Source: Candidatus Gastranaerophilales bacterium (lineage in GTDB: Bacteria; Cyanobacteriota; Vampirovibrionia; Gastranaerophilales; Gastranaerophilaceae). From it: a stretch of 34,345 nucleotides of DNA. The position numbers and the translations under genes were made by a program. The notes under the pieces were generated by a model, which was not told the origin of the DNA, ran no database searches, and saw nothing but the letters and a program-made list of their open reading frames with translations. Positions 1 through 34,345 of the stretch are shown here, piece by piece (positions within the stretch are counted from its first letter, which is position 1; every line of letters starts with the position of its first letter). The stretch is taken from contig CANQRT010000003.1 of NCBI GenBank assembly GCA_947626325.1, forward strand, positions 1 through 34,345. The letters are read 5' to 3'.

Positions 1-432
1 ATATTAAAAATGGCTCAAAATGTTGATGTTTATGCTTTAGTATACAATGAAAAACTTTCTGAATTTATTAAAAATAAATATGAGTATATAAAAACAGTAA
101 ACATAAGAGATTTAGCTCAAAATTCTATATATACAACTGATATTGAAAAAGATATCGAAACTTTAAATAAAATGAGCGAAGATGTATTAAACTTTGAATT
201 TCCTATGAATAAACAAGAAACATATACCTCTTTATCTCTTGAAGATATTGAAAAATATGCGCAAGAGGGAATAAAGAGTTTTATAATTAAATTAAATACT
301 GAAGATAAATACGAAACAGTTAACAATTATATTAATTACCTTATAAGACCAGAATATAAGGATGAAATCAGATTAAAATTACTGAAAATGCTTGCATTTC
401 CAAGCAAAAACGAACTTCAAAAAAAAGAGTAA
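1..432 (+). CDS. Hypothetical protein, probably cut by the left window edge
   Basis: The reading frame is open to base 1 (codons ATA TTA AAA before the ATG at base 10), and no ribosome binding site can be judged. This may therefore be the C-terminal part of a longer protein rather than a complete 140-aa one. The visible part is soluble, charged and mostly helical in character, with no signal peptide, membrane segment or motif I recognise. Its last residues are lysine-rich (ELQKKE). It ends nine bases before a strong hairpin terminator shared with the convergent small gene at 453-632. No function is assigned. Confidence 0.6.
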   Translation: MLKMAQNVDVYALVYNEKLSEFIKNKYEYIKTVNIRDLAQNSIYTTDIEKDIETLNKMSEDVLNFEFPMNKQETYTSLSLEDIEKYAQEGIKSFIIKLNTEDKYETVNNYINYLIRPEYKDEIRLKLLKMLAFPSKNELQKKE

Positions 433-440
433 TCCGCAAT

Positions 441-469
441 AAAAAACACCTCTTATTGAGGTGTTTTTT
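441..469. terminator. Bidirectional intrinsic terminator between convergent genes
   Basis: A perfect 12-bp stem (AAAAAACACCTC / GAGGTGTTTTTT) surrounds the 5-base loop TTATT. The A and T runs at the stem ends give a U tract on either strand. On the plus strand it follows the stop of the first gene. On the minus strand its upstream arm encodes the last codons of the 59-aa gene, and that gene's TAA stop lies in the loop. Confidence 0.9.
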
Positions 470-632
470 GAGCTTGTTTTGCTTTTATATCAAGAACAGC
501 ATTGTGTCCCATAAGATATACAGAGCAAGTTTTATAATTTTTCATATACCAAGCACAGTTTTCTTGTGCACATACAATTGTAATATCATTTCCCGCACTC
601 ATTAAAGGGCAAATCGGAATTTTATCGTTCAC
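453..632 (-). CDS. Small four-cysteine protein (59 aa), GTG start
   Basis: This frame is absent from the ORF track because it starts with GTG and is short. GGAG lies six bases upstream of the GTG, ten bases after the stop of the NfnA-like gene, so the two are very likely cotranscribed and perhaps translationally coupled. The protein begins VNDKIPICPLM and has cysteines at 8, 21, 26 and 36, including CAQENCAWY. Four spaced cysteines in a small soluble protein suggest a zinc or Fe-S site. The CPLM...C(x4)CAWY look resembles small uncharacterised bacterial proteins I have seen, but I cannot name a family. Its stop codon lies in the terminator loop. Confidence 0.75.
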   Translation of the reverse strand: MNDKIPICPLMSAGNDITIVCAQENCAWYMKNYKTCSVYLMGHNAVLDIKAKQAQKTPQ

Positions 633-642
633 AATATTCTCC

Positions 643-1488
643 TTATCTTACAGTTTGAGCTTGCTTTAAAAGATTACAGTTTTCGCTTCTTCTTCTTTCT
701 TCATCTTTATAGATTTTAGTTCTGTTAATAACTTCATCAAAATCAATTTTATGAGCATCAAAATCAGGGCCGTCAATGCAGGCAAATTTAACTTCACCGC
801 CAACGGTAACTCTGCATGCACCGCACATACCCGTTCCGTCAATCATAATAGGGTTCATTGATGCTTCTGTTTTAATTCCTTTGTCTTTTGTTAAGTTTGC
901 AACAGCTCTCATCATTGGCATAGGGCCAACTGCAATAACGTAATCAACTTTTTCCGTTTCCATAATTTCTGCTAAAACTTCTGTTACGAAACCTTTATGA
1001 CCGAGAGAGCCGTCATCGGTTGCAACATGCAATTGGGTGCAGGCTGTTTTCATTTTATCCTGCCAGAATAACAGGTCTTTATTTCTTGCACCAGTAATCA
1101 TGTGAACTCTATTTCCTGCATCAAGAAATGCTTTAGAAATTAAATAGCATGGTGCTGCGCCATATCCGCCTGCAACGCAAACAACAGTTCCGTATTTTTC
1201 AATTTCTGTAGGTTTTCCTAAAGGCCCTACAACGTCAACTAATTCATCGCCAACTTCAAGCATTGCAAGTTTTTTTGTAGTATAACCAACAGCCATAAAT
1301 ACTACTGTTAATATTCCTTTTTCTCTATCAACATCAGCTATTGTAATTGGTACTCTTTCACCTTGATCTTCTACTCTGAATATAATAAATTGTCCTGCTT
1401 TTGCATTTCTTGTTACGTATGGTGCTTCTATTTGCATTTCAAATTGATTAGGACATAATTCAACTTTGTTTAAAATTTTATAACCCAC
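643..1488 (-). CDS. nfnA: NfnA/SudB-like FAD- and NAD(P)-binding subunit (ferredoxin-NADP reductase alpha subunit family)
   Basis: The 281-aa protein has the usual length and layout of the sulfide/dihydroorotate dehydrogenase-like family. An N-terminal ferredoxin-reductase FAD domain contains RVPITIADVD. A nucleotide-binding domain follows (VVCVAGGYGAAP). The C-terminal iron-sulfur segment contains IDGTGMCGACRV and FACIDGPDFD, the [2Fe-2S] region of NfnA and PyrK. In NfnAB the small subunit takes NADH electrons and passes them to the large GltA-like subunit for flavin-based bifurcation. No such partner gene lies in the window, and no pyrD either, so NfnA versus PyrK-like use is inferred from sequence character only. 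The start is GTG with GGAGAG seven bases upstream. A TATAAT at 1524-1529 may be its -10, but no good -35 is visible. Confidence 0.8.
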   Translation of the reverse strand: MGYKILNKVELCPNQFEMQIEAPYVTRNAKAGQFIIFRVEDQGERVPITIADVDREKGILTVVFMAVGYTTKKLAMLEVGDELVDVVGPLGKPTEIEKYGTVVCVAGGYGAAPCYLISKAFLDAGNRVHMITGARNKDLLFWQDKMKTACTQLHVATDDGSLGHKGFVTEVLAEIMETEKVDYVIAVGPMPMMRAVANLTKDKGIKTEASMNPIMIDGTGMCGACRVTVGGEVKFACIDGPDFDAHKIDFDEVINRTKIYKDEERRRSENCNLLKQAQTVR

Positions 1489-1533
1489 TGTTTTTCTCTC
1501 CTTATTCTACGTATTTGCCAAATATTATAACAT

Positions 1534-1563
1534 AAAAAAAAACCGCAAATTACATGCGGTTTT
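1534..1563 (-). terminator. Intrinsic terminator after the 123-aa gene
   Basis: Read on the minus strand, the hairpin AAAACCGCA / TGCGGTTTT has a 7-base loop and is followed by a run of about eight U. It lies just downstream of the 1608-1979 gene and separates it from nfnA. Confidence 0.85.
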
Positions 1564-1607
1564 GTTAAATAACAAACAATAATTAAGAATAAAGTTAGGG
1601 GAAAATT

Positions 1608-1979
1608 TTAGTATGCAGAGTCTACATAAGCCAGAGCAAGTGCATTCGCTGCTTGTTCAGACATTTCAGGAAACTCTGCTTGAGCATTTGTTGATATTGT
1701 TTCAATATCAGCTTCAAATCCTTTCATAAATTCAGCAATTCTTGCTTCCTGTTCAGGAGTTACATATTTAGAAACATCAACTGTTCTTGTTACTTTAGCA
1801 GGAACTAAATCAGAATTTAATCCTGCCATAAAATTTAAAACATCATTCGGATTTTGTCTTTTTTCTTCTTTTTGTTCAGGTTTTTTCTGCGGTTTTTCCG
1901 TTACATCTTCATTTTGTTTTGGTCTTAATAAATTTGTTTGTCCGATACCTAACTTTATTGGATTTACATTGTTATCCAT
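1608..1979 (-). CDS. Hypothetical protein, 123 aa
   Basis: The ORF track starts at 2012, but that would place the GGAGG ribosome binding site (about 1990-1994) inside the coding sequence. The ATG at 1979, ten bases after GGAGG, is the better start and gives MDNNVNPIKLG. The N-terminal third is polar and rich in K, E, Q and P (EKPQKKPEQKEEKRQ), probably disordered. The C-terminal half is probably helical and alanine-rich, ending in ALALAYVDSAY. There is no signal peptide, membrane segment or recognised domain. The gene stands alone between comEC and its own terminator. Function unknown. Confidence 0.75.
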   Translation of the reverse strand: MDNNVNPIKLGIGQTNLLRPKQNEDVTEKPQKKPEQKEEKRQNPNDVLNFMAGLNSDLVPAKVTRTVDVSKYVTPEQEARIAEFMKGFEADIETISTNAQAEFPEMSEQAANALALAYVDSAY

Positions 1980-2096
1980 AGTATTTTTTCCTCCATATTG
2001 TTTGTTACACACATGCTATCGGCATATTTTTAATGAACTTTAGGTTAAAAGTCATTTTTTTATGGAAAACGTAACATTTCTTTACAAAAAATAAAT

Positions 2097-4472
2097 TTAT
2101 ATCTCGAATTTATCGGTAAATCTTTTGAATTTAGGAGTATAACAATAAGTTTTATAATCATCTTTATACAGTCTTATTTTAATTGCATTGTTATAATCGG
2201 TTCTTAAGATATTATTTCCGTTTTTGGTTAATATTTCCAAAGTTTTTGGGTTCGGGTGGTTATATACATTAGGACCTGTAGAAAGTATAAAAGTTTCAAT
2301 GTTTTTAGCCATATTTTCGTTAACTGTATTTTTTGCGCCGTGATGACCTGCTTTAATAATTTTAGTGCCTGTTTTAAAGTCTTTACTTAAAACTTCATAG
2401 CTGTTAATATCGCCGTCACCCATAAATAAAATGCCATTATTGTAATATGAAACTTTTACAATAAGCGATTGTTGATTTTCACTTATTATATTAACTCCTT
2501 GAGGTCTAACAATACTAATAGAAAAATTGCCGTCTTTATATATTTGAGTTTCGTTGTGAACGATAATGGAATTTAAATTATTGACTTTAATATAATTTAC
2601 AATGTTATTTGCTAGATTTGTATTTTCAAAAGTATCTGTTATATAAATATTTTTTACTTTTAATTCTTTTAAAATATCAAGACTGCCACCAGCGTGGTCT
2701 GCATCAAAGTGGCTTAAAATCAGGGAGTTAATATTCTTTATGCCGTTATCTTTTAAATATTTAACAATAATATATTCAGCTTGAGATGCTGCATTAATAT
2801 ATGGCATTTTACCAGTATCAATAAGGAAATAATCATTTTTTGGAGATTTAATTAAAGCAGCGTCAGCGTTGCCCACGGAAAAGAATATAACTTCAGGATT
2901 GTTATTTTTTATTGGAATAAAAGAAATTAAAAGAATGCAAAACAAAGAAACTGCAATTATTTTAATTTTTTTATTAAATAATTTATAAAGCATTATACAA
3001 ATCATCAAAACAATGAAAGAAAAATATAAAATCAAATGAAAAATAGAGGGTTTTTTAAGGAAAATAACCGAATAAGGCAGAGATGAGAAAAATTCTGCAG
3101 TTTTAACAATAAAAACTAACATTGGATTTAAAATTAAATCGGCGAAGAAGCATACTTTATTAGCAATAATCGGAATAAGAGCTAAAATTGAGCTTATAAA
3201 ACCTAAAAACGAAACAATACTTAAAACAGGAACAATAGCAATATTAGCGAAAACAGAATAAAGAGTAAAAGTATTAAAGTAATATAATTGCAGAGGAGCG
3301 GCAAAAATTTGTGCAATAAAAGGAACAATGCAGGCGCTTAAAATGACATTTAAAGGTTTAAATTTAAAATTAAAAACAAAAAGCGGAGCGGACAAAATAA
3401 GTCCAAAAGTAACAATGAACGATAGCTGAAAGCCAATATCAAAAATCATTAAAGGATTATAAATAAGCATAAAGAAAGCTACAAGGAATAAAAGTCCTAA
3501 AGTTGGAGCATTGCGGTCTATTAATTTCCCAATTAATACAAAAAACAGCATTAAGAAACCTCTTATAATCGGAGGTCCAAAACCTGTCATACAAGTGTAA
3601 AAGAGAATTAATAAAATACCTGTTATTATGGAAAATCTGTAATTAATTTTTAATTTTGAGGAGATAAAAAACCAAATACCGAAAATAAGTGTAACATTCA
3701 TGCCAGAAGCTGCAAGAATATGAATAATACCAGAATGGATAAAATTATCTTTTGTAATTTCATCTGGATTAACTGCATCATCTCCAAAAATTATACCGCC
3801 TAGAACTTCTATCATTGGAGATTTTATATTTTGCCTATGAATATTGAGTATAGAGTTTCTAGTATCATTAAGTTTGCGAATAAATTTGCCTTTAAAGTCT
3901 TGAGTTTCTCCTATAATCTGCCAATCCTCCAAAGCATAAATGAGAGAAAAAGTATTTTTAAATTGAAGATATTGTGCATAATCAAATTGAGAGGGATTTT
4001 TAGCTTTTTCTGGAATTTTTAATCTGCCGTGAAGTTTTATAGTATCACCAATTTTTAACTTATTTAATTTTTCCTGTTCATCGGTAATGGTTATATATGA
4101 TTTAGCATTTAAATTTTTTCTAACACCGTTTTCAGAATTAATTGAAGAAACTTGTGCAAAAAATTTAGTTTTGCCTTCCTTGCTGTTAGAGGGAATGGTA
4201 AGAACTTTAGCTGTAAAATCAGCATAACAATTGCCAAATGAAGAAAGGTCGTCATCTAAATTATACTTAAAAGCAGTATTGATAAGTCCTAAGCAAAAAA
4301 TAAATATCAATAAGGATAAATATTTAAATGAAAATAATTTTTTTGTTAAAAACAGTGAAATTAAGACTATAACGGTAAAAATTCCTATAATTAACATCAA
4401 ATTTGAGAAAAATCCCAAAATACCCGCAATATATAAACAGGCAAACAGTATTAATTTAAACTGTTTTGACAT
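2097..4472 (-). CDS. comEC: ComEC/Rec2 DNA uptake channel
   Basis: This is a full-length 791-aa ComEC, the inner-membrane channel that passes single-stranded DNA into the cytoplasm during natural transformation. Hydrophobic segments at the N-terminus are followed by a soluble beta-rich DUF4131/OB-like region (about 80-190) and a multi-spanning Competence domain (about 220-500) with HILAASGMNV. A C-terminal metallo-beta-lactamase-like domain has HFDADHAGG near residue 588 and AGHHGAKN near 710, so the putative nuclease metal ligands look intact. AAGGGA precedes the ATG. A terminator lies just upstream between it and the secreted protein gene, and I see no clear promoter in the short gap. No other competence gene is in the window, so active transformation cannot be concluded. 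Confidence 0.95.
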   Translation of the reverse strand: MSKQFKLILFACLYIAGILGFFSNLMLIIGIFTVIVLISLFLTKKLFSFKYLSLLIFIFCLGLINTAFKYNLDDDLSSFGNCYADFTAKVLTIPSNSKEGKTKFFAQVSSINSENGVRKNLNAKSYITITDEQEKLNKLKIGDTIKLHGRLKIPEKAKNPSQFDYAQYLQFKNTFSLIYALEDWQIIGETQDFKGKFIRKLNDTRNSILNIHRQNIKSPMIEVLGGIIFGDDAVNPDEITKDNFIHSGIIHILAASGMNVTLIFGIWFFISSKLKINYRFSIITGILLILFYTCMTGFGPPIIRGFLMLFFVLIGKLIDRNAPTLGLLFLVAFFMLIYNPLMIFDIGFQLSFIVTFGLILSAPLFVFNFKFKPLNVILSACIVPFIAQIFAAPLQLYYFNTFTLYSVFANIAIVPVLSIVSFLGFISSILALIPIIANKVCFFADLILNPMLVFIVKTAEFFSSLPYSVIFLKKPSIFHLILYFSFIVLMICIMLYKLFNKKIKIIAVSLFCILLISFIPIKNNNPEVIFFSVGNADAALIKSPKNDYFLIDTGKMPYINAASQAEYIIVKYLKDNGIKNINSLILSHFDADHAGGSLDILKELKVKNIYITDTFENTNLANNIVNYIKVNNLNSIIVHNETQIYKDGNFSISIVRPQGVNIISENQQSLIVKVSYYNNGILFMGDGDINSYEVLSKDFKTGTKIIKAGHHGAKNTVNENMAKNIETFILSTGPNVYNHPNPKTLEILTKNGNNILRTDYNNAIKIRLYKDDYKTYCYTPKFKRFTDKFEI

Positions 4473-4497
4473 TATTCTTAATCCCTTAATATGTAAT

Positions 4498-4522
4498 AAA
4501 AAACTCTTACTAAATGTAAGAG
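4498..4522 (-). terminator. Intrinsic terminator after the secreted coiled-coil gene
   Basis: On the minus strand CTCTTAC - ATTTA - GTAAGAG forms a perfect 7-bp stem followed by TTTTTTATT. It lies between the stop of the 158-aa gene and the start of comEC. Confidence 0.85.
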
Positions 4523-4532
4523 TCTTAAATAA

Positions 4533-5009
4533 TTATATCATTGTTTTTCGAATATGGTTTTTAGATCTTTCAATCGATTTAATTTTTCGCTCTACTGTGC
4601 GGATTTGTGAAGCAAGAACTTTTCTTTGTTCTTTAATTAATTTATATTGAGTATCAACCTCCTGATATTTAGATTGATAATCAAGAAGTTCGTTTCTTAT
4701 ATTAACTTGAGCGCTGTCAAGTTCATAAAGAGCATTGTTAAAACTTGTTGACTGACCTGATATAGCGTCTTGAGCCAGATTTGACTGGTCTTGAATATCT
4801 TTTTCCAATGCTTTATTTGTTGCAGAGGCAGTGCTTTTTGTACTTTCAGAAGAAGCACTTTTGGTGCTTGTTGTAGAAGCTGATGATATTTTAGCTATTG
4901 AAATGTCAGAAGTTTCAGAATATTCTGTAGGGTCAAATACCATACCGTCAGCAAAAGCAGCACCTGTAGTAATTAATATTGCAAATAATAAAATTAAATT
5001 TCTTTTCAT
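4533..5009 (-). CDS. Exported coiled-coil protein of unknown function (158 aa)
   Basis: A clear Sec signal peptide (MKRNLILLFAILITTGAAFA, cleavage likely after AFA) is followed by a Ser/Thr/Lys/Ala-rich low-complexity linker (about residues 43-68, TSTKSASSESTKST). A long C-terminal region of about 80 residues has heptad character (YQEVDTQYKLIKEQRKVLAS), so a periplasmic or surface coiled coil is likely. The C-terminus is strongly basic. GGGAG lies upstream of the ATG. It is divergent from mfd, and TATACT at 5033-5038 is a possible -10 for it. The low-complexity linker resembles spacers in cell-envelope proteins, but I recognise no family. Confidence 0.8.
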   Translation of the reverse strand: MKRNLILLFAILITTGAAFADGMVFDPTEYSETSDISIAKISSASTTSTKSASSESTKSTASATNKALEKDIQDQSNLAQDAISGQSTSFNNALYELDSAQVNIRNELLDYQSKYQEVDTQYKLIKEQRKVLASQIRTVERKIKSIERSKNHIRKTMI

Positions 5010-5072
5010 AAATTACTCCCTTTACTTTTATTAGTATATTCTTTATTAAGTTAACTCACATCATATATATAA

Positions 5073-5101
5073 TTGATAATTTTAATTTTACGTTTTAAAA
5101 T
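5073..5101 (+). promoter_or_regulatory. Sigma-70 type promoter of mfd, predicted leaderless
   Basis: TTGATA (5073-5078), a 17-base spacer and TAAAAT (5096-5101). The -10 ends six bases before the mfd ATG, so transcription should begin at or within a base of the start codon. There is no Shine-Dalgarno sequence before mfd, which agrees. Confidence 0.7.
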
Positions 5102-5107
5102 TGACGA

Positions 5108-8100
5108 ATGAGAGAATTTATAAAAAATCTAAATTGTGAATACTCTGAAAAAATAACCGCATTAATAAATAAGAAAAATTCATTTGCACTAAGCGGGCTT
5201 ACAAATTGTGCAAAATTAATAATTTTAGCTCAGCTGTTAATAAAAAATAAGAAAAAAATAATATTTATAACTGAAACCGAGCAAAGTGCATTAAAATACC
5301 GCAGTGATTTACGCAGTTTGTTTAATATAGAAGCCGATATATTTCCGTATCAAGACGGTTCAATTTATGATACAAATTCAAAAAATTTATATAAATATGC
5401 AAAACAAATACAAATACTTTCTAATCAAGAAAAAGAGCAGGTAATAATAATGCCATCTAAAGCACTATTTGAGAAATTTCCAGATAGTGAATATTTTTCG
5501 GCTAATGATATAACAATAAATGTAAATGATGAAATAAATACCTCTCAACTGGCAGAAAAGCTGGTAAAGTTAGGTTATAAAAGAAAAACACTGGCAGCAG
5601 ATATAGGTGAGTTCAGTTTGCGAGGCGACATTCTGGATGTTTTTCCTTTAAATGATTATCCCTTTAGGATAGAGCTCTGGGGTGATACGGTAACTGATAT
5701 AAGAATATTTGATAACAGCACTCAAAAGAGTATAAATAAAACAGAAAAAGCCGTAATTCAGCCTGTTTACAAGTTTATATTAAACGAAAACTCATATAAC
5801 AAACTTGAAAAATCCGTTGATAAAGACAATGAAAATATGGTTGAAATGCTTGAAGATTTAAAAAATCAAACATATTTTGAGGGTATAGAGTATTATGAAA
5901 CCTTGTTTAATTCTGATTTAGGAGCGGTTACTCAGTTAATAACAAATGATTTTATCTTTATTTTTGATGATTATACTCAATTTAAATCAAGATATGAGCA
6001 GACAGATGAGAATTTACAAAAACAGTATGAGGAAAATATAAAAACAAATTTATGCCTGCCTTTAACCTCTAAATCTCATTTAAGCTTAAAAGAATTTTTA
6101 ACAACATTAAGCGGGCGCGAAAAAATATACTTGGATAACTTTATATCAGAAGAATTTGATATAAATATAGAGCTAAACACAGAACTGATACCTTATTTTG
6201 GAAACGGACGAGAAGAAATTACAAAGTTTATCAAAGATAAATTAAGAGAATATTACACAATTATAATCACAACTGATTATAAAAACAGAATAGAAGAAAT
6301 ATTAAAAGAAGATGAAATTCCTTACCAATTCAATAATCCAAAAAAACAAAGCGTATATATAACGGAAAATATATCTTATGCAGGTTCAATCATAGATGAT
6401 TGCAAATTAATAATATTAACGGATAAAGAGTTTTTTAATAAGCGTTCAAAAGAAATAACGGGAATAAGATACAACTATAAACGTGAAAATGCGGACTTTA
6501 TAGAAACCTTAAACGATATACAAGAGGGGGACTATATAGTGCACATGGTGCATGGAATAGGGATATTTAAAGGATTAACAAAGCAGACAATAGACGGGGA
6601 AGAAAAAGACTATTTAACGCTTGAATATGCGCATGGCGATAAACTGCATATACCTGCAGAGCAAATAAATATGCTGTGCAGATATCGCGGTTCGGGTAAT
6701 ATAATGCCTCCTCTTTCCAAAATGGGCGGAAGCGACTGGAATAATACAAAAACTAAAGTTAAAAAAGCCGTTGAAGATGTTGCGCAGGATTTAATAAATT
6801 TATACGCACTAAGAAAGCTGTCGCAAGGATATGCCTTTGAACCCGATACAATATGGCAGTATGAAATGGAGGATGCGTTTATATATACGGAAACTCCCGA
6901 CCAAATGAAAGCAATAGAAGAAACCAAAGCCGATATGGAAACGGATAAACCAATGGATAGACTAATATGCGGAGATGTAGGTTTTGGTAAAACAGAAGTA
7001 GCAATCCGTGCAATATTTAAAGCAGTAATGTCATCAAAGCAGGCGGCAGTTGTAGTACCTACTACAATACTTGCAATGCAGCATTTTCAAACAATATCAG
7101 AAAGATTTAAACCTTTCCCCGTTCGGGTTGACTATATATCAAGATTTAAGACTCCTAAAGAGCAAAAAGAAACGCTAAGAAAGCTAATTTTAGGCGAAAT
7201 AGATGTAATAATCGGAACTCACAGGCTCTTGCAGGATGATGTTCAATTTAAGGATTTAGGACTGCTTGTAATAGATGAGGAGCATAAATTTGGAGTTTCT
7301 CATAAGGAAAAATTAAAGCGGTTAAAGAAAAATATTGATATACTTACAATGTCTGCTACTCCTATCCCCAGAACATTATATATGTCGCTGTCGGGGATAA
7401 AAGATATGAGTTTAATAAATACTGCACCGACAAACAGACTGCCCGTTAAAACTTATGTCTGCGAATATAAAGACAGTGTAATAAAAAATGCAATAAATTA
7501 TGAAATAGAGCGCGAGGGGCAGGTATTTTTCTTATATAACAGAGTTGAAAGTATATATGAGTATGCTCAGCAACTGAAAACACTCTTGCCTAATATAAGA
7601 CTTGCGGTTGCTCATGGACAAATGGATAAAAACCAGTTAGAAACAATAATGACGGACTTTTTAAACCGTGAATATGATGTTTTGCTTTGTACAACGATAA
7701 TAGAGTCAGGACTTGATATACCTAATGCAAATACAATGATAATATATGACGCGGATAAATTCGGGCTTGCCCAGCTGTATCAAATACGAGGCAGAGTAGG
7801 CAGAACCGACAGACAGGCATATTGCTGGTGCTTGTATAAGGAGGCAAAAAAGTTAACCTCTGACGCCATAAAAAGATTAAAATACATAAAAGAATTTACT
7901 ACGCTAGGGAGCGGATATCAAATTGCAATGCGCGATATAGAAATACGCGGAGTCGGAAATATACTAGGCACAAAACAGCACGGTCAAATGGTAAATGTAG
8001 GTTTTGATACGTACTGTCAATTATTGGAGGACGCAATAAATGAAATTCAAAACGGAGAAACTAAGACTCAAAAGCCTGCAATTGTTGATATAAATATAAC

Positions 8101-8566
8101 GGCATACATTCCAGATGATTGGGCAGGCTCAAAAGAGCAAAAAATGATAGAATACAAACGGTTAGCGGATGTTAAATCAATTGCTGAATTAGATGCAATA
8201 AAATTGGAATGGAAAGACAGATTTTCTAAAATGTCTGAGCCTGTTGAAAACTTAATCAAACTTGTTCATTTAAGACTGCTTGCAACTCAGGCGGGAATAA
8301 CATTAATACGTGAAGTTGACTCAAATATAAGGATATATACAAACTTATCTAAAGGAGAATGGAATATAATTTCAGCAAAGGCAGATAAAAATATTACGAA
8401 ATATATAAAATATTCACCTGCGCCAAATAGCTGCACCGAGGGGATTGGCATATTAATTTTAAATAGGGCTTACTTTAATTTTGAAGAATTATTTAACATT
8501 CTGTCTAATTTATTTTATCATATATTAAAGATAGGATATGATTATAATCCAAATAATAAAAGTTAA
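5108..8566 (+). CDS. mfd: Transcription-repair coupling factor Mfd
   Basis: At 1152 aa this is a full-length Mfd, which removes RNA polymerase stalled at DNA lesions and recruits UvrA. Domains in order: UvrB-like N-terminal region (about 1-450), RNA polymerase interaction domain (about 470-545, GDYIVHMVHGIGIFKG), and RecG-like translocase with Walker A GDVGFGKT at 622-629, DEEH at 723-726, SATPIPRT, and motif VI region QIRGRVGRTDRQ. A C-terminal TRCF domain follows. The usual N-terminal GxTGSxKA-like loop is degenerate (ALSGLTNCAK), as expected for the non-ATPase UvrB module. It lacks a Shine-Dalgarno site and appears leaderless. The PpiC-type foldase gene follows after 18 bases. Confidence 0.97.
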   Translation: MREFIKNLNCEYSEKITALINKKNSFALSGLTNCAKLIILAQLLIKNKKKIIFITETEQSALKYRSDLRSLFNIEADIFPYQDGSIYDTNSKNLYKYAKQIQILSNQEKEQVIIMPSKALFEKFPDSEYFSANDITINVNDEINTSQLAEKLVKLGYKRKTLAADIGEFSLRGDILDVFPLNDYPFRIELWGDTVTDIRIFDNSTQKSINKTEKAVIQPVYKFILNENSYNKLEKSVDKDNENMVEMLEDLKNQTYFEGIEYYETLFNSDLGAVTQLITNDFIFIFDDYTQFKSRYEQTDENLQKQYEENIKTNLCLPLTSKSHLSLKEFLTTLSGREKIYLDNFISEEFDINIELNTELIPYFGNGREEITKFIKDKLREYYTIIITTDYKNRIEEILKEDEIPYQFNNPKKQSVYITENISYAGSIIDDCKLIILTDKEFFNKRSKEITGIRYNYKRENADFIETLNDIQEGDYIVHMVHGIGIFKGLTKQTIDGEEKDYLTLEYAHGDKLHIPAEQINMLCRYRGSGNIMPPLSKMGGSDWNNTKTKVKKAVEDVAQDLINLYALRKLSQGYAFEPDTIWQYEMEDAFIYTETPDQMKAIEETKADMETDKPMDRLICGDVGFGKTEVAIRAIFKAVMSSKQAAVVVPTTILAMQHFQTISERFKPFPVRVDYISRFKTPKEQKETLRKLILGEIDVIIGTHRLLQDDVQFKDLGLLVIDEEHKFGVSHKEKLKRLKKNIDILTMSATPIPRTLYMSLSGIKDMSLINTAPTNRLPVKTYVCEYKDSVIKNAINYEIEREGQVFFLYNRVESIYEYAQQLKTLLPNIRLAVAHGQMDKNQLETIMTDFLNREYDVLLCTTIIESGLDIPNANTMIIYDADKFGLAQLYQIRGRVGRTDRQAYCWCLYKEAKKLTSDAIKRLKYIKEFTTLGSGYQIAMRDIEIRGVGNILGTKQHGQMVNVGFDTYCQLLEDAINEIQNGETKTQKPAIVDINITAYIPDDWAGSKEQKMIEYKRLADVKSIAELDAIKLEWKDRFSKMSEPVENLIKLVHLRLLATQAGITLIREVDSNIRIYTNLSKGEWNIISAKADKNITKYIKYSPAPNSCTEGIGILILNRAYFNFEELFNILSNLFYHILKIGYDYNPNNKS

Positions 8567-8584
8567 TAAATTTAAGGAGAAAAT

Positions 8585-9727
8585 ATGAAAAAAATAAAAA
8601 TAGCCTTAATAGCAATGCTGGCAATATTTGTATTTAGCGGCTGCACGTTTAAAAAGAGTGATGAAAATATAATAAAAGTTAATAATACCGTAATAACTAA
8701 AAATGATTTTGATAAAGCTTATGAAACTGTAGCTTCAAATAATATGTTCTCACAAATGGGAATAGATTTAAAAAATGACAATAATAACGTTTTTACTTTA
8801 ATGATGAGAGAAAAAGTAATTTCTGAATTAATGGTAAAAGCATTGTTAAATGATGAAATGGAAAAAAGAAAAATTACTGTAAGCAAAGAAGAACTTGATA
8901 AAGCGGCAAAAGAAATAATTAATAAATTCGGAACAAAAGAACAATTTATGCAGATATTAAAAACAAATGGTGTAAATTATTCTAAGTTTGAACAAGATTT
9001 GGAAGAAGAAATAAAATTAAAGAAATTTGTTGACTCAATAGCAATGGTTTCAATAGGTGAAGCTGAAGCAAAAAAATATTATAATGAAAATCAAGATAAA
9101 TTCAAATATCCGCAGCGTGTAAGAGCTTCTCATATATTAATTTCGGCAAATCCAGAACAAATTAAAGCTAAATTACGCGAGCAAAATAAAGATATAACAG
9201 ATGAAGAATTAAATAAAAAGACTGAAGAAGAAATGCAAGCATTAAAGAAAAAGGCAGAAAGCTTATATTCTCAAGTTAAAAAATCACCGTCATCATTTGC
9301 AAAATTAGCAAAAGAAAATTCTCAAGACAGTACAAGTGCAGTAAGAGGCGGAGATTTAGGGTTCTTCTCAAAAGATGAAATGGTAGAACCATTTGCTTCA
9401 AAAGCATTTTCAATGCAGCCCAATACAATAAGCGAAGTTATCCAAACACCTTACGGGTATCATATAATTAAAGTAACCGATAGAGCTGAAGCGGGAACTT
9501 TATCATTTGAACAAAGCAAAAAAGATATAATTGCTTATCTTGAAGGTCAGGATAAAGTTGATATACTGAAAAATAAAATTGAAGAATTAAGAAAAAATGC
9601 AAAAATTGAATTTTATAATGAGGATTATAACCCTGAAAATCTGCAGAAAAAAATAAAAGAGGCTGCAAAAGATAATCCTCAAATTCAAGATACTTTTGGC
9701 GGTCAAAGCGCACAGGAAAAGAAATAA
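8585..9727 (+). CDS. PpiC/SurA/PrsA-like peptidyl-prolyl isomerase lipoprotein
   Basis: The 380-aa protein has a lipoprotein signal peptide (MKKIKIALIAMLAIFVFSGC, lipobox FSGC, Cys20). A SurA-like helical N-domain follows (about 30-165), then a parvulin rotamase domain (about 175-310) with RVRASHILIS, GGDLGFFSKDEMVEPF and TPYGYHIIKVTD. It probably folds outer-membrane or exported proteins from the outer face of the inner membrane or in the periplasm. A charged insertion between the first strand and the rest of the parvulin domain (IKAKLREQNKDITDEELNKK) lengthens it. AAGGAG precedes the ATG. It lies 18 bases after mfd and ends at a strong terminator. SurA-like versus PrsA-like cannot be settled by eye. 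Confidence 0.92.
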   Translation: MKKIKIALIAMLAIFVFSGCTFKKSDENIIKVNNTVITKNDFDKAYETVASNNMFSQMGIDLKNDNNNVFTLMMREKVISELMVKALLNDEMEKRKITVSKEELDKAAKEIINKFGTKEQFMQILKTNGVNYSKFEQDLEEEIKLKKFVDSIAMVSIGEAEAKKYYNENQDKFKYPQRVRASHILISANPEQIKAKLREQNKDITDEELNKKTEEEMQALKKKAESLYSQVKKSPSSFAKLAKENSQDSTSAVRGGDLGFFSKDEMVEPFASKAFSMQPNTISEVIQTPYGYHIIKVTDRAEAGTLSFEQSKKDIIAYLEGQDKVDILKNKIEELRKNAKIEFYNEDYNPENLQKKIKEAAKDNPQIQDTFGGQSAQEKK

Positions 9728-9736
9728 TTAACAAAG

Positions 9737-9762
9737 GCGGAGCTTTTATGCTCCGCTTTTTT
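9737..9762 (+). terminator. Intrinsic terminator between the foldase gene and rfaE2
   Basis: GCGGAGC - TTTTAT - GCTCCGC followed by TTTTTT gives a perfect GC-rich 7-bp stem with a U tract. The next two bases already begin the rfaE2 ribosome binding site GGAG. The loop holds the ATG used as the start in the ORF track, which shows that start is wrong. Confidence 0.92.
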
Positions 9763-9771
9763 GGAGAAATA

Positions 9772-10236
9772 ATGTTAGTAAAAAGAAGCGAATTGGATAA
9801 TTTAATAAAAAAATTGCGCTCTGAGGGTAAAACAATAGTAACAACCAACGGCTGCTTTGATATACTGCATGTCGGGCATGTAAGGTATTTGGAAAAAACA
9901 AAAAGTTTTGCTGATGTATTGATTGTTGCATTAAATTCCGATAAATCGGTAAGAAGTATAAAAGGCGAGGGGCGTCCTATAAACAATGAAAATGACAGAG
10001 CAGAGGTATTAAGTGCGTTAAGAAGCGTGGATTATGTTGTTTTGTTTGATGAAGATTCACCGTTAGATTTACTTCTTCAAATAAAGCCTGATGTTCATAC
10101 AAAAGGGGCTGATTATACCGTTGAAACTTTGCCCGAGGCAAAAGGTATAATGGAAAATGGAGGCAGAATAGAGTTTATAACATTTGTAGAGGGTAAATCT
10201 ACTACTTCAATTATTGAAAAAATGAAAAAGAATTAA
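9772..10236 (+). CDS. rfaE2: D-glycero-beta-D-manno-heptose 1-phosphate adenylyltransferase (HldE C-domain type)
   Basis: This is a stand-alone nucleotidyltransferase, not fused to the heptose kinase domain as in enterobacterial HldE. It transfers AMP to heptose 1-phosphate to give ADP-heptose precursor for the LPS inner core. TTNGCFDILHVGHVRYL carries the HxGH nucleotide-binding motif, and GEGRPINNENDRAEVL and EGKSTTSIIEKM are typical of the family. I start it at 9772 (MLVKRSEL, 154 aa) because GGAG is six bases upstream. The track's 9748 start sits in the loop of a terminator. Expression must come from readthrough or a promoter inside the upstream gene. The heptosyltransferase-like gene at 23680 fits the same pathway. 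Confidence 0.93.
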   Translation: MLVKRSELDNLIKKLRSEGKTIVTTNGCFDILHVGHVRYLEKTKSFADVLIVALNSDKSVRSIKGEGRPINNENDRAEVLSALRSVDYVVLFDEDSPLDLLLQIKPDVHTKGADYTVETLPEAKGIMENGGRIEFITFVEGKSTTSIIEKMKKN

Positions 10237-10484
10237 TTGTTTTCCTCATTATCAGTGTCGACATATTCATCATTAATTATACATTCCAGTTCATCAAATT
10301 TTGTGGTGACTTCAGATAAGTAATCATTAATTGTATAACTTAAACTAACTAATTTTTTAGGTTCAATTTCAACTTCCCCTTCAAGCGCTCTTTCCATAAA
10401 CTCCATAAGAGTGGATATCCGCTCAAGTTTAATACCGATTTCAGAGGCACGTTCACTAAGGTTTACATTGTTGTTTTTTTTCAT
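10233..10484 (-). CDS. Small acidic protein of unknown function (83 aa), paired with an XRE regulator
   Basis: I choose the ATG at 10484 (MKKNNNVNLSERASEIG), since AGGAG lies seven bases upstream. The longer track start would run through that site. The protein is helical in character and ends in an acidic tail (DEYVDTDNEENN). It has no membrane segment or known motif. Its stop overlaps the rfaE2 stop by four bases on the opposite strand. It is divergent from the XRE gene across a 64-bp region with direct repeats, an arrangement typical of a regulator and its target. Nothing in the sequence shows a toxin fold, so I do not call a toxin-antitoxin pair. Confidence 0.75.
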   Translation of the reverse strand: MKKNNNVNLSERASEIGIKLERISTLMEFMERALEGEVEIEPKKLVSLSYTINDYLSEVTTKFDELECIINDEYVDTDNEENN

Positions 10485-10499
10485 ATTATACTCCTTTTT

Positions 10500-10538
10500 G
10501 CTAGTGTGATTAGTTGTGATTAATGCTAGTATAACTAA
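10500..10538. promoter_or_regulatory. Repeat-rich operator-like region between the divergent XRE and 83-aa genes
   Basis: TGTGATTA occurs twice, ten bases apart (10505-10512 and 10515-10522). GCTAGT occurs twice, 25 bases apart (10500-10505 and 10525-10530). TTAGTT (10510-10515) and AACTAA (10533-10538) form an inverted repeat. TATAAC at 10530-10535 could be the xre -10 and TATACT on the other strand the -10 of the 83-aa gene. The one-turn spacing of the direct repeats fits side-by-side binding of a small HTH protein; autoregulation is inferred. Confidence 0.5.
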
Positions 10539-10548
10539 CAATAATTAA

Positions 10549-10761
10549 ATGGACAAGGAATATTTACAAAAATTTGCAAAACATTTGAAAAAGTTAAGAA
10601 CAAGTAAAAATTTAACTCAAGATGATTTAGGTGTAAACGGTATTTCTCGTTCAATGATAAGTTTGGTAGAAACAGCCCAAACTGATATTACAGTATCGAA
10701 ATTAAAAATTATAGCTGATAATCTTAATATAAAAGTAAAAGATTTATTTGATTTTGATTAA
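10549..10761 (+). CDS. XRE-family helix-turn-helix regulator (70 aa)
   Basis: A single-domain Cro/C1-type HTH protein. Helices are evident in KHLKKLRTSKNLTQDDLGVNGISRSMISLVETAQTDITVSKLKIIADNLNIKVKDLFDFD, with the SQ-like turn LTQDDL and recognition helix SRSMISLVE. No extra ligand or dimer domain is present. There is no Shine-Dalgarno site and the predicted -10 lies only 13 bases upstream, so the leader is very short or absent. It likely controls itself and the divergent 83-aa gene. Phage-type repressors have this size, but no other phage gene is nearby. Confidence 0.9.
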   Translation: MDKEYLQKFAKHLKKLRTSKNLTQDDLGVNGISRSMISLVETAQTDITVSKLKIIADNLNIKVKDLFDFD

Positions 10762-10765
10762 AAAA

Positions 10766-10794
10766 TTGTAATTTTCCCTCCCTCGTATTACAAT
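10766..10794 (+). promoter_or_regulatory. Sigma-70 promoter of the lpx operon
   Basis: TTGTAA (10766-10771), a 17-base pyrimidine-rich spacer (TTTTCCCTCCCTCGTAT) and TACAAT (10789-10794). Transcription would begin near 10801, about 20 bases before lpxD, which has its own GAGGAA ribosome binding site. Confidence 0.7.
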
Positions 10795-10821
10795 AGATGT
10801 AATCAAAAGAGGAATATAATT

Positions 10822-11913
10822 ATGAGGGATATAGATACAATGCGGGAATATACACTTGAGGAAATATCTGAAATTGTAGGCGGTATTTTAACAAAGCTTG
10901 AAGATGTAAAAATATCCAGGTTAGGGCCTCCTTTATTAGCTGATGAAAATACTTTAGCCCTTGCTTTAAATGAAGATGAAATAGAAAATTTATCAAGAAC
11001 AAAAGCAAAAGCAGCATTAGTTCCAATAGGTGTTACATCGGAATTGATTTCCACTATTGAGGCAGAACGTCCTCGATTGGCTATGATGAAATTACTTCAT
11101 TTGTTTTATATGCCGCCTGATAGTACAATAGGTGTTCATCCTAGTGCAACAATACATCCCACTGCAAAACTGGGCGAGAATGTATCAATCGGGCCGAATG
11201 TAGTTATTTCTCGAAATGTATCAGTTGGGAAAAATACAAAAATACTTGCTAATACATACATCGGAAGAAGCGTTCAAATAGGGGAAAACTGCTTGTTTCA
11301 CGCTGGCTGTAATATAGGTGATAATGCAATAATAGGCAACAGAGTTATCCTCCAGCACGGTGTCAGCATTGCCGCTGACGGGTTTAGCTTTGTTACTGAA
11401 AACCCCAATAATGTTGAAAATGCTAGAGAAGAAGGTAAGGTTAAACAAGATAATTCCGACCAAAAAATATTTAAAATACCCTCTGTTGGCTCTGTTGTTA
11501 TCGAAGATGATGTTGAAATCGGAGCAAATACCTGTATTGATAAGGGAACTATAGAAAATACGGTAATCGGCGAGCAGACAAAAATAGATAATTTAGTTCA
11601 AATTGGTCATAATTGTAAAATCGGCAAAGGCTGTATGATTGTTTCTCAAGTTGGTATAGCAGGAAGCTGTAAGATAGGCGACCGTGTTGTTATAGCAGGA
11701 CAGGTTGGTATGGCTGATCATATAGAAATCGGCAGTGATTCTATTGTTATGGCAAAAGCAGGTATAACAAGAAGTTTCCCCGAAAAAACAATTCTTATCG
11801 GCGCACCTGCAATGCCCAGAAAAGATTTTCTTAAACACATGAAAACAATGAAAAAAGCTGAAGAAGTTTTAAATAAGTTTAAAGAATATGAGCATTTATT
11901 AAAGGATTTATAA
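10822..11913 (+). CDS. lpxD: UDP-3-O-acylglucosamine N-acyltransferase LpxD
   Basis: LpxD adds the second (N-linked) hydroxyacyl chain from acyl-ACP to UDP-3-O-acyl-glucosamine, the third step of lipid A synthesis, in the cytoplasm. The 363-aa protein has the LpxD-specific N-terminal uridine-binding domain (about 8-100), then a left-handed beta-helix of hexapeptide repeats (about 103-330: [19 protein letters not shown]). The catalytic histidine is in QIGHNCKIG at His263. A helical C-terminal extension supports trimer formation. AGAGGA precedes the ATG; Met7 is an alternative start. It is the first gene of a tight lpxD-lpxC-fabZ-lpxA operon, with lpxC starting one base after its stop. Confidence 0.96.
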
Positions 11914-11914
11914 T

Positions 11915-12721
11915 ATGGCAACAATAAAAAAAGAAGTCATATTAAGTTCAGTTGCTTTAATGACGGGGCTTGACTGTGAGGCTAAAGTTAGTCCAGCCGA
12001 TAAAAAGGGAATACGTTTCCATTTTAACGGAAAAATAGTTGAGGCTGATATAGATAATGTTCTATCTACAGAGCATTGTACGGTTATCGGTAACAGTGAA
12101 GTTAAAGTAATGCTTATAGAACACTTTATGGCAGCGTGTGCTATATGTAAAATAAATGCTCTTGATGTATATTTAAGCCATTATGAACTGCCGATACTGG
12201 ACGGAAGCTCAAAAAAATGGGTAGAAGCATTTAAAAATGCTGGAATAACAACCCCTGACGAAATAAAATGTACTGTGAAAGAGCCCCTAATGTATTTAAA
12301 CGGCAAAACGCATTTAATAGTATTGCCCTCAAATAGTTTAAATGTAACCTACGGAGTAAATTTTAAGCATAAGGATTTAAAAAATCGCTGGAGCCCTTTA
12401 GATATAAATAATATAGATGAAATAACAAACGCAAGGACTTTTGGATATTTATCTGAGCTTGAAATGTACCAAAAGGCAGGTTATGCGTTAGGTGCAAGCC
12501 TTGAAAATACGGTAGGCTTAACTCAAGACGGCTATACTACAGAATTAAATACGGAATATGAGCCTATAAAACATAAAATCCTTGACTTAATCGGTGATTT
12601 TTATCTTGCAGGCTGTAATATCCTTAATTTTAGAGGCGAAATAATCGTAAAAGAAGCGGGACATACCGTTCATACTATAGTTGCAAAAGAATTAAAAAAT
12701 AAGTTAGTAATGGAGGCATAA
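11915..12721 (+). CDS. lpxC: UDP-3-O-acyl-N-acetylglucosamine deacetylase LpxC
   Basis: LpxC is the zinc hydrolase that commits UDP-acyl-GlcNAc to lipid A. The expected catalytic residues are present: Glu69-His70 in MLIEHFMAAC, His220 and Asp224 in HKILDLIGD, and His250 in EAGH. LPILDGSS, ARTFGYL and ASLENTV are also in place. At 268 aa it is shorter than the usual 300 or so. The N-terminal GLHSG-like loop is replaced by GLDCEAK, so the N-domain is divergent although the active site is intact. Its stop overlaps the fabZ start (TAATG), pointing to translational coupling. Confidence 0.94.
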   Translation: MATIKKEVILSSVALMTGLDCEAKVSPADKKGIRFHFNGKIVEADIDNVLSTEHCTVIGNSEVKVMLIEHFMAACAICKINALDVYLSHYELPILDGSSKKWVEAFKNAGITTPDEIKCTVKEPLMYLNGKTHLIVLPSNSLNVTYGVNFKHKDLKNRWSPLDINNIDEITNARTFGYLSELEMYQKAGYALGASLENTVGLTQDGYTTELNTEYEPIKHKILDLIGDFYLAGCNILNFRGEIIVKEAGHTVHTIVAKELKNKLVMEA

Positions 12722-13173
12722 TGGCAGAAGAACAAATATTACAGTTTGATATTAAAGGAATAATGGATTTAATTCCGCACAGATACCCGTTTATATTGGT
12801 AGATAGAATAACGGAGTGTCTGCCTGGAAAGTATTGTAAAGGATATAAAAATTTAACTGTAAATGAAGCGTTTTTTACAGGACATTTCCCAGGCAATCCA
12901 GTAATGCCTGGAGTATTGCAATTGGAAGCAATGGCGCAGGTGTCGGCAGGTTGTTTGGTGCCGCTGCCTGAATATAAAGATAAATTGTTTTTATACGCAG
13001 GTATTGACGGGGTAAGATTTAGAAGACAAATTATCCCTGGCGATAAGTTTGAAATAGAATCCGAGCTTGTAAAAGTAAAAGGGCCGATAGCTAAAGTACA
13101 TTCAAAAGGCTTTGTAGATGGACATTTGGCAGTTGAAGCAGATTTAATGTTTTCAATGCTTGAAAAACAATAG
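12721..13173 (+). CDS. fabZ: 3-hydroxyacyl-ACP dehydratase FabZ
   Basis: FabZ dehydrates 3-hydroxyacyl-ACP in fatty acid elongation. It competes with LpxA and LpxD for the same hydroxyacyl-ACP, which explains its place in lpx operons. The 150-aa hot-dog protein has DLIPHRYPFILVDRI near the N-terminus, then GHFPGNPVMPGVLQLEAMAQ with the catalytic pair His55 and Glu69. The C-terminal half has the expected RFRRQIIPGDKFEIE. The ATG overlaps the lpxC stop by one base. Confidence 0.96.
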   Translation: MAEEQILQFDIKGIMDLIPHRYPFILVDRITECLPGKYCKGYKNLTVNEAFFTGHFPGNPVMPGVLQLEAMAQVSAGCLVPLPEYKDKLFLYAGIDGVRFRRQIIPGDKFEIESELVKVKGPIAKVHSKGFVDGHLAVEADLMFSMLEKQ

Positions 13174-13182
13174 GAGAGAATT

Positions 13183-13986
13183 ATGACAATACATAAAACG
13201 GCAATAATATCTGATAATGCAATAATACCTGCAAGCTGCGAAATAGGCCCGAATGTTATAATCGGCGATAACGTAGTTTTAGGTGAAAACGTAAAAATAA
13301 TTGCAAATGCTTATTTAGAAAATTGTGAAATCGGCGAGGGAACAACAATATATCCGTTTGCAAGTTTAGGAACGGCTCCGCAGGATTTAAGCTATAAAGG
13401 ACAAAAAACAAAAGCTGTAATAGGTAAAAATTGTATAATAAAAGAATATGTAACTATAAATAGAGCCGCAGGCGAAGACGGAGCAATAACAAAAGTTGGC
13501 GATAAATGTTTATTTATGGCATCAAGCCATGTTGCGCATAACTGCGTAGTTGAAGATGAGGCTATATTTGCAAACCTTGCAACTATCGGCGGGCATGTCC
13601 ACGTAGGCAAATGTGCATTCTTAGGCGGAATGAGCGTATATCACCAAAATATAAGAATTGGCGAATATGTAATAATATCAGGTTTTTCTGCAGCTAGAAT
13701 GGATATACCGCCTTTTGCAAAGGCTGCAAGCGCTCCTGCTGTATTGCATGGGCCTAACGTTGTAGGTCTTAAAAGACGTGGATTTTCCTCTGATGAAATT
13801 AAAAACATAAGAGAAGCTTACAGATTAATTGAAGCCAGAAAAACAACACTTTCTAATGTTGTTAAAGAACTTGAAGAAATGTTCCCTAACGATAAAAATA
13901 TATTAAGATTAACTGACTTCATAAAGACATCCAAAAGAGGGATTTATTTAGGCAGATTAAATGCTTTAAATAATGATGAGGTGTAA
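13183..13986 (+). CDS. lpxA: UDP-N-acetylglucosamine acyltransferase LpxA
   Basis: LpxA transfers a hydroxyacyl chain from ACP to the 3-OH of UDP-GlcNAc, the first lipid A step. The 267-aa protein is a beta-helix of hexapeptide repeats (about 1-190; IHKTAIISDNAIIPASCEIGPNVIIG) and a helical C-terminal domain. The catalytic histidine is His119 in SHVAHNCVVED. GTAPQDLSYKGQ is the classical LpxA signature. GGAGAG lies upstream of the ATG. It completes lpxD-lpxC-fabZ-lpxA; lpxB is not in the window. The M29 peptidase starts two bases after its stop. Confidence 0.96.
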   Translation: MTIHKTAIISDNAIIPASCEIGPNVIIGDNVVLGENVKIIANAYLENCEIGEGTTIYPFASLGTAPQDLSYKGQKTKAVIGKNCIIKEYVTINRAAGEDGAITKVGDKCLFMASSHVAHNCVVEDEAIFANLATIGGHVHVGKCAFLGGMSVYHQNIRIGEYVIISGFSAARMDIPPFAKAASAPAVLHGPNVVGLKRRGFSSDEIKNIREAYRLIEARKTTLSNVVKELEEMFPNDKNILRLTDFIKTSKRGIYLGRLNALNNDEV

Positions 13987-13988
13987 AA

Positions 13989-15092
13989 ATGGAAAATTTG
14001 TGGGAAAAATACGCTAAAGTTTTGGTAGATTATTCCGTTAAAGTTCAAAAAGGCGAGCTTACTATAATTAGAACGGATTCATACCAATCTCAACCCTTAG
14101 TTAAAGAAATATACAGGCAAGTACTGTTAAAAGGCGGATATCCTGTTGTAAGAATGGGAGTTGAGGGGTTAAGTGAACTGTTTATAAAAAATGCAACGGA
14201 TGAACAGCTTGAATATGTTGACCCTATGACAGAACTTGAATATGAAAAGGCGAAAAATTTAATATCAATAGGTGCGCCGTTTAACGTAAAAAATATGGCA
14301 AGATGTGATTCAAAAAAAATGGCAAAACGCTCTGGTGCTATGAAACATTTAAGTGAAAAAATGCTAAAACGCGCAGCCGAAGGTGATTTGAAATGGGTAA
14401 TTGCGGATTTCCCTACGCAGGCATTAGCTCAGGAAGCAAAAATGTCACTTGATGAATACAGTGAATTTTTAATAAAGGCTTGCTGGCTTCATGTGGATAA
14501 TCCTGTTAAAAAGTGGCAGGAAATAGGCGAAAAACAAGAAAAAATAGCGCAGTATTTAAATAAAAAATCAAAAATTCATATAATAGGCGAAAAAACAGAT
14601 ATTACTTTTAATGTAGCGGGCAGGATATGGAAAAGCTGCGCAGGAGAATGTAATTTTCCTGACGGAGAAGTGTATACATCACCAGTAGAAGACAGCGCAG
14701 AAGGTCAGATATATTTTGATTTCCCTCAAATATATCATGGCAGTGAGGCTCAAAAGGTATTGTTAACTCTGAAAAACGGAAAAGTTATTGAAGCAAAAGC
14801 CGAAAAAGGCGAGGACTTTTTAAATAATATGCTTGATATGGATGAAGGCTCAAGGTTTGTAGGTGAAATAGCCGTAGGCACAAATGAAATGATACAAGAT
14901 GTAACAGGTAATATTTTGTTTGATGAAAAAATTGGCGGTTCAATCCACATGGCAGCAGGCGCATCTTATCCTGATACTGGCGGAAAAAATGTTTCTGGCT
15001 TGCACTGGGATTTAATAAAAAATATGAAAAATGGCGGTAAAATCTACGCCGATGATGAACTCATTTATGAGAACGGTAAATTTCTGATTTAA
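13989..15092 (+). CDS. M29 family metallo-aminopeptidase (AmpS/PepS type)
   Basis: A 367-aa cytoplasmic aminopeptidase of the thermophilic metalloprotease M29 family. The predicted two-metal ligands are all visible: Glu227 (DGEVYTSP), Glu293 (GEIAVGTN), His320 (GSIHMAAG), Tyr327 and His339/Asp341 (LHWD). The N-terminal domain begins WEKYAKVLVDYSVKVQKGE, as in AmpS. GAGGTG lies five bases upstream of the ATG, overlapping the end of lpxA, so it is the last gene of the lpx operon. Its co-transcription with lipid A genes has no obvious metabolic reason; it may be a housekeeping passenger. A weak A/T-rich hairpin (AAAAAC-CTC-GTTTTT) follows the stop. Confidence 0.92.
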   Translation: MENLWEKYAKVLVDYSVKVQKGELTIIRTDSYQSQPLVKEIYRQVLLKGGYPVVRMGVEGLSELFIKNATDEQLEYVDPMTELEYEKAKNLISIGAPFNVKNMARCDSKKMAKRSGAMKHLSEKMLKRAAEGDLKWVIADFPTQALAQEAKMSLDEYSEFLIKACWLHVDNPVKKWQEIGEKQEKIAQYLNKKSKIHIIGEKTDITFNVAGRIWKSCAGECNFPDGEVYTSPVEDSAEGQIYFDFPQIYHGSEAQKVLLTLKNGKVIEAKAEKGEDFLNNMLDMDEGSRFVGEIAVGTNEMIQDVTGNILFDEKIGGSIHMAAGASYPDTGGKNVSGLHWDLIKNMKNGGKIYADDELIYENGKFLI

Positions 15093-15128
15093 AAACCTCG
15101 TTTTTTTGGATGAATAATGGCAATTTTT

Positions 15129-15157
15129 TTGAATATTGCCCCTAAAAATGCTATAAT
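15129..15157 (+). promoter_or_regulatory. Strong sigma-70 promoter of the SF1 helicase gene
   Basis: TTGAAT (15129-15134), a 17-base spacer and a consensus TATAAT (15152-15157), with TG at the extended -10 position (TGCTATAAT). It is among the best promoters in the window. The inverted repeat GGCAAT (15119-15124) / ATTGCC (15135-15140) brackets the -35 and could be a repressor site. Confidence 0.85.
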
Positions 15158-15188
15158 TTCTTATTATTTATATTAATAGGGGAAAACT

Positions 15189-18100
15189 ATGCTGCAAGAA
15201 GCCGCAAAAATGATTAATTCAGCATTTAATAATAGTTTTATAAAACGCATGAGCTTATATCTTCATGACTGCGTTAGAGAGGAAGTTCAAAGTTCTACTT
15301 TCAGAAATTTAAAGCAGGATAAAGATAATAAATGGATATTTTTAGAAAGCACGGAAAAAAATAATAACGAAAATCAGTCATTATTGCAAGATGAAAAAGT
15401 TTTTACTCAATACCCTCAAAGTTTAAAATTAGACGGTTCAGACTCTTATTTAACCGAATTAATGCTTCAAGGTGAAAACAGCCAAAAGGATAAATATTTA
15501 ATATACGGATATTTGTTCTTAGTTGGAAAAAATGTTAAAACAAAAAGGAAAAATGAATTTTTAACCCCGCTTTTATATTGCAGTTGTAAGCTGGAAAGAG
15601 TTGGAATGAACATAGAATGTTCCTTGCAAGAAGAAGGGCTTTCTTTAAATACTGCTGCGCTTACAAGTTTAATGAATTTATCTGGAGAGGAAGAAGAAAT
15701 TGATAATATGCTTGACGGACTCCTAGATGTAGTTCCGAAATTACCTTTAAAAGAAGAAGATTTAAGCATATTTTTAACTACTTTAAAATCATTAATTCCT
15801 GATTTAGAGTTTGAATTAAAAGAAAATGAAGAACTAGAAAATAACATATCTGATACTAACCTTGCGGAAGAATTTTACGCTGAAAAGCAGATTAATTATG
15901 AAAATATGCAGGAAGTAATAGAAGAGAGCGAAACAGATAAACCTAAAGCCAAATTAAAAGCAGACAAAGTAGTCTTAACAAATAAAAGTGCCATAATATT
16001 AACAAAAAGACCTCTAGTAACTGCGGGAGTTCTTTATGAACTTACTCAAATATCGGAAAAACCCTCTGGTGTTATAAGAGAGACTGCATTAAATGTAGTA
16101 AATGAAGAATACCTTATGGGTAAAGGTAAAATGGCAACAAAAATTATAAAAGAAAATAATTTAAAAGATTTTGTTGCTGTAACTCCGCTTTCGCTTAGCG
16201 GTTCGCAGGAGGACGTTATAAAAAATTTGGAAGATAACTCTATACTTGCGGTATATGGCCCTCCAGGGACAGGTAAATCACAAACAATAGTAAATTTAAT
16301 ATGTCATTTAGTATCAAATGGTAAAACAGTGCTTGTTGCTTCAAGAATGGATAAAGCAACCGATGTTGTAGCTAATAGATTAAATGATTTTGGTGCGCCG
16401 TATCTTGCATTAAGAGCAGGCAGAGCTAACTATCAAAAGCAGTTATCGTTTGATTTGCAGGATTTAATATCTAATAAAGTTGATTTAGATACAAATTTTG
16501 AAAATTCACTTCTTGTTGATGTAGAAGATATGCAAAAGCTTGTTATGTCAATTAAAGAAAAAGAAAACACCTGTGAAGAAATAATCAAACTTGAAACTGA
16601 TTGGCAAAATATAATCAAAGAACGTGATGAAAAATCAAAACAAATCGGCGAACTTGAATATTTAACAGGTAAATATACTTTATCAGAAATTGATGAGATA
16701 GAAAATGCAGTAAAAAATTTAGAAAAAAATATTGAAAAAAGCGGATTTTTTGCCGATATGACAACAAAATATGCTAATCATCAATTAAAGAAAATTATTC
16801 AAAATAAAAATTTTAAACCCGATGAAGAAAATCTTGAAAGATTAAAGCTTGAACTTATAATTGCTCGTTTAAGTGCGTGTGCAAGAAAATGCGAAACTCA
16901 AATTTTTAAGTTAGGCAATATTCATAACATTTTAGATGAAATAAAAAACTTGCGCAGAAAACAAAAAACTCTAGCGGTTGATATATTAAAAGGGAAAAGA
17001 CGTAATGCACTAAAAGGACTGCTTCGTGACCAAGTTAAACGTCAAAGGTTGATAGTTCATACAAAAGCGTTAGTATCCCGAAAGAAAAATCTTCAAAATA
17101 GACTCTTAGAGGATGAAGATTTTAAACCGCTGTTAGAGGCATTTCCTTGCTGGTGTGTAACTACTTATGCAATATCTGATTCCTTGCCGTTAAAGCCTGC
17201 AATGTTTGATGTCGCCATAATTGATGAAGCTTCGCAGTGTGATATTGCAAGCTGTATGCCTATTTTATTCAGATGTAAAAAAGCGGTAATTGTAGGTGAT
17301 GATAAACAGCTTCCGCACTTATCGTTCTTGGAAAAATCAAAAGAACAATCATTTATGAGCCAATATGAAATCCCTGATAAATATCAGCTTATGTGGCGTT
17401 TTAGAACAAACTCTATGTTTGATTTGGCAAATTATTATTCAACAAAACCCGTATTGCTTGATGAACATTTTAGAAGTTATGCGCCGATTATTGATTTCAG
17501 CAATAAAGAGTTTTACGGTGACAGAATAAGAATAATGTCGCAATGTAACACTAGTGATGTTCTTGAATTAGTGCAAGTTCCAGACGGCAAAGTAGATGCG
17601 GATGCTACTAGAAATATGCCTGAGGTGGAAGCTATAATGCAAAGGCTTCAAGAAATTATTCAAGAAGATGAAAGAAATACAAATCCAGACCATGAGCCTG
17701 TAACGGTCGGTATAATTTCGCCCTTTAGAGGTCAGGTTGAGTTAATTAAAAAAGCAATAGCACAGGTTTTCACTGAAAGCATGATAAGAAAACATAAAAT
17801 AGAAACAGGAACAGCACACACATTCCAAGGTGATGAACGTGATATTATAATGCTTTCTTGGGCGGTTGCAAATAACAGTTATAATCAAAGTTTAACATTC
17901 TTGCAAATCCCGAATTTGTTTAACGTAGCTATTACAAGAGCAAGAAAAAAACAAATAGTATTCTTGTCAAAAGACCCTAAATCACTTCCCGCTGGGCTTT
18001 TAAAAGATTATATTGAATTTGTACAGGCATATATTGCAAGAAATTCTTTAAAAGATGAATTTAATACGGATGACAATTTATATAAAAATGCGTTTGAAAA

Positions 18101-18374
18101 AGAAGTTGTAAAAGCTTTCCGAGAGGAGGGATTTAGTGTAACCTTGGCAGGATTAAGCGCTGATTTAACTTTGACGAGTCCTGCAGGTAAAACGATTGTA
18201 ATTGAATGCGACGGTATGGAAGATAGTATAAAATGTAATAAAACTCAAATACAAAAGCAGACATTAATGGAGAGAACAGGTGCGGTTGTTGAACGTATTT
18301 CATGCCGAGAATGGTATATAAGCCAAGCAGGGTGCATTGAACGGATTAAAAATATCTTTGCAGATATGATTTAA
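15189..18374 (+). CDS. SF1 (Upf1-like) helicase with C-terminal nuclease-like domain
   Basis: A 1061-aa single-gene unit. Residues 1-270 are an N-terminal region I do not recognise. The helicase core carries Walker A GPPGTGKS at 357-364, a coiled insert (about 430-630), DEASQ at 679-683, VGDDKQLP, EHFRSY, TAHTFQGDERD and NVAITRARKK, all typical of Upf1/Dna2-like SF1B helicases. The last 95 residues (about 968-1061) have FEKEVVKAFREEGF, ADLTL and VIECDG (1004-1009), resembling the PD-(D/E)xK or Vsr-like domain at the end of DUF4011-type helicases. Such helicase-nuclease proteins have been linked to antiviral defence, but a repair role is equally open. GGGGAAAA precedes the ATG. Its stop abuts the convergent acyltransferase stop. 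Confidence 0.88.
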   Translation: MLQEAAKMINSAFNNSFIKRMSLYLHDCVREEVQSSTFRNLKQDKDNKWIFLESTEKNNNENQSLLQDEKVFTQYPQSLKLDGSDSYLTELMLQGENSQKDKYLIYGYLFLVGKNVKTKRKNEFLTPLLYCSCKLERVGMNIECSLQEEGLSLNTAALTSLMNLSGEEEEIDNMLDGLLDVVPKLPLKEEDLSIFLTTLKSLIPDLEFELKENEELENNISDTNLAEEFYAEKQINYENMQEVIEESETDKPKAKLKADKVVLTNKSAIILTKRPLVTAGVLYELTQISEKPSGVIRETALNVVNEEYLMGKGKMATKIIKENNLKDFVAVTPLSLSGSQEDVIKNLEDNSILAVYGPPGTGKSQTIVNLICHLVSNGKTVLVASRMDKATDVVANRLNDFGAPYLALRAGRANYQKQLSFDLQDLISNKVDLDTNFENSLLVDVEDMQKLVMSIKEKENTCEEIIKLETDWQNIIKERDEKSKQIGELEYLTGKYTLSEIDEIENAVKNLEKNIEKSGFFADMTTKYANHQLKKIIQNKNFKPDEENLERLKLELIIARLSACARKCETQIFKLGNIHNILDEIKNLRRKQKTLAVDILKGKRRNALKGLLRDQVKRQRLIVHTKALVSRKKNLQNRLLEDEDFKPLLEAFPCWCVTTYAISDSLPLKPAMFDVAIIDEASQCDIASCMPILFRCKKAVIVGDDKQLPHLSFLEKSKEQSFMSQYEIPDKYQLMWRFRTNSMFDLANYYSTKPVLLDEHFRSYAPIIDFSNKEFYGDRIRIMSQCNTSDVLELVQVPDGKVDADATRNMPEVEAIMQRLQEIIQEDERNTNPDHEPVTVGIISPFRGQVELIKKAIAQVFTESMIRKHKIETGTAHTFQGDERDIIMLSWAVANNSYNQSLTFLQIPNLFNVAITRARKKQIVFLSKDPKSLPAGLLKDYIEFVQAYIARNSLKDEFNTDDNLYKNAFEKEVVKAFREEGFSVTLAGLSADLTLTSPAGKTIVIECDGMEDSIKCNKTQIQKQTLMERTGAVVERISCREWYISQAGCIERIKNIFADMI

Positions 18375-19475
18375 TTAAACTCCTGTAAACATTCTAGTAT
18401 TTTCGATTTTTAATAATTGCAGACCTTTTTTCATTAAAAATAAGGTTAAAAAGCTCAACGTAAATACAAATAAATAACGTAAAGAAGCTATCCCCATTGC
18501 GATAAATACATCTGATAGTGTATCAATTGATATTGTTTTAAATACATTAAATAGTCGGGTAAATGCAAAATTATAATACCAGTGAATAAAAAATAATCCG
18601 AAACTATATTTTGCTATTACATCAAGTGCGTTATTAATTTTTTCAAAAGATTTAATTTGTTCATCATAATGCTTTAAATACCCTAAAACAATTAATGTTA
18701 AAAAGATTTTTGATATTGTTGCGTTGATATTATAAAAATAAATATCTGTGATAGTAGTTAAAAGCATTAAGAATATTAATATCCAGCGTTTATCATAGAA
18801 TATATCAATTTTCTCTTTGTATTTAGATAAATACATACCTAAAACATACATAGAAGCAAAATGTATAAATCCCGTTAAAATATATTGTAAATAAGCAAAA
18901 TATTTATGAAGATAATCCAAATCGCTCACCCAATCAGGTTCTATATCCCCGCGCGGAATTAAAACAGTAAGTGCAATTAAAATCGGAAGAAGTTTGTATA
19001 AAATATTTTTCTTTTCCAAGTATAAAAGCAGATAACTTAATATAAAAAATATAACAATCATCGGAATAAACCATGTAGGAACATTGTGGACTCTGCCTGT
19101 TGTTAAAAATATTCCGATTTGTGTAAAATAATTAAGCCCGTCAAATGGATTTTTATATATTTGAGGAATGGTAAAACATAAAATTATTCCAGGAATTGAG
19201 GTGATTATATAAGGAACAATTACGTTTTTCCATTTTTTCAACATATAGTTTTTGTACTCAAACTTATAAGATAAATGCTGGAATAAAAATCCCGAAATAA
19301 ATATAAAAAGAGCAGTTCCACCAGCAAACACTTCAAGAGTAATTCTGCTTAATAGAGTCCCATGAAATCCAATTTGCAGAGTATGACCTGCCAAAATAAG
19401 CAAAATTGCCAAAGCTCTAAATACATTAATGTAGTTAAGAAGCTGTTTTTTGGGTTTTATGCTGTTTTCTTCCAT
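18375..19475 (-). CDS. OafA/YrhL-like membrane acyltransferase (acyltransferase family 3)
   Basis: A 366-aa integral membrane protein with about ten hydrophobic helices and little soluble sequence. The N-terminus LLNYINVFRALAILLILAGHTLQ carries the R-A and H residues of acyltransferase family 3. Members acetylate or acylate cell-surface sugars such as O-antigen or exopolysaccharide using acyl-CoA. It starts two bases after the accC stop with no clear Shine-Dalgarno site, so translation probably depends on accC ribosomes. The substrate cannot be inferred. Its stop touches the stop of the convergent helicase gene with no room for a terminator. Confidence 0.9.
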   Translation of the reverse strand: MEENSIKPKKQLLNYINVFRALAILLILAGHTLQIGFHGTLLSRITLEVFAGGTALFIFISGFLFQHLSYKFEYKNYMLKKWKNVIVPYIITSIPGIILCFTIPQIYKNPFDGLNYFTQIGIFLTTGRVHNVPTWFIPMIVIFFILSYLLLYLEKKNILYKLLPILIALTVLIPRGDIEPDWVSDLDYLHKYFAYLQYILTGFIHFASMYVLGMYLSKYKEKIDIFYDKRWILIFLMLLTTITDIYFYNINATISKIFLTLIVLGYLKHYDEQIKSFEKINNALDVIAKYSFGLFFIHWYYNFAFTRLFNVFKTISIDTLSDVFIAMGIASLRYLFVFTLSFLTLFLMKKGLQLLKIENTRMFTGV

Positions 19476-19477
19476 AA

Positions 19478-20827
19478 TTAATTGTCTTTATGTTGTTTAT
19501 ATGTATTCATAAAGCCTGTATCAAAGTTCCCGCTTATAAATACTTCATCTTCAATTAAATCTTGATAGAAAGGCAGAGTGGTTTTTACTCCCGTAATAAC
19601 ATATTCTTTAAGCGCTCTATACATTCTGCGCCTTGCTTCTTCACGTGTAGGAGCCCAGCACATTACTTTGCTGATTAAAGAATCATAATAGGGCGGTATT
19701 TTATAACCTGAATATACGTGGGAATCAACTCTAACCCCAAACCCGCCAGGCGGAATGTAACCGTTGATTTCTCCTGGAGCAGGCAAAAAGTTTCTTTCTG
19801 GGTCTTCTGCATTAATTCTGCATTCTATTGCGTGACCGTATAATTTAATGTCCTCCTGCTTAAATGATAATGGGTTTCCTGCAGCAATATTTATTTGTTC
19901 GCGAACAATATCAATATTTGAAATCATTTCAGAAATGCCGTGTTCAACCTGTAATCTAGTATTCATTTCCATAAAATAAAAGTTTTTATCTTTATCAAGC
20001 AAAAACTCAATTGTACCAACGCCCTCGTATTTAGCAGCAAGAGCAGCACGAACAGCAGCTTCACCAAGCTTTTTTCGTACATCTTCGCTAACTGCAGGTG
20101 AGGGTGCTTCTTCAACTAGTTTTTGGTGGCGTCTTTGAATAGAGCAGTCCCTTTCGCCTAAGTGAACAACATTTCCGAATTTATCTGCAATAATTTGAAC
20201 TTCAATATGTCTTGGATTAACCAGATATTTTTCCATATAAACATCAGGATTGCCAAAGAACTTTTCCGCCTCCTGCCTGCAAAGAGTAATGTTTTGTTCA
20301 AGCTCCTGAGCGTTATTAGCGACTCTCATACCTTTTCCGCCGCCGCCTGCGGTTGCTTTAATAATAACAGGATAACCAAATTTTTCTGCCGATTTTTTAG
20401 CTTCTTCAATATCGGTTATAATCCCTGTACCTGGTGTAATAGGTACATTTTTTGAAGCCATAGTTTTTCTGGCTGTAGCCTTATCACCCATTAATTTCAT
20501 AGACTCTGGAGATGGGCCTATAAACTTAATATTATGCTCCTCGCAGATTTCTGCAAAATCTGCACGTTCGGACATAAACCCGTACCCAGGGTGAATTGCA
20601 TCTGCACCTGAAACCAGAGCGGCTGATATAATAGCAGGTATATTTAAGTAACTTTTTGAGCTTTCATTTGGGCCTATACAATAAGCCTCAGTAGCCAAAC
20701 TTACGTGAATTGAGTTAGCATCATCCTGTGAATACACTGCAACAGTAGGTATTCCAATTTCTCTGCAAGCTCTTATAATTCTAACGGCAACTTCGCCTCT
20801 GTTTGCTATTAATACTTTTTTAAACAT
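19478..20827 (-). CDS. accC: Biotin carboxylase subunit of acetyl-CoA carboxylase
   Basis: AccC carboxylates the biotin on AccB with ATP and bicarbonate, the first half-reaction of malonyl-CoA synthesis. The 449-aa protein has the standard length. MFKKVLIANRGEVAVRIIRAC opens the N-terminal biotin-carboxylase domain. The ATP-grasp domain has KATAGGGGKGMR, HIEVQIIADKFGNVVHLGERDCSIQRRHQK and EMNTRLQVEHGISE. The C-terminal domain ends near QDLIEDEVFISGNFDTGFM. It lies six bases after accB. AccA and AccD are not in the window. Confidence 0.97.
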   Translation of the reverse strand: MFKKVLIANRGEVAVRIIRACREIGIPTVAVYSQDDANSIHVSLATEAYCIGPNESSKSYLNIPAIISAALVSGADAIHPGYGFMSERADFAEICEEHNIKFIGPSPESMKLMGDKATARKTMASKNVPITPGTGIITDIEEAKKSAEKFGYPVIIKATAGGGGKGMRVANNAQELEQNITLCRQEAEKFFGNPDVYMEKYLVNPRHIEVQIIADKFGNVVHLGERDCSIQRRHQKLVEEAPSPAVSEDVRKKLGEAAVRAALAAKYEGVGTIEFLLDKDKNFYFMEMNTRLQVEHGISEMISNIDIVREQINIAAGNPLSFKQEDIKLYGHAIECRINAEDPERNFLPAPGEINGYIPPGGFGVRVDSHVYSGYKIPPYYDSLISKVMCWAPTREEARRRMYRALKEYVITGVKTTLPFYQDLIEDEVFISGNFDTGFMNTYKQHKDN

Positions 20828-20833
20828 ATCCCG

Positions 20834-21289
20834 TTAATTTTCCTCTACATACATAATAACCTGACCGTATTCAACGGGTTTACCGTCCTCAATACAAATT
20901 TCAGCCACTTTTCCCGATATTTCGGAGGTTATTTTATTAATTAATTTTATGGTTTCAATTATGCAAATAACTTGTCCTGCTTTAATTTCATCACCCACCT
21001 TAACAAACGGAGGCTCATTAGGCGAGGGTTTTGAATAATATAAACCTATCATATCAGAAGTTATAGGAGTTAATTTTTTTTGTTCTTCTATCGGCTTTTC
21101 AACTGTTTCTTCCGTTGCAGATTGAACTTCAACAGCTTCTTCTTTAACAGTTTTTTCTTTAATAACAGGTTTATAATCACTTTTTATAACAAGCGAAGTT
21201 TCATTATCTTCTAATGCTACTTGTGTAAGCTCGTTATTTTTCATTATTTCGATTAATTTTTCAATATATTCGGGTTCAAAATTTTTCAT
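20834..21289 (-). CDS. accB: Biotin carboxyl carrier protein of acetyl-CoA carboxylase
   Basis: AccB carries biotin between the carboxylase and the carboxyltransferase. The 151-aa protein has an N-terminal helical part, an acidic Glu/Lys/Val/Thr-rich linker (about 40-72) and a C-terminal biotinyl domain (about 76-150). The biotinyl lysine is Lys115 in CIIETIKLINKITSE. The usual AMKM/AMKL core is replaced by TIKL: the lysine stays but the methionine before it and the alanine before that are changed. The rest of the domain (GDEIKAGQVICIIE, DGKPVEYGQVIMYVE) is normal. GGGA lies upstream of the ATG. It is the first gene of accB-accC-acyltransferase. Confidence 0.95.
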   Translation of the reverse strand: MKNFEPEYIEKLIEIMKNNELTQVALEDNETSLVIKSDYKPVIKEKTVKEEAVEVQSATEETVEKPIEEQKKLTPITSDMIGLYYSKPSPNEPPFVKVGDEIKAGQVICIIETIKLINKITSEISGKVAEICIEDGKPVEYGQVIMYVEEN

Positions 21290-21318
21290 ACAATCCCTTT
21301 TAATCTAAACTCTAACTT

Positions 21319-21347
21319 ATTTTAGCTTCTACATGCCACAGAGTCAA
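21319..21347 (-). promoter_or_regulatory. Sigma-70 promoter of accB-accC
   Basis: On the minus strand TTGACT (21347-21342), a 17-base spacer and TAAAAT (21324-21319). Transcription would start near 21312, giving a leader of about 23 bases that contains the accB ribosome binding site. Confidence 0.8.
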
Positions 21348-21389
21348 GAATGATAAATATTTGTTATTTTAAACTACACCCGTTATATG

Positions 21390-21418
21390 ATGTAATAATT
21401 TAAACAAGTTAATATAAT
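21390..21418 (+). promoter_or_regulatory. Probable promoter of the 89-aa gene
   Basis: Consensus TATAAT (21413-21418) preceded, after 17 bases, by ATGTAA (21390-21395), a partial -35 match. The predicted start near 21425 leaves a leader of about 24 bases. Confidence 0.55.
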
Positions 21419-21448
21419 TTTAATTGTATCAGTAAAAAAGGCGTGTAA

Positions 21449-21718
21449 ATGCTTCCTATAGTTACTCAAGAACAATCAAGTTTATGTTTCGCCGAGATTT
21501 TTCAAGATGTCCACGGCTGGCGTAAAAAAATGATACATTATATTAAAGATGAAAACCCTGAAATTAATTCTGCTATTATAGAAGCAGCTCAAAATACCGA
21601 CCTTGACCCTAAGGCGGTTGCTCTTGGTGCTTATATGACTTATATTCTGCTCGAAACCGCAATGAAAGAAGAAGCGGGTCAGCAGGTTTTTTCAATTGAA
21701 GATAATCAAAATAAATAA
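21449..21718 (+). CDS. Small conserved-looking protein of unknown function (89 aa)
   Basis: A single-gene unit with its own promoter, divergent from accB and convergent with the GGDEF gene four bases away. The protein is soluble and probably helical (IFQDVHGWRKKMIHYIKDENPEINSAIIEAAQ), with ALGAYMTYILLETAMKEEAG near the end; the second stretch is amphipathic rather than clearly transmembrane. AAGGCG lies upstream of the ATG. I recognise no family. The well-formed promoter and codon use like its neighbours argue that it is real. Confidence 0.75.
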   Translation: MLPIVTQEQSSLCFAEIFQDVHGWRKKMIHYIKDENPEINSAIIEAAQNTDLDPKAVALGAYMTYILLETAMKEEAGQQVFSIEDNQNK

Positions 21719-21722
21719 TTTT

Positions 21723-23633
21723 TTATTGAAGCTGTTCGGTTTTGACTACGTGTATAAATTCATCCACTAGTTTTTCATTCCACCTTTGTCCTGCTTCATC
21801 TTTAATAATTTTAAGCACTTCATCTATATTATAAGCATTTCTGTACGGTCTATCCTGCATCATAGCGTAAAAAGAATCTACAAGAAGTACTATTTGTGAT
21901 GTTATTGGAATTTCTATTCCTGATTTATTTGAGGGATATCCTTTTCCGTCCCAATTTTCGTGATGATTTTCTATTATCGGGATTATATCCTGTATTGATG
22001 TTATTGGTTTTAGAATTTCTCTTGCCGCAATTATCGGGTGTTGCTTTATTATTGATTTTTCTTCTTCTGTTAACGGTTCTTTTTTATTTAATATTTCGTT
22101 TGGTATCTTTATATTTCCGATATCATACAATAATATTGCGAGTTTGAGCTTGTCAATTTCTTCTTTTGATAAATCAAGACTTTTTGCCAGTAAAACAGCA
22201 AGTAAAAGTTTAGATTTTGTTGTTCCTGTTTTGTACATTCTGTTGTATGTTTGAGAAATTATATCAACAACAGAATAAAGAATATCGTTTACATTTTTAT
22301 CTTCTGTTTCAATCTTATTTAATTTTTGTTTAATTTTTTGAGCTACATTATCGCTAACAGGTATTCGTTTTTTAGATAAAATATCCATAAAGGTTTCAAT
22401 TGCGATTTTCTGCCAATCAATATGATTACTTAATTGTGCAATTTGAACTTGATTTCTTCCGTTAATTTTTGCTTTATACATAGCCTGATCAGCCAGCTCA
22501 ATAAGTTCATCAATTCTATCTGAATGTTCTAAGAACGTAGCAACACCGATACTTGCGGTTATTCCGCCTATTGTCTCTATTACTTGATTTTCAATTGATT
22601 TACGTATTCTTTCAGCTGCAATTCCTGCACCTTTAGAGTCTACACCAGGCAATAGCAGGTTAAATTCTTCTCCGCCTATTCTTGCGGGGATATCTATTGA
22701 ACGAGCTTCCTTTTTTAATACGTTTGCAATGGTTTTTATTGCTATATCACCGTATTGGTGACCGTATGTATCATTTATTTTCTTAAGAAAATCTAAGTCC
22801 ATTGATATTATAGAGAACGGCTGTTTTAAGCGCAAAGCACGCTCTGCTTCTTTTATTATATTTTCTTCAAAATATCTTCTGTTAAATAATCCTGTTAATG
22901 GGTCTGTTATTGCTTGTTTTTTTACTTCTTCAAACAAGTCTGCAACCGTTATAGCAAGTTCTATTTGGTTGGCAAATAATGATAAAAAGTTCATTTCAGT
23001 GTCAGTTACGCCGTCACGTTCAGAACTTACCAGTACACAGCCAAAATTCCCTTTATTGCTGTGCAAAGGAATTATTGCACAGCTTTTGGATGTCATTAGG
23101 TTTCTTTTTTCTTTTATTTGCTCCTCTTTTAATTGAGGGAAACACATTCTAAGTATACCCTCTATATCTGGAGTAGAAAGTATTTTTCTTTCATTGATTG
23201 CTTTTGCAGCAATTGAATTTTCTAAAAATGGTATTTTATAAGTTTCTGGCGATTCATTTAATATTGTAAATATGGCATTTAATATTTTATCCTGGGATGA
23301 GGATTTAATATTAAAGTAAGAGCCGTCTTTTTCGCTTATTTCTAATTTTAATATGGAAACAAAATTGTAATTCATATCTTCATGCAGAATACTTACAATT
23401 TTATCAAGCATACTAGATAAAGGCTGAGCAGCATTCATCATATCCCATACACTGTTAAGTGTTAAAATTGTTTGATTTGCCTGTTCTAGTTCTTTTGTTC
23501 TTGCGGCAATTTCTTCTTCTAGTGCAATATTTTTTGCATATACATCCGCAAAATCTCTGCCTTGCGTATATATTGAGCCGTCAATTTTGTTTATTTGACC
23601 AAGTATATCTTTTAAACCCGAAAATATATTCAC
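21723..23633 (-). CDS. GAF-GGDEF diguanylate cyclase with a degenerate HD-GYP domain
   Basis: A 636-aa soluble signalling protein. A short coiled coil (about 35-60) leads to a GAF-like sensor (about 60-230). The GGDEF domain (about 240-400) has the active-site GGEEF at 320-324 and the inhibitory I-site RSID (RxxD) at 311-314, five residues ahead, so cyclase activity with product feedback is likely. A C-terminal HD-GYP-like domain (about 430-630) keeps HHENWDGKGYP and DRPYR. It has lost the usual LLHDIGK histidine (LLYDIGN, Tyr503), and the expected first-helix histidine also appears missing. Phosphodiesterase activity is therefore doubtful and it may be a c-di-GMP or protein-binding module. 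The start is GTG with AGGA upstream. Confidence 0.9.
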   Translation of the reverse strand: MNIFSGLKDILGQINKIDGSIYTQGRDFADVYAKNIALEEEIAARTKELEQANQTILTLNSVWDMMNAAQPLSSMLDKIVSILHEDMNYNFVSILKLEISEKDGSYFNIKSSSQDKILNAIFTILNESPETYKIPFLENSIAAKAINERKILSTPDIEGILRMCFPQLKEEQIKEKRNLMTSKSCAIIPLHSNKGNFGCVLVSSERDGVTDTEMNFLSLFANQIELAITVADLFEEVKKQAITDPLTGLFNRRYFEENIIKEAERALRLKQPFSIISMDLDFLKKINDTYGHQYGDIAIKTIANVLKKEARSIDIPARIGGEEFNLLLPGVDSKGAGIAAERIRKSIENQVIETIGGITASIGVATFLEHSDRIDELIELADQAMYKAKINGRNQVQIAQLSNHIDWQKIAIETFMDILSKKRIPVSDNVAQKIKQKLNKIETEDKNVNDILYSVVDIISQTYNRMYKTGTTKSKLLLAVLLAKSLDLSKEEIDKLKLAILLYDIGNIKIPNEILNKKEPLTEEEKSIIKQHPIIAAREILKPITSIQDIIPIIENHHENWDGKGYPSNKSGIEIPITSQIVLLVDSFYAMMQDRPYRNAYNIDEVLKIIKDEAGQRWNEKLVDEFIHVVKTEQLQ

Positions 23634-23665
23634 TAAATGAAATCCTAGATAATAATATATATAGT

Positions 23666-23694
23666 ATTATATACCCTTTTTAACATATTTGTAA
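23666..23694 (-). promoter_or_regulatory. Promoter of the GGDEF/HD-GYP gene
   Basis: On the minus strand TTACAA (23694-23689), a 17-base spacer and consensus TATAAT (23671-23666). The -35 overlaps the end of the upstream glycosyltransferase gene, so the GGDEF gene can be expressed separately. Confidence 0.65.
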
Positions 23695-24753
23695 TACATT
23701 TTTTATAATATTAATTAATTTTTCAGAATTTAAGCTGTAAATACAGTGATATTTATTTTCTTTTAACCTGCAAATTTTCTTCATACATGGTGAACACTTT
23801 GCATTTGATGAAAAAGAGTAATAATTATCACCCAAAGGTGCTGTTCTTGCTGAGCTTGTTGCAAAAAATACTGTAAAAATTTTGCATTTGCCTATAGCCC
23901 AAGCTATATGGGCGCTCCCTGAATCTGGACTAATTAATAAATCACAGTTTTGATAAATATACACTAAATCTGCAAGACTTGTCTGACCTGATAAATTAAG
24001 TATATTTCCGCCTGTTATAAATGATAATATCTGCCCTGCAAGTTCTTTTTCTTTGTCAGAACCTGCTGTTATGATAATGTTGCAGTTGTCTTTAAATGTA
24101 TTTATTATTTCTACCCAGCTTTTTATATTCCAGTGTTTATTTCTCCAAGTGGTTGCGGGGGCTATAACTATTGTTTTTTTTGTTTTATCTAGCTGTGATA
24201 CTTTTTCTTTTATATCAGTTGAATATTCGTTTTCAAAATTAGGTAGCTTAAATTCAAGCTTTAAATCCTTACAGCCTAAATATTTTGCAAATTCCATATT
24301 TCTTTTTACTACATGATAATAAATATCAAATTGTTTTCTGCCTGTTTTTATTATTTCATTTGCGAAAATCCACGAAAATTCCCGTCCGTCATTTAAAGTT
24401 ATTTTCCTTTTTCCGTTTGATAATCCTAAGATTATTCCGCTTTTTAGCAGTTGTTGAGTATCTAATACAACGTCATATTTTTCTTTGCGGATAGTTTTTA
24501 TTATTTCAAAAAACTCTTTTAGATTTTCAATTTTACTTTTATTTTGTTTCCATTTCTTTTTTGGTAGAACATATACATTATTTATTAGTGGATTATTAAC
24601 AATAAATTTAGATGCTTTATCCTCAACAACCCAGTCAAGTATTGCATTAGGATACTCTTTTTTTAACGCATTTACCATAGGCAGGGTATGGATAGTATCT
24701 CCAAGTGCGCTTAATCTTATTATTAATATTTTCTTGTCGTTTAAATTTTCCAT
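23680..24753 (-). CDS. Glycosyltransferase family 9, LPS heptosyltransferase-like
   Basis: A 357-aa GT-B enzyme that by family would transfer heptose from ADP-heptose to the LPS inner core. KILIIRLSALGDTIHTLPMVNALK is the WaaC/WaaF N-terminal signature. The C-terminal domain has APATTWRNKHWNIKSW and LLISPDSGSAHIAWAIG, the donor-binding region. WaaC versus WaaF cannot be decided; the opening motif is closer to WaaC. It fits rfaE2 earlier in the window. The last 45 residues carry four cysteines (CSPCMKKIC, C). No Shine-Dalgarno site is seen, and TATAAA (24762-24767) lies eight bases before the ATG, so the mRNA may be nearly leaderless, but no good -35 is present. Confidence 0.9.
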   Translation of the reverse strand: MENLNDKKILIIRLSALGDTIHTLPMVNALKKEYPNAILDWVVEDKASKFIVNNPLINNVYVLPKKKWKQNKSKIENLKEFFEIIKTIRKEKYDVVLDTQQLLKSGIILGLSNGKRKITLNDGREFSWIFANEIIKTGRKQFDIYYHVVKRNMEFAKYLGCKDLKLEFKLPNFENEYSTDIKEKVSQLDKTKKTIVIAPATTWRNKHWNIKSWVEIINTFKDNCNIIITAGSDKEKELAGQILSFITGGNILNLSGQTSLADLVYIYQNCDLLISPDSGSAHIAWAIGKCKIFTVFFATSSARTAPLGDNYYSFSSNAKCSPCMKKICRLKENKYHCIYSLNSEKLINIIKNVLQIC

Positions 24754-24783
24754 AATTTTAGTTTATAACAAAAAAAATACAAT

Positions 24784-24818
24784 AAAAGTTTACATTTTAA
24801 AGCTTATTTTAAACTTTT
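24784..24818. repeat. Imperfectly placed inverted repeat upstream of the GT9 and 80-aa genes
   Basis: AAAAGTTTA (24784-24792) and TAAACTTTT (24810-24818) form a 9-bp inverted repeat with a 17-base spacer. It lies in the divergent gap 24754-24888. It could be a regulator site or a weak hairpin; its AT-only nature makes chance plausible. Confidence 0.35.
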
Positions 24819-24888
24819 TGGGGGAACTTTTTTATAAAAAAATTTATTATCATATTTATGTCAAAAGAGATTATATACGGATAGACTA

Positions 24889-25131
24889 ATGGACAAAAAA
24901 AGAGCAAGAGAACTTAGAAATTCAATAGAAATGTGCAAAATGCGTTTGAATACAATAATGCCCCATTTAACAAAAGAAAAAACAGCCCTTAATGAATCTT
25001 TTAATAAATTATTGATAGAAAAAGCAATTTTAAAAGATGAACTAAAACAAAAAACAGACTCTTTCCTAATTAGAATGCTGAAAAAAATTAATCATAGAAA
25101 AAAAGAATTAATTTGTGATTATTTTAAATAA
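24889..25131 (+). CDS. Small basic coiled-coil protein of unknown function (80 aa)
   Basis: The protein is almost entirely charged helix (KKRARELRNSIEMCKMRLNTIM, then EKAILKDELKQKTDSF) and ends basic (KKINHRKKELICDYFK). No membrane or signal segment is present. GGATAG about seven bases upstream may serve as a ribosome binding site. It converges on fliR, the stops being one base apart. Size and charge resemble small flagellar-associated proteins such as FliJ-like or chaperone-like helices, but that is only a resemblance. Function unknown. Confidence 0.6.
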   Translation: MDKKRARELRNSIEMCKMRLNTIMPHLTKEKTALNESFNKLLIEKAILKDELKQKTDSFLIRMLKKINHRKKELICDYFK

Positions 25132-25132
25132 A

Positions 25133-25915
25133 TTAAAAAATATTAGAAAATGATAAAAAGAAATCACAAATAACATTAAATATAATCGGCATACCAACGA
25201 TTAAAATTGCCGCACCTAAACATGGCTTAAAAAGGAAACTCATCTGGAAAACGTTAACCTGCGGAGCTGTTTTTGAGATTATTCCTAAGATAATATCTTG
25301 TCCTAACGTTGCAATTAATACAGGAGCAGCTATTTGAAGTCCTATGTATAATACATTAGAGGTTATTTTAACAAGGTAATCCATATTAATAATTTCATCC
25401 ATAGGTATTGCATAAGCGTAAATCGGGAAAATTTCAAAGCTTCTGATGAATGCGTTAAAAGTCCAGTATGCACCGCCGATTTCGAGGAAAATAATCAAAC
25501 CCAAAAGGCTGAAAATTCTTCCCATAATAGATATTTGTGCCGATGTAGTAGGATCCATAATAGTAGCTGAAGATACACCCTGCTGCATATTAATCATATC
25601 TCCGCCGCTTTCTATTGCTTTTACAATGCAATTAACAATAAATCCTAAAATTGCGCCTGCCATATAATTTACAAGTATAGAATAAAGCATTGAAACACTG
25701 GCATCTGGAGCTTTTGGGTGTAAAAATATTGTAAGCATTACTGTAAAAATTAACGTAAAACCAATTTTAGCTATAACAGGTATTTCACTGCGCTGTAAAA
25801 AGGGAGTGCTTCTCATCAACCCTGCTACACGTGCAAAAATAGGAACTCCTGCAGTAAGTACATTGTTAATTTCGGGGAAATATTTAGGAAAGTCATTTAA
25901 TATGGTATCAAGCAT
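25133..25915 (-). CDS. fliR: Flagellar export gate protein FliR
   Basis: FliR is the single-copy core subunit of the FliPQR export gate in the inner membrane. The 260-aa length is typical. Hydrophobic helices are evident, with ARVAGLMRSTPFLQRSEIPVIAKIGFTLIF near the N-terminus, the conserved mid-region GDMINMQQGVSSATIMDP, and KTAPQVNVFQMSFLFKP towards the end. It is the last gene of the fliM/N-fliO-fliP-fliQ-fliR run, starting 10 bases after fliQ with AGGTAAGGA upstream. SctT of injectisomes is a homologue; FliO in the same operon favours the flagellar assignment. Confidence 0.93.
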   Translation of the reverse strand: MLDTILNDFPKYFPEINNVLTAGVPIFARVAGLMRSTPFLQRSEIPVIAKIGFTLIFTVMLTIFLHPKAPDASVSMLYSILVNYMAGAILGFIVNCIVKAIESGGDMINMQQGVSSATIMDPTTSAQISIMGRIFSLLGLIIFLEIGGAYWTFNAFIRSFEIFPIYAYAIPMDEIINMDYLVKITSNVLYIGLQIAAPVLIATLGQDIILGIISKTAPQVNVFQMSFLFKPCLGAAILIVGMPIIFNVICDFFLSFSNIF

Positions 25916-25925
25916 TATGTTTTCC

Positions 25926-26423
25926 TTACCTGTTTTTCTCCGAAATAACTTTTCTTTCGGCTAAATTAGGAGTCGGGACTTCATGTCCTTTGTTTCTCAT
26001 AACACTGAATCGATCTTTACCTGTATTGCCCATAGGTGCTGCCGCATTATTTAATATCTCTTTCATCGGAGTCATATCTTTTTTCATATCGGTTTTAATC
26101 TCGTCAATAAAAGGTTTAGTGTAGTTGTAATAATTTGGCGGGAGTACACATTCATCTGACTTAGGAATAACATCAAACGCAATAACTGCACCCTCATTAA
26201 ATAAATTTGTCAGCAGTTTTAAATACCCTGTACCAAGTAAAATTATTACTAAAAATACAGCAAAAATTTTAGGAGCGGCGGCAATGGTCTGTTCTTGAAC
26301 TTGTGTTACCGCTTGCAAAATACCTACAATAAGACCTATTGCCGCCGCAGTAAGTACGCAAGGCATTGCTATCATAAGCATTACTATAAGTCCTTTTGTA
26401 AAATATTCCATTAAAATTTCCAT
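25926..26423 (-). CDS. fliQ: Flagellar export gate protein FliQ with a long C-terminal extension
   Basis: The first 85-90 residues are a normal FliQ: two hydrophobic hairpin helices with AAIGLIVGILQAVTQVQEQTIAAAPKIFAVFLVIILLG. FliQ proteins are normally 86-90 aa, but this one runs to 165. The extra 75 residues are polar, with PPNYYNYTKPFIDEIKTDMKKDM and a basic end (NLAERKVISEKNR). The extension is in the same frame with no sign of frameshift, and fliR follows directly, so it appears genuine. In solved FliPQR complexes both FliQ termini lie on the side away from the cytoplasmic loop; where this tail would sit is inference. AAGGAA precedes the ATG. Confidence 0.92.
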   Translation of the reverse strand: MEILMEYFTKGLIVMLMIAMPCVLTAAAIGLIVGILQAVTQVQEQTIAAAPKIFAVFLVIILLGTGYLKLLTNLFNEGAVIAFDVIPKSDECVLPPNYYNYTKPFIDEIKTDMKKDMTPMKEILNNAAAPMGNTGKDRFSVMRNKGHEVPTPNLAERKVISEKNR

Positions 26424-26433
26424 GTTTTATTCC

Positions 26434-27075
26434 TTAATTAAAGCTGCCCACAAGTCCGTTAACAATTAATGACCAGCCGTCAACTGCTATAAATATCAGC
26501 AGTTTAAACGGCAGAGATATAATTGTGGGCGACAGCATAAACATACCTAAAGCCAAAAGTACATTTGCCACAACTAAATCTAAGACTATAAACGGTATAA
26601 ATATAATAAAACTTATTTCAAAAGCAGTTTTTAATTCGCTCAAAATGTAAGCAGGAGCTACTTCCCAGATAGTTAAATCTTCAACCGAAGCAGGTGCTTC
26701 TTTTCTTGCGAGTTGAACAAAAAATGCCAAATCCTTTTCTCTTGTTTGTTTAAGCATAAATTCTTTTAACGGTTTAGAACCCTCACTAATGGCTAAAACC
26801 ATAGAACCCGATTCTTGATAAGGTTTAGAGCCTACTTCATACATTTGCTGAAAAACAGGGCCCATTGTGTAAAATGTTAATATTATTGATAATCCTACAA
26901 GGACTATTGCAGGCGGGATTTGTTGAGCTCCGAGTGCCTGTTTTAAAAACCCGAATACTATAGCATATCTTAAAAAACTTGTCATGCAAACAAACATAAA
27001 TGGCAGCATTGAGAACATTGCCATTACTGCTAATAATTGTATTACGGGACTTAAATCTTTTAATATTGCATCCAT
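26434..27075 (-). CDS. fliP: Flagellar export gate protein FliP
   Basis: FliP forms the pentameric pore of the export gate. The family signatures are clear: TSFLRYAIVFGFLKQALGAQQIPPAIVLVGLSIILTF, then MVLAISEGSKPLKEFM, and the C-terminal LALGMFMLSPTIISLPFKLLIFIAVDGWSLIV. At 213 aa it is shorter than many FliP proteins (about 245) because it has no cleavable N-terminal signal peptide, in this respect like SctR. It starts one base after the fliO stop, with GAGGT as ribosome binding site inside the end of fliO. Confidence 0.94.
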   Translation of the reverse strand: MDAILKDLSPVIQLLAVMAMFSMLPFMFVCMTSFLRYAIVFGFLKQALGAQQIPPAIVLVGLSIILTFYTMGPVFQQMYEVGSKPYQESGSMVLAISEGSKPLKEFMLKQTREKDLAFFVQLARKEAPASVEDLTIWEVAPAYILSELKTAFEISFIIFIPFIVLDLVVANVLLALGMFMLSPTIISLPFKLLIFIAVDGWSLIVNGLVGSFN

Positions 27076-27076
27076 T

Positions 27077-27406
27077 TTAACCTCGATTTATCTTAAATTT
27101 TTCTTTTAATGTCTCTGAAATATTTATTGGTTTTTGAGGCTCTGTGGTATCAATATTTTCAGCCTCAAGTTTTGCAAGCAGGGTTGTAGATGTATTGTCG
27201 CCTGCTACTAAAAATCTTTCATATCCTGCTTTTATTATATAAACGCTTTTTGTAGGCGATAATTTTATCATGTTTTCAACTTTTAAATAGGTATTGTTTA
27301 AGTTATTTGGCATACTTACGGACTTTTTATAAATGTACAATACTATTACAATGAACCCAATCATTGCAAATGTATATGTAGCAAAATTTATAATATATCC
27401 GTTCAT
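27077..27406 (-). CDS. fliO: FliO-like flagellar export accessory protein
   Basis: A 109-aa bitopic protein: one hydrophobic helix (about 8-26, YTFAMIGFIVIVLYIY), then a soluble domain with MIKLSPTKSVYIIKAGYERFLVAGDN, the FliO/FliZ pattern of a conserved S-L-Y-V-V-like strand and a LVG-like turn. FliO stabilises FliP assembly and is found in flagellar systems but not injectisomes, so it is key evidence that this operon is flagellar. AAGGGA lies five bases before the ATG, just after the FliM/FliN-like gene. Confidence 0.85.
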   Translation of the reverse strand: MNGYIINFATYTFAMIGFIVIVLYIYKKSVSMPNNLNNTYLKVENMIKLSPTKSVYIIKAGYERFLVAGDNTSTTLLAKLEAENIDTTEPQKPINISETLKEKFKINRG

Positions 27407-27415
27407 TTTATCCCT

Positions 27416-27868
27416 TTATATACTTTCGTCTTCTATTTCAAAATCACTGTAGTCAAAGTTTTCATCTTCGTTTGCGTGTGCTTGCGGTTTTTGAGTTGGA
27501 GCAGACGCTTTAGGTGCAGCTGTTTTTACTGCGGGTTTTGCTTGTGCAGTTTTTTGTTCAGGTTGTTGAGCTTCTGTTTTTACCGCCTTTTCTGTTTTTT
27601 TGACAGGCGCTTCTTTTGTCTTTTTTACGTTATCTATTCTAACTCCGTATCTGTCATTTAAGATTACAAGCTCGCCTGTTGCAACTAGTTGATTTTCTAC
27701 ACGCAGTTTGATTTTATTGTCGTAAATAGAGCCTACATCTATAACAAGCCCCTCTGATATCTGCTTTAATTCGCCTAGCGTCATTTTTACATTATCAAAT
27801 TCCGCAGTTATATCAACAAGTATTGAATCCCACATGTTTTGGGATTTTACTGTTGTTTCTTCTTCCAT
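27416..27868 (-). CDS. Internal FliN-like product from the same frame (150 aa)
   Basis: Inside the FliM/FliN-like gene, GGAGGT (27875-27880) lies six bases before the in-frame ATG at 27868. This is the strongest Shine-Dalgarno match in the operon. It is placed exactly between SpoA-1 and SpoA-2. The product MEEETTVKSQNMWDSILVDI... would hold SpoA-2 and the tail and match ordinary FliN in size. SctQ genes of several injectisomes make such a C-terminal protein by internal initiation; here it is predicted, not shown. Confidence 0.75.
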   Translation of the reverse strand: MEEETTVKSQNMWDSILVDITAEFDNVKMTLGELKQISEGLVIDVGSIYDNKIKLRVENQLVATGELVILNDRYGVRIDNVKKTKEAPVKKTEKAVKTEAQQPEQKTAQAKPAVKTAAPKASAPTQKPQAHANEDENFDYSDFEIEDESI

Positions 27869-28642
27869 ATCATTACCTCCGTTTTTATCAAGGTTTATAA
27901 TTATTGACGGATTTGGATTAACCTTAAAATTTACTGTTTTGCTGCTCCACGCTGCCGTCATATAGTTTATATCACTGTCTTCAAGCAGAATTATGTCACC
28001 TGCTTCCATTGATTTTATTTCGTTTAACGCTATTTTTGATTTTCCTGCTTCGATTTTTATTGTGGTGGTTGTATCTTTAAAATCTGTTATGTTGAATTTT
28101 TCTTTTATTTCGCTTGTTTTTGGTTCGTTAATTATACAACTAGGTATTTTTATTATTATTTTTCCTATATGATTTTTTTTGTATCTAATAAAAAATGTTA
28201 AATATAATTCCTTGTTATTTTGAATTTTCGCTTTATTTACAACTGTTTTATTTATTTTATCCTCTATATTTGAATATATAAATGAAGTTAATGATTGAAT
28301 AAGCCTTGCTTCTATTTCAGTCAAATTTTTAAGTTCAAATTCTTTGTCATCTTTACCTAATGCACTGTTTAAAAACTCATCAACAACCTCTGAAGATATC
28401 TTTATATTTATGTTAAAGTCATTTCCAACAGGTATATTGCTTACAAAATATTCATCTCCGTATGATAATATACTGCCATTTTCAGAAACACCAATAAATC
28501 TTAACTCATAATCTTTTTCAAAAAATTTTTTTATTGCTTTTTGAGTATTTAAATAAAAATCTTCATAAAATAGAGAATAGTTATTGAACAAACTATTTTG
28601 AATATCCGCATTAATTTCATTGTCTGTTTTTAAAGCTGTCAT
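27416..28642 (-). CDS. FliM/FliN (SctQ-type) C-ring protein with two SpoA domains
   Basis: A 408-aa predicted switch or sorting-platform protein, first in the fli operon. Residues about 80-150 resemble the FliM middle domain (VVDEFLNSALGKDDKEFELKNLTEIEARLI). SpoA-1 is at about 190-252 (KIEAGKSKIALNEIKSMEAGDIILLED). SpoA-2 is at about 270-345 (ITAEFDNVKMTLGELKQISEGLVIDVG, VATGELVILNDRYGVRI), which is FliN-like. The tail (about 346-408) is rich in Lys, Ala, Pro and Gln and ends acidic (YSDFEIEDESI). FliM normally has one SpoA domain and an N-terminal CheY-binding EIDALL-like peptide, which is absent here; SctQ of injectisomes has two SpoA domains. An internal start at Met259 is strongly supported. 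Confidence 0.88.
   Translation of the reverse strand: MTALKTDNEINADIQNSLFNNYSLFYEDFYLNTQKAIKKFFEKDYELRFIGVSENGSILSYGDEYFVSNIPVGNDFNINIKISSEVVDEFLNSALGKDDKEFELKNLTEIEARLIQSLTSFIYSNIEDKINKTVVNKAKIQNNKELYLTFFIRYKKNHIGKIIIKIPSCIINEPKTSEIKEKFNITDFKDTTTTIKIEAGKSKIALNEIKSMEAGDIILLEDSDINYMTAAWSSKTVNFKVNPNPSIIINLDKNGGNDMEEETTVKSQNMWDSILVDITAEFDNVKMTLGELKQISEGLVIDVGSIYDNKIKLRVENQLVATGELVILNDRYGVRIDNVKKTKEAPVKKTEKAVKTEAQQPEQKTAQAKPAVKTAAPKASAPTQKPQAHANEDENFDYSDFEIEDESI
27875..27880 (-). promoter_or_regulatory. Internal Shine-Dalgarno site for the FliN-like product
   Basis: GGAGGT on the minus strand, within codons GGA GGT encoding Gly-Gly of a linker, six bases before the ATG at 27868. An out-of-frame ATG (AATGAT) lies between and would compete only weakly because of its short spacing. 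Confidence 0.75.
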
Positions 28643-28668
28643 TTTATTCCCTAATCTTATTATATAAG

Positions 28669-28697
28669 AATATAATATATTTTTTTATAATGGGCAA
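28669..28697 (-). promoter_or_regulatory. Candidate promoter of the flagellar operon
   Basis: On the minus strand TTGCCC (28697-28692), a 17-base A/T-only spacer and TATATT (28674-28669). The predicted start is near 28662, about 20 bases ahead of the ATG, with AGGGAA as ribosome binding site. No sigma-28 or sigma-54 type flagellar promoter is evident. The region is so AT-rich that other -10 choices (TATAAT nearer the gene) remain possible. Confidence 0.5.
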
Positions 28698-28739
28698 AAT
28701 CATTTATATGTTGTAATTTTTAATAAAAAATTTTTATAA

Positions 28740-28757
28740 ATCATTATTTTAAATGAT
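28740..28757. repeat. Inverted repeat at the methyltransferase promoter
   Basis: ATCATT (28740-28745) and AATGAT (28752-28757) with a 6-base A/T spacer form a palindrome that touches the -35 of the methyltransferase promoter. A related AATCATTTA is at 28698-28706, next to the fli operon -35. It may be a shared operator, but AT-richness makes this tentative. Confidence 0.35.
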
Positions 28758-28784
28758 AACAAATTTAGCAGATTTTTGTATACT
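28756..28784 (+). promoter_or_regulatory. Promoter of the DNA methyltransferase gene
   Basis: ATAACA (28756-28761), a 17-base spacer and TATACT (28779-28784). Transcription near 28791 would exclude the TTG start at 28776 given by the ORF track and supports the ATG at 28821. Confidence 0.6.
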
Positions 28785-28820
28785 GAACACTTGAATATAG
28801 TAATTATTTGGGGCATATGT

Positions 28821-29693
28821 ATGGCAAAAGTCAATACACAAAGAATAAAACCGCAAGAGCAAAGACCTGATTTAAAAATCGCACCAAAGGTCAAAACAAA
28901 GCCCTATAGCGATATAGACTTAAATAATTGGAAAGACTATAGCCATATAAAAACTGATACATGGTGGGAATTTGCTCAGCGTGATAATACTCATGGGCAT
29001 AGTAATGAATACCACGGAAATTATATACCTCAAATAGCACAACAATTGTATGAAAGATTTACTAAAAAAGGTGATATAGTTCTGGATTTATTTTTAGGCT
29101 CTGGTACAAGCGCTATTGAAGCAATAAATATGAAAAGAAGATGTATCGGGGTTGAATTAAAGCCTGAACAGACAGAAATTGTGCGCTCTAAATTCAGCGA
29201 AAAAGAACTTGTAACCGATGTTAATTTAATTTGTGCTGACAGCGCAGCAAAATCAACAAAAGAAAAAATTCAGGCAAGACTCGATGTTATGAGGAGCGAA
29301 AAAGCGCAGTTCCTTATTCTTCATCCGCCTTATGACGATATTATAAAATTCTCCGACAGAAAAGAGGATTTATCGAACTGCGGTTCTACGGAAAAATTTT
29401 ATGAACTGTTTAAGCAGGCAGCACAAAACGGCTATGATATGCTTGAAAAAGGCAGATTTGCAGCTTTAATTATAGGTGATAAATACTCAAATGGCGAGAT
29501 TGTACCTTTAGGCGCTGACTGTGCAGCCAAAATGCGTGAAGTCGGGTTTAAAATGAAAGCTGTTATTGTTAAAAATATGGAAGGTAATGAACGGGCGAAA
29601 GGCAAAACTGCTAATTTATGGCGCTATCGTGCATTAAACGGCGGTTTCTATATTTTCAAACACGAGTATATTTATGTATTCCAAAAAGTTTAG
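28821..29693 (+). CDS. Orphan site-specific DNA methyltransferase (N4/N6 amino type)
   Basis: The 290-aa enzyme likely methylates an exocyclic amino group of adenine or cytosine in DNA using S-adenosylmethionine. The SAM-binding motif I is LDLFLGSGTSAIEAI (residues 88-102). The catalytic motif IV is HPPYDD (168-173), with His in place of the usual Asp, Asn or Ser; this may be normal for its subfamily. THGHSNEYHGNYIPQIA before motif I and WRYRALNGGFYIFKHEYIYVF at the end are further family hallmarks. The start at 28821 is set by the promoter and avoids the TTG of the ORF track. No restriction gene or specificity subunit is nearby. It overlaps the next gene by 20 bases. Confidence 0.85.
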   Translation: MAKVNTQRIKPQEQRPDLKIAPKVKTKPYSDIDLNNWKDYSHIKTDTWWEFAQRDNTHGHSNEYHGNYIPQIAQQLYERFTKKGDIVLDLFLGSGTSAIEAINMKRRCIGVELKPEQTEIVRSKFSEKELVTDVNLICADSAAKSTKEKIQARLDVMRSEKAQFLILHPPYDDIIKFSDRKEDLSNCGSTEKFYELFKQAAQNGYDMLEKGRFAALIIGDKYSNGEIVPLGADCAAKMREVGFKMKAVIVKNMEGNERAKGKTANLWRYRALNGGFYIFKHEYIYVFQKV

Positions 29694-29859
29694 ACACCTT
29701 AAAACAGGAAATATCTATGAAATGCTCAGAAATGACGTTATTAATGCAACTAATGCCAATGCTGAGCAAGTAATGGTGCTTTATAAAAGTGATTTATACC
29801 CTGATAAACTTTTTGTCCGCGAAAAAAACGAATTTTATGAAAAATTTAAACAGCTATAA
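29674..29859 (+). CDS. DUF1653-like small protein (61 aa)
   Basis: The protein starts inside the methyltransferase gene, in another frame, with a 20-base overlap. YSKKFRHLKTGNIYEMLRNDVINATNANAEQVMVLYKSDLYPDKLFVREKNEFYEKF follows the DUF1653 pattern: a YRHFKG-like strand, a Y-E-V-L strand, V-V-Y and a W/F-V-R-x-x-E-F turn. Such proteins are small SH3-like barrels of unknown function, often found alone or fused. The overlap implies coupled expression with the methyltransferase. It ends right at a strong terminator. Confidence 0.75.
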   Translation: MYSKKFRHLKTGNIYEMLRNDVINATNANAEQVMVLYKSDLYPDKLFVREKNEFYEKFKQL

Positions 29860-29892
29860 AAAAAGAGCCCTTAAATTTTAAGAGCTCTTTTT
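29860..29892. terminator. Bidirectional terminator between the DUF1653 gene and acetate-CoA ligase
   Basis: AAAAAGAGC-C-CTTAAA / TTTAAG-A-GCTCTTTTT forms a long stem with one internal mismatch and a minimal loop. A runs and T runs at the ends serve both strands. It begins at the base after the DUF1653 stop and lies 15 bases past the ligase stop on the other strand. Confidence 0.88.
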
Positions 29893-29906
29893 AATTTTAA
29901 TTGTTA

Positions 29907-32072
29907 TTATAGACTGCAAGAACCGCAAGTACAGCAATCATTTAATGCTTCTTGTGCTTCTTTAATTCTTACTTTAATACGTCCGTCAACTGCAATGCCT
30001 TCACCTGTTTTTTCTGAAATTAATAACGGGTTAATATCAAGTTCATCAATGAATTTGAAGTCATTAACTAATTGTGACAGTCTTAATAAAGTTTCTTGAA
30101 TTTGATTGATGTTAGCAGGTGTTGTACCTCTTGCACCTTGTAAAAGTTTGTATGCTTTAACTGATGTAATCATATCCATAGCATCTTCGTCGGTTAAAGG
30201 AGCAATTCTGAATGTAACGTCTTTCATAACTTCAACGAATACACCGCCTAAGCCGAACATCATCATTGGGCCGTATTGAGGATCTGTTGCGATACCGCAT
30301 ACCATTTCTCTTGAACCTTTTACCATTTCTTGAATAATTACACCTTCTAAGCCCTCAAGTAATCCTTTTTCTTCAAGACGTTTTAGAAGTGCATTATATT
30401 CGTTTCTTAATTGTTCTTCGCTTCTGATGTTAACAACAACGCCGCCTACATCTGTTTTGTGAGATGTTGTTTTTGATGTCATTTTCATAACAACAGGGTA
30501 TCCGATTGAGTTGCCTAAGTTAACAACTTCATCAATATTAGTAGCTAAGCCGTATTTGCAAGCTCTGATACCGTAAGCTTGAAGTACATCAATACTTTCT
30601 AATGTTGTTAATTGGTCACGTTCCTCTGAAATAGATTTTTTAATAATATCGCAAACCTTGTTTCTGTCTACATCATAGCAAGGAATTTTACCTGCGGGTT
30701 TTTCCATCCATTGTCTTTGCTGGTCTAATCTGCATAATGCTTCTGCAGCTTCTTCAGCATACATATAGAACGGCATATTAACTTCCATATTTGAAATCTT
30801 TGTAAAGAAATCATTTGTTGTCATAAATACGCCTAAAATTGGTTTTGTTGGATTTTGAGCTTTAATTTTCATTAACGCTTCAGCAACATCAATATCTTTT
30901 AAACCTAAGAACGGTAAGTAAATTACCATAATCATATCAACATTTTCATCTGCAATAACAGTTTCTAATGTTTGCATATAGTGTTCAATAGGTGCTGAAG
31001 CTATCATATCAATTGGGTTTTTAACAGATGCAGCTGACGGCAGAAAACTTCTTAATTTAGCTTTTGTTTCATCTGTAATAGGCGCCATTTTCATGCCTGC
31101 TTCACAGATAGCATCAGTTGCCATAATTCCAGGGCCGCCAGAGTTTGTAATAATAGCAACTCTGTTGCCTTTTGGTATCGGGCAGTTTGAAAATGCTTTA
31201 GCGTTAGCAAATAAGTTCTTTAAAGAAAATTCTCTTATAACGCCTGATTGTTTTAATAAAGCTGCAGCCGCTTTATCTGCACCAGCTAAAGAACCTGTGT
31301 GTGAGGAAGCTGCCGAAGCACCTGCTGCGCTTCTGCCTGATTTTAATGCTAAAATAGGTTTTTTCTTTGTTATTCTTGTTGCTAATTTTCTGAAGTTTTG
31401 AGGGTTTTTAATTGACTCCATATACAAAAGGATTTGTTTAACGTCGTCATCATTTTCCCAGTATTCAAGCATTGTTTCAGCGTTGATATCAGCTTGATTA
31501 CCAATTGAAACAAATTGAGAAAAACCAAGGTTTAAGTCTTTTAATATATTTAAAATACCACCGCCAAGAGCGCCTGATTGAGATACAAAACCGATATCAC
31601 CTCTTATTGGCAGTGATTCAGCAAATGTAGCATCCATCATTACATCTGGGTGAGTATTTAAAACACCTAAGCAGTTAGGCCCTACACATCTCATGCCGTA
31701 TTCTTTAACTTTAGCAAGGAGTTGTTTTTCCATTTCGGCACCTTCAGCACCTGTTTCTTTAAACCCTGCTGTTATGATACATAAGCCTTTTACACCTTTT
31801 CTATGGCATTGGTCAATAGTATCAAGAACAAATTTAGCATTAACAACAATAACAGCTAAATCAACTTCTCCTGGGACTTCTTCAATTGAAGTGTATGCTT
31901 GAAATCCCTCAATGATACCTCCTTTTGGGTTAACAGGATATATTTTCCCGTTAAATTTATAATCTCTAAGTCTTTGCATAAGCTCTGAACCGATAGTTTT
32001 CGGTTTTGTTGAAGCACCGATTACTGCAACAGACTTTGGTTTCATAATTTTGTTTAAAAGCTCATCTTGCAT
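29907..32072 (-). CDS. ADP-forming acetate-CoA ligase, alpha-beta fusion
   Basis: The 721-aa enzyme converts acetyl-CoA (or another acyl-CoA), ADP and phosphate to the acid, ATP and CoA, a substrate-level ATP step in fermentation. An N-terminal CoA-binding domain (about 10-130, KPKSVAVIGASTKPKTIGSEL) leads to two CoA-ligase domains (about 150-460). The phospho-histidine loop SSHTGSLAGAD is near residue 256. A C-terminal ATP-grasp domain (about 490-700) has YPVVMKMTSKTTSHKTDVGGV. The chain ends NDCCTCGSCSL, four cysteines in the last nine residues. AAAGGA precedes the ATG. It is 19 bases after the TatD-linked radical SAM gene. The acyl substrate is not evident. Confidence 0.93.
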   Translation of the reverse strand: MQDELLNKIMKPKSVAVIGASTKPKTIGSELMQRLRDYKFNGKIYPVNPKGGIIEGFQAYTSIEEVPGEVDLAVIVVNAKFVLDTIDQCHRKGVKGLCIITAGFKETGAEGAEMEKQLLAKVKEYGMRCVGPNCLGVLNTHPDVMMDATFAESLPIRGDIGFVSQSGALGGGILNILKDLNLGFSQFVSIGNQADINAETMLEYWENDDDVKQILLYMESIKNPQNFRKLATRITKKKPILALKSGRSAAGASAASSHTGSLAGADKAAAALLKQSGVIREFSLKNLFANAKAFSNCPIPKGNRVAIITNSGGPGIMATDAICEAGMKMAPITDETKAKLRSFLPSAASVKNPIDMIASAPIEHYMQTLETVIADENVDMIMVIYLPFLGLKDIDVAEALMKIKAQNPTKPILGVFMTTNDFFTKISNMEVNMPFYMYAEEAAEALCRLDQQRQWMEKPAGKIPCYDVDRNKVCDIIKKSISEERDQLTTLESIDVLQAYGIRACKYGLATNIDEVVNLGNSIGYPVVMKMTSKTTSHKTDVGGVVVNIRSEEQLRNEYNALLKRLEEKGLLEGLEGVIIQEMVKGSREMVCGIATDPQYGPMMMFGLGGVFVEVMKDVTFRIAPLTDEDAMDMITSVKAYKLLQGARGTTPANINQIQETLLRLSQLVNDFKFIDELDINPLLISEKTGEGIAVDGRIKVRIKEAQEALNDCCTCGSCSL

Positions 32073-32091
32073 TTTTTTATCCTTTCATTTA

Positions 32092-32715
32092 TTAGTAACC
32101 GTTTTCAATCCATTCTCTGACTCTGAATTTTGCGCCGAGGCTGTTTGCGATTTGTTCGCATTTTTTTAAGTTCAGATGTCTGCCTTTAAAGCCCTCTACT
32201 ACCGTTGCTGTAACTATAATATCGGTGGAGGCACAGGCTTTTATAAAATTTTTTACTTCTTCATAAGCACCTTCAAAGTTTGGCTTAGAAAGTTCATTAT
32301 ATTCTTGTTCATTTTCCCCGTTTAAACTAACTGAAAATTCATCAATTAAGCCTTTAAGCTCGGGCACAACATTTCTTTTATATACGTAATTAGCGTGTCC
32401 GTTAGTATTAACACGTAATTTTATATTGGGATAATTCTCTTTTATATATTTTGCAACTTCTTTTAAAACATCAAGTTTTAACATAGGTTCACCGTATCCG
32501 CAAAATATAATTTCACTTGAAAGTTTATCTTTCATAGCTTCAAGCTGTTTTATAACATCTTTAGCACTGACATTTTCAGTATTTAAAAATAAATTAGCGC
32601 CGACAACATCATCTTTTATTGAACGAATACAAAATATGCAGTCATTTGTACAGCTGTTTGTTAAGTTAATATAAATTTTTCCGTCTAATAAGTATACTAA
32701 ATTATAGTCTGTCAT
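32092..32715 (-). CDS. TatD-associated radical SAM protein
   Basis: A 207-aa radical SAM protein with the cluster motif CTNDCIFC (Cx3Cx2C) near residue 22, then FCGYGEPMLKLDVL (the SAM-binding GGE-like loop) and LRVNTNGHAN. It matches the small family that often neighbours TatD nucleases; no tatD is in the window. The track's GTG start at 32745 is less likely. AGGTG lies eight bases before the ATG at 32715, giving MTDYNLVYLLDGKIYINLTN, where the family usually starts. It is probably cotranscribed with the downstream acetate-CoA ligase. The substrate is unknown. Confidence 0.85.
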   Translation of the reverse strand: MTDYNLVYLLDGKIYINLTNSCTNDCIFCIRSIKDDVVGANLFLNTENVSAKDVIKQLEAMKDKLSSEIIFCGYGEPMLKLDVLKEVAKYIKENYPNIKLRVNTNGHANYVYKRNVVPELKGLIDEFSVSLNGENEQEYNELSKPNFEGAYEEVKNFIKACASTDIIVTATVVEGFKGRHLNLKKCEQIANSLGAKFRVREWIENGY

Positions 32716-32803
32716 GTCTTTACACCTGCCATTAAATTGTGGCACAAATAATATATGATAACAAGTAAATTTTTTTAATAATTCAGCCTAAATTTTTGTT
32801 TTA

Positions 32804-32812
32804 TGGTATAAA
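32804..32812 (+). promoter_or_regulatory. Extended -10 promoter of padR, predicted leaderless
   Basis: TGGTATAAA: a TG extended element one base before TATAAA. The -10 ends six bases before the padR ATG, so the start of transcription should be at or next to the start codon. No good -35 and no Shine-Dalgarno site are seen. Confidence 0.55.
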
Positions 32813-32818
32813 TAAACA

Positions 32819-33328
32819 ATGATTGAAATTTTAATTTTATACATAATTCACAAACGAGAAAAAACAATTTATTCTATCCGTAAAGAGATTATAGAAATAT
32901 TTGGGGCATTTACAAAACCAAGCATTGGTACAATATACCCAGCACTTAAGCGTTTGCTTAGGGAAAAGGCTGTTGCAGTAAATGATATAATGTCAGAGGG
33001 CGGAAAAAAATCTTCTTACTATTCAATTACCAAAAGAGGACTTGAATATTTTAAGGAATTATTTTTTAACGGCGGCAGTGATAATCCTTCTGTATTTTAT
33101 ACTCAATTGCAATCAAGGCTTGGGACTATGGGGCTTTTGTCCGTAGAGGATAGAAAACGCTTTATTTCAGATTTTTCTAAAAAAATGGAAATTTATCAAT
33201 TTGAAATAGAAAACAGATTAAATGATGAATTTTTAGAGCTGGATTACTATCAAAATCAGCTTTTAACAAGAACTTTAAAAGAAATAAAATCATTAAAAGA
33301 ATATTTAAACGCATTAAAGGCAGATTAA
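32819..33328 (+). CDS. PadR-family transcriptional regulator
   Basis: A 169-aa protein with the PadR winged-helix domain at the N-terminus: ILILYIIHKREKTIYSIRKEIIEIFGAFTKPSIGTIYPALKRLLREKAV, a wing with GGKKSSYYSITKRGLEYF, then a helical C-terminal dimerisation region (about 95-169). The SIGTIYPALKRL recognition helix is diagnostic. The effector is unknown. It has no Shine-Dalgarno site and appears leaderless. The DUF512 radical SAM gene begins one base after its stop, so the two are cotranscribed and PadR may regulate its own operon. Confidence 0.9.
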   Translation: MIEILILYIIHKREKTIYSIRKEIIEIFGAFTKPSIGTIYPALKRLLREKAVAVNDIMSEGGKKSSYYSITKRGLEYFKELFFNGGSDNPSVFYTQLQSRLGTMGLLSVEDRKRFISDFSKKMEIYQFEIENRLNDEFLELDYYQNQLLTRTLKEIKSLKEYLNALKAD

Positions 33329-33329
33329 T

Positions 33330-34345
33330 ATGCCTGCAATAATTTCATCAGTAGAAAAAGACTCCATAGCTGAGGAACTTGGAATAACGGCTGGTTCTGA
33401 GCTTTTAACTGTCAATGGGATTAAATTGCGTGATTATATTGATTATCAATATGCGGTAATGGCGGAAGAACTTGAATTCGAAATAAAATTACCCGACGGA
33501 AATATTGAATGCTACGAAATAGAAAAAGATTTTGAAGAAGATTTGGGGTTTATATTTGAGTCCGCAATCTTTGACAGAATAAAACCTTGCGCAAATAATT
33601 GTATTTTTTGCTTTGTAGACCAACAACCTAAGGGACTGAGGCCGTCTTTATACATAAAAGATGACGATTACAGACTTTCTTATCTGCAGGGAACTTATGT
33701 AACGCTTACTAACTTAACAAAAAAAGATAAAGAACGTATTGCCTCTCAACACTTAGGGCCTTTGTATGTTTCTGTTCACACCACAAACCCTGATTTGCGC
33801 TCAAAAATGCTTAATAATAAAAATGCCTCAAACCTTTTAAAAGAGCTTGATTTTTTAAAAGAAAACGACATCCCTATTAATACTCAAGTAGTTTTATGCC
33901 CCTCATACAATGACGGTGAGGAATTAAAAAGAACTTTGAATGATTTATGGAAGTATAAAACCATTTTAAACTCAATAGCAATAGTGCCTGTCGGGATAAC
34001 AAAATACCGAAAGGAAAAATTAAAGCAGGTTACAAAAAAAATTGCGCTCGAAACTATTAAAATTGTTGATGAATTTAATAAAAAAATAAAGAAAAATATT
34101 GCAAGCGTATCGGATGAGTTTTTCTTGATTGCAGGGCTTGAAATACCCGAAAAAAAATATTATAACGGGTTTAACCAGCTTGAAGACGGCGTTGGCTCTT
34201 TAAGATGTTTAATAGATGACTTTAACAAGCGTTTAAAAAAAGCACCTAAAAGCATAAAAGAAAAAAAAGAATACACAATTGCCTGCTCTGTCAGCGCATC
34301 AAGTGCTTTTTATAAATTTGCGGACGAACTTAATAAAATAAAAAA
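33330..34345 (+). CDS. PDZ-DUF512 radical SAM protein, 3' end beyond the window
   Basis: This frame is missing from the ORF track because it runs off the right edge; 338 complete codons are present. A short PDZ-like N-domain (SVEKDSIAEELGITAGSELLTVNG) comes first. The radical SAM cluster motif follows in KPCANNCIFCFVDQQPKGLR (Cx3Cx2C), with the YLQGTYVTLTNL stretch typical of the family. The DUF512 domain starts near residue 260 (DEFFLIAGLEIP). The family is widespread in Cyanobacteria and Firmicutes and its reaction is unknown. It follows padR by one base (TAATATG). Confidence 0.9.
   Translation, partial: MPAIISSVEKDSIAEELGITAGSELLTVNGIKLRDYIDYQYAVMAEELEFEIKLPDGNIECYEIEKDFEEDLGFIFESAIFDRIKPCANNCIFCFVDQQPKGLRPSLYIKDDDYRLSYLQGTYVTLTNLTKKDKERIASQHLGPLYVSVHTTNPDLRSKMLNNKNASNLLKELDFLKENDIPINTQVVLCPSYNDGEELKRTLNDLWKYKTILNSIAIVPVGITKYRKEKLKQVTKKIALETIKIVDEFNKKIKKNIASVSDEFFLIAGLEIPEKKYYNGFNQLEDGVGSLRCLIDDFNKRLKKAPKSIKEKKEYTIACSVSASSAFYKFADELNKIK

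Follow-up and report, generated by a model that had tools for sequence, protein, structure and literature searches.

A double-SpoA gene with a conserved internal start in Gastranaerophilales probably belongs to a flagellar-type type III secretion system without a role in motility

The window, as we call the whole stretch of 34,345 nucleotides analysed here, is contig C3 of a draft Gastranaerophilales genome (1.59 Mb, 88% complete). It carries a gene for a protein of 408 amino acids that is followed directly by fliO, fliP, fliQ and fliR, as identified by Pfam. A reading of the sequence without database searches had taken this locus for a flagellar operon headed by an SctQ-style gene with two SpoA domains and an internal FliN start. 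The locus raises two questions: whether one gene makes two proteins, and whether the machine that it serves is a flagellum. Its features are the following.

27416..28642, minus strand: SctQ-like double-SpoA gene, 408 aa (Pfam, NCBIfam, AlphaFold/Foldseek)
28118..28585, minus strand: FliM middle/CheC-like domain, about residues 20-175 (AlphaFold and Foldseek)
27977..28081, minus strand: SpoA1 as covered by PF01052 (residues 188-222; 4.5e-4, sub-threshold)
27875..27880, minus strand: internal Shine-Dalgarno sequence GGAGGT, 6 nt before the ATG
27866..27868, minus strand: internal in-frame ATG (Met259), within the stretch linking SpoA1 to SpoA2
27416..27868, minus strand: predicted FliN-like short product, 150 aa
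27626..27826, minus strand: SpoA2, residues 273-339 (PF01052, 7.2e-15)
27419..27460, minus strand: conserved acidic/aromatic C-terminal tail NFDYSDFEIEDESI (alignment of homologues)
27077..27406, minus strand: fliO (PF04347, 4.6e-7, above cut-off)
26434..27075, minus strand: fliP (PF00813, 3.6e-69)
25926..26423, minus strand: fliQ with a C-terminal extension, 165 aa (PF01313, 2e-19)
25133..25915, minus strand: fliR (PF01311, 8.7e-49)

Re-reading of the sequence confirmed the 408-residue frame, with its ATG start and its stop, as first described. Residues 273-339 gave a strong match to the Pfam family FliMN_C (SpoA), with an E-value of 1.5e-19 for the protein and 7.2e-15 in the genome search; the match of residues 188-222 was weak (4.5e-4, 21 bits) and under the curated cut-off. 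Two NCBIfam SctQ models cover both SpoA regions (NF006018, residues 193-337; NF005956, residues 105-338), each under its cut-off, and the first SpoA domain probably extends to about residue 250, a region that these models span. FliN, SctQ and FliM models all matched the protein, none at the curated cut-off, with fliN (6e-18) and SctQ (6e-17) nearly tied. When a profile of nine orthologues was compared with the PDB, chains of FliN, a FliM::FliN fusion and HrcQ2 were matched across the second SpoA region. The AlphaFold model of the protein, based on a shallow alignment (mean pLDDT 51.6), is confident only for residues ∼25-170, where most of the FliM middle/CheC-like domain reaches a pLDDT of about 70-87. 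Foldseek aligned this region with FliM of the Salmonella C-ring (7.5e-8) and with crystal structures of the FliM-middle/CheC fold (4.9e-5 and weaker). With nine sequences from the genus as input, AlphaFold left both SpoA regions mostly below a pLDDT of 50; the SpoA fold was therefore assessed by profiles alone, and the model was used for the FliM middle only.

Collectively, the Pfam, NCBIfam, PDB profile and AlphaFold matches lead us to read the protein as a FliM middle domain, SpoA1, a linker, SpoA2, a variable linker and a conserved tail. The proposed FliM-like middle with two SpoA domains thus holds, the first SpoA being sub-threshold and the second strong, and the SctQ-style layout gains support from the SctQ models that align over both. 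The tail is nearly invariant in the genus and DFDYSDFEI(E/D)-like in most other genera, and it follows a highly variable linker; it would be carried by both products and resembles a docking motif. A further PF01052 match on contig C64 (E 0.25) was rejected as a SpoA gene because the locus encodes, by inspection, a protein of the outer-membrane-efflux type.

The GGAGGT sequence six bases upstream of an in-frame ATG between the SpoA domains was found as reported, and the 150-residue part downstream of this ATG is by itself recognised by PF01052 (1.5e-14) and by the fliN model TIGR02480 (7.3e-15). Our alignment held 53 orthologues, of which 32 belong to the window's genus and 21 to further families of the order; we counted as a start any in-frame ATG, GTG or TTG with a properly spaced Shine-Dalgarno match of at least 4 nt. 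Such a start was present in 52 of the 53 linkers, compared with 64 of 611 other in-frame starts (a background of 10%); with matches of at least 5 nt the counts were 29 of 53 and 13 of 611, and although kinship among the 53 sequences inflates these numbers, the pattern recurs across several families. The sole linker without a qualifying start (L031) has GGGGGC. The internal methionine is invariant in all 32 aligned sequences of the genus; in other genera the start is an ATG or a GTG with a Shine-Dalgarno sequence, and its position shifts. The residues encoded by the Shine-Dalgarno site vary between genera (GG, GD, GE, KED, EED), and the nucleotides remain Shine-Dalgarno-like. Within the genus, 28 of 29 sequences use GGA for the first glycine of the site, a codon that accounts for 39% of the glycines in these genes overall.

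These signals could in principle be idle, reflecting a glycine-rich linker or surviving from an ancient fusion of fliM with fliN: sequences resembling ribosome-binding sites can arise within genes, as the measured background illustrates, and genes that had fused would retain one here. We consider this quite unlikely, however, since the site is kept in homologues of several families while ATG and GTG are exchanged and both its position and the encoded amino acids change, and since neither the low background nor the bias towards GGA fits an idle sequence. The comparison of homologues argues that the window gene very probably makes two proteins, the full-length one and a FliN-like protein of 150 residues from the internal start, as the sequence-only reading had proposed. 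A separate fliM and fliN in the genome, named there as evidence that would count against this proposal, were searched for and none were found.

The suggestion that the locus is the operon of a working flagellum was not supported. A search of the window's own genome returned no flagellin (PF00669), even at an E-value of 10. FliM (PF02154) was found in none of 35 genomes of the genus and in 21 of 22 from other families of the order, and the corresponding counts were 0/35 and 20/22 for MotB (PF13677) and 2/35 and 21/22 for flagellin. The two flagellin exceptions in the genus, G003 and G016, are both doubtful, the latter being 9% contaminated. The flagellin-like gene of G003 (G003:C32:21421-21831; 348 aa, 9e-32) stands alone in a genome otherwise lacking FliM and MotB. 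The genus is thus without FliM and MotB and essentially without flagellin, and the flagellum of its relatives, as described below, is encoded by a different set of genes; on account of the missing components and of this separate flagellum, we reject the reading as an ordinary flagellar operon.

What the genome does contain is an extensive set of flagellar-type genes dispersed over several contigs, which we denote system B. Contig C28 encodes two FlgF/G-like proteins, FlgB, FlgC, an SLT transglycosylase, FliE, FliF including its C-terminal domain, a protein at the position of fliG, FliH and FlhA; in G026, FliI comes next after this set. The rod proteins FlgB, FlgC and FliE are therefore all present in the genome together with FliO. 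Contig C69 encodes FlhB and an adjoining sigma-70-family factor nearest to FliA/WhiG, and contig C29 a FliJ-like protein, a FliK-like protein and a 278-residue FlgE/F/G-like short hook protein, the FliJ and FliK family matches having been obtained on the G045 and G039 orthologues. FlhA scored 672 bits with the FlhA model TIGR01398 and 588 bits with hrcV, in both cases under the cut-off. The FliA/WhiG-like sigma gene (C69, L147:4316-6080) also lies beside flhB in G026, G034, G045 and G039, and the factor may control system B or its substrates. On contig C90 (L127:413-1876), a free-standing protein of 487 residues carries the FlhA cytoplasmic domain at its C-terminus and has no membrane part; such a protein is found in about every relative and is retained in the genus and the order together with the second system. 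The protein at the fliG position (C28, L126:8579-9568) has 329 residues and a weak MgtE_N match (0.007), and is duplicated in G045 (L132). Pfam, NCBIfam, the PDB and hhalign against the relatives' FliG gave no FliG similarity for it, leaving its identification as a FliG homologue unsupported.

The window itself holds three further features near or apart from the locus. An ORF for 80 residues, basic and coiled-coil-like, faces fliR (24889-25131, plus strand), and homologous ORFs occupy this place in L035, L037, L040 and L041. A gene with DNA-methyltransferase-like motifs (LHPPYDD; 28776-29693, plus strand) diverges from the double-SpoA gene and is kept at this position in several genomes of the genus. 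Genes reading, by inspection, as lpxD, lpxC, fabZ and lpxA (10822-13986, plus strand) point to an outer membrane with lipid A.

Among the 35 genomes of the genus, FlhA of system B was found in 35, FliF in 34, FlhB in 32 and the double-SpoA gene in 33, and nearly every genome has one copy each of a full FlhA (∼710 bits), FliF (∼110-125 bits), FlhB and the double-SpoA gene. Most genomes from other families of the order (G035-G056) add a higher-scoring FlhA (∼860-890 bits) and a second FliF, and most also encode FliM adjoining a single-SpoA FliY, flagellins and MotB besides the double-SpoA gene. We read both sets in the near-complete genome G045, in which the flagellum is encoded at L135, L136 and L137 and system B at L132, L134 and L149. 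The proteins of the window's genome are consistently closer to system B of G045 than to its flagellum, with identities of 75 and 37% for FlhA, 79 and 43% for FliP, 69 and 35% for FlhB, 50 and 26% for FliF, and 58 and 30% for FlgC, respectively. The window locus is therefore part of a separate system. FliO, which had been taken as a flagellum-only marker, accordingly signals flagellar-type ancestry but not a flagellum, because the locus coexists with a separate, complete flagellum in relatives.

The published reading of such genes is that of a degenerating flagellum, whose filament, motor and switch are lost and whose remaining genes are leftovers; Di Rienzi 2013 and Soo 2014 saw in incomplete flagellar sets a sign of loss or of genome reduction still under way. 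Our data make this very improbable. A complete flagellum coexists with orthologues of exactly these genes in flagellated relatives, and finding both sets within one genome largely refutes the remnant hypothesis. Moreover, no stop interrupts the double-SpoA frames matched in the genus, and FlhA, FliP, FliR and FliF are 83-95% identical between species. Finally, system B persists after repeated loss of the flagellum: judged by FlhA score, G047 has system B only, as do many genera of the window's own family among 382 genomes sampled across the class. Genes that outlast the flagellum in this way are not those of a flagellum in decay.

In a tree of FlhA sequences, which is unrooted and has long branches and few outgroups, the second-system FlhAs of Gastranaerophilales form a monophyletic group with their counterparts from two further families of the class (100/100), the sampled flagellar FlhAs, including the class's own, fall on one side of a 94/88 branch, and system B sits between them and the injectisome SctV. 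The injectisome references in this tree come from Rhizobiales and Desulfovibrionales plasmids. A tree uniting both FlhA types of the class was not rejected (AU p=0.09), nor, on these sequences, is the idea that system B arose as a duplicate of the flagellum that the class itself has. The window gene may, as first suggested, be an intermediate or a convergent form of C-ring organisation. Under either origin the split between the two FlhA types is, by this comparison, old within the class. We put forward only tentatively the stronger view that system B is a third, old type III lineage, neither flagellum nor injectisome, which would keep the rod and a short hook-like structure together with an injectisome-style dual-product sorting protein.

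Like SctQ/Spa33 of the non-flagellar systems (PMC4832279), the window gene combines two SpoA domains in one gene with an internal start for a C-terminal SpoA product. Both products of Shigella Spa33 are needed for secretion and form a 1:2 complex, and Spa33/SctQ has been described as corresponding to a fusion of FliM and FliN with additional free FliN (PMC4832279). The window gene thus has the two-SpoA SctQ layout with internal start that marks injectisomes, its SpoA1 being weak and its start identified by comparison; an injectisome should, however, lack FlgB, FlgC and FliE, all three of which are present in system B. Unlike SctQ/Spa33, the window gene neighbours fliO, and the genome around it also encodes FliE, rod and hook-like proteins; its product ends in the conserved tail that follows the variable linker, and it scores under the cut-off of the NCBIfam SctQ models. 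With the bacterial flagellum, system B shares FlhA, FlhB, FliO-R, FliF with its C-terminal domain, FliE, FlgB/C/F/G-like proteins, FliH/I/J, a FliK-like protein and the SLT transglycosylase; it differs in the absence of FliM, MotB, flagellin and a recognisable FliG, in the double-SpoA gene, and in an FlhA clade distinct from the flagellar FlhA of the same genomes. The 'Myxo' NF-T3SS of Myxococcales (PMC3459982), first annotated as a relic and then argued to be functional because it is conserved, likewise is a conserved type III set without motility genes, but it lacks FlgBCDEK and FliEG, whereas system B keeps FliE, FlgB, FlgC, FlgF/G-like proteins and a short hook-like protein. Buchnera basal bodies (PMC8109811) resemble system B in that flagellar basal body and export genes are retained in a small genome; system B, by contrast, forms a lineage of its own, which relatives have side by side with a true flagellum.

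Taken together, the best reading, and one that we regard as probable, is that system B is a flagellar-type type III secretion system not serving motility, with an SctQ-like dual-product gene for its ring or sorting platform. It would be dispersed over several genome loci, of which the window is one, and vertically conserved in Gastranaerophilales. Its gene content, its coexistence with a true flagellum, its retention after flagellum loss and the conserved internal start are directly computed; we infer that it assembles, secretes and uses both products. In such a machine, FlhA, FlhB and FliPQR would form the export gate inside the FliF ring, energised by FliH/I/J. A rod of FliE, FlgB, FlgC and the two FlgF/G-like proteins would pass through the peptidoglycan, opened for it by the SLT transglycosylase, and would end in the short hook-like protein, with its length possibly set by the FliK-like protein and FlhB. 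The cytoplasmic ring or sorting platform would be built from the window gene, as in Spa33/SctQ, with a full-length protein resembling a FliM-FliN fusion and a free FliN-like subunit. Lacking flagellin, MotB, FliM and a recognisable FliG, system B should not rotate. The same genes might instead encode another flagellum, an alternative one whose filament protein has escaped recognition and which other stators may turn. Genes for rod, hook-like and FliK-like proteins and for a FliA/WhiG-like sigma factor are indeed present, and the short hook-like and FliK-like proteins could serve such a filament; we nevertheless find this unlikely, as the genomes with system B only have no MotB, FliM or flagellin, and FliG is undetectable.

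The non-motility secretion system also offers another view of earlier work, in which the whole set has so far been taken as an incomplete flagellum and loss of flagella deduced. Di Rienzi 2013 (PMC3787301) took as ongoing reduction the lack of filament, cap, junction and L/P rings in MEL.A1, the one related genome for which cap, junction and L/P rings are reported to be missing, and based a flagellar phylogeny on 13 genes common to all four genomes (two flgG, flgC, fliF, fliH, two flhA, fliI, flgE, fliP, Q, R and flhB). The matching names suggest that these 13 genes are system B, and conclusions on ancestral flagellation should therefore be rechecked. Utami 2018 likewise described partial flagellar sets. 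Abby and Rocha 2012, who also describe the Myxococcales system once called a relic, recognised flagella by FlgB, FlgC and FliE, so that a system of this kind would by design be sorted as a flagellum. In the open-access papers that we searched, we found none that describes a type III secretion system in the Gastranaerophilales group.

The host of system B, Gastranaerophilales, are non-photosynthetic cyanobacteria of the gut. The dual-start ring gene renders the evolution from C-ring to sorting platform testable, and a third-lineage system B would, if real, be a living counterpart of the step by which the flagellum was exapted to the injectisome, widespread in gut cyanobacteria. Should system B prove to secrete proteins, an export machine has gone unrecognised in a class of uncultured gut bacteria.
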